The notes beneath the pieces were generated by a model, which ran no database searches, was not told the origin of the DNA, and saw only the letters and a list, made by a program, of their open reading frames with translations. From NCBI GenBank assembly GCA_027486035.1, contig JAIXPX010000047.1, positions 1-64,000 on the forward strand: 64,000 bases of DNA, read 5' to 3'. This DNA comes from Erythrobacteraceae bacterium. GTDB taxonomy: Bacteria; Pseudomonadota; Alphaproteobacteria; Sphingomonadales; Sphingomonadaceae. Below, one piece after another: positions 1-64,000 of the stretch (its first letter is position 1; the number at the start of each line of letters is the position of its first letter). Made by a program: the position numbers and the translations under genes.

Positions 1-118
1 GGGCGATCCCGTCACCCACCGACAGCACGGTGCCGGTTTCGCTGACTTCGGCCTCGGTGCCGAAATTGGCGATCTGGTCCTTGATGACCTTCGAGATTTC
101 TGCGGCGCGGATTTCCAT
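1..118 (-). CDS. atpA: ATP synthase F1 subunit alpha (N-terminal part, truncated by window edge)
   Basis: Reverse complement reads [39 protein letters not shown], the typical AtpA N-terminus; directly downstream of atpH. Confidence 0.9.
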
Positions 119-129
119 GGGTTTGTCCT

Positions 130-684
130 TTAGGCCTTCATGGCTTGGGCAAGCGAGTTGAGACGGGTGCGGATCGAGGCATCGATGCGCTGCGATCCGA
201 TGGTGACGACAAGGCCGCCGAGCAGGTCGGGATCGACTGTGGCGGAGAGCATGACAGTGCGCCCTTCGCGCGCCGTCAGCTTGGTCTTGAGGGCGGCCAG
301 CTGGTCGTCCGAGAGCGGGTGAGCGCTGGTCACGGTCGCTGCCACTTCGCCGCGCTGGGCCGCAGCAATCGCGCGGAAGGCGCTGATGATCGCGGGCAGC
401 TTGGCCAGGCGGCGGTTGCCTGCGAGCACACCGAGGAAATTGGTGGTGAGGGCGGAAAGCTTCAGCGTCTTCGCCACCGCCGCCATCGCCTTGCCGGCGA
501 GGTCGCGGCCAAGCTCGGGGTTGGTGGTGAGCGCGGCGAGGTCTCCCGAATCGGCCAGGGCAGCGCCGAGCGTTTCGAGATCCTTCTCGACCGCGGTCAC
601 CGTTCCCTGTTCGGCAGCCAGATCGAACAGGGCCGAGGCATAGCGTCCAGCCAGGCTAGCCTTGATACCGGCGGAAATATCCAC
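130..684 (-). CDS. atpH: ATP synthase F1 subunit delta
   Basis: Translation [27 protein letters not shown]... [37 protein letters not shown] start at 684 gives normal length (the ORF track extends to 804). Confidence 0.9.
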
Positions 685-848
685 GCGCGTGCAATCCTCT
701 TGCGAAGCTTCAAAGGAAAAATGCTTGGGCCCTGATGATGGGGCACGCGCAAGGGTGCCCCTCAAAGCTGGCGCGCGCCTAGCAATTGATTCTGGTTCCT
801 GCAAGCCGTGCGGGGTGTGAATTGTGCAGGTGCGAAGATGTGCGTGGC

Positions 849-1838
849 TCAGTTGCTCGTGCTGTTCGCCGAAGCCGGTTGCGGCAGCGCATCCTCTGGC
901 ACCGCGAATTGGCAGTCTGCTTCAGGGTCCTGCACGGCACATTGCGCTTCGTAAGCATCGAGCACCGCTCTATTCACCTTGCCACGCCAGCCATTCTGGC
1001 CGACCGCGTAAACGCCTTCGAGATAGGCCCGATCAAAGGCGGTAAGCGCTCCAGGCGCAAGTTCCGGTCCCTGGGCAAACAGGCTGAGGATTGATCTGGT
1101 GGAAACGGCGCTGAAATCGATATCGCGATTGGGCGTGGTCAGCAGGTGCATCGCTGCGTAATCGCCCAGCTGCTGAGGGGTCGCTTCCCCAATCCGGGTG
1201 GCATCGAACACCACCACGGCCAGTATCTTGGAGCGATAGATGTGGCCAACCATCCGCGAGGCCCTGTTGATGCGTTGGAAAGGAGCTTCTTGCGGGAAGT
1301 TCACAAAGTTAAGCCCCGCGTTGGCGAGGTTGGTGCGGTTCCACGCCATTGCCGGTTTGCCTGAGGCGAGCTCGTCCCGCAGGCGCACAAGGCTCACATC
1401 ACGCCCTCCGTCACCGACCAGCCAGTGCCGCCGGCTGACCAGCTTGTCGAACAGGCGTTGCGGTTCGTCGATCGTGATGACCAGCGCGTTCTCACGGCAC
1501 TTCGGCTTGGGTTTCTTGAGCCCCACGGCGGTTGCGGCTGTTGTGATCCGCTCGGCGATAATCTCGTTGGCGGCCATATCTGGCCCGACAACGTGGAGGC
1601 AAAGCGGTTGGTGAAATCGCGGCACCACATCAAGCACCGGGATGCGGGTGGTCAGTTGCTCGATATTGTCGGCGACGATTGCCTTGTCGATCTCACGCTT
1701 GCCGCGCACCTCGATCTCGGTCGAGGGGGCGGGTTGAGCGGCCGGGGCGGGATCCGGCGCGGTTTGGGCGGCGGCACTGAATGCGGGAAGGGCGGCAGCA
1801 GCGATCAGGCAAAGACCGGGCAAGAAGCGAGCGTGCAT
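849..1838 (-). CDS. Secreted hypothetical protein, 'RFHQPLCL' family (paralog of 43028..43939)
   Basis: N-terminal signal peptide ([25 protein letters not shown]); shares [12 protein letters not shown], CxxNALVI, LxDYAxxxLL and LTAFDxAxLxGVY blocks with the second copy. Confidence 0.75.
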
Positions 1839-1920
1839 CGTGAAGGCACCTGCAAGAAATATTATATTTCAGGCAGATGATCACATTCTGGCGCTGAACC
1901 GTGGATGAATGCGCCGCGCG

Positions 1921-3471
1921 TTACTTCTTTGCTGCGCAAGAATAGACCAGCCGTTCGTTGGGCCGATCGGGCAGGGCCGCGATCAGGGCCGATTGCTGCT
2001 CGCCGAGCGTGCTGGCCGCATCGCTCACCCCGCAGGCAGGCGGCGTGTAGGCGGCGCGGGCCTCGCGCGCGGCGGCAAGCGCCTGCTGCCCCAGCAGGTA
2101 GCGGTCGGTGCGCAGAGTGCGGGTTTCGGGGTCATAGGTGTTGACCGCCACCGCTGCATCGTCCTCTGCCGCGAGCACCCGCTGCCATTCGCCGCCTTGC
2201 CCAAGGCCATATTGCGTGCGCCCGTTCACGCAGCCATCGGCCGACCATTCGAAGGCCACATCATCGGTGCGCGCTGAGGTGACGCGGCTGCGCTCGGGGA
2301 CAAGGGTGCAGATCAGCGCGCCCTCGGCTGCGTCCTGTGCGGCATGGCCGCCTTCGGGCGCGCGCCCTTCGGCCCGGGCGATGGCGGCCGCGACCCGGTC
2401 CTCGATCTCGGCGAGGCCCGGGCGGGTGATCCAGGCGAGCGCCGCGACGACGAGCCCGAGGCCCGCGAGCCCTGCGGCGATCCCGGCGTGGCGCCGGCGG
2501 TCCGCATCACCGCGCCACACCAGCGCCGCATAGCCCGCGCCGATCGCCGAGAGCAGCGCGACAAGGGCGAGCGCCATGCGGTTCTCGCGCTCGCCGAGCA
2601 CCTCCATCTGCGCGGCAAGCTGCGCCTTTTCGCGCAGGGCGCGCAGCGTCTCGGCGCGCTCGGCCAGCGCGGCGCGGGCTTGCGACTGCTCGGCTTCGAG
2701 CCGCTGGCGCTCTTCGGCGTTCAATTCGTCGATCGAGCGGCAGGGCAGGCTGTTCGTCACCGGCTCCACCCCGTTGCCGCGCAGGAAGGGAAGCAATTCG
2801 CGCAAGGAGACTGCGAAGAAGAACTCCGCATCCCCCCCGGTCGAATCCGTGCTGAAGGAATTGACCCCGATCACCCGCCCGCAGGGATCGAGCAGCGGCC
2901 CGCCCGAATTGCCCCGCGCGATGGGGGCGCTGTGGAGAATGGTGTCGAACTGGCGGCTCGGGCGCAGGCCCGACAGATAGCCGCGCGACTTCACCGGCGG
3001 CTGGGGCCGGAAGATGTCGCTCATGCCGAGGCCCTGGGCGAGGTCGACATTCATCGGGTAGCCGACCGCGGCGACCTCGCCCTCGCTGAGGCTCGCCCCT
3101 CCCGCAAGCGCCAGCGGCGGCAGGCGCAGGCTGCCCCTGGCGATCTCGAGCAGGGCAAGATCATTGCGCGGAGAAATCGCGATGATCCGGGCAAAGGCGC
3201 CGCCCGCGCCTTCGGCGGGCACGATCCCGATCCGCAGCGTATCGTCCTGCGAGGCTTCGGAAACGACATGGGCATTGGTGACGATCCGCGTGGGCGAGAC
3301 GGCAAAGCCGGTGCCGTGGCTGACCGGAGTCGGCTGGCCGTCCTCGCTGCCGATCAGCACCACCCGCACCACCCCGCGCGAGGCGGCATCGACATCGCCC
3401 GGGTCGGCTGAAGCGGCGGGCGCCGCAAGGACAGCGAAAAGCAGGGCGAATACGCCGAGAAGCCGGATCAT
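1921..3471 (-). CDS. Trypsin-like serine protease (S1 family) with C-terminal transmembrane segments
   Basis: GTGFAVSPTRIVTNAHVV, NDLALLEI and ARGNSGGPLLDP catalytic motifs; signal peptide; hydrophobic MALALVALLSAIGAGYAALVW and AGIAAGLAGLGLVVAALAWI. Confidence 0.8.
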   Translation of the reverse strand: MIRLLGVFALLFAVLAAPAASADPGDVDAASRGVVRVVLIGSEDGQPTPVSHGTGFAVSPTRIVTNAHVVSEASQDDTLRIGIVPAEGAGGAFARIIAISPRNDLALLEIARGSLRLPPLALAGGASLSEGEVAAVGYPMNVDLAQGLGMSDIFRPQPPVKSRGYLSGLRPSRQFDTILHSAPIARGNSGGPLLDPCGRVIGVNSFSTDSTGGDAEFFFAVSLRELLPFLRGNGVEPVTNSLPCRSIDELNAEERQRLEAEQSQARAALAERAETLRALREKAQLAAQMEVLGERENRMALALVALLSAIGAGYAALVWRGDADRRRHAGIAAGLAGLGLVVAALAWITRPGLAEIEDRVAAAIARAEGRAPEGGHAAQDAAEGALICTLVPERSRVTSARTDDVAFEWSADGCVNGRTQYGLGQGGEWQRVLAAEDDAAVAVNTYDPETRTLRTDRYLLGQQALAAAREARAAYTPPACGVSDAASTLGEQQSALIAALPDRPNERLVYSCAAKK

Positions 3472-3565
3472 GCCCGCGCTTATAGCCGCTTTTTCACCGC
3501 CCGCATCAACAACGCGACATTGAACGCAAGCTCCGGGGGTGTCTCGGGCTGCGGGCTGTGGCAGA

Positions 3566-4609
3566 ATGTTTCACGTGAAACATTTTGAGAACACCACCGA
3601 CGAGGAGCGCTGGCAGGCCATGCTCGCCAAGGACCGCCGCTTCGATGGCGCCTTCGTGACCGGCGTGCATTCGACCGGCATCTATTGCCGCCCCTCGTGC
3701 CCGGCGCGGGCGCCCTTGCGCCAGAACGTCCGCTTCTATGCGGGGCCGCAAGAGGCAGCCGAGGCGGGGCTAAGGCCGTGCAAGCGGTGCTCTCCCGCCA
3801 GCCAAAGCGCCGAGGAGGCCTGCGTGCTCGCCGCCATCGCCGCGATCCGGGAGGAGGGGGCAATGACGCTTGCGCAGCTTGCCGACCTTACCGGCTATGC
3901 CCCCACGCACTTCCAGCGCCTGTTCAAGCGGACGGTCGGAATGTCGCCCGCCGCTTTCGCCAAGGCGGTGCGCGAGGAGCGTGCCAAAGCGGGCTTGAGC
4001 AGGGGTCTGGAGGTGGGCAAGGCAGCGCTGGAGGCAGGCTACGGGCGATCCGAGGCCTTCTATGCGGCAACGAAAGGCAGGCTGGGAATGACAGCGAGTG
4101 ACTGGGCGCGGGGCGGTGCGGGGCGGGTGATCCACTGGACGGTGATGACGACCTCGCTGGGGCCGATGCTGGTCGCGGCGACCGACAAGGGCGTGTGCTG
4201 TCTGGCCTTCGGCGAGGGCGAGGCTGAACTCGCCGCGCGTTTCCCCAAGGCCGAGCTGGTCCCCGCCGGAGAGGCCTTCCGCGATCTGTTCGCGGCCGTG
4301 CTGGAGGCGGTCGAACAGCCCGGCCCGGGCAGCACCGCGATCCCGCTCGACGTGCAGGGCACCGCCTTCCAGCAACGCGTCTGGGAAGAACTGCGCCGCA
4401 TCCCGCACGGCGAGACGCGGTCCTATGGCGAACTCGCGGCAGCCCTCGGCAACCCCAAGGCCAGCCGCGCGGTCGGCGGGGCGAACGGCGCGAACAATGT
4501 CGCGGTGCTGATCCCCTGCCACCGCGTGATCGCGGCGGACGGGACGCTGGGCGGCTATGCCTATGGGCTGGCGATCAAGCGCGAGTTGTTGCGGCGGGAG
4601 GGGCGGTGA
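3566..4609 (+). CDS. ada: Bifunctional Ada protein: methylphosphotriester domain / AraC HTH / O6-methylguanine-DNA methyltransferase
   Basis: GIYCRPSCPAR...CKRC zinc-binding N-domain, AraC-like HTH, and C-terminal PCHRV active site. Start codon likely 3566 (MFHVKHFENTTDEERW), inside a parS palindrome; an upstream in-frame start at 3539 is also possible. Confidence 0.9.
   Translation: MFHVKHFENTTDEERWQAMLAKDRRFDGAFVTGVHSTGIYCRPSCPARAPLRQNVRFYAGPQEAAEAGLRPCKRCSPASQSAEEACVLAAIAAIREEGAMTLAQLADLTGYAPTHFQRLFKRTVGMSPAAFAKAVREERAKAGLSRGLEVGKAALEAGYGRSEAFYAATKGRLGMTASDWARGGAGRVIHWTVMTTSLGPMLVAATDKGVCCLAFGEGEAELAARFPKAELVPAGEAFRDLFAAVLEAVEQPGPGSTAIPLDVQGTAFQQRVWEELRRIPHGETRSYGELAAALGNPKASRAVGGANGANNVAVLIPCHRVIAADGTLGGYAYGLAIKRELLRREGR
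3567..3582. promoter_or_regulatory. parS site (ParB-binding), copy 1
   Basis: Exact TGTTTCACGTGAAACA, extended to an 18-bp perfect palindrome ATGTTTCACGTGAAACAT (3566-3583). Confidence 0.9.
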
Positions 4610-4624
4610 CAAGGTTAAGCGGGG

Positions 4625-4644
4625 CCCCGGCTCGGGCGCCGGGG
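4625..4644. terminator. Hairpin between convergent ada and GST genes
   Basis: CCCCGGC / GCCGGGG stem in the intergenic gap. Confidence 0.4.
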
Positions 4645-4652
4645 TGACGGAT

Positions 4653-5288
4653 TTAGTCCAGCTTCGGCGGCATTCCCGGCTCGCACTTGGCCATGGCGCG
4701 CTGATAGGCGGGACGCTCGCCGATCCGCTTCAGATATGCCTGCAAATTGGGCATCCCGTCGATGCTCATCCCGCTCATCGCCCGCGACGTGGTGAGCTGG
4801 AAGCCCATCATGATGTCCGCCGTGGTGAGCTGGCTGCCGCCGAAATAGGCAGCCTCGCCGAGGCGCTGCTCGACGATGGCCCAGCCCTTCTGCACCCGGT
4901 CTGCCACAAAAGCGGGCAGCTCCTTCGCGCCCATGAACTGCGCCACCAGCGCCATCATGCCGTTGGTCATGAAGGTCGCGTTGGCCCAGTGGACATAGAA
5001 CAGGTGGTCGGCGAAGTCGGGGTGATCCACCCCCGGCACCAGCGCCGTGCCGGGCGCGTATTTTGCCACGATGTAGTCGATGATCGCCCCGCTCTCGCCG
5101 AGCACCAGATCGCCATCGGTGATGACCGGCGCGATCCCCATCGGGTGGAGCGCCTTGTATTCGTCGGGCGCGAGGCGGTTGTCCGCGCGGCGGGTGTAGA
5201 GCTTGAGATCGTATTCGAGCCCCAGTTCCTCCGCGAGCCATACGATGCGCTCGGATTGCGACAGGCGCAGGTGGTGGATGGTCAGCAT
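4653..5288 (-). CDS. Glutathione S-transferase family protein
   Basis: MLTIHHLRLSQSERIVWLAEELGLEYDLKLYTR...GIAPVITDGDLVLGESGAIIDYI, typical GST thioredoxin fold. Confidence 0.88.
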   Translation of the reverse strand: MLTIHHLRLSQSERIVWLAEELGLEYDLKLYTRRADNRLAPDEYKALHPMGIAPVITDGDLVLGESGAIIDYIVAKYAPGTALVPGVDHPDFADHLFYVHWANATFMTNGMMALVAQFMGAKELPAFVADRVQKGWAIVEQRLGEAAYFGGSQLTTADIMMGFQLTTSRAMSGMSIDGMPNLQAYLKRIGERPAYQRAMAKCEPGMPPKLD

Positions 5289-5382
5289 GGCGAAGTCTTT
5301 CCCGTGGGTTGCTTTTGCCAAGGCCTAGCCAAAGCTGGGCGGCTGCGCCATCCCTTGCTGCCTACGAGACGATGGGGGAGCA

Positions 5383-6273
5383 TTGATGGACACTGAACAC
5401 GCCGCGCCGCAGCCGCTCTGGAAGCGGATCTGGAACTTCCCGCTGGTGGCGATGCTCGTCGCGATCGCGGTGAGCGCGATTGCCATCGCGGCCGCGACCA
5501 TCGCGGTCAGCGACCTGGGTTCGGGCCTCACCGACAATGTCGCGCTGCCCTTGCAGGTGGTGCTGACCATCGCGCTTCTGATCGCCGCGCAGAAGCTGGC
5601 GCTGCGGCGGCTGGGTGATCGCAAGCACGACGACCTGCCCTTCGCCAGCGCGGGGCAGGGCATGGGGCTTGGCGCCATCGCCGCCTTCGTGCTGTTCAGC
5701 GCGATCGTCGGCGTGGCGGCTTTGTTCGGGGCCTACCGGATCGTCGGCTGGGGCGGGATGTCGAACTGGCTGTTCCTGCTGTTCGCCGCCGGGATCAGTG
5801 CGGGCTTCGTCGAGGAATTCATCTTCCGCGGCATCCTGTTCCGCTGGATCGAGGAGTTCGGCGGAAGCTGGGCGGCGCTGGTGGTGACCTCCGCATTGTT
5901 CGGCTTCGTCCATATCACCAATGACAACGCCACCTGGTTCTCCTCGGCGGCGATCGCGATCGAGGCCGGGGTGATGCTCGGCGGGGCCTATATGCTGACC
6001 CGCAGCCTGTGGGTGCCGATCGGGCTCCACTTCGGGTGGAATGTGACGCAGGGGCTGGTGTGGGACGTGCCGGTGTCGGGCAATGATGTCGACGGGGTGG
6101 TGAACGCCCGGCTGGTGGGCGATCCGCTGATTTCGGGCGGGGCCTTCGGGCTCGAGGCCTCGGTGATCGCGGTGGTGCTGGCGGGCGGCTTCGGGGTGTG
6201 GCTGGTCAAGCGCGCGCACGACAAGGGCGAGGTGATGGCGCCCTGGTGGGTGCGCCGCCGTCAGTCGGCGTAG
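5383..6273 (+). CDS. CPBP family intramembrane metalloprotease
   Basis: Multiple TM segments; FVEEFIFRGILF (EExxxR) plus FGFVHITN and HFGWN motifs. Confidence 0.85.
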   Translation: MMDTEHAAPQPLWKRIWNFPLVAMLVAIAVSAIAIAAATIAVSDLGSGLTDNVALPLQVVLTIALLIAAQKLALRRLGDRKHDDLPFASAGQGMGLGAIAAFVLFSAIVGVAALFGAYRIVGWGGMSNWLFLLFAAGISAGFVEEFIFRGILFRWIEEFGGSWAALVVTSALFGFVHITNDNATWFSSAAIAIEAGVMLGGAYMLTRSLWVPIGLHFGWNVTQGLVWDVPVSGNDVDGVVNARLVGDPLISGGAFGLEASVIAVVLAGGFGVWLVKRAHDKGEVMAPWWVRRRQSA

Positions 6274-7826
6274 CGCGCCCAGCCCGGGGAGGCGGGGACA
6301 AGGCTCTCGAGGAAAGCTTCGGCGGCCTCGAGATACTCCCGCTGCCTCGCCTCGCCCATCTTGTCCCATGTCGCATAGATGCGCCCGATGCGATGGTTGC
6401 TTTCCAGCCGCCTGCGGTTCCTGGCCATGAAATGCCAGTAAAGCGGGTTGAAGGGGCAGGCATCGGGGCCGGTCTTCTCGGCGACCTTGTAGCGGCACTG
6501 ACCGCAGTAGTTCGACATCGTGTTGATGTAGTTGCCGCTGGCCGCATAGGGCTTGGTCGCAAGGCGCCCGCCATCGGCATAGAGCACCATCCCTGCGACA
6601 TTGGGCAGCTCGACCCATTCATAGGCATCGGCATAGACGGCAAGGTACCAGTCGGCCACCTGCTGGGGGTCGATCCCGGCGATCAGGCCAAAATTGCCGA
6701 GCACCATCAGCCGCTGGATGTGGTGCGCGTGGGCGTCCTCGCGGGTGGTGCGGATGCAATCGGCGATGCAGCGCATGTCGGTCGCGCCGGTCCAGAAGAA
6801 TTCGGGCAGCGGGCGGGTAGCGGCCAGCGCGTTCGCCTCGGCAAGGGCAGGCATGGTGTACCAGTAGAAGCCGCGCACATATTCGCGCCAGCCGATGATC
6901 TGGCGGATGAAGCCCTCCACCGAATTCAAGGGCGCGCGGCCCTCGCGATAGGCCGCCTCGGCGGCGCGGCACAGCGCGAGCGGATCGAGCAGCCCGCAAT
7001 TGAGGCTGGTCGAGAGCATCGAGTGGTAGAGATCGTCCTCTCCATGCACCATCGCGTCCTGATAGGGGCCGAAGAGTTCGAGGCGGCGGGCGAAGAAGGC
7101 TTCGGCTGCCGCCAGCGCTTGGGCACGGGTCACGGGCCAGCCGAAGGGCTCAAGGTCGCCGAAGTGACTGGCGAAGCGCTCGCCCACCAGCGCGATGACG
7201 TCCTGCGTGATGGCATCGGGCGCGAATTTGGGGGCGGGTGGCGCTGACAGGCCCGCCTTGGGCGGCTTGCGGTTTTCGGCATCGAGGTTCCAGATCCCGC
7301 CCTCGGGCTTGCCGTCGGGTCGCATCAGGAGACCGGTCTTGCGGCGCATTGCGCGGTAGAAATACTCCATCGTCAGGTGCTTCCTCCCCTCGGCGAAGCG
7401 GCGGAAATCCTCGTGGGTGGCGATGAAGCGGGTGTCGGGGAGGATCGAGACGGGGCAGGGGAAGCGGCCCTCCCATTCGAGCATGGCGTGATGGACGCGC
7501 CACTCTCCGCTTTCGGTAACACGGATCTCGGACGGGGCGTGGCGCTCGACGGCGCGGGCGACCTCGCCGGTGAAACTGCCGGTGTTGTGCACGTCGTCGA
7601 GCGTGACATAATCGACCTGCCAGCCCTCGGCCGCCAGTTCCGCGGCGAAGTGGCGCATGGCCGAGAAGATCAGCACGATCTTCTGCTTGTGGTGCTTCAC
7701 ATAGGTCGCCTCGTCCCACACCTCCATCATCAGGATGACGGCCTCTTTCGGGGTGAGCCCTTCAAGGCTGGAAAGATTGCGCGACAGCTGGTCGCCAAGA
7801 ACGGGCACGAGGATCGGGCGGGTCAT
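6261..7826 (-). CDS. Cryptochrome/photolyase family protein, FeS-containing (6-4) photolyase-like (PhrB type)
   Basis: MTRPILVPVLGDQLSRNLSSL start; C-terminal NYCGQCRYKVAEKTGPDACPFNPLYW cysteine cluster. Confidence 0.88.
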   Translation of the reverse strand: MTRPILVPVLGDQLSRNLSSLEGLTPKEAVILMMEVWDEATYVKHHKQKIVLIFSAMRHFAAELAAEGWQVDYVTLDDVHNTGSFTGEVARAVERHAPSEIRVTESGEWRVHHAMLEWEGRFPCPVSILPDTRFIATHEDFRRFAEGRKHLTMEYFYRAMRRKTGLLMRPDGKPEGGIWNLDAENRKPPKAGLSAPPAPKFAPDAITQDVIALVGERFASHFGDLEPFGWPVTRAQALAAAEAFFARRLELFGPYQDAMVHGEDDLYHSMLSTSLNCGLLDPLALCRAAEAAYREGRAPLNSVEGFIRQIIGWREYVRGFYWYTMPALAEANALAATRPLPEFFWTGATDMRCIADCIRTTREDAHAHHIQRLMVLGNFGLIAGIDPQQVADWYLAVYADAYEWVELPNVAGMVLYADGGRLATKPYAASGNYINTMSNYCGQCRYKVAEKTGPDACPFNPLYWHFMARNRRRLESNHRIGRIYATWDKMGEARQREYLEAAEAFLESLVPASPGWARYAD

Positions 7827-7870
7827 GCGGGGGGATACGCAGGGCCGCCCCGTTTGGTTTCCCGCACACC

Positions 7871-9376
7871 CTATTCAGTCGCCTCCAGCGCGCGCCACGC
7901 CACGCCCTGAAAGACGGGATCGTTGAGCATGGAGATCAGCAAACCACGCGCCTTCCCCTTGTCGCCTCGCCGGCTGAGCGCGGTCGCATAGGCATAGCGC
8001 AGATCGCCGACACCCGAATTGGTCAGGAATGCCTGCTCCAATTGCCTGAAGGCGGTTTCCGGCGGAGTGCGCCCCTCTTCGATGTAGGACTGGAAATAGA
8101 GCGCCGCAGCCAAGGGCTCGCGCTCGGGATCGCGGGCCAGAGGGGCAAGCAGGGCGCGCACCGCGTCATATTCGTCCGCTCCGGCCAGTTCGCCTGCGCG
8201 CACCAGCCGCGACAGCATGATCTCCGCCTTCAGCCGCTGCGCCTGCCGGTGTGCGGGGTCGATCGCCAGCGCCCTGTTCACCGCGCGCCATGCCTCGGCA
8301 TCGGAATAGGGGTTGGCCATCACGATCAACTCGCCATTGGAAAAGCCGAAGCCCCGGAACACCGGCCGCCCGCCGAAATCGCTGTGCTGGACCCGGGCAT
8401 ATTCGGCGGCGGCATATTCGTAGAACACCGGCGCGCTGGCGGGAAAGCGGCCGGTCAACCGCCTCAGCGCGCGGGCGGTCGGCCTCAGGCGCGTTTCGAG
8501 CAGCCGCTCGATGCGCAGTTCGACCAGCGCGACCTCGTCGCGGGTCATGGGGCGGAGAGCGACTTTGGCGATCACCTCCGGCTCGATCTGCACCCGGCGT
8601 GTCGGACCGGCCGACGGCGGTCGATCAAGCTGCGCCGCCAAGGTCGCCGGATCGCCCAGTTCGCGCGCCGCGTCCTCGATGGTGCGCCCGGTTACGTAGG
8701 CATTGATGTAGCGGTCGAGCACGCCGGCAAATTCTTCCTCCAGCAGCAGCGGTGCAGCGATCATGCGGCTGACATCGAGGAACCGGGCATATTCGTGCTC
8801 GGACCTGTGGCGGACCGTCACCCGCAGGGCATTTTCAAGAGCGGTCGGCGTGACGCGCACCTTTCGCATCCTCGGGCTTCCCGGCGCACCGATCACGAAC
8901 ACCTTCTTCTCGTCGCGATAGGCGGTGGCGAAGAACTGCGACAATCCGCCCGTCACCCACATCGGCTTGGGCCGGAAGAAGGCGTTGCCGAGATGGTATT
9001 GGGTCATACAGTAGAAGATGTCGGCTTCGCGCATTTTTGGCAGTGCGAACGGGTCGAACCACGCCTTGGTGACCGGCAGTTCAGCATGATCTTGACACAC
9101 CGCCGTCGCCCCGAAGTCGATCACGTGCGCAATCCGCGATGCATCGCTCGAAAGATAGAACTCCGGCTTGCGACCGTGCCGGGTCTCGCCCGGCATCAGG
9201 CCATGCAGGACCTGGTCGAACGCCTCGATGGTCTGCATCAGCGCGGTGAGCCGGGCTTCGGACAGCTCGGCGTGGACAACGTAATGTTCGCTCTCGGCGC
9301 GCAGCCAGCCGGTCGCATGGGCGGGCAGAGCGAGGGCGAATGTCACCAGCAACAGGGCGATCAGGCGCGACACCAT
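7871..9376 (-). CDS. Hypothetical exported protein
   Basis: Long ORF with signal peptide MVSRLIALLLVTFALALPAHA; the C-terminal part has helical repeat character. Confidence 0.6.
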   Translation of the reverse strand: MVSRLIALLLVTFALALPAHATGWLRAESEHYVVHAELSEARLTALMQTIEAFDQVLHGLMPGETRHGRKPEFYLSSDASRIAHVIDFGATAVCQDHAELPVTKAWFDPFALPKMREADIFYCMTQYHLGNAFFRPKPMWVTGGLSQFFATAYRDEKKVFVIGAPGSPRMRKVRVTPTALENALRVTVRHRSEHEYARFLDVSRMIAAPLLLEEEFAGVLDRYINAYVTGRTIEDAARELGDPATLAAQLDRPPSAGPTRRVQIEPEVIAKVALRPMTRDEVALVELRIERLLETRLRPTARALRRLTGRFPASAPVFYEYAAAEYARVQHSDFGGRPVFRGFGFSNGELIVMANPYSDAEAWRAVNRALAIDPAHRQAQRLKAEIMLSRLVRAGELAGADEYDAVRALLAPLARDPEREPLAAALYFQSYIEEGRTPPETAFRQLEQAFLTNSGVGDLRYAYATALSRRGDKGKARGLLISMLNDPVFQGVAWRALEATE

Positions 9377-9417
9377 GTTGCGCACCATATCATCGGTCAA
9401 GCGGCTGTAAATGCGGA

Positions 9418-11586
9418 TCAAACGAAGCTGTAGGGGTCCACATCCACACCCACCCGCACCCCGGGTGCGAATTGCACCCCTCCGATCCAGTCGCGCAGCA
9501 CTCCCTGCAAATTCGCGCTGCGCTTGGCGTTGACGAGGAAGCGGTAGCGGTAGCGCCCGCGCAGCAGGGCGAGCGGGGCAGGCGCGGGGCCGAGGATCTG
9601 GACATCGGCAAGGCGCGGGCGGACATCGCCCAGCCGCACCGCGGCCTCGCGGGCTTCCTTCTCGTCCTCGGAAGAGAGGATGATCGCCGCCCAGCGACCG
9701 AAGGGCGGCGCGCCGGCATCGCGGCGGCCTTGCGTCTCGGCTTCGTAGAAGGCGTCGCGGTCGCCGTTCGCCAGCGCGGCGATCACCGGCGCATCGGGGT
9801 GGCGGGTCTGGATCAGCACCTCACCCGGCTTGGCCCCGCGACCCGCACGCCCCGCGACCTGCGCGATCTGCGAGAAGGTGCGCTCGCCTGCGCGCAGGTC
9901 TCCGCCTTCGAGGCCGAGGTCGGCATCGACCACGCCCACGAGGGTCAGGTCGGGGAAGTGGAAGCCTTTCGTAACGAGCTGCGTGCCGATGATGATGTCG
10001 ATCGCCTTGCCTTCCGCCATGGCGATGAATTCCGCCGCGCGTTCGGGGGTGTTCAGCGTGTCGGAGGTGGCAACCGCCACCCGCGCCTCGGGGAAGAGGT
10101 CGGCGACCTCCGCCGCGATCCGCTCCACACCGGGGCCGCAGGCGACGAGGCAGTCGCTCTCCCCGCATTCGGGGCAGGCCTCGGGCACCCGCGTCTCGAA
10201 GCCGCAATGGTGGCAGGCGAGACGGGCCGAGAGCCGGTGCTCGACCAGCCATGCGCTGCAACTCGGGCATTTGAAGCGGTGCCCGCAATTGCGGCACAGC
10301 GTCAGCGGGGCATAGCCGCGGCGATTGAGGAACAGCAGCGATTGCTCGCCCTTGGCCAGCCGGTCACGCAGGGCGTCGACCAGCGGCCCGGCCAGCCAGC
10401 GCTGGCTGCCCGGCTTTTCCTCGATGAGGTTGACGAGCGCTACCCGAGGCAGGCTCGCCCCGCCGAAACGGGCGGGCAGGTCGAGCTTGGTATAGATGCC
10501 CTGCGCCGCCATGTGCAGGCTCTCGAGCGCCGGGGTGGCGCTGGCAAGGATCACCGGAAGCCCCTCGAACCGCGCGCGCATCACCGCCACGTCGCGCGCG
10601 TTGTAGCGCACCCCGTCATCCTGCTTGAAGCTGACCTCATGCGCCTCGTCGACGACGATCAGGCCCAGATTGGCATAGGGCAGGAACAGCGCCGAACGTG
10701 CGCCGACCACCACTTGCGCCGTGCCGTCCGCGATCGCCCGCCACGCCCGCCGCCGCTCGGTGGATTTCAGCGAGGAATGCCACAGCACCGGCGCCGCGCC
10801 GAACCTTGCGGCAAAGCGCGCGAGGAAGTTCTCGGTCAGCGCGATTTCGGGAAGCAGCACCAGCACCTGCCGCCCCTGCCGGATCGCGGCGGCGACGGGT
10901 TCGAAATAGGTCTCGGTCTTGCCCGATCCTGTCACCCCGTCGAGCAGGAAGGGGGCAAAGGCGCGGGCGCGCACGGCCTCGACCAGCGTGGCGGCGACCG
11001 CCGCTTGCGTCTGTGACAGGGCGGGCTGGTGGAAATCGGGATCGGCGGCAGGGTAGGGGCGGTCGATGGCGACGGTGACCGGCGCGATGAGCCCCGCGCC
11101 CGCCATGCCGCGCAGCACGCCTTCGGAAACCCCGGCCATGGCCGCAAGCTCGCGCATGGTGCCCTGCTGGCCGCCGAGCTTCTCCAGCGCCGCCTTGCGC
11201 TGCGCGGTGAGGCGCCCCGAGGCTTGCGCGCCCGTCAGCCGGTATTCGGTCATCGTCGCCGGCCCGCCCAGCGCCCCGCCGCTCGCCAGCGCCATGCGCG
11301 CCACCGCGGCCAGGGGCGCGCAGTAATAGTCGGCGGTCCATTCGATCAGCCGCCGGAGCGCTTCGGGCAGCGGCGGCACGGGCAGCACCTCGACGATGGG
11401 GCGCAGTCGATCGAAGGCGATCGCCTCCCCCGGCAGCCGTCCCTCGTCCCACACGATCCCGGTGACCTTCCTCGGGCCGAGGGGGGCGATCACGATGCTT
11501 CCCGCAGGCGCGCTCGTCCCCTCGGGCAGCCGGTAATCGAGCGGACCCAAAGCTGCGTTAAGGACAAGAAGGCGAACGCGGTTCAT
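9418..11586 (-). CDS. priA: Primosomal protein N' (replication restart helicase)
   Basis: GVTGSGKTETYF Walker A, DEAHEVSFKQDD, CRNCGHRFKCPSCSAWL / CHHCG zinc fingers; start MNRVRLLVLNAALGPLDYRLP at 11586. Confidence 0.95.
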   Translation of the reverse strand: MNRVRLLVLNAALGPLDYRLPEGTSAPAGSIVIAPLGPRKVTGIVWDEGRLPGEAIAFDRLRPIVEVLPVPPLPEALRRLIEWTADYYCAPLAAVARMALASGGALGGPATMTEYRLTGAQASGRLTAQRKAALEKLGGQQGTMRELAAMAGVSEGVLRGMAGAGLIAPVTVAIDRPYPAADPDFHQPALSQTQAAVAATLVEAVRARAFAPFLLDGVTGSGKTETYFEPVAAAIRQGRQVLVLLPEIALTENFLARFAARFGAAPVLWHSSLKSTERRRAWRAIADGTAQVVVGARSALFLPYANLGLIVVDEAHEVSFKQDDGVRYNARDVAVMRARFEGLPVILASATPALESLHMAAQGIYTKLDLPARFGGASLPRVALVNLIEEKPGSQRWLAGPLVDALRDRLAKGEQSLLFLNRRGYAPLTLCRNCGHRFKCPSCSAWLVEHRLSARLACHHCGFETRVPEACPECGESDCLVACGPGVERIAAEVADLFPEARVAVATSDTLNTPERAAEFIAMAEGKAIDIIIGTQLVTKGFHFPDLTLVGVVDADLGLEGGDLRAGERTFSQIAQVAGRAGRGAKPGEVLIQTRHPDAPVIAALANGDRDAFYEAETQGRRDAGAPPFGRWAAIILSSEDEKEAREAAVRLGDVRPRLADVQILGPAPAPLALLRGRYRYRFLVNAKRSANLQGVLRDWIGGVQFAPGVRVGVDVDPYSFV

Positions 11587-11641
11587 CGCCGGGCTATATG
11601 GAGAGCCACATGGTGCCTGAGCAAGATCGCAGGCCGCCAGT

Positions 11642-12107
11642 ATGACCGCAAATCTCACCCCCGCAGGCAACAGCCGCCGCTTGCTCGCCGGAGCCGCTGG
11701 CGGCGCGGCCCTGCTGCTGCTGCCAGCCTGCGCCAGTTACGGCGGGACATACAGTCTCGAGGAAGCCGTGCGGCGGATGCTGCTGCTCGCCTCGGAGAAT
11801 GCCTTCGCGCGCCTCACCGCGCCCGGCGAGCGCCTATCTCAGGCAGGAGGTCGGAACCGCGCTTGTCGATGCGGTGGTGCCGGAACTGGGCGAGGCGATC
11901 CGGGTGAGCCGCGATCCGCTGCTGGGCGAGGTGATCCATGCGCTCGCGGGCGTGGATGTCGCCGCGCTGGCTGACCGGGTGAGCCGCGAGGTCGATAAGG
12001 CCATCTGGGGCGAGATCGCGCGCGAGGAAGCCGCCATCCGCGCCGATCCGCGTGCCACCCGAGATCCCGCGATCATCGCGGTGTTCGGCCCGGCGCGGGC
12101 GATCTGA
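11642..12107 (+). pseudogene. DUF4197-type lipoprotein gene disrupted by internal deletion and frameshift
   Basis: N-terminal half in one frame (MTANLTPAGNSRRLLAGAAGG...LPACASYGG...ENAFARLTAPG), C-terminal half in another (AYLRQEVGTALVDAVVPELGEAIRVSRDPLLG...IWGEIAREEAAIRADPRATRDPAIIAVFG). Confidence 0.7.
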
Positions 12108-12113
12108 GGCAGG

Positions 12114-12773
12114 TCAGAAGCGGTAGTTGATCGCCACCTGCGGCACGTGGCTGATCGTGTCGGTGCGTGCGGCTTCGGGGGAATACCACAGGAGGTAGCC
12201 GGGCTGGACTTCGACACCGCCGCCCACGTCGAAGGCCGCCGCGACGATGAAGCGGATCTGCTCCACCCCGTCGGGATCGCGCCGGTCGCTGCGCGCTTCG
12301 ATCACGCCGAACCATTCGACCGAGCCGATCAGCTCGACCTTGTCCGACACGTCCCGCGAATATTGCACCCGCTGGCGGATTCTGAGCTCGGTCCGCTGTG
12401 CCCCGGGCAGGAAGCGCTGTTCGAGCCGGGTGCGCAGGTCCCAGCCGCCATTGATGTAGCGGATCTGCTGGTGCGGGCGCAGTTCGGTTGCCCCGGCCGT
12501 CTCGAAGACCGCTCCCCCCGCGCCGAGCCTGAGGCGCGGGGCCACCTCGACTTCGAAGGTGGCGCGCACGTTCTGCTGGTCCGGGCCGATTTGCCCCTCG
12601 CGCCAGCGCTGTCCGGTATCGAGGGTAAGGAAGACATCCTTCCCCAGCTTCCCGCGCACGAAGGCCGTCAGCCAGAACTGCGTGTCTTCCTCGGCTGCCC
12701 GGGCCACGGAAGCCTGCGCCCCCGCCAGAAGCGAGGCAAGCAGCATGGCGGAACGGAAGGCGAGGCGTGGCAT
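12114..12773 (-). CDS. DUF2490-like outer-membrane/exported protein
   Basis: MPRLAFRSAMLLASLLAGAQASVARAAEEDTQFWLTAFVRGKLGKDVFLTLDTGQRW... terminal F and alternating beta-strand pattern. Confidence 0.65.
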   Translation of the reverse strand: MPRLAFRSAMLLASLLAGAQASVARAAEEDTQFWLTAFVRGKLGKDVFLTLDTGQRWREGQIGPDQQNVRATFEVEVAPRLRLGAGGAVFETAGATELRPHQQIRYINGGWDLRTRLEQRFLPGAQRTELRIRQRVQYSRDVSDKVELIGSVEWFGVIEARSDRRDPDGVEQIRFIVAAAFDVGGGVEVQPGYLLWYSPEAARTDTISHVPQVAINYRF

Positions 12774-12999
12774 GATGGCCCCCATAGGCGGCAGGAGAGG
12801 GTGCTGGCCATGCATTATAAAGCAGGCGGACCGACAAAAATCTTCGTGGACATTTCCGCAAAAGCACACATCCAGGACCGGCTGGTGCCAGCGCTGCGTT
12901 GAAGATGCGCCTGATGCCCTATAGGGGAACAAGGAAACCCGGGCCGGAGGCGGGCGAATCTGCTCCACCCGGCCGACCTGACAACTGGAAAGTGACCTC

Positions 13000-13653
13000 A
13001 TGAAATTCTTCGTCGACACCGCCGAGATCGATGCGATCCGCGAGCTTGCCGCCACGGGCCTCCTCGACGGGGTGACCACCAATCCCTCGCTGATCGCCAA
13101 GTCGGGCCGCGATTTCATGGAAGTCACCGCCGAGATCTGCAAGCTGGTCGACGGCCCGGTCAGCGCCGAGGTGGTGGCGCTCGATCACGAAACGATGATG
13201 AAGGAGGCCGAAGTCCTCCGGAAGATCGCCGACAATGTCTGCATCAAGGTGCCGCTGACGGTCGACGGGCTCAAGACCTGCAAGGCGCTGGCGTCGGATG
13301 GCACGATGGTCAACGTCACCCTGTGCTTTTCGGCCAACCAGGCGCTGCTCGCGGCCAAGGCGGGCGCGAGCTTTATCTCGCCCTTTGTCGGGCGGCACGA
13401 TGACAATGGTTTTGACGGGATGGAGCTGATCGAGGACATCCGCCTGATCTACGACAACTATGATTTCGCCACCGAAATTCTGGTTGCCTCGGTGCGCCAC
13501 ACCACCCACGTGCTCCAGGCCGCCAAGATCGGGGCCGACGTGATGACCGCGCCGCCTGCGGTGATCCACGCCCTGTTCAAGCATGTGCTGACCGACAAGG
13601 GCATCGAAGGCTTCATGGCCGACTGGGCCAAGACCGGCCAGAGCATCCTGTGA
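13000..13653 (+). CDS. Transaldolase (fructose-6-phosphate aldolase type)
   Basis: [36 protein letters not shown]...; [17 protein letters not shown]. Confidence 0.93.
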
Positions 13654-13672
13654 CGTCGATCCTTTAAGCGCA

Positions 13673-15511
13673 ATGGCTGACCAGTCCCCGCTCGATCTGT
13701 TCAAGCAGGCGCTCACCGGCGCGTCGCGGGCGATTGCGCGCGACGCCGAAGTCGAGGTCGCGTGGAGCGCGGATGTTCCGGGCAGCGCGGGCAACCGCTT
13801 CCGGGTGCCGCTGCCGGGGCGGGATCTGCCGGCCGATCAGGTCACCGAGGCGCGCGGCTTTGCCGATTCCTTTGCCCTGAAGCTGCGCCACCATGACGCG
13901 GCGCTCCACGCCCGCTCCGCGCCGCCCGAGCCGGTTGCGCGGGCCTGCTATGACGCGATCGAGCAGGTGCGTTACGAGGCGCTGGGCGCCAACCGCTTCG
14001 GCGGGATCAAGGCCAATCTCGACGCCGCGACCGAGCTGCGCACCGCATCGGACAAGATCGTGCGCGCGCAGAACTCGGCCGAGGTGCCCTTGCAGACCGC
14101 GCTGGCCCTGCTGGTGCGCGAGGCGCTGACCGGCGAGGCCGTGCCGACCAAGGCGCAGGGCGGGATCGAACTGGTGCGCGATTTCCTCGAGGAGAAGGTC
14201 GGCGGCGATTTCGCCGGGCTGGCCGAGAAGATCGGGGATCAGGAAGCCTTCCAGAAGCTCGCGCTCGACATGCTGCGCGAGCTCGATCTCACCCGCCCGA
14301 CCGACGCGCCCGACGAGAGCGACAGCGATTCCCCCGATGACGAGGACGGCCCCGACGACGACAGCGAGGGTGAGGACGACAACCAGGGCGAGGGCGATCC
14401 GCAATCGGCCGAAATGGCCGGCGACATGGCCGAGGGCGAGGGCGACGGCGAACAGTCCTCCGAGGCCGATACCGACGGCGACATGTCGGAAGGCGATCCG
14501 GGCGAGGAGGGCGATGGCTCCGAGGCCCCTGTCCGCCCGAACCGCCCGCAGGCCGAAGTGCCCGCGAGCGTCGATTACAAGGCCTTCACCACCCGCTTCG
14601 ACGAGGAAGTCGCCGCGCCCGACCTGTGCGACGCGGAAGAGCTCGACCGGTTGCGCGCCTATCTCGACAGCCAGCTGACCGGCTTGCAAGGCGTGGTGAC
14701 GCGCCTCGCCAACCGCTTGCAGCGGCGGTTGATGGCGCAGCAGAACCGCAGCTGGGATTTCGATCAGGAAGAAGGCGTGCTCGACGCCGCGCGGCTTGCC
14801 CGCGTGATCATCTCGCCCGGCACGGCCCTGTCCTACAAGGTCGAGCGCGATGTCGAGTTCAAGGATACGATCGTCACCCTGCTGATCGACAATTCGGGAT
14901 CGATGCGCGGGCGGCCGATCAGCATCGCCGCGATCAGCGCCGACATTCTGGCGCGCACCTTGGAGCGCTGCGGGGTCAAGACCGAGATCCTCGGCTTCAC
15001 CACCCGCGCGTGGAAGGGCGGGCAGAGCCGCGAGGCGTGGCTCGCCGATGGCAAGCCGCCAAACCCGGGGCGCCTCAACGATCTTCGCCACATCATCTAC
15101 AAGCAGGCCGACGAACCCTGGCGCCGCGCGCGCCGCAATCTCGGGCTGATGATGCGCGAGGGCCTGCTGAAGGAAAACATCGACGGCGAGGCGCTGATCT
15201 GGGCGCATAGCCGCCTGCTCTACCGCCCCGAGGAACGCCGCATCCTGATGGTGATCTCCGACGGCGCGCCGGTGGACGATTCGACCCTGTCGGTGAACTC
15301 GGCGGGCTATCTCGAAGCGCATCTGCGCAGCGTGATCGAGTGGATCGAGAAGGTCTCGCCCGTGCAGCTCGTCGCCATCGGGATCGGCCATGATGTGACG
15401 CGCTATTATCGCCGCGCGGTGACGATCATGGATGTGGAACAGCTCGGCGGCACGATCATGGAGCAGCTCGCCGAATTGTTCGAGGATGAGAAAGGCACAA
15501 AACGCAAATGA
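13673..15511 (+). CDS. cobT: Cobaltochelatase subunit CobT
   Basis: N-terminal [24 protein letters not shown]; acidic linker; C-terminal VWA-like [18 protein letters not shown]. Confidence 0.92.
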
Positions 15512-16170
15512 ACGTCACCGAAGCCGTCATCACCCGCCGCTCGATCCGGGCCTTTCTCGACACGCCGGTCGATCTCGCAACCCTCACCCGCGTGATGGAC
15601 AAGGCCCGCTGGGCGGCCTCGGGCTGCAATTACCAGCCGTGGGAGGCGAGCATTGTCACCGGGCAGGCATTGAAGGACTTGCAGGCGAAGATCATCGCCA
15701 ACGGGCCGGGCGCAGCCGAATATGACTGGGCCGCTCCGGGGCAGGAAGAGGCCTACAAGGCACGGCTCGACGGGGTGTCGGCGGGGATGTTCGGCGCGAT
15801 GGGGATTGCGCGCGACGATGGTGCCGGGCGCATGGCCGCGATGGCCAAGAACACCACCAGCTTCGATGCGCCGGCGGTGCTGTTCGTCTATTTCCCGCGC
15901 CTGATGAAGGAGCCGCAGTGGTCGGATGTCGGCATGTGGCTCCAGACCGTCGCCCTGCTGCTGCGCGAGGAGGGGCTCGATTCCTGCTTCCAGGAATTCA
16001 TGGCGCTCTACGCGAACACCATCCGCGAGTTCCTCGGCCTCGATCACGAGCGCTACATGTTCTTCTGCGGCATGGCGATCGGCTACCGCGATCCTGAGGC
16101 GCCGGTGAACAATTTCGCGCGCGAGCGCGTGCCGCTGGGCGAGCAGGTCAAGTTCATCGGGTTCGAATAA
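15508..16170 (+). CDS. Nitroreductase family protein
   Basis: [56 protein letters not shown] overlap with cobT. Confidence 0.88.
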
Positions 16171-16173
16171 GTC

Positions 16174-16256
16174 GTCGTCACCCCAGCGAAAGCTGGGGCC
16201 TAGGGCGGCGGGCTCGGCGCTTGCAGCCCTAGATCCCAGCTTGCGCTGGGACGACG
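16174..16256. repeat. Dual-fold inverted repeat (REP/REPIN-like), element 1
   Basis: Arms CCCAGCGAAAGCTGGGGCCTAGGGC (16182-16206) and GCCCTAGATCCCAGCTTGCGCTGGG (16226-16250) are reverse complements at 22/25; each arm contains its own hairpin. Confidence 0.8.
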
Positions 16257-16278
16257 GAATAGGGCAAAGGCCCGGCCC

Positions 16279-17721
16279 ATGACCGATGCGCCGCTCAAGC
16301 TGTTCAACTCGCTCACCCGAAGCCTCGAGGTGTTCGAGCCCGTCCACGCAGGCGAGGCGCGCGTCTATACCTGCGGGCCGACGGTCTACAACTACCCCCA
16401 CATCGGCAATATGCGCGCCTATGTCTTTGCCGATGTGCTGGGACGGACGCTGCGCTGGAAGGGCTACGCGCTCACCCATGTCATCAACATCACCGATGTG
16501 GGCCACCTCACCGACGATGCCGACGCGGGCGAGGACAAGATGGAGAAGATGGCGGCCGAAAAGGCGCAGTCCATCTGGGACATCGCCGAGCATTACAAAG
16601 AGGCCTATTGGGCCGATGTGCGCGCGCTCAACATCCGCCAGCCGGCGCAGTGGACTGTGGCGACCGATTACGTCCCGCAGATGATCGAGTTTGCGAAGGG
16701 CATCGCCGGGAAGCACTGCTACGAGCTCGACAGCGGGCTCTATTTCGATGTCTCGACCGTCGCCGACTACGGGCGGCTGGCCCGCGCCCAGACCGAGGAG
16801 GGCGAGGGCCGGATCGAGGCGGTCGAGGGCAAGCGCAACGCCGCCGACTTCGCGATCTGGCGCAAGACCCCGCCAGGCGAGACCCGGCAGATGGAATGGG
16901 ACTCCCCGTGGGGCCGAGGCGCGCCAGGCTGGCACCTCGAATGCTCGGTGATGTCGGGCGAGGTGCTGGGCTTTCCCTTCGATATCCACACCGGCGGGAT
17001 CGACCACCGCGAGATCCACCACCCCAACGAGATTGCGCAGAACCAGGCGCATTGCTGCACCAATGGGCTCGACGATCCGCGCAATTCGGGCGCGCGCATC
17101 TGGATGCACAACAACTTCCTCGTCGAGCGATCGGGGAAGATGTCGAAATCCTCGGGCGAGTTCCTGCGGCTGCAATTGCTGATCGACCGGGGGTATCACC
17201 CGCTGGCCTATCGGCTGATGTGCCTTCAGGCGCACTACCGCAGCGAGCTGGAGTTCTCGTGGGAGGGGCTGGGCGCGGCGCTGACGCGGTTGAAGCGGAT
17301 GGTGATGGGGGTCGAGCGGTTGCAGCAGCGCCTTGAAGCGGAACCTGCGGGTCAAGCTGACATGAGCCTCTATCAGATTGACGAGGCGATTTCAGACGAC
17401 CTGAATACCGCGAGAGTTCTCGTAATCGCTGAGTCCATTGCGGGCGAGAAGAAGTATGCTGGTGATCGGCTTAACGCCATTGCTGAGTGCGATAAACTTC
17501 TCGGCCTGAACCTGTTCGGCCTCACTCGAGCCGACCTGCGCATCCGCCCGAAATCCGCCACCATCACCGAAGCCGAAATCGACACCGCGCTCGCCCGCCG
17601 CAAGGAAGCGCGCGCCGCCAAGGACTTCGCCGCCTCGGATGCCATCCGCGATGAACTCGCCGCGCAAGGCGTCGAGGTGATGGATGGCGATCCGCTTGGG
17701 TGGGAGTGGAAGCTCTCCTAG
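16279..17721 (+). CDS. cysS: Cysteinyl-tRNA synthetase
   Basis: YTCGPTVYNYPHIGNMRAYVFADVLGR; KMSKSSGEF; HHPNEIAQ. Confidence 0.95.
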   Translation: MTDAPLKLFNSLTRSLEVFEPVHAGEARVYTCGPTVYNYPHIGNMRAYVFADVLGRTLRWKGYALTHVINITDVGHLTDDADAGEDKMEKMAAEKAQSIWDIAEHYKEAYWADVRALNIRQPAQWTVATDYVPQMIEFAKGIAGKHCYELDSGLYFDVSTVADYGRLARAQTEEGEGRIEAVEGKRNAADFAIWRKTPPGETRQMEWDSPWGRGAPGWHLECSVMSGEVLGFPFDIHTGGIDHREIHHPNEIAQNQAHCCTNGLDDPRNSGARIWMHNNFLVERSGKMSKSSGEFLRLQLLIDRGYHPLAYRLMCLQAHYRSELEFSWEGLGAALTRLKRMVMGVERLQQRLEAEPAGQADMSLYQIDEAISDDLNTARVLVIAESIAGEKKYAGDRLNAIAECDKLLGLNLFGLTRADLRIRPKSATITEAEIDTALARRKEARAAKDFAASDAIRDELAAQGVEVMDGDPLGWEWKLS

Positions 17722-17727
17722 CCCTTA

Positions 17728-17812
17728 CGTCTCCCCGGGCTTGACCCGGGGCCCCGCTGCCTTCAACCGCGTCAAAAAAGAAGCGGGCCCCTGGATCAAG
17801 TCCGGGGAGACG
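17728..17812. repeat. Dual-fold inverted repeat (REP/REPIN-like), element 2
   Basis: CGTCTCCCCGGGCTTGACCCGGGGCCCCGCT at left; right arm AAGCGGGCCCCTGGATCAAGTCCGGGGAGACG is near-complementary. Confidence 0.8.
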
Positions 17813-17830
17813 ATAAAGGGGGAAGTACCC

Positions 17831-18769
17831 ATGACCATTCTCGCCATTTCCGGCCTCATCCGCCCCATGCTCGAACACCGCCTCCCCGCAGGCCTCGACG
17901 TGCGCTGGTTCATGACCCACGAGGAAGCGCTCGCCGCCGTCGCCGAGGCCGAGATCGGCTGGTTCGACATGAACGATCAGCAGGCGATGGCCCAAACCCT
18001 GCGCGCCGCCAAAAAGCTCAAGTGGCTCAATTCGATCTACGCCGGCCTCGATTTCCTGCCGATGGACGTGCTGATCGAGCGCGGCATCACCGTCACCAAC
18101 GGGGCCGGGATCAATGCGATCACCATCGCCGAATATGTGGTGATGGGGATGCTCACCATCGCCAAGGGCTACCGCGAGGTGGCGCGCGCGCAGGAGCGGC
18201 ACGAATGGCTGCTCGATTCGCCCGGCAAGCGCGAACTCGCCGGATCCAAGGCGCTGCTGCTCGGCTATGGCGCGATCGGCAGGCTCATAGAGCCCCGCTT
18301 GAAGGCCTTCGACATCGAGGTGAGCGTGGTGCGCCGCAGCGCGGGCGAAGGCACGCTCGGTCCGGACGAATGGCGTGCGCAGCTCGATACATTCGACTGG
18401 GTGATCCTCGCCGTCCCCGCCACGCCCGAGACCGAAGGCCTGATCGGCGCTGCCGAGCTGGCCGCGATGAAGCCCGACTGCGTCATCGTCAACATCGCCC
18501 GCGGCTCTGTGATCGACCAGCCCGCTCTCGTCGAAGCGCTTGAAAGAAAGGCGATCGGCGGCGCGTTTCTCGATGTCACCACGCCCGAGCCGCTGCCGGC
18601 GGACCATCCGCTGTGGTCGCTGCCCAATGCGCATATCTCGATGCACCTGTCGGGCCGGGCGCAGGACAAGATGTTCCTCCGCTCGGGCGATCGTTTCCTT
18701 GCCAATCTCGCAGCTTATCTGAAGGGCGAGCCTGTCGCCCCGGTGTTCGACCCGCGCCTCGGCTATTGA
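17831..18769 (+). CDS. D-2-hydroxyacid dehydrogenase family protein
   Basis: GSKALLLGYGAIGRLIEPRL; NIARGSVIDQPALVEAL; FLDVTTPEPLPADHPLW. Start ATG at 17831 after SD-like aaggggga. Confidence 0.85.
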   Translation: MTILAISGLIRPMLEHRLPAGLDVRWFMTHEEALAAVAEAEIGWFDMNDQQAMAQTLRAAKKLKWLNSIYAGLDFLPMDVLIERGITVTNGAGINAITIAEYVVMGMLTIAKGYREVARAQERHEWLLDSPGKRELAGSKALLLGYGAIGRLIEPRLKAFDIEVSVVRRSAGEGTLGPDEWRAQLDTFDWVILAVPATPETEGLIGAAELAAMKPDCVIVNIARGSVIDQPALVEALERKAIGGAFLDVTTPEPLPADHPLWSLPNAHISMHLSGRAQDKMFLRSGDRFLANLAAYLKGEPVAPVFDPRLGY

Positions 18770-18920
18770 ATCCGCGCGCGGCGGATTGCGCGGTGGCGGT
18801 TTTCTGCAATACTCGCGAACCGTGAAGGTCCATCAAGCGACCGGCACATATCCGCGCCAACCGCCGGGGGGCGGTGCGCGGCGGAGCAGGGGCTCCGTAA
18901 GCCAGGGGGGAAATACGCAC

Positions 18921-20603
18921 ATGAGCGAAGGCCAGAAGGCATCGGACCTGTTCATCGAATGTCTGGAGGCGGAGGGCGTCGAATATATCTTCGGCGTTCC
19001 CGGCGAGGAGAACCTCGACTTTCTCGAAAGCCTTTCGAAGTCGGATAAGATCAAGCTGATCCTCACCCGCCACGAACAGGGGGCCGGCTTCATGGCAGCA
19101 ACCTATGGCCGCCACACCGGGCGCACCGGCGTGTGCATCGCCACACTGGGTCCGGGCGCGACCAATTTCGTGACCGCCGCCGCCTATGCCCAGCTCGGCG
19201 GGATGCCGATGCTGATGATCACCGGCCAGAAGCCGATCAAGAAATCGAAGCAGGGCCGCTTCCAGATTCTCGATGTCGTGGCGATGATGGGGCCGATCAC
19301 CAAATATGCCCACCAGCTCGCCAGCGCCGACAATATCCCCAGCCGCGTGCGCGAGGCGATCCGCCTGGCCGAAGAGGAGAAGCCGGGGGCGGTGCATCTC
19401 GAATTCCCCGAGGACATTGCCGAAGAGCACACCACCAGCCGGCCGATTGCCGCCAGCCTCGCCCGCCGCCCTTCCGCCGAGGAGAAGGCGGTGCGTCAGG
19501 CGGTGCTCGCCATCGAGAGCGCCAAGGCCCCGATCCTCGTCATCGGCGCGGGCGCCAACCGCAAGATGACCGGGCGGATGCTGCGCCAGCTGATCGACAA
19601 GACCGGCATTCCCTTCGTCACCACCCAGATGGGCAAGGGTGTGGTCGATGAACGCCACCCGCTGTTCCTCGGCTGCGCGGCGCTTTCGGCGGGCGATTTC
19701 GTCCACCGCGCGATCGAGGACGCGGATTGCATCGTCAATATCGGCCACGACGTGATCGAGAAGCCGCCCTTCTTCATGAGGAACGACGGCGAGGGCCCGG
19801 TCGGATCGGACAGCCCGCCCAAGGTGATCCACGTCTCGACCAAGACGGCCGAGGTCGATCCGGTCTACTTCCCGCATATCGAGGTGATCGGCGACATCGC
19901 CAATGCGATCTACCAGATCAAGGAAGACATCGTCCCGCAAGGGCGGTGGGACTTCCGGCGGATGCTCGAATACCGCGCCGCCGAGGTCGCCCACACCGCG
20001 CCGCTCGCCGCCGATGCGCGCTTCCCGATCTTCCCGCCGCATCTCGTCGCACAGGTGCGCGGCGCCATGCCCGAGGACGGGATCATCTGCCTCGACAACG
20101 GGGTCTACAAGATCTGGTTCGCGCGCGGCTACTCCGCCTACCTCCCCAACACCGTGCTGCTCGACAATGCGCTGGCGACGATGGGCGCCGGCCTACCGAG
20201 CGCAATGATGAGCGCGATGCTCTATCCGGAGCGCAAGGTGATGGCGATCTGCGGCGATGGCGGGTTCATGATGAACAGCCAGGAGATGGAAACCGCCGTT
20301 CGGCTGGGGCTCAACCTCACCATCCTGATCCTGCGCGATGATGCCTACGGGATGATCCGGTGGAAGCAGGCCAATATGGGCTTTGCCGATTTCGGCCTGA
20401 CCTATGGCAACCCCGATTTCGTCCAGTATGCCGAGAGCTATGGCGCGACCGGGCACCGGGTGACCTCGTCCGAGCATCTCACCGACCTGCTGGCGCACTG
20501 CCTCGCCACGCCGGGGGTGCATCTGATCGATTGCCCGGTTGACTATACCGAGAACGACCAGATCCTGAACCGCGACATCAAGCGGCTTTCCGCCGAGCTT
20601 TAA
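18921..20603 (+). CDS. ThDP-dependent acetolactate synthase-like large subunit
   Basis: MSEGQKASDLFIECLEAEGVEYIFGVPGEENLDFLESL; ThDP motif GDGGFMMNSQEMETAVRLGLNLTI. Confidence 0.85.
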   Translation: MSEGQKASDLFIECLEAEGVEYIFGVPGEENLDFLESLSKSDKIKLILTRHEQGAGFMAATYGRHTGRTGVCIATLGPGATNFVTAAAYAQLGGMPMLMITGQKPIKKSKQGRFQILDVVAMMGPITKYAHQLASADNIPSRVREAIRLAEEEKPGAVHLEFPEDIAEEHTTSRPIAASLARRPSAEEKAVRQAVLAIESAKAPILVIGAGANRKMTGRMLRQLIDKTGIPFVTTQMGKGVVDERHPLFLGCAALSAGDFVHRAIEDADCIVNIGHDVIEKPPFFMRNDGEGPVGSDSPPKVIHVSTKTAEVDPVYFPHIEVIGDIANAIYQIKEDIVPQGRWDFRRMLEYRAAEVAHTAPLAADARFPIFPPHLVAQVRGAMPEDGIICLDNGVYKIWFARGYSAYLPNTVLLDNALATMGAGLPSAMMSAMLYPERKVMAICGDGGFMMNSQEMETAVRLGLNLTILILRDDAYGMIRWKQANMGFADFGLTYGNPDFVQYAESYGATGHRVTSSEHLTDLLAHCLATPGVHLIDCPVDYTENDQILNRDIKRLSAEL

Positions 20604-20608
20604 CCTCG

Positions 20609-20703
20609 TCCCCCTCCCGCTTGCGGGAGGGGCTAGGGGTGGGCGCGAAGCCGCACCGCCCCTGCTTTCCCACCCCCGGCCCCTCCCGCAGGCGGGAGGG
20701 GGG
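20609..20703. repeat. Dual-fold inverted repeat (REP/REPIN-like), element 3
   Basis: CCCCCTCCCGCTTGCGGGAGGGGCTAGGGGTGGG ... CCCACCCCCGGCCCCTCCCGCAGGCGGGAGGGGGG. Confidence 0.85.
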
Positions 20704-20715
20704 AAGGAATTGACA

Positions 20716-22146
<1,431 letters not shown>

Positions 22147-22149
<3 letters not shown>

Positions 22150-22259
22150 TCCTCCCCGGCACGGGGAGGGGGACCACGCGAAGCGTGGTGGAGGGGCGAG
22201 CAAAGGTCCGCCCCTCCACCAGACTTCGTCTGGTCCCCCTCCCCTTAAGGGGAGGATCA
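22147..22259. repeat. Dual-fold inverted repeat (REP/MITE-like), element 4, containing the stop codons of both flanking genes
   Basis: TGATCCTCCCC...GGGGAGGATCA ends; arms with nested GGGGGACCA..TGGTGGAGGGGCG hairpins. Confidence 0.85.
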
Positions 22260-22682
22260 CCCCTCCTCGAGCAGCAGCAGCACCGCCGTCACCGCGAGCC
22301 GTTCCATCGCGCCGAAGCGGTGGTCGACCTTGCTGATCGTCGCATCGGCGACGAGCTGGTTGGGGAGGGCGAATTCGTGGTCGGGCAGCTGCTCGATCAG
22401 TTCCTCGCCCGCAGCGACAGCCTCGGGCCCGCAGAACTCCATCACCACCTCGTGGCGCGTGCCCGAGAAGGTGATCGAGGCCCAGCACTTCTCCTCGTGG
22501 GAAAGCACCGTGCCGTGACCGGAGGTGATGGCGAGCAGCGCCGAGCGCACGCGGTCGGCCAGCGTGCGGCGCGGGCGCTGGAAGCGGGTGAGGCCCAGGA
22601 GCGGCGCGGACTTGATTTCGGGCGCGCGGAGGTCCGCGAGGTGGTGTGCGAAGGGATCGCGCAGGCTTTCGGTGAGCATCAT
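22257..22682 (-). CDS. Hypothetical protein (141 aa)
   Basis: MMLTESLRDPFAHHLADLRAPEIKSAPLLGLTRFQRPRRTLADRVRSALLAITSGHGTVLSHEEKCWASITFSGTRHEVVMEF...; start overlaps the stop of the upstream small ORF. Confidence 0.65.
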   Translation of the reverse strand: MMLTESLRDPFAHHLADLRAPEIKSAPLLGLTRFQRPRRTLADRVRSALLAITSGHGTVLSHEEKCWASITFSGTRHEVVMEFCGPEAVAAGEELIEQLPDHEFALPNQLVADATISKVDHRFGAMERLAVTAVLLLLEEG

Positions 22683-22882
22683 GCCATCTCCCTCGCTTGC
22701 GTGGAGGCACCATCGGCATAGCCCTGCATCCACGCGCGGGTGCGCAGTTCGGTGTCGCGGCGCGGGGTGCGGCCCATGCGCAGATCGAGCACGAAGCGCG
22801 GGTCGCGGGCGGCGAGGCGGCCGAATCGGGTGGCGGGCATGGCGTGGGCCCGGAGGAAATTTTCGATGGTCCGAAGCAGCAT
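22679..22882 (-). CDS. Small putative DNA-binding (HTH-like) protein, 67 aa
   Basis: MLLRTIENFLRAHAMPATRFGRLAARDPRFVLDLRMGRTPRRDTELRTRAWMQGYADG resembles a short XRE-type helix-turn-helix; translationally coupled to 22257..22682. Confidence 0.55.
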   Translation of the reverse strand: MLLRTIENFLRAHAMPATRFGRLAARDPRFVLDLRMGRTPRRDTELRTRAWMQGYADGASTQAREMA

Positions 22883-22962
22883 GGTTTTGCGTCCCTGATG
22901 GTTGCTGATCTGGCGGTTCGCACCGGACGAATCGCCCGATGTTCCTGATTTGTTTCAAACTA

Positions 22963-22999
22963 TTTCCTACTTGGCTAGGAAAAATCCTTCATGTAGGAT
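22963..22999. promoter_or_regulatory. Putative operator cluster for the S24-type regulator
   Basis: TTTCCTActtggcTAGGAAA (perfect 7-bp inverted repeat, 22963-22982) followed by ATCCttcatgtaGGAT (22984-22999), immediately upstream of the regulator start at 23006. Confidence 0.6.
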
Positions 23000-23005
23000 G
23001 TCCCT

Positions 23006-23686
23006 ATGGTGCATTCCTCCTCTTCGCCGCGAGAAAGCCTTGCGGGCCCGCGGGCAAGGCTGCTCCAATTGTCGCAGGCGCGCGGCGCCAGTCTGGCCGC
23101 GCTCTCCGAATTGCTGGGGCGTAACCCTTCCTATCTCCAGCAATTCATCCGCAAGGGCTCTCCCCGCAAACTGGAGGAGCAGGACCGTGCAACGCTTGCC
23201 CGCTTTTTCGGTGTGAACGAAAGCGAACTGCGCGAGACGCAGGAAAAATCCTATGAAAACCCCCTCGGGCGGCGCGGAGCCGATGAGTGGGTCGACGTGC
23301 CCCGGCTCGATCTCGGCGCGGCGGCAGGCGCGGGGAGGGTGCCGGGCGGGGAGGCGGCGTTCGACACCTTCCGCTTCTCGCGCCGCTGGCTAGAGGAACA
23401 GGGCCTCGCCCGCGCGGAGCTGTCTGCGATCCGTGTGGAAGGGGATTCGATGGAGCCGCTGCTCAACGACGGCGACGAAATCCTCGTCGACCGCAGCCCC
23501 CGGCCGTTCCGTGACGGCATCCACGTGGTCCGCCTCGGCGATACGCTGATGGTGAAGCGCGTCGCCAGCGTCGGGCCGGGGCGGGTGGCGCTGCTCTCGC
23601 AGAACTTCGCCTATCCGCCGGTGGAGGTGGCAGCGGAGGAGGTCGCGATTATCGGGCGGGTTGTGTGGAAGGGGGGGCGGGTCTAA
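23006..23686 (+). CDS. HTH transcriptional regulator with S24 (LexA-like) peptidase domain
   Basis: N-terminal HTH (ASLAALSELLGRNPSYLQQFIRKG) and C-terminal RVEGDSMEPLLNDGDEILVDRS ... GDTLMVKRV catalytic Ser/Lys region. Confidence 0.88.
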   Translation: MVHSSSSPRESLAGPRARLLQLSQARGASLAALSELLGRNPSYLQQFIRKGSPRKLEEQDRATLARFFGVNESELRETQEKSYENPLGRRGADEWVDVPRLDLGAAAGAGRVPGGEAAFDTFRFSRRWLEEQGLARAELSAIRVEGDSMEPLLNDGDEILVDRSPRPFRDGIHVVRLGDTLMVKRVASVGPGRVALLSQNFAYPPVEVAAEEVAIIGRVVWKGGRV

Positions 23687-23696
23687 GCCTGCGGCC

Positions 23697-24362
23697 ATGA
23701 CTGACCAGCCCCAACTCCCCATGCGCGCGGCGATCATTCCGGTGACGCCGCTCCAGCAGAACTGCTCGCTGATCTGGTGCACCAAAACGATGCGCGGGGC
23801 GCTGGTCGATCCGGGCGGGGATCTGGACAAGCTCAAGGAAGGCGTCGCCAAGGCCGGCGTCACGCTCGAAAAGCTGCTCGTCACCCACGGGCATCTCGAC
23901 CACTGCGGGCAGACCGGGATGCTGGCGGACGAGTTGGGCCTGCCCATCGAAGGCCCGCACGAGGATGACCGCTTCTGGATCGACCAATTGGACGATGACG
24001 GCCCGCGCTGGGGGATGGTGGCCAAGAGCTTCACGCCGACCCGCTGGCTGAAGCACGGCGACACGGTGACGGTGGGCGAACTCACATTGGACGTGATCCA
24101 CTGCCCCGGCCACACCCCCGGCCACGTGGTGTTCTACCACGCGCCGAGCCGCTTCGCGATTGTCGGCGATGTGCTATTCCAGGGGAGCATCGGCCGCACC
24201 GATTTCCCGAAGGGCAATCATCAGGACCTGATCGATTCCATCACCCAGCGCCTCTGGCCGCTCGGCGAGGATGTGATGTTCATCCCCGGCCACGGCCCCA
24301 CCAGCACCTTTGGCCGCGAGCGCAAGACCAATGCGTTCGTGAGCGATTACGCGCTTTCTTGA
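23697..24362 (+). CDS. MBL-fold metallo-hydrolase (glyoxalase II-like)
   Basis: THGHLDHCGQ; CPGHTPGHVVFY; FIPGHGPTSTFGRER. Confidence 0.9.
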   Translation: MTDQPQLPMRAAIIPVTPLQQNCSLIWCTKTMRGALVDPGGDLDKLKEGVAKAGVTLEKLLVTHGHLDHCGQTGMLADELGLPIEGPHEDDRFWIDQLDDDGPRWGMVAKSFTPTRWLKHGDTVTVGELTLDVIHCPGHTPGHVVFYHAPSRFAIVGDVLFQGSIGRTDFPKGNHQDLIDSITQRLWPLGEDVMFIPGHGPTSTFGRERKTNAFVSDYALS

Positions 24363-24477
24363 TCCTCCCTGAAGGGGAGGGGGACCATGCGCAGCATGGT
24401 GGAGGGGCGGGTGGCCGTTCGCCACTCCACCCCGCCGCTGGCGCGGCGCGGTCCCCCTCTCCCAAGGGAGAGGATTA
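24360..24477. repeat. Dual-fold inverted repeat (REP/MITE-like), element 5, same family as 22147..22259
   Basis: TGATCCTCCCTgaaGGGGAGGGGGACCATGCgcaGCATGGTGGAGGGGCG ... GGTCCCCCTCTCCCaaGGGAGAGGATTA; overlaps both flanking stop codons. Confidence 0.85.
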
Positions 24478-24870
24478 CATCACCCCCGCAGCCACCAGCG
24501 CCGCCACAATGGCGAGGCCAAGCTGCACCAGCATCGTGGTGAGCGTGCCGACCATCCGGCCCCAGCCCCAGTTGCCACCGTCCATGCCGAAGCCGTGCAG
24601 CACCCGGCCGATCATGTAGGCCGCCGCCACGAAGGCCAGCCACTCGCCGCCCTTGCCCGTCAGCTCGATTCCCGCGATCAGCACCAGCACGAAGGCGGTG
24701 TTTTCGACATAGTTGAGCTGCGCGCGCATCCGGCGCTGGAGGCTTTCGTGTCCGCCATCGCCGACGCTGACCTGAAGCGCGGTGCGCAGGGCGCCAATGC
24801 GGATCCCCAGCCAGATGTTGAGCACGGCGGCAGCCGCCGCGGCAGCGAGCGTTACAGGAAGCACGGTCAT
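24475..24870 (-). CDS. MAPEG family membrane protein
   Basis: RMRAQLNYVENTAFVLVLIAGIELTG; about 130 aa, four hydrophobic segments. Confidence 0.85.
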   Translation of the reverse strand: MTVLPVTLAAAAAAAVLNIWLGIRIGALRTALQVSVGDGGHESLQRRMRAQLNYVENTAFVLVLIAGIELTGKGGEWLAFVAAAYMIGRVLHGFGMDGGNWGWGRMVGTLTTMLVQLGLAIVAALVAAGVM

Positions 24871-25094
24871 GATTGAGATCCCCTCGTTGATTGGCGCTCA
24901 TTGCTAGGGCGGCTCCGCACGGGTTGCAACGCGCGAATTTTCAGCTATAGCGCGCGCCTTCCCGCCACGGCTGGCCAAGGAATGCGCGCAAGTCTCATGC
25001 TTGTGTGCGCACACTCCTTGCCGTAAGGGCGGCCTTCGAGAATCGCAGGTGCCGGTGGCATCGCACGTCAGTTATTTGAGGAAATGGTGCCGCC

Positions 25095-25271
25095 ATGGCT
25101 GTCCCCAAGAGAAAAGTTTCGCCTTCCCGCCGCGGCATGCGTCGTTCGCACGATGCCCTGAAGGTCGAAGCCTTCCACGAGTGCCCGAACTGCGGCGAAC
25201 TCAAGCGCCCGCACAACATCTGCGGCCACTGCGGCCACTATAACGGGCGTCAGGTCGTCGCCGTCGGCTGA
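25095..25271 (+). CDS. rpmF: 50S ribosomal protein L32
   Basis: [58 protein letters not shown] (58 aa, below the ORF-track cutoff); upstream of plsX as usual. Confidence 0.95.
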
Positions 25272-25300
25272 GTGCCGCAGGCTGCAACGATAGACCGGAG

Positions 25301-26410
25301 ATGAGCACGATGAGCCTGCCGCGTATCGCTGTCGATGCGATGGGCGGCGATGAAGGCGTGCGCGTCATGGTCGAAGGCGCGGCGCTCGCCCGCCGCCAGC
25401 ACGAAAAGTTCAAGTTCCTGCTGGTGGGTGACGGTGCGCGCATCGAAGCCGCGCTCGACAACCACCCCAACCTGCGCGCGGCCTCCGAAATTCTCCATTG
25501 CGACGATGTGGTGGGCGGCGACGAGCTGCCCAGCAAGGCGATCCGCCGCGCCAAGACCACCTCGATGGGTCTGGCCGTCAATGCGGTGAAGACGGGTGAC
25601 GCCGGCGCTGCGGTCAGCGCGGGGAACACCGGCGCGCTGATGGCGATGAGCAAGCTCGCGCTGCGCACCATGCCGGGGATCGACCGCCCGGCGCTCGCCG
25701 CGATCATGCCCACGCTGCAATCGCACGACGTGGTGATGCTCGATCTCGGCGCCAATACCGAGGCGGACGCGCGCAACCTCGTCCAGTACGCGGTGATGGG
25801 CGCGGCCTATTCGCGGATCGTCAACGGCTTCGAGCGGCCGGTGGTGCGCCTCCTCAACATCGGCACCGAGGAGATCAAGGGCACCGAGGAATTGCGCGAT
25901 GCTGCCGCCATCCTCGCCGCCGCCTCGGCCGATGGCGGGCTCGCGCTCCAGTTCGACGGCTTTGTCGAGAGCGACAAGATCAACCGCGGCGAGACCCATG
26001 TGGTCGTCACCGACGGCTTTTCCGGCAATATCGCGCTGAAGGCGATCGAAGGCTCGGCGCGCTTCGTCACCGACCTGCTGAAGCAGGCCTTCACCTCCTC
26101 GCTGCGCTCGAAGATCGGCTTCCTCGTCTCGCGCCCTGCGACCGAGCTGCTGCGTCACCATCTCGACCCGAACAACCATAATGGCGCGGTCTTCCTCGGC
26201 CTCAACGGGGTGGTGGTGAAGAGCCACGGCAGCGCCACCGCCAAGGGCGTCGCCCATGCCGTCGCGGTGACCGCGCGCCTGCTCGAGAACAAGCTTACCG
26301 AACGGATCGCGCAGGATCTCTCCGCCCTCGGCGAGGAAAGTCTGCGCCGCAAGGGGCGCACCGCCGCCTCCGCCGCACCCCCCGCGACCGACAGCGAGGC
26401 GACAGCGTGA
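25301..26410 (+). CDS. plsX: Phosphate acyltransferase
   Basis: [12 protein letters not shown]...; [27 protein letters not shown]. Confidence 0.95.
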
Positions 26411-27372
26411 GTGGTTCGCGGCTGCTCGGGACGGGCTCGGCGCTGCCACGGCGGGTCGTCACCAATGCCGAACTGGCGCAGAAGGTCGACACCTCGGACG
26501 AGTGGATCGTGGCGCGCACCGGTATCCGCCAGCGCCATATCGCCGGGCCGGACGAGACCACCTCCACCCTCGCCATCGCCGCCGCGCGGGCCGCGCTGGC
26601 CGATGCCGGGGTCGAGGCGTCGAGCATCGGCCTCATCATCCTTGCAACAGCCACGCCCGACAACACCTTTCCCGCCACCGCCACCAAGGTGCAGGCCGCG
26701 CTCGGCTGCCAGGGCGGCGTCGCCTTCGACGTTGCGGCGGTGTGCTCGGGCTTCCTCTACGCGCTCGCCACGGCCGATTCGCTGCTGCGCACCGGCATGG
26801 CCCGGCGCGCTTTGGTGATCGGCGCGGAAACCTTCAGCCGCATCCTCGACTGGGAGGACCGCACCACCTGCGTCCTGTTCGGCGACGGGGCCGGCGCGGT
26901 GGTGCTCGAAGCGCCCTCGGACCAGAGCGAAGGGGTCGGCATCCTCGCCACCAGGCTCCATGCCGATGGCGACCAGCACGATCTGCTCTATGTCGACGGC
27001 GGCCCCTCGACCACGCAGACCGTCGGCCATGTGCGGATGCGCGGACAGGAAGTGTTCCGCCATGCGGTGGTCAATCTGTCGGATGTGCTCAAGGAAGTGC
27101 TTGAAGAAACAGGGATTTCCCCGCAGGATCTCGACTGGGTCGTGCCCCACCAGGCCAATGCCCGGATCCTCGATGCGACCGCCCGCAAGCTCGGAATTTC
27201 GCCGGAGAAAGTGGTCGTGACAGTCGACCGCCACGCCAACACCTCGGCCGCGTCGGTGCCGCTCGCGCTCGACATCGCGCGCAAGGACGGGCGGATCAAG
27301 ACGGGCGATCTCGTCATGCTTGAGGCGATGGGCGGCGGCTTCACCTGGGGTGCGAGTCTGATCCGCATGTGA
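26407..27372 (+). CDS. fabH: Beta-ketoacyl-ACP synthase III
   Basis: [48 protein letters not shown] overlap with plsX. Confidence 0.95.
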
Positions 27373-27513
27373 GCCGCGGCGGTACCTTTGCTTGCCACGT
27401 CCTAACACAATTGCTGAAAACTCACAGGATCTGGCGGCATCGCTTTGCAAAAGCGCCGGAAAACCCGTAAGCTCCAAGTCTTCGTTCGGGTCGCGCCGCG
27501 AAGGAGAAATCGC

Positions 27514-27813
27514 ATGATGCGTTCGGTTGGCACTTTGACCCGCGCCGATCTGGCAGAAACCATCAACCGCAAGATGGGTTTCAGCCGCGCTGAATCGCTC
27601 GACATGGTCGAAGCGATCCTCGGCAAAATGAGCGACGCTCTCGCCCGGGGCGAGAATGTCAAGATCTCGGGCTTCGGCAGCTTTGTGCTGCGCGACAAGA
27701 ACGAGCGGATCGGCCGCAATCCCAAGACCGGGATCGAGGTGCCGATCACGCCGCGCCGCGTCATGACGTTCCGGGCGAGCCAGCTCCTCAAGGAACGCAT
27801 TGTCAAGGGATGA
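27514..27813 (+). CDS. ihfA: Integration host factor subunit alpha
   Basis: [21 protein letters not shown]...[41 protein letters not shown]. Confidence 0.95.
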
Positions 27814-27833
27814 GACAGCACAGGTGAGGCCAG

Positions 27834-28238
27834 ATGACCGCATTCGATGACGGCAAGGACGAGGGCGCGTTGCGCACCATCGGCGAAGTCAGCGAGGCGC
27901 TGGGCATCCGGCCTCACGTGCTGCGGTACTGGGAAGCGCAGTTCCCGCTGCTCAAACCGCTGAAGCGCAGCGGCGGGCGGCGCTATTATCGCCCGGCCGA
28001 CATCCAGATGGTCAAGACCATCGACCGGCTCGTCAATCGTGAAGGCTATACCCTGAAGGGCGCCGAAGCGGTGCTGCGCGCAAGCGCCAGGGCCGCGCCG
28101 GCCACCCCGTCAGCGGCCGCAGCTGAGCAGGCCGCCCCCGGCGTGCGCCTGATGGTCGCCGAAGGGCCCGAGATGGCAGAGATCATCGCCGGCCTGAAAG
28201 CGGTGCGCGCGCGCCTCGCTGCCGCCCTCGCGACCTGA
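27834..28238 (+). CDS. MerR family transcriptional regulator
   Basis: TIGEVSEALGIRPHVLRYWEAQFPLLKPLKRSGGRRYYRPADIQMVKTI. Confidence 0.9.
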   Translation: MTAFDDGKDEGALRTIGEVSEALGIRPHVLRYWEAQFPLLKPLKRSGGRRYYRPADIQMVKTIDRLVNREGYTLKGAEAVLRASARAAPATPSAAAAEQAAPGVRLMVAEGPEMAEIIAGLKAVRARLAAALAT

Positions 28239-28245
28239 GCCCGCC

Positions 28246-31200
28246 TTACTCCGCCGCCAGCAGCGCGGCCTCTCCCAGATCGACGCTGACGAGCCGCGAG
28301 ACGCCCTTTTCCGCCATCGTCACCCCGAACAGCCGGTGCATCCGGCTCATCGTCACCGCATTGTGGGTGACGATCAGATAGCGCGTGGTGGTGGTGGCGA
28401 CCATCGATTCGAGCAGGTCGCAGAAGCGTTCGACATTGGCATCGTCGAGCGGCGCGTCGACTTCGTCGAGCACGCAGATCGGCGCGGGGTTGGTGAGGAA
28501 CAGCGCGAAGATCAGGGCCGTCGCCGTCAGCGCCTGCTCGCCGCCTGACAGCAGCGAGAGCGATTGCAGCCGCTTGCCCGGCGGCTGGGCGTAGATTTCC
28601 AGCCCGGCCTCGAGCGGATCGTCGCTATCGACCAGCGCGAGATGCGCCTGCCCGCCTTCGAACAGGCGGGTGAAGAGCACGCGGAAATGCCCGTCGACCG
28701 CTTCGAAGGCGGCGCGCAGCCGCTCGCGGCCCTCGCGGTTGAGGCTGCCGATCGAGCCGCGCAGGCGGGCGATCGCCTCGACCAGTTCGGCCTGCTCCTC
28801 GGCGCTGCTGCCATGTTCCTGCTCGATCCGGGCGAGTTCGTCGGCGGCGACGAGATTGACCGGGCCAATCCGCTCGCGCGCGGCGGTGAGCTTTTCGAGT
28901 TCGGCGGATTCCTCGGCTGCCTGCGCCAGATCGCCTTCGTCGAAGCCGAAGCGCTGGCCGAGCAGCGGCGGCGGGCACTGGAAGCGCTCGCCCGAAATGC
29001 GCGCCATCTCGGCGCGGCGAAGTTCCTCGTTCTCGGCCCGTGCGGCAAGGCTGGCGCGGCTCTCGCGCGCCTGGGCGAGGACTTCGGTGCGCTGGCTGAG
29101 CGTGGTGTCGGCGATGCGCTGCCGGCTGTCGGCCTCGCGCATGGCTGCATCGGCTGCGGCGAGTTCCTGCGCCAGCCGCTTGGCGGTCGCCTCGCCCGCG
29201 TCGATCTCGGCGGCGAGGGCTGCGGGCTTGGCCGCATGGACGGCTTCTTCCTCCGCGATTTCGGCGAGGCGGCGTGCGGTTTCGGCCATGCGGCGCTCGG
29301 CATCCGAGGCGCGGGCCTGCCAGCCGGCGTGGTCGGCCTGCTGGGCTGCGAGCCGCTCACGGTGCGCGGCAAGCGCCTGATCCTGCGCGGCGAGATCGGC
29401 GAGGGCGGCCTGCACTGCGGCGCGGGCGGCGGCGTTCCTCGCCTGTGCGGCCTCGAGCGCCGCGCGGCCTGCGTCGCGGGCCGGGAGCTTCTCGCGCGCG
29501 GCGCAGGCGGCCGCGACATCGGCTTTGGCAGCGGCGATCTGGACGGCGATGTCACCGGCACTGGCGGCGAGTTCGGCAAGCCGCGCGGCGAGGCGCTCCT
29601 TGGCCGCCTCGGCCTGGTCGAGCCGGCGCAGGGCCTGCCGCTCGGCCTCGATCGCGGCGGCGATGCCGCGCTCCTGCGCGACAAGATCGGTCTGGAGCGC
29701 TGCCAGCGCCTCGCGCACGGCCTTGTCCCCGGCCTCGGCCCTGGTGGCAGCGTCGCGCAAGGGGGGCAGGGCGGCTTCAAGCTCGGCAAAGCGGTTGGCG
29801 GCTTCGAGCCGGGCGGCTTCAGCCGCGCCTTCGCCGCGCGCCACAAAGCCGTCCCAGCGCCTGAGGTGCCCGGCGCGGGTGACGAGCCATTCGCCGGGAG
29901 CCAGCGCGCGGCCGTCATCCTCCTCGAGGCAGTGGACGAGGGCGAGGCGGGCGGCGAGTTCTGCGGGGCAGTCCGAAAGGCGCGACAGAAGGCTGCCCGC
30001 GACCGGCCTGGGGGCATTCGCTCCCGTCCAGAAGCGCCCGTCCTGCGGCGTGGCAGGTGCGCCCAGCGGCGATTTGCCATCGCGCCCCAGCACTGCGGCA
30101 AGCGCGCGTTCGTAGCCGGGGGCAACGCTCACCTTGTCGAGCGGGGTCGCAAGGCCCTGCCGCCCGGCCTCGCGCTTGGCGCGCGCCTCGCGGTCGCGGG
30201 CAAGCGCGGCGTGTTCCCGCTCGACCCCGGCAAGCTCGGCGCGGGCTGCGGCAAGCGCGGAGGCGGCCTCGTCGCGCGCGGCCTGCAATTCGCCCTTGCG
30301 CCCCTGATCTGCCGCGAGCCTTGCGCGCAGGCCTTCGAGTTCCTCCGCTGCCGCTGCGGCCGCCGCGCGCGCGGCGATCACGTCGGCCTCGGGATCGCCG
30401 CTGGCGGCGAGTTCGGCGCGGGTGCGTTCGAGCCGGTCGGCCTCGGCCTCGATCCGGGCGAGGCGCGCCTCGGCCTGTTCGACCGCGGCTTCGGCAACGC
30501 GCCATTCGGCCTCGACCCCGGCCTGATCGGCGGTGGCCTTGGCGAGGGCGAGTTCGGCGGCACGGCTGGCGCGTTCCTTGTCCTCGGCCTTTTCGGCGAT
30601 GAGGGGGCGCGCGGCCGCGGCGTTATCCACCGCCTCGCGGCTGACGGCAAGTTCGTCAGTAAGCCGTGCCAGCGCCTCGACCGCCGCGCCGGTCAGGCGG
30701 TCGGCATCGGAGCGATCCTCCTCCAGCCGGGTGCGCTGGCGGGCAAGATCGGCGAGGCGGGTCTCAGCGGCATCGAGCTTCTCGGCGAGCGCGGCCATGC
30801 GGTGCCCGTGGGCGCTGGCATCGTCGCGCCGGTCAGCAAGCTCGTCGCGCGCTTCGGAGAGCGCCTGGGCCGCGGCAGCCTGCTCCTGCTGGGCGATCCC
30901 GACGGCAGCTTGCGCCTCGGCGACCCGGGCCTCGGCGCCCTCGGCCGCCGCCCGGGCCATCTTCGCCGCCTCGGCGGCCTCGCGCCAGCGGGCGAACAGC
31001 AGCCGCGCTTCGGCGGCCTGGATGCGGGTGGTGAGTTCGGTGTAGCGCTCGGCCTGCTTGGCCTGGCGCTTCAGACTCGCGATCTGCGCGTCGAGCCCCG
31101 CCATCAGGTCTTCGAGCCGGGCGAGGTTCGCCTCGGCGCCGCGCAGCTTGCTCTCGGCATCCTTGCGGCGGACATGGAGGCCCGCGATCCCTGCCGCCTC

Positions 31201-31668
31201 TTCGAGCATCGCCCGGCGCTCGGCGGGCTTGGCGGCGATCACCTGCGCGATCTTGCCCTGGCTGACGAGCGCGGGGGAATGGGCACCGGTCGCGGCATCG
31301 GCGAAGGTGAGGGCGACATCCTTGGCGCGCACGTCGCGGCCGTTGACGCGGTAGGCAGAGCCCGCGCCGCGCTCGATCCGGCGGGTGACGACCAGCTCAT
31401 CGCCGCGATCATCGCTCGCCTGGAGCACCACTTCGGCGAAATCGCGCGGCGGGCGGGTGGAGGTGCCCGCGAAGATCACGTCCTCCATCCCGCCCGATCG
31501 CATCGACTTGGCCGAGGTCTCCCCCATGACCCAGCGGATCGCTTCGAGCAGGTTGGACTTGCCGCAGCCGTTGGGGCCGACGACGCCAGTCAGCCCCGGC
31601 TCAATGCGCAGTTCCGCCGGCTCGACGAAGCTTTTGAAGCCGCTGAGCTTGAGCCGGTGGATCTGCAT
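28246..31668 (-). CDS. smc: Chromosome segregation protein SMC
   Basis: N-term HRLKLSGFKSFVEPAEL...GVVGPNGCGKSNLLEAIRWVMGE; coiled coils; C-term LSLLSGGEQALTATALIFALFLTNPAPICVLDEVDAPLDDANVERF. Confidence 0.97.
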   Translation of the reverse strand: MQIHRLKLSGFKSFVEPAELRIEPGLTGVVGPNGCGKSNLLEAIRWVMGETSAKSMRSGGMEDVIFAGTSTRPPRDFAEVVLQASDDRGDELVVTRRIERGAGSAYRVNGRDVRAKDVALTFADAATGAHSPALVSQGKIAQVIAAKPAERRAMLEEAAGIAGLHVRRKDAESKLRGAEANLARLEDLMAGLDAQIASLKRQAKQAERYTELTTRIQAAEARLLFARWREAAEAAKMARAAAEGAEARVAEAQAAVGIAQQEQAAAAQALSEARDELADRRDDASAHGHRMAALAEKLDAAETRLADLARQRTRLEEDRSDADRLTGAAVEALARLTDELAVSREAVDNAAAARPLIAEKAEDKERASRAAELALAKATADQAGVEAEWRVAEAAVEQAEARLARIEAEADRLERTRAELAASGDPEADVIAARAAAAAAAEELEGLRARLAADQGRKGELQAARDEAASALAAARAELAGVEREHAALARDREARAKREAGRQGLATPLDKVSVAPGYERALAAVLGRDGKSPLGAPATPQDGRFWTGANAPRPVAGSLLSRLSDCPAELAARLALVHCLEEDDGRALAPGEWLVTRAGHLRRWDGFVARGEGAAEAARLEAANRFAELEAALPPLRDAATRAEAGDKAVREALAALQTDLVAQERGIAAAIEAERQALRRLDQAEAAKERLAARLAELAASAGDIAVQIAAAKADVAAACAAREKLPARDAGRAALEAAQARNAAARAAVQAALADLAAQDQALAAHRERLAAQQADHAGWQARASDAERRMAETARRLAEIAEEEAVHAAKPAALAAEIDAGEATAKRLAQELAAADAAMREADSRQRIADTTLSQRTEVLAQARESRASLAARAENEELRRAEMARISGERFQCPPPLLGQRFGFDEGDLAQAAEESAELEKLTAARERIGPVNLVAADELARIEQEHGSSAEEQAELVEAIARLRGSIGSLNREGRERLRAAFEAVDGHFRVLFTRLFEGGQAHLALVDSDDPLEAGLEIYAQPPGKRLQSLSLLSGGEQALTATALIFALFLTNPAPICVLDEVDAPLDDANVERFCDLLESMVATTTTRYLIVTHNAVTMSRMHRLFGVTMAEKGVSRLVSVDLGEAALLAAE

Positions 31669-31689
31669 CGGCTGACCTGGCCGTCAGCC

Positions 31690-32433
31690 TCAGCGCGCGC
31701 CGGCGCGCTGGAGCAGGGGTTCGAGCTGCGCCCAGCTTCCGGCATCGAGCTTCTGGCCGTTGAGCAGGAAGGTCGGGGTCTGGTTGATCCCGTCTTCGGT
31801 CGCATAGCCTTCCGAGATCTTGGAAAGCTTCTCGAGGCTGGCGAAATCGGCCATGCAGGTGCGTGCCTGGTCCTCGCTGATCCCGCGCGCGGCGAAGAAT
31901 TCGTAGAGGCCGGTCAGCGCGCCGAATTGCACGAAGCGCTGGTTTGCGGGCAGGGCGTTGACGCTTTCGAGCGCGGCCTGGTTGGCATAGGCGCGTTCCT
32001 GGATCGGCTGGAGGTTCGCCCACACCTGGTCGGCCAGCGGCAGGGCTGCCTCGGGGTTGGAGCAGCCGATCAGGCGGGTCAGCGCCAGATCGAGCGGGCC
32101 ATGGATCAGGAAGCTGCGGAATTCGAAGCTGACGCGGCCGGAATTGACGTAATTCGCCAGCAGCGGCTCCATGCCCTCACCCGCAAAGCGCGCGCAGGCC
32201 GGGCAGGTGAGCGAGCCGTATTCGACCAGCTTGAGCGGGGCATCGGGGTTGCCGACAAGATAGCCGCCTTCCTCGGTGGTGGCGACCTTCTGCGACCAGC
32301 TCGTGCCGGCCGGCGCGGCGACCACCGGCAGGGGTTCGCCGCTGGCTGCGGCGCCGCCGGTCGCATCGTCACCGCAAGCCGCCAGCATCAGCGGCGCAAA
32401 GGCGACGAGCGAGAGCGAAGCGAAGCGTTTCAT
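31690..32433 (-). CDS. DsbA-family thioredoxin-domain lipoprotein
   Basis: Lipobox-like LMLAACGDD; LVEYGSLTCPACARFA. Confidence 0.85.
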   Translation of the reverse strand: MKRFASLSLVAFAPLMLAACGDDATGGAAASGEPLPVVAAPAGTSWSQKVATTEEGGYLVGNPDAPLKLVEYGSLTCPACARFAGEGMEPLLANYVNSGRVSFEFRSFLIHGPLDLALTRLIGCSNPEAALPLADQVWANLQPIQERAYANQAALESVNALPANQRFVQFGALTGLYEFFAARGISEDQARTCMADFASLEKLSKISEGYATEDGINQTPTFLLNGQKLDAGSWAQLEPLLQRAGAR

Positions 32434-32535
32434 GTTCATCGGGCAAGCCATCCTCAGGTATCAAAGCGCGCAGGATAGCCCCTCACGCGGGTGCGCAGCA
32501 AGCGCGCGCGTGGGGGCCTGTGAAAAAGTCAGGCG

Positions 32536-33309
32536 TCAGTTCGCAGGCGGAGCAAAGCGCGCCGCCAGCACCGGGTAGAGGCTTTCCCAGCCATAGACAT
32601 CGGCGAGCAGCTTGCCGTCGAGAGCGAAGCTCGGCGTGCCCCGGACAGCGAATTCGGCGGTGTCGGCCTCGTCGATCGCGATCAGCCTGCGCGCGGCGGC
32701 ATCATTGGCAAGGCAGGCGTCGAGCTCGGCCCGCGATTGCCCGCGCGCGGCGGCAACGAGGTCGGCAAGGCCGAGCGCGCTCGCGGCGTTCATGCGGCCC
32801 GCCTTGTCGGCGCGCTCCCAGATCGCCTGCTGGCTCGCTGGCGCGGCGCGGGCCTTGCCGAGCCAGACCGCCTGATTGAGCATCAGCGCCTGGTGGCGCG
32901 CCTTGAAGCCGGCCGGATCGCCGCAGCCGGCGAGGAGCGCGGCGGTGATATCGAGCCCGCTGTGGATCTGGGTGCGCACCTCGAGCGAGAGCTTGCCCGG
33001 CGCGATCAGCACGATCTCGAGCGGCGGTTCGCCGCGCGCCGCGAAGGCCGCGCAATGCGGGCAGGTGTAGCTGATAAACTCGGTGAGCGTGGCGGGCGCA
33101 TCGGGATTGCCGATTACATGGCCGCGCTCGCTGCGGCGGATGGTGCTGGCCCAGCTGCTGGGGTTCTCGCGGGGTGCAAAGGCGCTGCCCCGGCGCGCAA
33201 GATCCTGCGCGGCCGGGCGGGCCGGCTGGGGCCGGGGCGTCTGCTGGGCAGCGGCAGGGCCGGCGGCGAGCACCAGGGCGGCAGCGGCAAGGAGCGGGGG
33301 CTTGATCAT
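32536..33309 (-). CDS. DsbA-family thioredoxin-domain exported protein
   Basis: Signal peptide; LTEFISYTCPHCAAFAARG. Confidence 0.85.
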   Translation of the reverse strand: MIKPPLLAAAALVLAAGPAAAQQTPRPQPARPAAQDLARRGSAFAPRENPSSWASTIRRSERGHVIGNPDAPATLTEFISYTCPHCAAFAARGEPPLEIVLIAPGKLSLEVRTQIHSGLDITAALLAGCGDPAGFKARHQALMLNQAVWLGKARAAPASQQAIWERADKAGRMNAASALGLADLVAAARGQSRAELDACLANDAAARRLIAIDEADTAEFAVRGTPSFALDGKLLADVYGWESLYPVLAARFAPPAN

Positions 33310-33860
33310 CTGTTGTCGTCTTCCGGAGGGGTCGGCGCCTCGCTGTTCGAGAGGCTGCGGGCAAGGGACTCAAGAACGGTGCGCAATTCGGGGTCGCCGA
33401 TATCGCGCAAGCTGTCGCCGAGCTCCAGCGGGATCGGCTTCAGGGAGGGCGGAGGCTTGGCCGGCCTGCCCTCGGCGGGCGGGATGACCGCGCCCTGCCG
33501 CAGCTTGACGCGGGCGACGGCGCGGTAGCCGAAGAAGCGGTTCACCCGCTCGATGATCTCCGGGATGACCTGCTCGATCAGCGGCGCATGGGCCGGGACG
33601 ACAACGAGCTGGAGGATGCCCTCCGCCTTCTCGCCGGGAGGAAAGCGGATCGCCTCCGGGCTGCACACGCGGGCGTGGCGCGGGCCGACGATCTCGGGCC
33701 AGCGGGTCACGACCGAGGACTGCACGAAGCCGAAGCGGCGGAAGGCGGTGCGGCCGATCTCGGGCATGAGATCGCCGATCGCCTTGGCGCCCTGTCCGCG
33801 CGGGCGGGCATAGGGTTTGATTTGGCCCTTCTTGCCCGAGGTGGTCTTGTCGCTTCCCAT
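33306..33860 (-). CDS. DUF721 domain-containing protein
   Basis: RTAFRRFGFVQSSVVTRWPEIVGPRHARVCSPEAIRFP...LIEQVIPEIIERVNRFFGYRAVARVKL; ATGA overlap with the DsbA-like gene. Confidence 0.8.
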   Translation of the reverse strand: MGSDKTTSGKKGQIKPYARPRGQGAKAIGDLMPEIGRTAFRRFGFVQSSVVTRWPEIVGPRHARVCSPEAIRFPPGEKAEGILQLVVVPAHAPLIEQVIPEIIERVNRFFGYRAVARVKLRQGAVIPPAEGRPAKPPPSLKPIPLELGDSLRDIGDPELRTVLESLARSLSNSEAPTPPEDDNR

Positions 33861-33889
33861 GATCGCCACGGCCATGCCATAGGCCGCGC

Positions 33890-34933
33890 GTGACCGCCAG
33901 CATCTCCGCTTCGCTTCTCGACTGGTATGACGCGAACGCCCGCGACCTGCCGTGGCGCCTGCCGCCGGGGGTGCCGCTGCCGGACGATGCCGACTGGCCC
34001 TATCGCGTGTGGCTGTCCGAGGTGATGCTCCAGCAGACCACGGTGGCGGCGGTGAAGCCCTACTTCGCCCGGTTCACCGCCCTGTGGCCGAGCGTCGATG
34101 CGCTCGCCGCCGCGAGCGATGACGACGTCATGGCGGCATGGGCGGGGCTCGGCTATTACTCGCGTGCCCGCAATCTGGTGAAATGCGCCCGTGCGGTGGC
34201 GGAAAGGGGCGGCTTTCCCGCGACCGAGGCGGAACTGCGCGCGCTCCCCGGTCTGGGCGACTACACCGCCGCTGCCGTCGCTGCGATCGCCTTCGGAAAG
34301 CCTGCGGTGGTGGTCGATGCCAATGTCGAGCGGGTGGTGGCACGGCTTTTCGCCATCGATGCGCCGCTGCCGGGGGCGCGGAAGGCCATCCGCGCCGCCG
34401 CCGCCACGATCACGCCCGAGAAGCGCGCCGGCGACTTTGCCCAGGCGATGATGGATCTCGGCAGCCAGGTCTGCACCGGCAAGGCGCCGCGCTGTCTGCT
34501 CTGCCCGCTGGCCGACGCGTGCAAGGGCCGCAAGGCGGGGGAGCCGGCGCGCCTTCCCGTCAAGCCGCCGAAGAAGGCCGTCCCCGAGCGGCATGGCACC
34601 GCTTTCTGGATCACGCGCAGGCAGGGGCGCGAGGTCTGGCTCGTCACCCGGCCCGGCACGGGGATGCTCGGCGGGATGCGCGCTCTGCCCGACGACGGCT
34701 GGAGCGCGCGCGCCGATGGCTCGGGCGCGCCGCCGCTGGCGGGCGACTGGCGCGTGCTGGGTGCGGTGCGGCACGGCTTTACCCATGCCCATCTCACGCT
34801 CGAGGTGAGGGCGCTGGAAAGCGAAGGGCAGCCGCCGGGCGAGGGCCAGTGGTGGGCGGTCGCGCGGATCGGCGAGGCGGGGCTTGCGACCCTGTTTGCC
34901 AGGGCCGCAGCGCTTGCCCTCGCCGGGGCTTAG
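33890..34933 (+). CDS. mutY: A/G-specific adenine glycosylase
   Basis: WLSEVMLQQTTVAAVKPYFARF; LPGLGDYTAAAVAAIAFG; FeS cluster C..C..C; C-terminal NUDIX-like domain. Confidence 0.95.
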   Translation: MTASISASLLDWYDANARDLPWRLPPGVPLPDDADWPYRVWLSEVMLQQTTVAAVKPYFARFTALWPSVDALAAASDDDVMAAWAGLGYYSRARNLVKCARAVAERGGFPATEAELRALPGLGDYTAAAVAAIAFGKPAVVVDANVERVVARLFAIDAPLPGARKAIRAAAATITPEKRAGDFAQAMMDLGSQVCTGKAPRCLLCPLADACKGRKAGEPARLPVKPPKKAVPERHGTAFWITRRQGREVWLVTRPGTGMLGGMRALPDDGWSARADGSGAPPLAGDWRVLGAVRHGFTHAHLTLEVRALESEGQPPGEGQWWAVARIGEAGLATLFARAAALALAGA

Positions 34934-35151
34934 AAGATCCCGCCGCCAAGGCTCAGGCGCACGCCCGCCACCAGCAGCACCACAAGGCAAAAATTGCGCC
35001 CCCCGTCGCGCGACGAGAGCGCGCCAAGGATCACCCCGAGGGCGATCAACGGCAGGGCGAACCAGTTGAGCGCCCCCAGAAACGGGATCTGCGCCGGGAT
35101 CACGATCACGAGGCTAACGAGGCCGATGAGGTAGGCGAGGATATTGAACAT
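34930..35151 (-). CDS. Small membrane protein, hypothetical (73 aa)
   Basis: MFNILAYLIGLVSLVIVIPAQIPFLGALNWFALPLIALGVILGALSSRDGGRNFCLVVLLVAGVRLSLGGGIF; two TM segments. Confidence 0.65.
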   Translation of the reverse strand: MFNILAYLIGLVSLVIVIPAQIPFLGALNWFALPLIALGVILGALSSRDGGRNFCLVVLLVAGVRLSLGGGIF

Positions 35152-35271
35152 GTGTTCTAGATAGGCAATACACCTCCCCGTGCAAGCACGCAGCGTCCAC
35201 GCGATTGACCGGCGCGTCGGCCTGCCGCAGACATGGCGCCAAGACCCGTCTGTTCCGGAGATTCTGCCCCG

Positions 35272-36591
35272 ATGCCTTCCCTCGATCTTGCCGCTGCCGC
35301 CCTTTCGCGCCGTTCACTGCTTCGTGCGGGCGCGCTGTTCGCCGGCGGTGCGGCGCTCGGCGGCCTGCCGTTCGGCCGCATGGCCCTTGCCCATGACGTG
35401 AGCGAGAACTGGCCCAATGTGGCCGCGCTTGCGGATAAGTATGTGTCCCAGAGGAAGGTCGCCAACCTCCTGCTGACTTTCGGCTGGGGGCAGCAGGACA
35501 TGGCCCACACGGTTGGCGGCGGCGCGCTGGCGCTGGCGAGGCCGGCGGCGGTGGACGAGAACTCGCTCTACCGCATCTATTCCATGACCAAGCCGATCAC
35601 CGGCATGGCCGCGATGATCCTGATCGACGAGGGCAAGCTCGGTCTCGACCAGCCGGTCGCCGAGATCCTTCCGGCTTTCCGCGACATGCGGGTGCTGGTG
35701 AACCCCGAAGGCTCGCTCGACGAGACGGTGCCTGCCATCCGCCCGATCACGATCCGCCAGCTCCTCACCCACACGGCGGGCCTCGGCTACCAGATCGTCA
35801 GCAAGGGGCCGCTGCAGAAGGCCTATGGCGAGGCCGGTCTGGTCGGCGCGCCGGTCAGCCGGATGCCGATCCCGGGTGTTCCGCCGGTCACGCCTGCACC
35901 CAGCCTCGCCGACTTCGCCGACCGCCTCGCCGAGTTGCCCTTGATGTACCAGCCGGCCACCAGGTGGAGCTATTCCTGCTCGCTCGACCTGCTCGGCCGG
36001 GTGATCGAGGTGGTGAGCGGCATGGAGTTCGAGGCCTTTCTCAAGCAGCGCATCTTCGCGCCTTGCGGCATGACCAGCACCTGGTTCCAGGTGCCCGCCA
36101 GCGAGGCGCAGCGCCTCACCGACAATTACGGCATCCTCGGCAGCAATGCCTTCCCGATCGATCCCGGACCGGCCTCGATCTTCCTCGACGCGCCGAGCGT
36201 GAAGAACGGCGGCGGCGGCCTGGTGTCGAGCCCGAAAGACTATGACCGCTTCCTCAGGATGCTGCTCGGCTATGGCCGGATCGACGGCAAGTTCGTGATG
36301 AGCGAGGAGGCGGTGCGGGTGGGCACCTCGAACCTCGTTCCCGCCACGGTCGATCTCACCGGCAGCTGGATCGCGGGCGAGGGCCATGGCGCAGGCGGCC
36401 GCTCCAAGGGCACGACCTTCGGCTGGGGCGGAGCGGCGGGCACGCTGGCGGCGGTCGATTTCGGCCTCGGGCTGCGCTCGTGCCTGTGGACGCAGTACAT
36501 GCCCTCGGATGCCTATCCGATCCGCGACGAATTCATCGCCGCGCTCGAGAAAGACCTCGCCGCGATGCGCGCGGCCAAGAAGGCAGCGTGA
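35272..36591 (+). CDS. Serine hydrolase (class C beta-lactamase family), Tat-exported
   Basis: Twin-arginine SRRSLLRAGALFAGGAALGG; YSMTKPITGMAAM (SxxK); WSYSCSLDLLGR. Confidence 0.88.
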   Translation: MPSLDLAAAALSRRSLLRAGALFAGGAALGGLPFGRMALAHDVSENWPNVAALADKYVSQRKVANLLLTFGWGQQDMAHTVGGGALALARPAAVDENSLYRIYSMTKPITGMAAMILIDEGKLGLDQPVAEILPAFRDMRVLVNPEGSLDETVPAIRPITIRQLLTHTAGLGYQIVSKGPLQKAYGEAGLVGAPVSRMPIPGVPPVTPAPSLADFADRLAELPLMYQPATRWSYSCSLDLLGRVIEVVSGMEFEAFLKQRIFAPCGMTSTWFQVPASEAQRLTDNYGILGSNAFPIDPGPASIFLDAPSVKNGGGGLVSSPKDYDRFLRMLLGYGRIDGKFVMSEEAVRVGTSNLVPATVDLTGSWIAGEGHGAGGRSKGTTFGWGGAAGTLAAVDFGLGLRSCLWTQYMPSDAYPIRDEFIAALEKDLAAMRAAKKAA

Positions 36592-37487
36592 TGCACGCCC
36601 CCGCGCCGCAATCGCTGCCGATGGCCTTCGCCGGATCGCCGCTCGACCGCGCCGACCATATCCGGGTCGATGACGAGGCCCTCGCCGGGCTGATGAACTG
36701 GAAGGCAAGGGTGTTGCTGCTGGACGGCCTCTTGCCGGGGGTCGATGATCAGGGCGGCCTGGTCTGGGGCTCGCTGGCCGACGTGCCCGAGACGGCCGAG
36801 CTGGTGTTCCTCGGGATGCTGGACGGCAAGGCGCATTTCGCCCCCGTCCCGGGCGAGGGTGCGGAGGGCCCCGCCTATGCCATGCCGCGGGCGTGGCAGC
36901 TGATGACCCAGCTCTCGGCCCCCGATCTGGCGATCTATGGCGGGGCGCGAAGCCTTGCCGATTGGCACGCGCGCCACCGTTTCTGCGCGCGGTGCGGGGC
37001 GCCGACCAAGCTGGTGAAGGGCGGCTGGCAGCGGCATTGCGACGGCTGCGGCGCGGACCATTTCCCGCGCACCGATCCGGTGACAATCATGCTGGTCGAG
37101 CACGAGGACAAGCTGCTGCTCGGCCGCCAGCCGCGTTTCCCGCCCAAGATGTATTCCGCGCTCGCGGGCTTTGTCGAACCGGGAGAGACCATCGAGGAAG
37201 CGGTCGCGCGGGAGATCCACGAGGAAGCGGGCGTGCGGGTGCGCGATGTCAAGTACATCGCCAGCCAGCCCTGGCCCTTCCCGAGCCAGCTGATGATCGG
37301 CTGCACAAGCGTGGCGGATGATCCGGCGCTCAACATCGACACCACCGAACTCGAGGACGCGCGCTGGTTCACCCGCGCCGAGCTGGAGGCCGCGCGCGCG
37401 GCGGGGGAGGCGGGGACGGACCTGCTCTACTTCCCGCGCCCCTTCGCCATCGCCCATCACCTCGTGTGCTGGTGGCTCGATAAGTGA
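36591..37487 (+). CDS. nudC: NAD(+) diphosphatase (NUDIX)
   Basis: HRFCARCGAPTKLVKGGWQRHCDGC; GFVEPGETIEEAVAREIHEEAGV. Confidence 0.92.
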   Translation: MHAPAPQSLPMAFAGSPLDRADHIRVDDEALAGLMNWKARVLLLDGLLPGVDDQGGLVWGSLADVPETAELVFLGMLDGKAHFAPVPGEGAEGPAYAMPRAWQLMTQLSAPDLAIYGGARSLADWHARHRFCARCGAPTKLVKGGWQRHCDGCGADHFPRTDPVTIMLVEHEDKLLLGRQPRFPPKMYSALAGFVEPGETIEEAVAREIHEEAGVRVRDVKYIASQPWPFPSQLMIGCTSVADDPALNIDTTELEDARWFTRAELEAARAAGEAGTDLLYFPRPFAIAHHLVCWWLDK

Positions 37488-38176
37488 CACAGCATCTCAC
37501 CATCGATATCTATTCCGATGTCATGTGCCCGTGGTGCCTGATCGGCTATGGCCAGCTGACCAAGGCGCTTGCCGAACTCGAAGGGGAGATCGCGGCCGAA
37601 ATCCGCTGGCGGCCGTTCGAGCTCAATCCGCAGATGCCCCTGGAGGGCGAGGAGCAGGAAGCGCACCTCCAGCGCAAATATGGCCGCCCCGCCGAGGAAG
37701 GCGCGAGGCTGCGCGGGCAGATGAAGGCGATTGCCGAGAGCGCGGGGGTCTCGCTCTCCTACGAAGGCGAGGGCGAAGGCGAGGCCCCGCCCGCGATGAT
37801 GTGGAACACCCGCGCCTGCCACAAGCTGCTCGCCTTTGCGCTGGAGGAGGCGGGGCCGCAGGTGCAGACGCAGCTCAAGCTTGCGCTGTTCCGCGCCCAT
37901 TTCAACCAGCGCCGCAACCTCGGGGACCGGTCGGTGCTGCTCGATATCGCCGCCAGCGTCGGCCTCCACCGCGAAGCGGCCAAGGCGGCGCTGGACGATC
38001 CCGATCTCGAAGCCCGCGTCCTCGCCGAGGAAGCGCAGGCGTGGGACATGAACATCTCGGGCGTGCCGGCGATGATCGTCGCAAACAAGTTCCTGATCCC
38101 CGGCGCACAGGGGCCCGAGGTCTATGTCAACGCGCTGCGGCGGGTGGCGGAGAAGACCCGGGCGGGGGCGGTTTAG
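37484..38176 (+). CDS. DsbA family oxidoreductase (FrnE-like)
   Basis: LTIDIYSDVMCPWCLIGYGQL; AWDMNISGVPAMIVANKFLIPGAQ. Confidence 0.88.
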   Translation: MTQHLTIDIYSDVMCPWCLIGYGQLTKALAELEGEIAAEIRWRPFELNPQMPLEGEEQEAHLQRKYGRPAEEGARLRGQMKAIAESAGVSLSYEGEGEGEAPPAMMWNTRACHKLLAFALEEAGPQVQTQLKLALFRAHFNQRRNLGDRSVLLDIAASVGLHREAAKAALDDPDLEARVLAEEAQAWDMNISGVPAMIVANKFLIPGAQGPEVYVNALRRVAEKTRAGAV

Positions 38177-38574
38177 ACCAGCCCCAGCCGCTCCAGCTTC
38201 ATCGCCAGCTTGCCGGGCAGGGCATCCCCGATATCCTCGCCCTCGGCCACGTCCTTGGGGGCCTTGTCCTCGGCAAGGTAGCGCCAGCCCTGATGGGCGC
38301 GCTTGGGGCTCGTGTGGACGCGGATCAGGCGCGGCTCCAGCACAATGTCCCAGCGCCCGTCCTCGGTCTTTGCAAAGCCGAGGATCACAGAGCGCGCGAC
38401 GATCGCGTGGTTGATGATCCAGTAGAGCGAGCCGCCGACGCATTCCTCGTGCCGGGTCGGCCGGTTGCGGGTGGTGAGCGCAATCGCGCTCCGTCCGCGA
38501 TACCATCCGGCCAATTGGTCATAGCTCTTCGCCCCGAAGGCGATCTTGGTCAGGTGAAGCGGCATGGGGGCCAA
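38173..38574 (-). CDS. DUF1489-like protein
   Basis: MPLHLTKIAFGAKSYDQLAGWYRGR...TRNRPTRHEECVGGSLYWIINHAIVARSVILGF. Confidence 0.75.
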   Translation of the reverse strand: MAPMPLHLTKIAFGAKSYDQLAGWYRGRSAIALTTRNRPTRHEECVGGSLYWIINHAIVARSVILGFAKTEDGRWDIVLEPRLIRVHTSPKRAHQGWRYLAEDKAPKDVAEGEDIGDALPGKLAMKLERLGLV

Positions 38575-38596
38575 TGTGGGCCGATACCGCGCCCGA

Positions 38597-39355
38597 TCAA
38601 GCTATCGACAGCCCCCCGTCCACAATGAACGGCGCCCCTGTGGCAAATTTGCTCTCGTCGCTGGCGAGATAGACCACGAGATGGGCGATATCGCTGGCCT
38701 CGCCCATGCGGCCGATGGGTTGTGCCACAGAGAAAGCGGCGCGGGTGGCCTCGGGATCGGGGGTGCCGGCGATCACGCTCTCGACATTGGGGGTGAGGAT
38801 CGTCCCCGGCTGCACCGAGTTCACCCGCACGCCGTTCTGCTCGCGCGCACAGTAAAGCGCGATGCTCTTGGTCAACGTCACCACCGCCGCCTTGGCCGAG
38901 TTGTAGGCGGCGAGGTCCGGCGAGGGCTTGTTGCCCGCCGCGCTCGAGAAATTGACGATCGAGCCCCCGCCACCCCGCGCCATCAAGGGGATCGCCGCCT
39001 TGCAGCCCATGAAGATCGAATCCACATCGACGGTGTAGCAGCGCCGGAAATCCTCCGGCGAAATGTCCGCGATCGAGCCGAACACGGTGATCGCGGCATT
39101 GTTGACCAGCACGTCGAGCCGGCCATGCGCCGCCTCGACCTCGGCGATCACCTCCTGCCAGCGCGCCCAGTCGGTGACGTCCTGATGGATGTAGCCGCAG
39201 CCGAGCTCCGCCGCCGTGGCGCGGCCTGCGGTCTCATCGATATCGGTGATGATGACCGTGGCCCCCTCGGCCAGCAGCGCGCTTGCCGCCGCCTTGCCAA
39301 GCCCCATCGCGCCGCCCGTCAGCAGCACGATCTTGCCGCCTACCCGTCCTGCCAT
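38597..39355 (-). CDS. SDR family oxidoreductase
   Basis: GGKIVLLTGGAMGLGKAAASALL; VNNAAI; YNSAKAAV. Confidence 0.92.
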   Translation of the reverse strand: MAGRVGGKIVLLTGGAMGLGKAAASALLAEGATVIITDIDETAGRATAAELGCGYIHQDVTDWARWQEVIAEVEAAHGRLDVLVNNAAITVFGSIADISPEDFRRCYTVDVDSIFMGCKAAIPLMARGGGGSIVNFSSAAGNKPSPDLAAYNSAKAAVVTLTKSIALYCAREQNGVRVNSVQPGTILTPNVESVIAGTPDPEATRAAFSVAQPIGRMGEASDIAHLVVYLASDESKFATGAPFIVDGGLSIA

Positions 39356-39388
39356 TGCTCTCTCCCTTGTGTTCCGGGGAGAGGGCTA

Positions 39389-40834
39389 TCAGCCGGTCAG
39401 ACCTATCGCCACTGCCAAACCTAAGAAGGCAAAGAAGCCCATCGAATCGGTGATCATGGTGACGAACACGCTGCTCGCCACCGCCGGGTCCTGATCCAAT
39501 CGCTCGAAGATCACCGGCACCAGCACGCCGGCAAGCCCGGCAATGGCGATGTTGATGATCATGGCCAGCGCAATCACCACGCCCATCATCGGGGTGAAGA
39601 GGAAGCCCGCCGCCAGCCCGATCAGCAGCGCGATCGTGCCGCCGTTGAGCAGCGCCACGCGGAACTCGCGCCACAGGATGCGCCGCGTGTTCGAACGGGT
39701 GAGCTGGTTGGTCGCAATCGCGCGCACCGCCACGGCCATGGTCTGCGTGCCGGCATTGCCGCCGATGCTGGCGACAATCGGCATGAGCACCGCCAGCGCC
39801 ACCAATTGCTCGATCGCCGCCCCGAAAAAGGCGATGATCGAGGAGGCGACCACCGCTGTCCCGAGATTGGCGACCAGCCAGCGCACGCGCGCGGCATAGG
39901 CTTCGCGGATCGGCTCGTTGATGTCGCCGTCGCCCGCACCGCTCAGAAGCAGGGCGTCCTCGCCCGCTTCCTCGGAGATGATGTGGACGATGTCGTCGAC
40001 CGTCATCTGCCCCACCAGCCGTCCACTCTCGTCCACTACCGCAGCCGAGATCAGCGCGTATTTCTGGAACATCAGCGCCGCTTCTTCCTGATCCATCGTC
40101 ACCGGGATCAGGGTCTGGTCGCGCTTCATCACGTCGGTGAGGCGGACCGAGCGCGGGGTGGTGAGGATCCACGAAAGCGCACAGGTGCCGACCGGATGGT
40201 GGCGCTCGTCGATCACGAAGACTTCGAAGAAGTCGTGGTCGAGATCGCCGTCCTCGCGCAGGTAATCGATGAGGTCGCCGACCGTGAGGTGCTCCGGCAC
40301 CGCCACGAAGTGCCGGCTCATCAACCGGCCGGCGGTTTCCTCGGGATAGGCGAGCGCGCTCGAGACCGCCTCGCGGGTTTCCGGCTCCAGCTCGGCCATG
40401 ACGGCGCGCTGGTCGTCCTCGTCGAGATCCTCGATGAGCTGCACCGCATCATCGGTGTCGAGCTGTTCGGCGATGGTGGCCACGGCCTGCGCGGGCAGGG
40501 CCTCCATCAGGTCCTCGCGGACGTAATCGTTGAGCTCGGCGATGACGTCGCTGGTCATCAGGTCGCTAATCGCGGCGGCGAGCTGGGCGCGCTCAGAGCG
40601 TTCGAGCAGCTCGATCAGGTCGGCGATGTCGGCGGCGTGGAGCGGCTCGACCAGATCATAGACCGCGCCCTTGTCACCCGCTTCCAGAGCGGTGTGGACG
40701 GCGCTGACGAAAGAGGGCTTGAGGCGGTTTTCCTCGTCGTGGCGTTCATCGTCCACGCGGTCATCCGGGCGCACCTCGGCCTCGGCGGTGTCACCCGCCA
40801 GAAGCTCGTCTTCGAGGATGCGATCTTCGGCCAT
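39389..40834 (-). CDS. mgtE: Magnesium transporter MgtE
   Basis: N-terminal MgtE_N, CBS pair, C-terminal TM domain with MPIVASIGGNAGTQT. Confidence 0.94.
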   Translation of the reverse strand: MAEDRILEDELLAGDTAEAEVRPDDRVDDERHDEENRLKPSFVSAVHTALEAGDKGAVYDLVEPLHAADIADLIELLERSERAQLAAAISDLMTSDVIAELNDYVREDLMEALPAQAVATIAEQLDTDDAVQLIEDLDEDDQRAVMAELEPETREAVSSALAYPEETAGRLMSRHFVAVPEHLTVGDLIDYLREDGDLDHDFFEVFVIDERHHPVGTCALSWILTTPRSVRLTDVMKRDQTLIPVTMDQEEAALMFQKYALISAAVVDESGRLVGQMTVDDIVHIISEEAGEDALLLSGAGDGDINEPIREAYAARVRWLVANLGTAVVASSIIAFFGAAIEQLVALAVLMPIVASIGGNAGTQTMAVAVRAIATNQLTRSNTRRILWREFRVALLNGGTIALLIGLAAGFLFTPMMGVVIALAMIINIAIAGLAGVLVPVIFERLDQDPAVASSVFVTMITDSMGFFAFLGLAVAIGLTG

Positions 40835-40935
40835 GTGGGCGGTTTAGGCAGGGAGGGCGCAAAAGCAAGGCTGGAGGGTGACAGGTGGGCCTTGGCTGCG
40901 TATGGCCCGGTGCAAATTCAAGCAGGAGAACCCCA

Positions 40936-41397
40936 ATGGCCGAGACCCTCACCTTCACCCTCGACAATGGCGACGGTGCCCATAACGACGTCGTTATCAA
41001 GCTGCGCCCCGACCTTGCCCCCGGCCATGTCGCGCGCATTGCCGAGCTGGCGCAGGAAGGCTTCTACGACGGGGTGATCTTCCACCGCGTGATCGCCGGC
41101 TTCATGGCGCAGGGCGGCGATCCGACCGGCACCGGCATGGGCGGCAGCGACAAGCCCGATCTGGCGGCCGAGTTCAACGCCGAGCCCCACGTCGAAGGCG
41201 TGTGCTCGATGGCCCGTGCGCAGAACCCCAACAGCGCCAATTCGCAGTTCTTCATCTGTCTTGCCGACGCGCGTTTCCTCGACAAGCAGTACACCGTGTG
41301 GGGCCAGGTCATCAGCGGCATGGAACACGTCCACGCCATCCCCAAGGGCGAACCCCCGCGCGCGCCTGGGAAGATCGTGAAGGCGGCGGTGGCCTGA
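40936..41397 (+). CDS. Peptidyl-prolyl cis-trans isomerase (cyclophilin)
   Basis: FYDGVIFHRVIAGFMAQGGDPTGTGMGG; NSANSQFFICLADARFLDKQYTVWG. Confidence 0.94.
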   Translation: MAETLTFTLDNGDGAHNDVVIKLRPDLAPGHVARIAELAQEGFYDGVIFHRVIAGFMAQGGDPTGTGMGGSDKPDLAAEFNAEPHVEGVCSMARAQNPNSANSQFFICLADARFLDKQYTVWGQVISGMEHVHAIPKGEPPRAPGKIVKAAVA

Positions 41398-41417
41398 GCG
41401 AACACTTTCGGATTATT

Positions 41418-41450
41418 GCGCTGTCCCTCCATTTTCTGGAAGGACAGCGC
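41418..41450. terminator. Strong stem-loop downstream of the cyclophilin gene
   Basis: GCGCTGTCC-c-TCCA-ttttc-TGGA-a-GGACAGCGC (9 bp + 4 bp stem). Confidence 0.5.
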
Positions 41451-41551
41451 ATTGTCCATCTGGTTTGTCGATGCTTTGGGCGACGTCCAGCAAGCCGCTG
41501 TTGGGGCAGACAGGCTATCTGCTGCGGCGCTGAAGACCCCGTCTGGCCCCC

Positions 41552-41583
41552 TCCAGATCCTTCCAGACCCCTTCCAGACCCCT
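41552..41583. repeat. Short tandem repeat, about 3 x 11 bp (TCCAGAYCCCT)
   Basis: tccagatcct-tccagacccct-tccagacccct. Confidence 0.6.
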
Positions 41584-41615
41584 CTCAGGGGTGCCTCAGA
41601 CCCCCGCTGGCAGCG

Positions 41616-41631
41616 TGTTTCACGTGAAACA
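41616..41631. promoter_or_regulatory. parS site (ParB-binding), copy 2
   Basis: Exact TGTTTCACGTGAAACA, intergenic upstream of miaB. Confidence 0.92.
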
Positions 41632-41687
41632 GCGCGGGCTCGCGGGCGTTGAATGCCAACCCACTTGGCGCTAAGGGCGAGCGCCTC

Positions 41688-43031
41688 ATGAAACCCACCT
41701 CCGCCCCACAGACCTACCGGGTCAAGAGCTTCGGCTGCCAGATGAACGTCTATGATGGCGAGCGCATGGCCGAGCTGCTGGGCGAGCGCGGCATCCAGCC
41801 TGCGCCCGAGGGGGAGGAGGCCGATCTCGTCATCCTCAACACCTGCCACATCCGCGAAAAGGCGGCCGAAAAGGTCTATTCCGACATCGGCCGGCTGGTC
41901 GCGGCGGGCAAGGAGAACGGCAAGGCCCCGCTGATCGCGGTCGCCGGCTGCGTCGCGCAGGCCGAGGGCGAGGAGATCATGGCGCGCGCCCCGGCGGTCA
42001 GCATCGTCGTCGGCCCGCAGGCCTATCACCGCCTGCCGGATATGCTCGACAAGGCGGAGAAAGGCGAGCGCGCGACCGACACCGACATGCCCGCCATCGC
42101 CAAATTCGACGCGCTTCCGGCGCGAAAGAAGCGCGGCCCCAGCGCCTTTCTGACGGTGCAGGAAGGCTGCGACAAGTTCTGCACCTATTGCGTCGTGCCC
42201 TATACCCGCGGCGCGGAAATCTCGCGGCCTTTCAGTCATCTGGTGGATGAAGCGCGCAAACTGGTCGAGGCGGGTGCGAAGGAGATCACGCTGCTCGGCC
42301 AGAACGTCAACGCGTGGAGCGGCGACGACGACAAGGGGCGCCGCGTGGGCCTCGGCGGGTTGATCCGCACCCTCGCGCAGATCGACGGGCTGGAGCGCAT
42401 CCGCTACACCACCAGCCACCCCAACGACATGGACGACGATCTCATCGCCGCGCATGGCGAGGTGGCCAAGCTGATGCCCTATCTGCACCTCCCCGTGCAG
42501 GCGGGGAACGACCGCATCCTCAAGGCGATGAACCGCCAGCACACGGCGGAGAGCTACCTCAGGCTCATCGAGAAGTTCCGCGCGGCCCGCCCCGATATCG
42601 CGCTCTCGGGCGATTTCATCGTCGGCTTTCCGGGCGAGACCGAGGCCGAGTTTCAGGACACCCTGAATATCGTCGACGACGTCCGCTACGCCGCCTGCTT
42701 CAGCTTCAAGTACTCCCCACGCCCAGGCACGCCCGCCGCAACGATGGAGCACCAGATCGCCCCCGAGGTGATGGCCGAGCGTCTCCAACGCCTCCAGGCC
42801 CGGATCGCCCATCACCAATATGCCTTCAATCAGGCGAGCGTCGGCAAGGCCTGCACTGTGCTGGTCGAGCGGACCGGGCGTCACCCCGGGCAGTGGCTCG
42901 GCAAATCGCCCTGGCTGCAATCGGTGTGGTTCGAGGGCGAGGCCGCGATTGGCGACCTCGTCGAGGTTACGCTGGCCGCAGGAGGGCCGAACTCCCTAGA
43001 GGGGCAGGTCCGCGCGAAGCTGTCGGCCTAG
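41688..43031 (+). CDS. miaB: tRNA-2-methylthio-N6-dimethylallyladenosine synthase
   Basis: [22 protein letters not shown]; radical [25 protein letters not shown]. Confidence 0.95.
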
Positions 43032-43939
43032 CGATCGCGTTCGAGGTTGTTCACGGTCTCGCCATAGACCGCGCTGGCGGGCAGGTTGCCGGCGATCTTG
43101 TAGACCCCGCGCAGGAAGGCCGTGTCGAAGGCGGTGAGCCCCTCGGGCGCATTTACCGGATCGAGGAACAGCGTCATGATCGTCGCAGGTGCGCCCGGCG
43201 TGGTCTCGCGGATCTCGTCTGTGGGGGCGAGCAGCCGCAGCGTCGCGTAATCGGCGAGTTGCTGCGCGGTCTTGCCGTCGGCCGCATCGCGGTCGATCAC
43301 CACGATTGCGCCCGTCACCCCGATCATGATCGGCTGCTTGAGACGCCCGGACATCTCGATCGTGCGGTTCTGCGGCACCTGCTGGTCGTCGTACTGGACC
43401 GGCATCCCGTTGGTGCCCAGCACCTGGGTCGCGCGCCACGCGAAGGCGGGGTCGCGCGACTTCAGCATCGCCTCGAGCGCACCCGGTCCGAGATTGCCGA
43501 AGATCCGGCGGTTCTTCTTGCGCGCCCGTTCAAGCTCGGTGCGGGTCTCGCCCGCGAAGATCACGAGCGCGTTGGCCTTGCAATTGCCCTTAGCCAGCGG
43601 AACCTCCGCGAGAGCGGCGTTCTCGAGAATGCGCCCGGCGAAGCTGTCGACGAAGTTGCGGTTGACCCCCGCTACCGCGAGGCACAAAGGTTGGTGGAAG
43701 CGGGCGATGGGGCGGTTGAAGGGCAGACGGCCGGTCACCTGGCGGGCAAGCTCCTGCACTGCCTTTTCCCGTGTGGCCCAGTCCGCGCTGACAACGATGC
43801 CGCGCCCGTCGGTTTCCGGAGGCCCGGATCCGATCGCTTGGGCCTGAACAGTCTGGCATGAGGCGAAAGCAAAGGCGGCAAGTGCGAACCTTGCCGCCCG
43901 ATGAAGTTGCACGGCAGCTGCAGCCTGACCCGATCTCAC
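43028..43939 (-). CDS. Secreted hypothetical protein, 'RFHQPLCL' family (paralog of 849..1838)
   Basis: Signal peptide-like N-terminus; [26 protein letters not shown]...[12 protein letters not shown]...[16 protein letters not shown]...[15 protein letters not shown]. Confidence 0.75.
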
Positions 43940-44176
43940 TGGAATCCTCTCCTTTTCGCTCCGAATTCAGCAATTTGCCGCTGAACTCGGGATGAATGCA
44001 ACGTCTTGCAGGTTAGGCGCGCGCCCTGCATTGGCGTCTTCGCTGCCGCCCGTCTGCCGTGCTCTTGTGACTATCCACCGCGACGTTGCGCGGGCGCGCT
44101 TGCTTTGCCGCGACCCCGGCTTACCTTCGCGACTCGTGGACGAGGGATGGTCCCCCGTTCCCGCACAAAGGAACCT

Positions 44177-45220
44177 ATGGGCCGACGACCCTCCCGTGCC
44201 GGACATCCGGCGCTCTCGCCCGATCCGCGTGGCATTCCGGTCCAGCGGCGCGCCCGCATCGACCTGACCTTCGAGAACCAGGCCCTGCTCGGGCCGCTGT
44301 TCGGCCAGTTCGACGCCAATCTGGTGCAGGTGGAGAACCGGCTCGGGGTCTATATCCACGCCCGCGGGCATCAGGTGGTGATCGAGGGGCCCGAGGACGA
44401 CGTCGCCCGGGCGCGCGAGACGCTCAAGACCATGTATGATCGGCTGGCGCGGGGCGAGGCGCTCGACAGCGGGGCGATCGAAAGCTTGATCGCCATGTCC
44501 GCTGAACCCACGCTCGAAGGGATCATTGCGGGCGACATGGGCGCTCCGCCGATCATGATCCGCACGCGCAAGAAGACGATCGTCCCGCGCTCATCGACGC
44601 AGATCGAATATATGCGCAGCCTTGCCAAGGACGACATCATCTTCGCGCTCGGTCCGGCGGGGACCGGCAAGACCTATATTGCCGTCGCCCAGGCCGTGAG
44701 CCAGCTGATCAGCGGCTCGGTGCAGCGCCTCATCCTCTCGCGTCCGGCGGTCGAGGCGGGGGAGAAACTGGGCTTCCTCCCCGGCGACATGAAGGAGAAG
44801 GTCGATCCCTATCTGCGCCCGCTCTACGACGCCTTGAACGACTGCATGCCGCCCGAACAGGTCGAGCGGCGGCTGGCGAACGGCGAGATCGAGATCGCGC
44901 CGATCGCCTTCATGCGCGGGCGCACGCTCGCCGACAGTTTCATCATCCTCGACGAGGCGCAGAACACCACGCGCGAGCAGATGAAGATGTTCCTCACCCG
45001 CTTCGGCCAGAACAGCCGCATGGTGATCTGCGGCGATCCGCGGCAGGTCGACATTCCGGGGGGTCCGAACATGAGCGGCCTCAACGATGCGGTGCAGCGC
45101 CTGGAGGGCGTCGAAGGCTTCGGCACGATCCGCTTCACCGCCGCCGACGTGGTGCGCCACCCGATCGTGGGCCGCATCGTCGAGGCCTATGAAGGCAAGG
45201 ACGAGGAAGCAGGGGGCTAG
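44177..45220 (+). CDS. phoH: PhoH family ATPase
   Basis: [65 protein letters not shown]; start [10 protein letters not shown] after SD-like aaggaa. Confidence 0.93.
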
Positions 45221-45274
45221 AGCACTTTCCGACCAATCTGGGTCACCCAGATCGGCCCGTCCCCGCTGGGCGCG

Positions 45275-46513
45275 TCAGGCAGGTTCCAGCGTCGTCTGCG
45301 CCTCGCCCCATGCGGGGAAGGGGTCGTTGAGCTGCTCCCACTTTTCGGGCGTGAATTTGTCCGTCGGCACCAGACACGCGTCGAGCGCCTTGGTGATCGC
45401 CGCCTGGTCGAGCCCGATGCCGATGAACACCAGCTCCTGGCGCCGGTCGCCCCACACCGCGTCCCAGTGGCGGATCACGAATTCCTCGAAGGTGCCGTCA
45501 TCGGGCCAGCGGTTCTTGGGGACAGCGGCCCACCAGCGCCCCATGCGGCTGACGGTCTTCTGGTGCCCGGCAATCGCCAGCTCGCCGAGGAATTCGCTGC
45601 GGGTGGCGAGCCAGAAGTACCCCTTGGCGCGGATCACCTTATCGAGCGTGTCCCCGGTCAGAAAGCGGTAGAACATCGCCGGGTGGAACGGCCTGCGGGC
45701 GCGATAGACGAAGCTTTCGACGCCATATTCCTCGCTTTCGGGCCGGTGGCTGGCGTAGTCGTAGAGCTCCTTCATCCACAGCGGGTGCTGTTCGGAACGC
45801 TCCTCGTCATAAAGGCCGGTGTCGAGGATGGTATCGAGCGCCACCTTGCCGAAATCGGCCTCCACGATGCGCGCATCGGCGTTCAGTGAGGCGACCACCT
45901 GCTTGACCGTGGCGAGCTGTTCGGGGCTGACGGCGCTGGCCTTGTTGACGATCACCACATCGGCGAATTCGATCTGTTCGACCAACAGGCCCACAAGGCT
46001 GCGATCAGCGCCTTCGCCCGCCGTTTCGCCTCGTGCAGAGAGCAGATCGGTGCTCGAATAATCGGCCAGCAGGTTGAGCGCGTCCACCACGGTCACCATC
46101 GTATCGAGCCGTGCGACATCGCCGAGGCATTCGTCATGTTCGTCGCGGAACGAGAAGGTGGCGGCCACCGGGAGGGGTTCGGAAATCCCGGTGCTTTCGA
46201 TCACGAGGTAATCGAAGCGGCCTTCCTCTGCCAGCTTGCGCACTTCCTTCAGCAAGTCATCGCGCAGGGTGCAGCAGATGCAGCCATTGGTCATCTCGAC
46301 CAGCGTTTCCTCCGCGCGGGACAGCGCCGCCTCGCCCCCGCGCACCAGATCGGCGTCGATGTTCACCTCGCTCATGTCGTTGACGATCACCGCGACCCGC
46401 TTGCCTTCGCGGTTGGCGAGGATGTGGTTGAGGAGCGTCGTCTTGCCTGCCCCGAGAAAGCCGGAGAGCACGGTGACGGGAAGGCGGAGGTCGGATGAGG
46501 GGCGGTTGGTCAT
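45275..46513 (-). CDS. CobW/COG0523 GTPase, probable zinc metallochaperone
   Basis: [59 protein letters not shown] (CxCC metal site). Confidence 0.9.
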
Positions 46514-46558
46514 GCGTTGTCCTGCCGGGTTGCACTTGTATCGAAGGCACATCTTCTT

Positions 46559-46575
46559 ATGTAACATTGTATCAT
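46559..46575. promoter_or_regulatory. Putative Zur-box-like quasi-palindrome between divergent CobW and MerC genes
   Basis: ATGTAACATTGTATCAT; about 10/15 positions agree with the gammaproteobacterial-type core TGTTATAATATAACA recalled from memory. Confidence 0.35.
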
Positions 46576-46594
46576 TGCGCAATAGGGGCAGCAT

Positions 46595-46987
46595 ATGTCA
46601 GGATCAGCAGCCAGCGCCAACGAGGAGGCGCCATGGCACCGCTTGGGGATGGGGCTTTCCATGCTGTGCCTGCTGCATTGCCTTGCCCTGCCTTGGCTGG
46701 TGGCGAGCCTGCCGATCGCCATCCTCGGGGCATTGCCTGACAGCTTGCGAGAAAGCGCTTGGGTGCACGCTGCGCTGATCGCCCCGGTGCTGCTGGTGAG
46801 CGGGCCGGTGCTGCTGCGCGGACGGCCGGGTGTCATGCTGACCACCCTGGTGCTGGGTGCCTTGGCGGCGCTTGTCGGCGGCCTGTTTGTCATGGACGAG
46901 ACGGCCGAACGGGCGCTTACCGTAACCGGCTCGGCGCTCATCATGGTCGCACACGCCGCAAGGCTGAGGTCACGTCATCCGCATTGA
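46595..46987 (+). CDS. MerC domain-containing membrane protein
   Basis: [25 protein letters not shown] (MerC-like CLxHC motif); several TM helices. Confidence 0.75.
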
Positions 46988-47043
46988 CCCGTGCTCGGGC
47001 CGATTTTGCATGCCCCGGGTTTTGCGGCTAAGGGCGCGCGGCC

Positions 47044-47523
47044 ATGGACCTGGACATCGACATCGAAGATTGGCCTGCCGGTGATTGGGAGGCGCTCGCG
47101 ACACGCGCCGCCGCCGCTGTGAGCGAGGGCGAGCCGCTGCTCGCCAATCCACGCCTGATCGCCAGCCTGCTGTTCACCTCCGACGCGGAAGTCCACACGC
47201 TCAACCGCGAATGGCGCGAGCGTGACAAGCCCACCAATGTTCTCAGCTTCCCGATGCTGGAGCGCGAGGAGCTGGAAGCACTCGCCCCGGGCGGCCCGCC
47301 CGAAATGCTCGGCGATATCGCGCTCGCCTACGAAACCTGCGCGCGTGAGGCGGCGGAGAAGGGCGTTACGCTGGAAGCCCACGCGACCCATCTGATCGTC
47401 CACGGCCTGCTCCATCTGGCCGGTCACGACCATGTCGACAGCGACGAACAGGCCGAGGCGATGGAGGCACTGGAGACCCGGATACTTGCCAAACTGGGCA
47501 TCGCTGACCCATATGGCGATTGA
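47044..47523 (+). CDS. ybeY: Endoribonuclease YbeY (rRNA maturation)
   Basis: NREWRERDKPTNVLSFP; HLIVHGLLHLAGHDHVDSDEQAEAME. Confidence 0.95.
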   Translation: MDLDIDIEDWPAGDWEALATRAAAAVSEGEPLLANPRLIASLLFTSDAEVHTLNREWRERDKPTNVLSFPMLEREELEALAPGGPPEMLGDIALAYETCAREAAEKGVTLEAHATHLIVHGLLHLAGHDHVDSDEQAEAMEALETRILAKLGIADPYGD

Positions 47524-47550
47524 AACCGCTTAGGAGCCACAAGCAAGGCC

Positions 47551-48483
47551 ATGGCCGATTCCCATTCGTCGGCGTCCCAAACCGGAGACGCGGACAGTAG
47601 TAACGGGCTGTGGCCCGCCTTGCGCAAGATTCTCGGGCTGGAAGGCGCGCGCTCCCTGCGCGAGCAGCTCGAGGAAGCGATCGACGAGCACGAGGACGAG
47701 AACGGCGGCTCGGGCAGCGACGAGGCTGGCGGCAAGGCCGGTGGAGACCTGTCGCGGGTCGAGCGGCAGATGCTGCGCAACCTCCTCCACTTCTCCGAAC
47801 ATGATGCCGACGATGTGGCCGTGCCGCGCGGCGAGATCATCGCTGTCGAGGCCTCGATCAGCTGGGAGGAGATGGTTGCGGCCTTCTCCGAGCATGGCCA
47901 TTCGCGCATGCCGGTCTATCGCGAGACGCTCGACCAGGTGATTGGGATGATCCACATCAAGGACGTCTTCCCCTTCCTTGCCAACGGCACGCCGCCGCCC
48001 GCCGACTGGACCACGCTGATGCGCCAGCCGCTCTATGTGCCCCAGGCGCGCGGTGCGCTCGACGTGCTTGCCGACATGCGCACCCAGCGCGTCCATCTTG
48101 CCATCGTGCTCGACGAGTTCTCGGGCACCGATGGGCTGATCACCATCGAGGATCTGGTCGAGGAAATCGTCGGCGAGATCGAGGACGAGCATGACGAGAC
48201 GCCGCAGGAGCTGATCTCCCCCATCGGCGAGGGCATGTGGGATTGCGACGCGCGCGCCGAGCTTGAGGACATTGCCGAACGGATCGATCCGCGCCTTGCC
48301 GAGGTGGCCGAGAGCGTGGACACGCTCGGAGGGCTTGCCTTTGTCCTGGCCGAGGCGGTGCCGGCGGTGGGGACGGTGCTGGAGCACCCGAGCGGCTGGC
48401 GGATCGAGGTGACCGCAGGCGACGAGACGCATGTCACCCGTCTCCGGCTGCATCCGCCACGGCCCGAGGAAGAGGTGCACTAG
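47551..48483 (+). CDS. CorC/HlyC family CBS-domain protein
   Basis: VAVPRGEIIAVEASISWEEMVAAFSEHGHSRMPVYRETLDQVIGMIHIKDVFPFL; IVLDEFSGTDGLITIEDLVEEIVGEIEDEHD. Confidence 0.93.
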   Translation: MADSHSSASQTGDADSSNGLWPALRKILGLEGARSLREQLEEAIDEHEDENGGSGSDEAGGKAGGDLSRVERQMLRNLLHFSEHDADDVAVPRGEIIAVEASISWEEMVAAFSEHGHSRMPVYRETLDQVIGMIHIKDVFPFLANGTPPPADWTTLMRQPLYVPQARGALDVLADMRTQRVHLAIVLDEFSGTDGLITIEDLVEEIVGEIEDEHDETPQELISPIGEGMWDCDARAELEDIAERIDPRLAEVAESVDTLGGLAFVLAEAVPAVGTVLEHPSGWRIEVTAGDETHVTRLRLHPPRPEEEVH

Positions 48484-48577
48484 GCGCAACTTTTCGCCTT
48501 TCCACGCATTTCTTCTTCGATTTTTTGCATCCGATCGGCGGATCGCGCGTATCTGCTCCTATCCTAGGAGAAAATCC

Positions 48578-49462
48578 ATGCCTGCACGCCGCCTGCCTCC
48601 CTTGCGCGCCCTCGAGGCCTTCATGCGCACCGTGCGTCTTGGATCGGCGCGGGCTGCGGCCGAGGAGATCGGCCTCAGCCCCTCGGCCCTGTCGCGCCGG
48701 ATCAGCAATCTGGAAGAGTTCGTCGGCAAGAAGCTGTTCACCCGCGCGCGCCAGTCGATGCAGCTCACCGACGAGGGCCAGGCCTTCTACGAGGCGGTGA
48801 ACCCGCACATGGAAGCGCTTGCCCGTGCGGTGGAGAGCCAGTCGGACAACATCGCGCTGCTGCGCCTCAGGCTCGGCGTGCTGCCGATGTTCGGCAGCCA
48901 GCGGCTGTTTCCGCGCCTCGGCGAGCTTCGCAAGCGCCACCCGCTGCTGCACATCGACATCGACACCGCGCCGCATCTGGAAGACCGCGTGGGCGACACG
49001 CTCGATGCCGCGATCATCCTCTCGCGCGGGCCTGCCAGCGGCCTCCACGCGGTGCGGCTTGACCACAATCTCGTCCACGCGATCTGTTCCAAGGACACCG
49101 CCCGCAGCATCGGTCCCGACATCACCCCCCAAGCGATGGCCAAGCAGACTTTCCTCATCCACAACGAGCTGCCCGAGAGCTTCCAGGCGTGGAAGAAGGC
49201 CAATGGGCTGGAGCAGATGGATCCGGCCGCGATCGACCATTACGATTCGGGCGCGCTGATGCTCGAGGCGGCCGCGCAGGGCCTTGGCATCGCGATCATG
49301 CACGACGATCACCTGCGCCGCGCCAATGACAACCGGCTGACCAACCTGCCCGGCAAGCCCGTCGAGAGTCCCTATTCCTACTGGTTCGTCTGCAAGCCTG
49401 TGGCGCTGGAGAGCCGCCCGGTGCGGATCTTCCACGACTGGCTGGTCAGGGCAGGGCTTTAA
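48578..49462 (+). CDS. LysR family transcriptional regulator
   Basis: LPPLRALEAFMRTVRLGSARAAAEEIGLSPSALSRRISNLEEFVGKKLF. Confidence 0.9.
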   Translation: MPARRLPPLRALEAFMRTVRLGSARAAAEEIGLSPSALSRRISNLEEFVGKKLFTRARQSMQLTDEGQAFYEAVNPHMEALARAVESQSDNIALLRLRLGVLPMFGSQRLFPRLGELRKRHPLLHIDIDTAPHLEDRVGDTLDAAIILSRGPASGLHAVRLDHNLVHAICSKDTARSIGPDITPQAMAKQTFLIHNELPESFQAWKKANGLEQMDPAAIDHYDSGALMLEAAAQGLGIAIMHDDHLRRANDNRLTNLPGKPVESPYSYWFVCKPVALESRPVRIFHDWLVRAGL

Positions 49463-50319
49463 CCTGCGCTCTCGGTCTTGGGCTCGTAACGCACTGGCGC
49501 CACGCTGTGCGCGAAGGGGCGCAGGGGTTTGCCGAGGATGTCCACCAGCGCCTCTTCTATCCGGCGCCGGGATTCCTGGCTGATTGCCTTGCGCCCGCGG
49601 AAATCCTCGGGGCTGAAGGGTTCGAGGAAGTGGAGGCGCAGGCGGAAGCTGCCCCTGCGCGACAGAACGCGCTTGGCGTTGTTGACCCCGCCTTCCTCGC
49701 CGATCCAGCCGATCCACTCGGCAACCGGACCGTAGTCGATGATCACCGGCTGCACGAGCACGCCTTGCGGCGGCGGCTCGAGGACCGAGAGCATCGAGGT
49801 CTTGAACGGCAGCAGCGACTGGCCGTCCGTGGTGGTGCCTTCGGGGAAGACGGTGACCGACCAGTTGTCGACCAGCGCCTCCTTCAGCGTGTTGATCTGT
49901 TCGGCCACGCCCATCCGGTGCTCGCGCTTGACGAAGACCGTGCGGTTGAGGCTTGCAAGCCAACCGACAACCGGCGCTTCGGCAAGCTCGGCCTTGGCGA
50001 CGAAAGCCGTCCCGCTCGCGCCGGCCAGAGCGAGGATGTCGAGCCAGGAGACGTGGTTGGCGACGAAAAACACGTCGCGCTTCAGATGCGTGCCGATCAC
50101 CTCGACCCGCGCGCCGCAGACCCTGGCGGCATAGCGCAGGAACAGCATCGGGAAGGGAGAGCCGTAGGCGAAGGCGCGGTAGAGGAAGTGGAGCGGCACG
50201 AACACCAGCACCAGGCCGATCAGCCCGGCAGCGCGCAGGGCGAGGCGCAGCCAGCCGGCAGGCGAGACAGGCGTGCTCTCGCCCCGCGCCGCCGCTGCCC
50301 GGATATCTGCCTCAGTCAT
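49459..50319 (-). CDS. 1-acyl-sn-glycerol-3-phosphate acyltransferase (PlsC-like)
   Basis: FFVANHVSWLDILALAG; VTVFPEGTTTDGQSLLPFK. Confidence 0.9.
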   Translation of the reverse strand: MTEADIRAAAARGESTPVSPAGWLRLALRAAGLIGLVLVFVPLHFLYRAFAYGSPFPMLFLRYAARVCGARVEVIGTHLKRDVFFVANHVSWLDILALAGASGTAFVAKAELAEAPVVGWLASLNRTVFVKREHRMGVAEQINTLKEALVDNWSVTVFPEGTTTDGQSLLPFKTSMLSVLEPPPQGVLVQPVIIDYGPVAEWIGWIGEEGGVNNAKRVLSRRGSFRLRLHFLEPFSPEDFRGRKAISQESRRRIEEALVDILGKPLRPFAHSVAPVRYEPKTESAG

Positions 50320-50746
50320 TGCGCGACAGGCGCACGCCGTAGAGCTCCATGCGGTGATCGACGAGGCGGTAGCCGAGCCTTTCGGCGATCTGGCGCTGGA
50401 GCGCCTCGACCTCCGGATCGACGAATTCCACGACCTTGCCGGTCTCGACGTCGATCAGGTGATCGTGATGCGCCTCTGGCACCGGCTCGTAACGCGAGCG
50501 GCCATCGCCGAAATCGTGGCGGTCAAGGATGCCTGCTTCCTCGAACAGCCGGACCGTGCGGTAGACGGTTGCGATCGAGATGCGCGGATCGACGGCTGCT
50601 GCCCGGGTGTGAAGCAGTTCGACATCGGGGTGATCATCGCTTTCCGAAAGCACCTTGGCGATCACCCGGCGCTGTTCGGTAATGCGCAGGCCCTTTTCGG
50701 CGCACAATTGCTCGAGATCGATTTTCTGGTTCAACACAGGCTCCAT
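50312..50746 (-). CDS. fur: Fur family transcriptional regulator
   Basis: LRITEQRRVIAKVLSESDDHPDVELLHTRAAAVDPRISIATVYRTVRLFEEAGILDRHDFGDGRSRYE; HHDHLIDVETGKVVEF. Confidence 0.88.
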   Translation of the reverse strand: MEPVLNQKIDLEQLCAEKGLRITEQRRVIAKVLSESDDHPDVELLHTRAAAVDPRISIATVYRTVRLFEEAGILDRHDFGDGRSRYEPVPEAHHDHLIDVETGKVVEFVDPEVEALQRQIAERLGYRLVDHRMELYGVRLSRND

Positions 50747-50876
50747 CGCCAGGTGCGGGCGCTTCATGAGGGAAGGCGGCCGCCCCAAAACAGGACAGCC
50801 CCACCCCTACAGGGATGAGGCTGCTTGCTCAAGCGGGCCTGCCGCCCCTTTTAACAGGGCGGCACGAAGGCCATGC

Positions 50877-51326
50877 TCAGGCGGTCTTCTTGGCGCGGCG
50901 CGCCTTGGGCGCGGGCGTGCCGGGCTTGCGGCCGAGGCCGATCTTCTTGGCCAGATCGCGGCGCTTTTCGGCGTAGTTTGGGGCGACCATCGGATAGTCG
51001 GCCGCCAGACCCCAGCGCGCACGGTATTCTTCCGGGCTCATGTTGTAATTGGTGCGAAGATAGCGCTTGAGCATCTTGAGCTTCTTGCCGTCTTCAAGGC
51101 ACACGATGTATTCGGGCTTGACCGAATTGCGGATCGCGACGGCAGGCTGAGGCTTGGCTTCTTCAACCACCGGCGTCTCGCCAAGATTGGCAAGCGCAGC
51201 ATAGACGTTGGTGATGAGCGAAGGCAAATCAGCTACCGCCACATCATTGTTGCTCACATGTGCAGCGACGATATCGCTGGTCAGCGTGATCAGAGTTTCT
51301 TTCATATCGATTTCCAGATCTTGCAT
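50877..51326 (-). CDS. MucR/Ros family transcriptional regulator
   Basis: SVKPEYIVCLEDGKKLKMLKRYLRTNYNMSPEEYRARWGLAADYPMVAPNYAEKRRDLAKKIGLG. Confidence 0.93.
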   Translation of the reverse strand: MQDLEIDMKETLITLTSDIVAAHVSNNDVAVADLPSLITNVYAALANLGETPVVEEAKPQPAVAIRNSVKPEYIVCLEDGKKLKMLKRYLRTNYNMSPEEYRARWGLAADYPMVAPNYAEKRRDLAKKIGLGRKPGTPAPKARRAKKTA

Positions 51327-51438
51327 GAGTTCCTCGCGCCCTCGGTTCGGCTTGCACCGGTTACTGTGCCATGGCCCACAATGGGGAATTTGGCAACTGG
51401 TCTGGCTACAATTCCGCAAAAGTACGTTGAACTGGATG

Positions 51439-51936
51439 CTATTGGATAGACCGAGCGAAAGTAATCGCATCAATCCGCTCTCCATTAGCCATGCGGTAAT
51501 AGTTTCTGCGCTCGCCGATCGGTTCGAAACCGAACTTGCGATAGAGGTGGATAGCCGGGTTGCCGCGCCGCATCTCCAGGAAGATCCGCGCTGTGCCCCT
51601 GGCAAGGGCGGCAGCGAAGAGCTGTTCGATCAGCGCCGCGCCCACGCCGCGCCGCCGCGCATCGGGGCTCACGGCGATCAGCAGCAGCTCTTCCTCGTCA
51701 AGCACATGGCGGGTCAGCACGAAGCCGGCCGGCGCCCCGGTCTCGCCGGCGCTGTCGGGGATCGCGGCGCCCGCGGCATCGACAACGAGCGCGTGGGTAT
51801 TGGCCAGCAGCAGGGCATCGGCCACCTGCCGGCGGTTCCAGGCCTCGCCATAGGCCGGGTCGAAGGCTGCCTCCATCACCGCCATGATCCGGTCGACAAC
51901 GGCCGACGGGGCGGGGGCGGGGACAGCAGCGGTCAT
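51439..51936 (-). CDS. rimI: Ribosomal protein S18-alanine N-acetyltransferase (GNAT)
   Basis: LLIAVSPDARRRGVGAALIEQLF; next to tsaB. Confidence 0.85.
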   Translation of the reverse strand: MTAAVPAPAPSAVVDRIMAVMEAAFDPAYGEAWNRRQVADALLLANTHALVVDAAGAAIPDSAGETGAPAGFVLTRHVLDEEELLLIAVSPDARRRGVGAALIEQLFAAALARGTARIFLEMRRGNPAIHLYRKFGFEPIGERRNYYRMANGERIDAITFARSIQ

Positions 51937-52565
51937 GCCGTGGTCCGCTCAGCCATGGGCGTGGCGTCGGGTGCGCGCCCATAGATCGGCGCGAGATCCG
52001 GGGTGAGAAGGGCAGCGGGCAGCAAGGGCACGCTGCGGGCATCGGGCAGCCCTTCGATCACCTCGGCCGGAAGGGCCGGATCGAGCGCGGCAAGCGCCGA
52101 AGCGCGATTGCCGGCGAGCAGGGTTTGGCAAGGGCGGCTCCGAGCCGCCGCGGGTGTCAGCGAGCGGGCTTGGTCCAGCGGCAGGCCCTCTGGCCCGAAA
52201 TCCTGCACGAACCACTCGCCGTGCCCTCCGTTGACGCACACTGTCACAGCTGCCCGCGGACGCGCGGCCTGCGCCGCGGCTGCGATCAGCGCGAGGGTCG
52301 GGTAGCCCAGCACCTCTGCATGCCAAGCGAAACCGAGCGCCCGTGCCGTGGCAAGGCCGATGCGCACGCCGGTGAAGCTGCCGGGGCCGAGGCTGACGAG
52401 GATGCGCTCCGATTGTCCCTTCCCCGGCAGTGCGCCGATCATCGGCACCAGGGCCTCGGCATGGCCGCGCCCGATCAGGCGATGCTCATGCGCGATGATC
52501 TCGCCGCCCTCGACAAGGGCGATGCTGCACGCCTCGGAGGCGGTTTCGATCGCGAGCATCCGCAT
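51933..52565 (-). CDS. tsaB: tRNA threonylcarbamoyladenosine biosynthesis protein TsaB
   Basis: MRMLAIETASEACSIALVEGGEII; GPGSFTGVRIGLATARALGFA. Confidence 0.9.
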   Translation of the reverse strand: MRMLAIETASEACSIALVEGGEIIAHEHRLIGRGHAEALVPMIGALPGKGQSERILVSLGPGSFTGVRIGLATARALGFAWHAEVLGYPTLALIAAAAQAARPRAAVTVCVNGGHGEWFVQDFGPEGLPLDQARSLTPAAARSRPCQTLLAGNRASALAALDPALPAEVIEGLPDARSVPLLPAALLTPDLAPIYGRAPDATPMAERTTA

Positions 52566-52614
52566 GGACCTCGCCCTGCCTCACGGCTGCGCCCCGCGCA
52601 AGCGGCGAAACGCC

Positions 52615-53223
52615 TCAGGCGAGGGTGTTGAACCTGCCGAAGTCGGGGCGCGGGCTGCGCGCGAAAATGCTGGCGGGGTCGCCATAGCCGATCGAGCAGA
52701 TGAAGTTCACCCGGTGGCGTGGTTCATCGGCGAAGAAGGCGGCATTGACCGCAGCCGGATCAAAACCCGACATCGGCCCGCAATCGAGCCCCAGCGCGCG
52801 CGCCGCGAGCATGAGATAGGCGCCCTGAAGCGCGGAGTTGCGGAAGGCCCCTTCCTCGCGGCCCGCCTCGTTGCCCTCGAACCAGCTCTTGGCGTCGGTG
52901 TGTGGGAAGAGCCAGGGGAGCTCTTCATGAAAGTCGATGTCGTAGCCGATCACCGCAGTGACGGGTGCGGCGAGGACTTTTGCCCTGTTGCCCTCCATCA
53001 CGCATTCGGCGAGCCGGGACTTGGCCTCGGCCGACTTCACCCACACGATCCGCGCCGGCTGCATGTTGGCCGAGGTCGGGGCCATCTTCACAAGATCCCA
53101 GATCGCATGGAGCTGATCATCGGAGACCGGCTTGTCCAGCCAGCCGTTGTAGCTGCGCGCCTCGGTGAAAAGCTGCGCGAGCGCGTCGGGCGAAAGCACC
53201 TGGTCGTGGAACTGCCGGGTCAT
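52615..53223 (-). CDS. RutE/HadB-type malonic semialdehyde reductase-like nitroreductase
   Basis: [54 protein letters not shown]. Confidence 0.85.
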
Positions 53224-53801
53224 GCTGCACGCACTTCACTGACTTCGGGGACATAGTGCTTGAGCAGGCCCTCAATGCCGTGCTTGAGCGTCGCAGTGCT
53301 CGACGGGCAGCCCGAGCACGAGCCTTGCAGGGTGAGATAGACCACGCCGTCGCGGAATCCGCGATAGGCGATGTCGCCGCCGTCGCCGGCCACGGCGGGA
53401 CGTACGCGGGTTTCGAGCAATTCATTGATCGCGGCGATGACCTCGGCGTCCTCGGGGCGTTCCTCGACGGCCATCTCCTCCTCGGGCGGCGGGACAGCGA
53501 TGCCGCTGGCGGTGCCGGGGGTGAACAGCGGAGCCTCCGACACGAAGTGGTCGAGCAGGATCGCGATCACCTGCGGCTTCAGCGCGCTCCAGTCCGCGCC
53601 GGGCGCTGCGGTGACCGAGACGAAGTCGGCGCCGAAGAACACGTTCACCACCTCGCCCGTATCGAAGATCGCCTGAGCAAGCGGGCTTGCCTCGGCAGCC
53701 TCGGGGGTGGCGAATTCGCGGCTGCCCGAGGCCATCACCGGCTGGCCGGGAAGGAATTTGAGCGCGCTGGGGTTCGGGGTGGTTTCGGTCTCGATGAACA
53801 T
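53220..53801 (-). CDS. NifU family protein (Fe-S scaffold)
   Basis: [56 protein letters not shown]. Confidence 0.92.
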
Positions 53802-53903
53802 GGCATCCGATTTAGGTCGCGGCAGGGCGCGGTGCAAGCGGGCGGGCGCAAAAGCCATGCATTCACTATCGCTTCACCTTTCGCCTTCCTATAACCTTGC
53901 GCC

Positions 53904-56900
53904 ATGACCTTCTCACCCCGCGCGGCCCGCGCTCTCGCTATCCTGCTCGGCTCTCTTGTGGCCCTCCAGCCCGTGCTGGCCCAGGAGAGGCAGCCGGGCC
54001 CGACCGGCTCCGGCGCCGTGCTCCGCGACCCGGAGCGGATCGATGTGCCTGCGCCCAGCTTTGTGCAACCGGCGGACAAGGCGTGGCTCTACGAAGGTTC
54101 GGATGTTCCGCCGGACGACCAGTGGTTGTTCGGCAAACTGCCCAACGGGCTGCGCTATGCCGTGCGGCGTAACGGCGTCCCGCCGCGCCAGGTGTCGATC
54201 CGGGTGCGGATCGATGCAGGCTCGCTTTACGAACAGGACAGCGAGCAGGGCTATGCGCACCTGCTGGAACACCTGCTGTTCCGCGAAAGCAAATATCTGG
54301 GGAAGGCCGAGGCGATCTCGGCCTGGCAGCGGCTCGGGGCGACCTTCGGCAGCGATGCCAATGCCGAAACCTCGCCCACCCACACCGCCTACAAGCTCGA
54401 CATTCCGAACATCGACAATGCCAAGCTTACGGAAAGCTTCAAGCTGCTCTCGGGCATGATTCGCGAGCCGGTGCTGAGCGATGCCAACGTTGCGGCCGAA
54501 CGTCCGATCGTGCTGGCCGAAAAGCGCGAGCGCGGCGGTGCGGGCCTGCGCATGGCCGATCTGACGCGCCAGACATTCTTTGCCGGGCAGCGCCTTTCAA
54601 CGCGCAATCCGATCGGTACGGATGCCACGCTCAATGCCGCCAACGGCAAGGCGGTGCGGGCCTTCTATGACCGCTGGTACAGGCCTGAAAACACCGTCAT
54701 CGTGGTCGCAGGCGATGCGGAGCCGATGATCCTGGCCGGGCTTGTCGAACAATGGTTCGCCGACTGGAAGGGCAAGGGCAAGCCCGGAACCGCGCCCGCT
54801 TTCGGCGATCCCGTGGCCCCTGCCGGGGCTGCCGACCCCGCCGGTCCGGCGACCCCGATCGGCCAGCTTGCCGTTGGCGTCGAACCCGATCTGCCGCGCA
54901 GCCTCACCTATGCGGTGATGCGCCCCTGGCGGCAGGTGCAGGACACCATCGCCTATAACGAAGGCCTGCTGACCGATGCTGTCGCGCAGGCCATCATCAA
55001 CCGCCGCCTCGAGGCGCGCGCGCGCGGCGGTGGCAGCTTCCTTTATGCGCAGGTCCAGCAGGACGACGTGTCGCGTTCCGCCGATGCGACCTTCGTGACC
55101 TTCGCGCCGCTCTCGGCCGACTGGCAGGCTGCGCTCGCCGATGTCCGCAGCGTCATCGCCGACGCTCTGGCGACGCCGCCGACCCAGGAGGAGATCGACC
55201 GCGAGGTCGCGCAGTTCGACGTGGTCTTCGCCAACGAGGTGGAGCAGGAAACGGTGCAGGCCGGATCAAGCCTTGCCGATAATCTCGTCAATGCCGTCGA
55301 CATCCGCGAGACCGTCGCCGCGCCCGACGTGGTGCTCTCCGTGTTCCGCAACATGAAGCCGCGCCTGACGCCGGAGACGGTGCTCAGGCACACGCGGCAG
55401 CTGTTCGAGGGGACGGTGACGCGCGGCGTCTATGTGACGCCCGCCGCGGGCGAGGCCGATGCCGCGCGGCTGCGCATCGCGCTGGCTGCCGAGGCCCAGG
55501 CGGACACCACCGCCCGGCTCGCCGCGCAAAGCATCGCCTTTGCCGATCTGCCGCCGGTGGGCGCGCCCGGCACGATCACCGCGCAGGCACCGATCGGCGC
55601 GCTCGAGATCGAGCAGGTCGACTTCGCCAACGGCGTGAAGGCACTGGTCTGGGCCAATGATGCCGAACCGGGTCGTGTCACCGTCAAGGTCCGGTTCGGC
55701 GCCGGCTGGCGCGCTTTCGACAAGGACAGCGCCGTCTATGCCGCCCTCGGCGAGCAGGCGCTGGTCGGCTCGGGCGTGGGCGAACTCGGCCAGAACGAGC
55801 TCGACCGGCTGGCGACGGGCCGCAAGCTCGGTTTCGATTTCAGGATCGACGATGCGGTCTTCACGCTGACGGCGCAGACCCGCTCGGAGGACGTGAACGA
55901 CCAGCTCTACCTCTTTGCCGCCAAGCTTGCGACGCCCCGCTGGGACAGGGACCCGGTGATCCGCGCCAAGGCAGCCTCGGAGCTGGCCTACAACACCTTT
56001 TCGACCAGCCCCGGCGGGGTGCTGAACCGCGATCTGGAATATCTCGCCACCGGCAGGGATGCCCGGTTTGCGACCCCCGATCCGGTGCGCCTCAAGGCTG
56101 CGAGCCCCGAAGGCTTCCGCGAGGTCTGGGAACCGCTCCTGAAACAGGGGCCGGTCGAGGTGCTGGTGTTCGGCGAATTCGACAAGGCCAAGGTCGTCGA
56201 GCAGCTTCGCCTCACCTTCGGTGCGCTGGCCCCGCGCGATCCGATTTCCCCCGAAGTCGCCGCGCGCGTGCCGGGTTTTGCTCCGCCTTCGCCCAAGCCG
56301 ACTGTCGTCAATCACCGCGGCGATGCCAATCAGGCCGCTGCCGTGATCGCGTGGCCGAGTGGAGGCGGGACAGCCGCCTTGCGCGAAAGCCGCCAGCTCG
56401 AAATCCTCACCCAGCTGTTCAACAACCGCCTGCTTGAGGCGCTGCGTGAACGCGCTGGGGCAAGCTATTCGCCGCAGGTCTTCTCGCGCTGGCCGACCGA
56501 TCTGGCGAGCGGCGGCCGGATCACGGCCGCGGCCCAGCTCGAGCCCGCCTTCGTGCCGGTGTTCTTTGCCGAAGCCGACCGGATCGCCAGAGATCTCGCT
56601 GCCAATCCGCCCACGGCCGACGAGCTGGCACGGGTGACCGAGCCGCTCGGCCAGTTGATCCGCCGCGCCTCGACCGGCAATCAGTTCTGGCTCTATAACC
56701 TGGAAGGCGCGACACAGGACCGGGCGAGGGTGGCGCTGCTGCGCCCGCTCCTGTCCGACTATTCCCAGACTACCCCCGAGGCGATGCAGTTTCTGGCCAC
56801 GCGCTATTTCGGCGCAGCGAGTCCCTTCCGGCTGGCGATCATCCCCGAGGGGCAAGCGCTTGCCGAAGCTCCGCCGCCTGCGAATGCCAAGCCCGCCGCA

Positions 56901-56921
56901 AAGGCCTCCCAGGGGCGTTGA
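53904..56921 (+). CDS. M16 family zinc metallopeptidase (exported)
   Basis: Signal peptide; GYAHLLEHLLFRES (HxxEH); two-domain M16 length. Confidence 0.92.
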   Translation: MTFSPRAARALAILLGSLVALQPVLAQERQPGPTGSGAVLRDPERIDVPAPSFVQPADKAWLYEGSDVPPDDQWLFGKLPNGLRYAVRRNGVPPRQVSIRVRIDAGSLYEQDSEQGYAHLLEHLLFRESKYLGKAEAISAWQRLGATFGSDANAETSPTHTAYKLDIPNIDNAKLTESFKLLSGMIREPVLSDANVAAERPIVLAEKRERGGAGLRMADLTRQTFFAGQRLSTRNPIGTDATLNAANGKAVRAFYDRWYRPENTVIVVAGDAEPMILAGLVEQWFADWKGKGKPGTAPAFGDPVAPAGAADPAGPATPIGQLAVGVEPDLPRSLTYAVMRPWRQVQDTIAYNEGLLTDAVAQAIINRRLEARARGGGSFLYAQVQQDDVSRSADATFVTFAPLSADWQAALADVRSVIADALATPPTQEEIDREVAQFDVVFANEVEQETVQAGSSLADNLVNAVDIRETVAAPDVVLSVFRNMKPRLTPETVLRHTRQLFEGTVTRGVYVTPAAGEADAARLRIALAAEAQADTTARLAAQSIAFADLPPVGAPGTITAQAPIGALEIEQVDFANGVKALVWANDAEPGRVTVKVRFGAGWRAFDKDSAVYAALGEQALVGSGVGELGQNELDRLATGRKLGFDFRIDDAVFTLTAQTRSEDVNDQLYLFAAKLATPRWDRDPVIRAKAASELAYNTFSTSPGGVLNRDLEYLATGRDARFATPDPVRLKAASPEGFREVWEPLLKQGPVEVLVFGEFDKAKVVEQLRLTFGALAPRDPISPEVAARVPGFAPPSPKPTVVNHRGDANQAAAVIAWPSGGGTAALRESRQLEILTQLFNNRLLEALRERAGASYSPQVFSRWPTDLASGGRITAAAQLEPAFVPVFFAEADRIARDLAANPPTADELARVTEPLGQLIRRASTGNQFWLYNLEGATQDRARVALLRPLLSDYSQTTPEAMQFLATRYFGAASPFRLAIIPEGQALAEAPPPANAKPAAKASQGR

Positions 56922-57023
56922 GGGCCCCCTCCGGCTGGCCATCGACGGGAAATAAAGTTGTGCCGGAAGCCTTTGTCGCTTTACAGATGAAACCCGCCTC
57001 CTGTAGCGCGCGGCACCGCGCGT

Positions 57024-58445
57024 GTGGCGGCGCAAGATGACGAGAAAGAGTTTGTGACCGTGCCCGAGACCTGGACTCCCGAGAGCTGGAAGGCCCACGA
57101 AGCGCGCCACCTGCCGCATTACGAGGATGCGGCCGAGCTGGCCGAGGCCGAAAACACCCTCTCGTCCTATCCGCCGCTGGTGTTTGCGGGTGAGGCGCGC
57201 GCGCTCAAGGCCGATCTTGCCTCGGTCGCCAAGGGTCACGGCTTCCTGCTGCAAGGCGGGGACTGTGCGGAGAGCTTCGCCGAGTTCCACCCCAACAACA
57301 TCCGTGACACCTTCCGCGTGCTGCTCCAGATGGCGGTGGTGATGACCTTCGCCAGCAAGCGTCCGGTGGTGAAGGTTGGGCGCATGGCGGGCCAGTTCGC
57401 CAAGCCGCGCTCCTCGCCGACCGAGACGGTGGATGGCGTCACTCTGCCGAGCTACCTCGGCGACAATATCAACGGGATCGAGTTCGATCCGGTCAGCCGC
57501 CGCAATGATCCCGCTCGCATGGTCAAGGCCTATTCGCAGGCCGCCGCGACCCTGAACCTGCTCCGGGCCTTCGCGGGCGGGGGCTATGCCAACCTCAGGC
57601 AGGTCCACCAGTGGACGCTCGATTTCATGGGCCGCACGCCATGGACAGAGAAGTTCGCCGAAATGGCGGACCGCATCGGCGAGGCTTTGGACTTCATGGA
57701 GGCCTGCGGGGTCGATCCGGGCACCGTGCCGCAATTGAAGGGCACCAGCTTCTACACCAGCCACGAAGCCCTGCTGCTGCCTTACGAGCAGGCGATGACG
57801 CGGCAGGATTCGCTCACCGGCGATTGGTACGCGACCAGCGCCCATATGCTGTGGATCGGCGACCGGACCCGTTTTCCCGGCTCGGCGCATATCGAATTCG
57901 CGCGCGGCATCGGCAATCCGCTGGGCATGAAGTGCGGGCCGAGCCTCGAGCCCGATGCGCTGCTGCGTCTGCTCGACGTGCTCAACCCTGCGCGCGAGGC
58001 GGGCCGCATCACCCTCATCAGCCGCTATGGCCATGACAAGGTCGAGGACGGCCTGCCGAAGCTGGTCCGCGCTGTGCAGCGCGAGGGCCATCCGGTGCTG
58101 TGGTCCTGCGACCCGATGCATGGCAATGTCGTCAAGTCCGACACCGGCTTCAAGACCCGGCCGTTCGACCGCATTCTCAGGGAAGTGAAGGGCTTCTTCG
58201 CCGTCCACCGCGCCGAGGGTTCGCACCCGGGCGGCATCCATATCGAGATGACCGGGCAGGACGTGACCGAATGTGTCGGCGGGGCTGTTGCGATCACCGA
58301 GGAACGGCTCGGCGACCGCTATCACACCCACTGCGACCCGCGCCTCAATGCCGAGCAGTCGCTCGAGCTCGCCTTCCTCGTGGCCGAGATGCTGAACGAG
58401 GCAGCCGGCACCCGCGAGGCCGAGGGGCAGGCTCACGCCGCATAG
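57024..58445 (+). CDS. Class II 3-deoxy-7-phosphoheptulonate synthase
   Basis: [59 protein letters not shown]. Confidence 0.95.
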
Positions 58446-58571
58446 GGCAAGCGCGCCAAAAGCTGACGAGTGTGATGATTTTGCGGCAGCTTTCCGGCTA
58501 GCACGCGTCTTTCCTGTGTCACGGCGCCGGGGCATACCCCGGCGCGGGCGCAGGCTGGGCGGGAGGCGCGC

Positions 58572-59090
58572 GTGCATCGAACCGAAAGACTGGGCGAGGC
58601 CGAGGCGAGCGGCAATGCCGGACTTGCCGCGCACTTCCGCCGCACACGTGCCCTGACCGAAGCGCTTGTTGCGCCCCTCAGCGATGCCGATGCCTCGATC
58701 CAGTCGATGGAGTATGCCTCGCCCGCCAAGTGGCACCTCGCGCACACGACGTGGTTCTGGGAGACCTTCCTGCTGCGTGGGTCTGCGCCCGGATACCGGC
58801 TGCATGACGAAAGCTGGCCGTTCCTGTCCAACTCCTACTACGAGGCCGAGGGCGCGCGGCTGCTGATCGGCATGGATCTGGTGAAGGACGAGACAGAGCT
58901 GCTTGCCGCCTATGACGATGCAGCCGGGGTGACGGCGCGGTCCAACCTCAATCTCGTTGCCCGCGTGAACCGCGAGCTCGGCGGCGACATTCCGGCCGCA
59001 AAGCTCCGCCACGAGGCGCGCTGGACCGACAGCGCGCAGGCCTTCTCGCTGGTGCTGGCCGAGGCGGCGCGGGTGCGCTCGGCCCCATGA
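58572..59090 (+). CDS. Chimeric remnant: EgtB N-terminal DinB-like domain fused to EgtD C-terminal fragments
   Basis: aa about 1-96 is EgtB-like (QSMEYASPAKWHLAHTTWFWETFLL...FLSNSYYEAEGAR); aa about 97-150 is EgtD-like (LLIGMDLVKDETELLAAYDDAAGVTARSNLNLVARVNRELGGDIPAAKLRHEARW); aa about 151-166 matches an EgtD C-terminus (WTDSAQAFSLVLAEA). Confidence 0.7.
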   Translation: MHRTERLGEAEASGNAGLAAHFRRTRALTEALVAPLSDADASIQSMEYASPAKWHLAHTTWFWETFLLRGSAPGYRLHDESWPFLSNSYYEAEGARLLIGMDLVKDETELLAAYDDAAGVTARSNLNLVARVNRELGGDIPAAKLRHEARWTDSAQAFSLVLAEAARVRSAP

Positions 59091-59121
59091 AACCTCTCCT
59101 TGCCTCGCGCGTTGGCGGGGC

Positions 59122-60066
59122 ATGGGATCACATCACGACATTTTGGTCATCGGCGGCGGCATGGCGGGGCTTTCCGCCGCGCAGGCTCTGGCCGCCACAG
59201 GGCGCAGCGTCACCGTGCTCGACAAGGGTCGCGGACCCGGCGGGCGCATGGCGACGCGGCGGGTGGAAAGCCAAGGCGAGACGCTGCGCTTCGATCACGG
59301 CGCGCAGTATTTCACCGCCCGCGATCCGGCCTTCCGCGCCGTTGTCGCCGCGTGGGAGCGGGATGGCATCGCCGCAAGCTGGCCGGCTGCGGGCGAGGAG
59401 GCATGGGTCGGCACGCCGGGGATGAATGCCTGCGTCAAGGCCATGGCCGAGGCGCTCGATGTGCGCTGGGGTGTGCGCGCCGAGCGCCTGACGCGCAGCG
59501 CCGGGCTGTGGCAGGTCATCGCCGCCGGGCAGGTCTTTACCGCTTCGACCCTCATCGTCGCGGTGCCGGCCGAACAGGCTGCCGTGCTGCTGGCGGACAT
59601 CGCCCCTCCATTCGCGGCGCTTGCGGCGGGCGTCGCCTCGGCGCCGTGCTGGGCGGTGATGGCGAGCTTTGCCGAACGGCTGCCGCTGGCGGACACGTTC
59701 CGTTCCGACACGGCCCCCGTCAGCTGGGCTGCGCGCAACTCTGCCAAGCCCGGCCGCGGCGGGCCGGAGACGTGGGTGATCCACGCCAGCCCGGCGCGGA
59801 GCCGTAAACTGATCGACCTCCCCAAGGATGAGGTTGCTCGCACGATCCTCGCGGATTTCTTCGCCGCAGCCGGCACCGCGTCGATCCTGCCCATGCATCT
59901 CGACGCGCACCGCTGGCTCTATGCCCAGCCCGAAGCCCGCAAGGACGGGGAGGGCGCGCACTTCGATGCGGCGCTGGGGCTGGGCGTTGCGGGGGACTGG
60001 CTCCAATCTCCACGGATCGAGGGTGCCTGGCTGTCAGGCCGTGCGCTTGCAGCACTCGTGGATTAG
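59122..60066 (+). CDS. Renalase-like FAD-dependent NAD(P)-binding oxidoreductase
   Basis: HDILVIGGGMAGLSAAQALAATGRSVTVLDKGRGPGGRMATRRVE; FDHGAQYFTARDPAF. Confidence 0.88.
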   Translation: MGSHHDILVIGGGMAGLSAAQALAATGRSVTVLDKGRGPGGRMATRRVESQGETLRFDHGAQYFTARDPAFRAVVAAWERDGIAASWPAAGEEAWVGTPGMNACVKAMAEALDVRWGVRAERLTRSAGLWQVIAAGQVFTASTLIVAVPAEQAAVLLADIAPPFAALAAGVASAPCWAVMASFAERLPLADTFRSDTAPVSWAARNSAKPGRGGPETWVIHASPARSRKLIDLPKDEVARTILADFFAAAGTASILPMHLDAHRWLYAQPEARKDGEGAHFDAALGLGVAGDWLQSPRIEGAWLSGRALAALVD

Positions 60067-60191
60067 CAAAGGGCCCGTGCGATCGGCTTTCACGGCCGAC
60101 GCCGGTTGCAGACGACGTGTGTGGCGGCAGGTACTGCGTTGACGCTTGCCGCCAACCACGCCTTGGTTGCGATGCCAGGTCTTTGCTCCTA

Positions 60192-61391
60192 ATGGACCGC
60201 GTCACGATGAAAGTCTGCTTTCTCTACAACCATGATGCAGGACATCAGGTTGCCCATAGCATAGGCATTGCGAGTGCGCTGGCGCAGCACCATAGGGACA
60301 TCCGAACGGTGGTAGCCTATGGCAGTCCGGAAATCCGCGCCGAGATCGTCAAGCATCTCACCCCGGAACAGAACGCGTTGCTCGAATGGCTCGATCTGAG
60401 CCTCCCGCGATGGGTCAATGCGGTTTTGCATCCGATCAATCGCCTGCTCCCTGCCCGGCGATTGCTCCGCCTCTACGCCGGATCGCGCAAGCTTCGTCAG
60501 TTCGACATGATCGTGTCGACCGAACGCACATGCCTTTCGCTGAAACGCCACTGGCGGGGCGACGGGCCCGTGTTTGTATTTGTCCCGCACGGTGCCGGGG
60601 ACCGGAATGTTTCCTATCATCCGGCGATGCGTGACTTCGATCTTATGTTGCTGTCAGGCCAGAAGGTGGTCGATCAGATGGTCGCGCACGATATTGCACC
60701 TGCCAGCCGCTGCCGGATCATCGGCTATCCCAAGTTCGACATTCTGAAGGGCCGAAAGCCGGACAAGTTCTTCGATAATGACAGGGCGGTTTTTCTCTAC
60801 AATCCGCATTTCGATCCAGTTCTTTCCAGCTGGTACGATCATGGTCCGGCCATTCTTGATTGGTTTGCCGCTCATCCGGAATACAACCTGATATTCGCCC
60901 CGCACGTCATGCTGTTTTTCAAGAGCCTGCACATCTCGCCCGAATACAAGCAGGGGCGGCGTCGGCCCGATCTCAAGCCGGAATGGAACGATTGCGCAAA
61001 CATCATCATCGATACAGGTAGCGAACGGCTTTTTGACATGAGTTACACGCTGGCGGCAGATGCCTATATAGGCGACGTATCGAGCCAGATTTACGAGTTC
61101 CTGTACCGGCCGCGTGCAGCCTTTTTCATCGATGTTCATACGGGACGCGATCCAAGTGCGGATGAGCCCGCCTACGAGATGTGGCAGATCGGTCCGGTGG
61201 TCCCGAGCGCGCAAGATCTGTTCGATCTCGTCCCGCACTGGGAGAAGTTCGCGGCCGAGTACCGTGACAAGCAACAACGCCTGCTCGCTTACACCGCAGA
61301 CGCCAACGATCCGCGTCCCGCATCGCTCCGGGGCGCCGAGGTGATTGCCGACTACCTTGCCGGCCCCTCGGCATATGGGGGGCGGGGTTAG
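60192..61391 (+). CDS. CDP-glycerol glycerophosphotransferase-like family protein
   Basis: VFVPHGAGDRNVSYHPAMRDFDLMLLSGQKVVDQM...; AADAYIGDVSSQIYEFLYRPRAAFFID resembles the TagB/TagF ADxxIxDxSSxxxEF motif. Start at 60192 or 60207. Confidence 0.6.
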   Translation: MDRVTMKVCFLYNHDAGHQVAHSIGIASALAQHHRDIRTVVAYGSPEIRAEIVKHLTPEQNALLEWLDLSLPRWVNAVLHPINRLLPARRLLRLYAGSRKLRQFDMIVSTERTCLSLKRHWRGDGPVFVFVPHGAGDRNVSYHPAMRDFDLMLLSGQKVVDQMVAHDIAPASRCRIIGYPKFDILKGRKPDKFFDNDRAVFLYNPHFDPVLSSWYDHGPAILDWFAAHPEYNLIFAPHVMLFFKSLHISPEYKQGRRRPDLKPEWNDCANIIIDTGSERLFDMSYTLAADAYIGDVSSQIYEFLYRPRAAFFIDVHTGRDPSADEPAYEMWQIGPVVPSAQDLFDLVPHWEKFAAEYRDKQQRLLAYTADANDPRPASLRGAEVIADYLAGPSAYGGRG

Positions 61392-61470
61392 AACTTCGCC
61401 GCCTGCCTTTTGCGGCATGGCTCGACTTTGGTTGCGCACCGGATGCCCGGGGAGGCCCCCGGCTAGGCTG

Positions 61471-62796
61471 TCATTGCTCGCTGGAGGTGCGCACCATGTT
61501 GCGCAGGACCCACCAAACCAGCAAGCTCAGGATGACATACTCTGACACCTGAACCAGCGCCACCAGCCAGCTGACGCCGAGCGGGCTTTGCGCTGTCGTC
61601 AGGATTGCCACAGCCAGCAGGGAGACGGTCCCCAGCCGCGTGATGAGGATGTAATGCGCCTTGCTGACCGAGTGGAGCACCGGTTCATAGACTACGCTTG
61701 CCAGTTCCATTGAGGCGGCAAGGATCAGCGGCACCAGTATGACGTCTCCTGCCTCGAAACCCGGCCCTGAAATGAGGCTCAAAAGGTCCGAACCGAATAG
61801 TACTGCCAGCCCGCTCAGTGCGGCAGCGGTCGGCACCACCGCAAGGGTCACGCGCCGGGAAATCATCTGGAAATCCTCTACGCCAGACAAGTGGCGCTGG
61901 CGGTTCACTTCGGGGTAAATCGCATCGGAAATGAGGACTGCGAACCTGCTGAGCCCCTTCGCCAGTTGGTCGGCGATGCGGTAGACACCAGCCGCACTCG
62001 TCCCGAACAGATAGCCGACCGCCACCAGGGGGCCTTGCTGGACCACGGCCTGCAGGGAGGTGTTCCAGTATGTCACCCACAAGAACTGCGTAATCGTGGG
62101 GTTCTCCGCAACAGACCGACGCAATTCGCGAAACCGTCCCAAGCGGAACCATTCAGAGCCGAGCCGCCAGGCGACGTACCACATGGTAACCGCCGTAATC
62201 AGCTCCACGATCGCCCATGCGAGCAGAAAGCGGCCAACACTTGGCCCGGTAAGCCAGATCGCGATGGCAGCAAGCAGCCGGCCGGTCGGCGTGATGGCGC
62301 CAGCCCATACGGACAGCTCGAACCGGTTCAGCGCGCGAATGATGCCGTAAGGCGCCGATACGCGCGTCAGCAGCATGGCGCAGATGAATACCAGCGCCAT
62401 CTTGTCAAAGGCGGGGTTCAGGCCCAGCGATTTGCCGAACATGAGGATGATGCCCGTCACGAGGACGCATCCGGCCAGAGATGCGGCCAGATCCACCACA
62501 CCCCCGAGGATCGAAAGCCGGGCAAAGGCCTCTTTGTCGTCGCGCGCCAGATGCGGCGTTCCGAATTTGACGATGACCTGCCAGGTCTGGAACCCGGCCA
62601 GCAGCACAAATGCCTGAGCAAGGCCGAAAATCAGTGCAAAGTGGCCAAAGTCCTTCACGCCCAGCGAACGGGCGAGAATGGCCAGATAAATCAGGCTGCT
62701 AACCGCGCCAAAACCCTTGCCTCCCAACAGCCACCCGAAGTTCCCGAGGATACGCCGAAGCGCCAGTTGGCTTTCGTTATGTCCACTAGATTGCAT
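61471..62796 (-). CDS. Polysaccharide flippase (Wzx/MATE-like, oligosaccharide flippase family)
   Basis: About 12 hydrophobic helices; GNFGWLLGGKGFGAVSSLIYLAILARSLGVKDFGHFALIFGLAQ typical flippase N-terminus. Confidence 0.85.
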   Translation of the reverse strand: MQSSGHNESQLALRRILGNFGWLLGGKGFGAVSSLIYLAILARSLGVKDFGHFALIFGLAQAFVLLAGFQTWQVIVKFGTPHLARDDKEAFARLSILGGVVDLAASLAGCVLVTGIILMFGKSLGLNPAFDKMALVFICAMLLTRVSAPYGIIRALNRFELSVWAGAITPTGRLLAAIAIWLTGPSVGRFLLAWAIVELITAVTMWYVAWRLGSEWFRLGRFRELRRSVAENPTITQFLWVTYWNTSLQAVVQQGPLVAVGYLFGTSAAGVYRIADQLAKGLSRFAVLISDAIYPEVNRQRHLSGVEDFQMISRRVTLAVVPTAAALSGLAVLFGSDLLSLISGPGFEAGDVILVPLILAASMELASVVYEPVLHSVSKAHYILITRLGTVSLLAVAILTTAQSPLGVSWLVALVQVSEYVILSLLVWWVLRNMVRTSSEQ

Positions 62797-63033
62797 CGTG
62801 GGTCCGTGCCGCAATCAAATCGCCATCGCAACCCATGATCGCAACGCAACACCCGGGGCATTGCATGCATCGCGTCTTGTCGCTCCACTAGGCTCTTGCC
62901 GGCGGCCCGACAACGGGGCTGCCGGGATCGTCTTGGAGGTTCGATGTCATTGCGTTCAGGCAGAGAGCATTGCGCCGGGGTGGAGGGACTGGTTGCGCCA
63001 CCATCCCCCGCCTTCCGGTCCAGCGCCGGGGTT

Positions 63034-63573
63034 CTACATATACTTCATCTGAATCCGGATGGCCTTGGGTTCGTTGCCTACCGCGACGCCGACTTTGGTG
63101 TAGCTTGGCTTGCCGAGGTTGAAGATGTTGATCGACGGATTGTTCGACATGCCGCCGCCATCCTTTGAGATGTCGGTCTTGCCGTTGCCGTTCAGGTCAT
63201 GGCGCACTGCCACGCCATAGGTCCCCGCTTGCGGAACCGGCAGGCAGAAGGTCATGGTCCCCGCCTTTGCTGCGGTTTCGATCCGGTTGATCCACTTGCC
63301 GCTTTCCATCCACTCGTCCTTGGTGGCGCGATAAGACTGGACCCGGATCTGACCTGTCGAGGCCTTTACATCGGAAATGGTCACAAGCAGCGCCGGACCT
63401 GACCCGGTTCCGCAACGGTTGATGTCGTTGCTGATCTCGCCACGCTGGAATGCCGCCGCCGGGAATGCGGTTGCAAATGCCACAGTGCTCGCCATTGCCA
63501 CAGCAAGAGGCGCGCCGGACAGTATGGCTTTCGATTGCCACGTTTGCAAAAAGGCTGCCGTCGTGTCGTTCAT
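63034..63573 (-). CDS. DUF2141-like exported protein
   Basis: TISDVKASTGQIRVQSYRA...TMTFCLPVPQAGTYGVAVRHDLNGNGKTDIS...NLGKPSYTKVGVAV. Confidence 0.75.
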   Translation of the reverse strand: MNDTTAAFLQTWQSKAILSGAPLAVAMASTVAFATAFPAAAFQRGEISNDINRCGTGSGPALLVTISDVKASTGQIRVQSYRATKDEWMESGKWINRIETAAKAGTMTFCLPVPQAGTYGVAVRHDLNGNGKTDISKDGGGMSNNPSINIFNLGKPSYTKVGVAVGNEPKAIRIQMKYM

Positions 63574-63693
63574 GTCATCAACTTTTTGTCTGAAGGCGCA
63601 TTTGGCGAGCGCCAAGATGGTCTGCATTGCTGTGCGACACGCAATGAACGAAGCCTTAAGTCGGCGCGGGCTGAGCTCTGCCTGTGCCGGCGG

Positions 63694-64000
63694 TCACGCG
63701 CTGATGCTCCAGTCGGCACAGGCCCAGCCGCTTTGCGGTTTCGTATAGCGGCCCACCAGCACGCCGGCATTGGCAAAATCGAGGATCGGCGCATCGCTGG
63801 CATGGTCGGTATAGGCGGTGAGGTGGACCGCACTTCGGGCAAGCCCCTGACCGGCGAGCCACGCCTCCACGCGCGCGACCTTGTGCGCGCCATAATTGTT
63901 CTCGCCCTCGATCAGCGCGAGGAGGTTGCCGGACGCGTCGCGCTGGTGGCGGGTGGCGATCACGGCCTCGAAGCCGAGCGCCTCGGCAAGGGCCTCGGCA
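63694..64000 (-). CDS. HAD-superfamily hydrolase (phosphoserine phosphatase-like), truncated by window edge
   Basis: EALAEALGFEAVIATRHQRDASG...LIEGENNYGAHKVARVEAWLA...HLTAYTDHASDAPILDFAN. Confidence 0.7.
   Translation of the reverse strand, partial: AEALAEALGFEAVIATRHQRDASGNLLALIEGENNYGAHKVARVEAWLAGQGLARSAVHLTAYTDHASDAPILDFANAGVLVGRYTKPQSGWACADWSISA

Follow-up and report, generated by a model that had tools for sequence, protein, structure and literature searches.

The two enzymes closest to the reading frame described here are EgtB, the hercynine oxygenase/sulfoxide synthase (TIGR03440; PDB 6o6l, 6qki and 8qf6), and EgtD, the L-histidine N-alpha-methyltransferase (TIGR03438; PDB 4pim and 7scf). 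EgtB has a two-domain fold composed of an N-terminal DinB part and a C-terminal FGE-sulfatase domain, and its iron site is made by three histidines (PMC9103826). In EgtD, histidine is bound by Tyr56, Asn166, Tyr206 and Ser284, and Glu282 belongs to this site as well (PMC8593015). Deletion of egtBD in Methylobacterium abolished ergothioneine (PMC4621440). At the ppe38-71 locus of Mycobacterium tuberculosis, neighbouring genes have been joined in frame by a deletion to give a chimeric open reading frame (ORF), and expression or function was shown for such deletion-made chimeras (PMC7671302).

The window, that is, the whole stretch of 64,000 nucleotides analysed, likewise carries a chimeric ORF, which starts with a GTG at 58572, stops at 59088-59090 and encodes a product of 172 aa combining pieces of EgtB and EgtD. 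The ORF, its parts and its neighbours are arranged as follows.

57024-58445, + strand: class II DAHP synthase (aroG type), upstream neighbour and synteny marker
58572-59090, + strand: chimeric ORF, very probably an egtB-egtD remnant, 172 aa, GTG start
58572-58859, + strand: EgtB N-terminal part, aa 1-96, with the KWHLAHT and NSYY motifs
58848-58859, + strand: junction 1, GAGGGCGCGCGG, near-repeat common to egtB (EGAR) and egtD (EGAL)
58860-59024, + strand: EgtD internal block, LLIGMDLVKD...HEARW, aa ~97-151
59016-59025, + strand: junction 2, GCGCGCTGGA, direct repeat occurring twice in egtD of many relatives
59026-59090, + strand: EgtD C-terminus (aa ~149-172) and the original egtD stop
59122-60066, + strand: flavin amine-oxidase/renalase-like protein, downstream neighbour and synteny marker

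The first-pass annotation of this DNA had described the ORF as an EgtB N-terminus fused to two EgtD fragments, and the separate identities of the parts were borne out when the ORF was profile-searched whole and as two separate parts. ORF residues 19-97 matched positions 2-80 of the 413 in TIGR03440 (E 3e-25), and the second part (window 58860-59087) matched positions 173-239 of the 301 in TIGR03438 (E 7e-19), with DinB_2 (E 5e-9) and Methyltransf_33 (E 6e-19) as the matches in Pfam. A PDB search placed residues 7-96 on the EgtB structures 6o6l, 6qki and 8qf6, the match reaching about residues 103-107 of 6o6l and 6qki, and residues 93-164 on the EgtD structures 7scf and 4pim. When compared with syntenic relatives, the EgtB part was about 70-85% identical to intact EgtB and the internal block about 70-84% identical to EgtD. 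The last 24 residues, previously noted only as resembling an EgtD C-terminus, indeed corresponded to that end of the intact proteins (65-83% identity with the same RSAP end; 83% to the relative L039 and 67-71% to several more).

By the curated full-length cut-offs, the ORF belongs to neither family, as it scored 89 bits against TIGR03440 (cut-off 360 bits) and 72 bits (71 in the whole-genome search) against TIGR03438 (cut-off 290.9 bits). On the EgtB side, residues 1-96 can be aligned to the DinB part at the N-terminus of the enzyme, and only two EgtB features are kept, the first histidine motif (KWHLAHT) and the NSYY pair. This pair falls around Tyr93-Tyr94 of the thermophilic EgtB (PMC10903977), a regional rather than residue-by-residue match. 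The loss of the catalytic FGE-sulfatase domain claimed at first was confirmed, no match to this domain being found in the ORF by Pfam and TIGR profile searches, but the DinB domain itself is also cut short (DinB_2 positions 1-67 of 128), a loss that the first-pass annotation had not mentioned and that takes in the stretch where the later iron-binding histidines lie. On the EgtD side, residues 92-153 correspond to the AYDD..GVT block with the equivalent of Tyr206, and residues 149-172 to the C-terminus, whereas the N-terminal half (Tyr56 and the GSTIGN region with Asn166) and a 62-aa stretch holding the equivalents of Glu282 and Ser284 are missing. The GSTIGN, IEM and ENSHK motifs of the relatives' EgtD, by which histidine and SAM binding was judged, were all absent from the ORF. 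The SAM/histidine site is mostly gone, as had been proposed for the SAM-binding core, but the block with the Tyr206 equivalent, the only histidine-site residue retained, is still present. Judged from these sequence comparisons, the ORF product is almost certainly inactive in both the EgtB and the EgtD steps, and because it lacks what the two enzymes need for catalysis, the lineage most likely no longer makes ergothioneine. A promoter and terminator scan of 58400-59200 found nothing.

In same-genus genomes, the gene order at this place is DAHP synthase, egtB, egtD and flavoprotein, and, as the first-pass annotation had anticipated, an intact and adjacent egtB-egtD pair with overlapping open frames was found in syntenic relatives between the same two neighbours. 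The DAHP synthase of the window (PF01474, E 7e-206) was 91-95% identical to that upstream of egtB in the relatives, and the flavoprotein gene (PF01593, PF13450) adjoins egtD there. Both the EgtB and the EgtD parts were matched in 33 of the 36 same-genus genomes searched, and the named database relatives with matches were Erythrobacter, Porphyrobacter and other Erythrobacteraceae, a similarity by which the window itself probably belongs to this group. The nearest relatives were about 75% identical, and the intact ancestor was not seen in any close strain.

Codon-level comparison with these relatives placed the two junctions within a few bases of the sites initially suggested (~58857 and ~59022). 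At junction 1, the common stretch is GAGGGCGCGC(G/T)G; the relatives read YYEAEGAR-ISR in EgtB and TLGEGA-LLLIGMDL in EgtD, and the window reads YYEAEGARLLIGMDL. Here about 1.53-1.57 kb are absent relative to the relatives, a length that is not a multiple of three, and the deletion joins egtB and egtD, which sit in different frames. This repeat is imperfect, with identity at 8-10 of 12 positions in most relatives and at 5-6 in two. In 7 of 11 relatives, the repeat at junction 2 is exact over 10-11 bp and belongs to the top four exact direct repeats in egtD by length. All 11 relatives measured have its copies at a spacing of 186 bp, reading HEARWND at the first and ARWTD at the second; these 186 bp are missing in the window, which reads HEARWTD.

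The repeats at the junctions suggest that both deletions arose by slippage or misalignment at direct repeats. Starting from a normal adjacent egtB-egtD pair, a first deletion between copies of a direct repeat of ~10-12 bp would have removed egtB past its first ~96 codons together with the 5' half of egtD, and a second, likewise at a direct repeat, would have removed 186 bp inside egtD along with the IEM and ENSHK active-site motifs. The frame would have been kept by chance in both deletions, helped by codon-phased repeats in these GC-rich genes, so that the resulting ORF would end at the old egtD stop. Such a two-deletion origin, which the first-pass annotation had put forward, was supported by the separate matches of the two parts, the syntenic intact pairs, the failure to find another copy in the draft genome and the lack of any relative sharing the architecture, and we thus consider the ORF very likely to be a deletion-fusion pseudogene. 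As is expected of a pseudogene, intact parent genes occupy the same place in relatives and the fused form is restricted to one lineage; among the facts that speak against this assignment are the preserved frame and the absence of a stop over 172 codons. Pseudogenes of this kind are already known from bacteria, and no new mechanism is involved. On the time scale of the genus, the event probably happened recently, and it provides a clean base-level example of operon loss via short direct repeats in which the open frame left behind would be taken for a protein by automatic annotation.

The genome itself is a draft of 2.55 Mb in 52 contigs with 89.9% completeness, in which the search for intact copies elsewhere found neither a second EgtD nor another EgtB with a DinB part. 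The only other match to the EgtB model (G000:C42) was a plain FGE-sulfatase protein without DinB, and was rejected as a second EgtB. Given this draft state and the position of both junctions at short repeats, the contig might have been collapsed at the repeats in an organism that in fact has an intact egtB-egtD pair. However, repeats of 10-12 bp are far below the much longer k-mers usually employed in assembly, two separate collapses would be required, and both flanks are continuous and syntenic, all of which make an assembly artefact improbable.

Even less probable is a functional minimal chimeric protein, in which the EgtB helix region joined to the EgtD fragment would be expressed and retained to serve a new role; if true, deletion would have turned parts of two enzymes into a new protein, stable, chimeric and helical. 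The frame is open, with the original start and stop retained and no frameshift, and the M. tuberculosis chimeras offer a precedent, but nothing suggests either expression or function for the window ORF. The same fused architecture was not found in 61 relatives, in 78 database loci or, among the matches listed with the best-scoring first, in 401 family genomes, where the window alone tops the sorted matches listed. A widely conserved family of identical full-length architecture, which had been named at the outset as the finding that would speak against a fusion by deletion, was thus looked for, and no relative shares it. Furthermore, the DinB bundle and the methyltransferase core are both cut, and an AlphaFold model built from the single sequence, weak evidence as it used no alignment, gave a mean pLDDT of 43 and a pTM of 0.28. 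Of the two outcomes that the first-pass annotation had left side by side, decay has far stronger support than a new minimal DinB-like protein, since the ORF occurs in one genome only and its DinB domain is truncated.

The open frame needs no selection, since in-phase repeats are common: among 9-bp repeats in intact relatives, 52% of those between egtB and egtD and 78% of those within egtD are in phase. If 9-bp repeats drive deletion, two in-frame events are expected about 40% of the time, although the in-phase share of the 12-bp repeats between egtB and egtD was lower, at 19% of 27. Because repeats are so often in phase, the open frame does not argue strongly for selection, which was gauged here by counts of unique changes. 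The ORF pieces showed a mean divergence of 0.243 from 15 relatives, compared with 0.218 among the relatives themselves, the values for the flavoprotein being 0.275 and 0.250, respectively. Radical changes were observed at three positions otherwise invariant in the 15 relatives (D48Y, F86S and F124S), although other relatives also show 0-3 changes at otherwise invariant sites. Unique nonsynonymous and synonymous changes stood at 6:1 in the ORF and 31:25 in the rest (Fisher p 0.22, few counts). With a divergence only slightly above that of the relatives and a difference in N:S that is not significant, the rate of change does not demonstrate decay.

A conserved family of short proteins built from EgtB- and EgtD-like pieces, older than the genus, can be dismissed as refuted for the collections searched. 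The tblastn matches that seemed to span residues 13-172 (L111 and L112) come from loci where an intact EgtB is accompanied by a separate EgtD at a distance of about 1.5 kb, and the alignment had run on into the rest of the intact EgtB (as also in L100, rejected with them). Apart from the window's own copies and one locus of reversed order, every locus has the two parts 1.5-1.8 kb apart. Among all loci scanned, both C-terminal EgtD motifs were missing only in the window's own copies. In L088 (Novosphingobium profundi), the order was reversed, the EgtD match being the upstream one.

No egt match was obtained in two complete genomes of the genus, G023 and G030, in which about 700 bp (L127) and about 30 bp (L126), respectively, separate the DAHP synthase gene from the flavoprotein gene; the third same-genus genome without both matches, G013, is only 74% complete. 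Since G023 and G030 are also without an egt match, loss of the egtB-egtD pair in the genus probably happened more than once or via several routes, and these two genomes, together with that of the window, indicate that ergothioneine synthesis has been lost repeatedly in a single genus.

A natural full-length EgtB-EgtD fusion was observed at L128:1-2466 (- strand) in G044, a genome of the same order and another family, where an intact EgtB is followed by an acidic linker of low complexity and then by an EgtD that is truncated where the contig ends. Like the window ORF, it carries EgtB at the N-terminal and EgtD at the C-terminal side of one chain, but it comprises full EgtB and EgtD, as far as the contig reaches, with a linker, whereas the ORF keeps neither core. 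Its domain order is the reverse of that of fungal Egt1.

To the right of the flavoprotein gene, 60117-61391 encodes a protein of 424 aa, for which Pfam gave no match at E 0.001. Relatives have a gene ~39% identical to it near the same place in the opposite orientation, indicating that this region has been rearranged. Adjoining it, 61471-62814 (- strand) encodes a protein that by eye appeared to be a flippase-like membrane protein.
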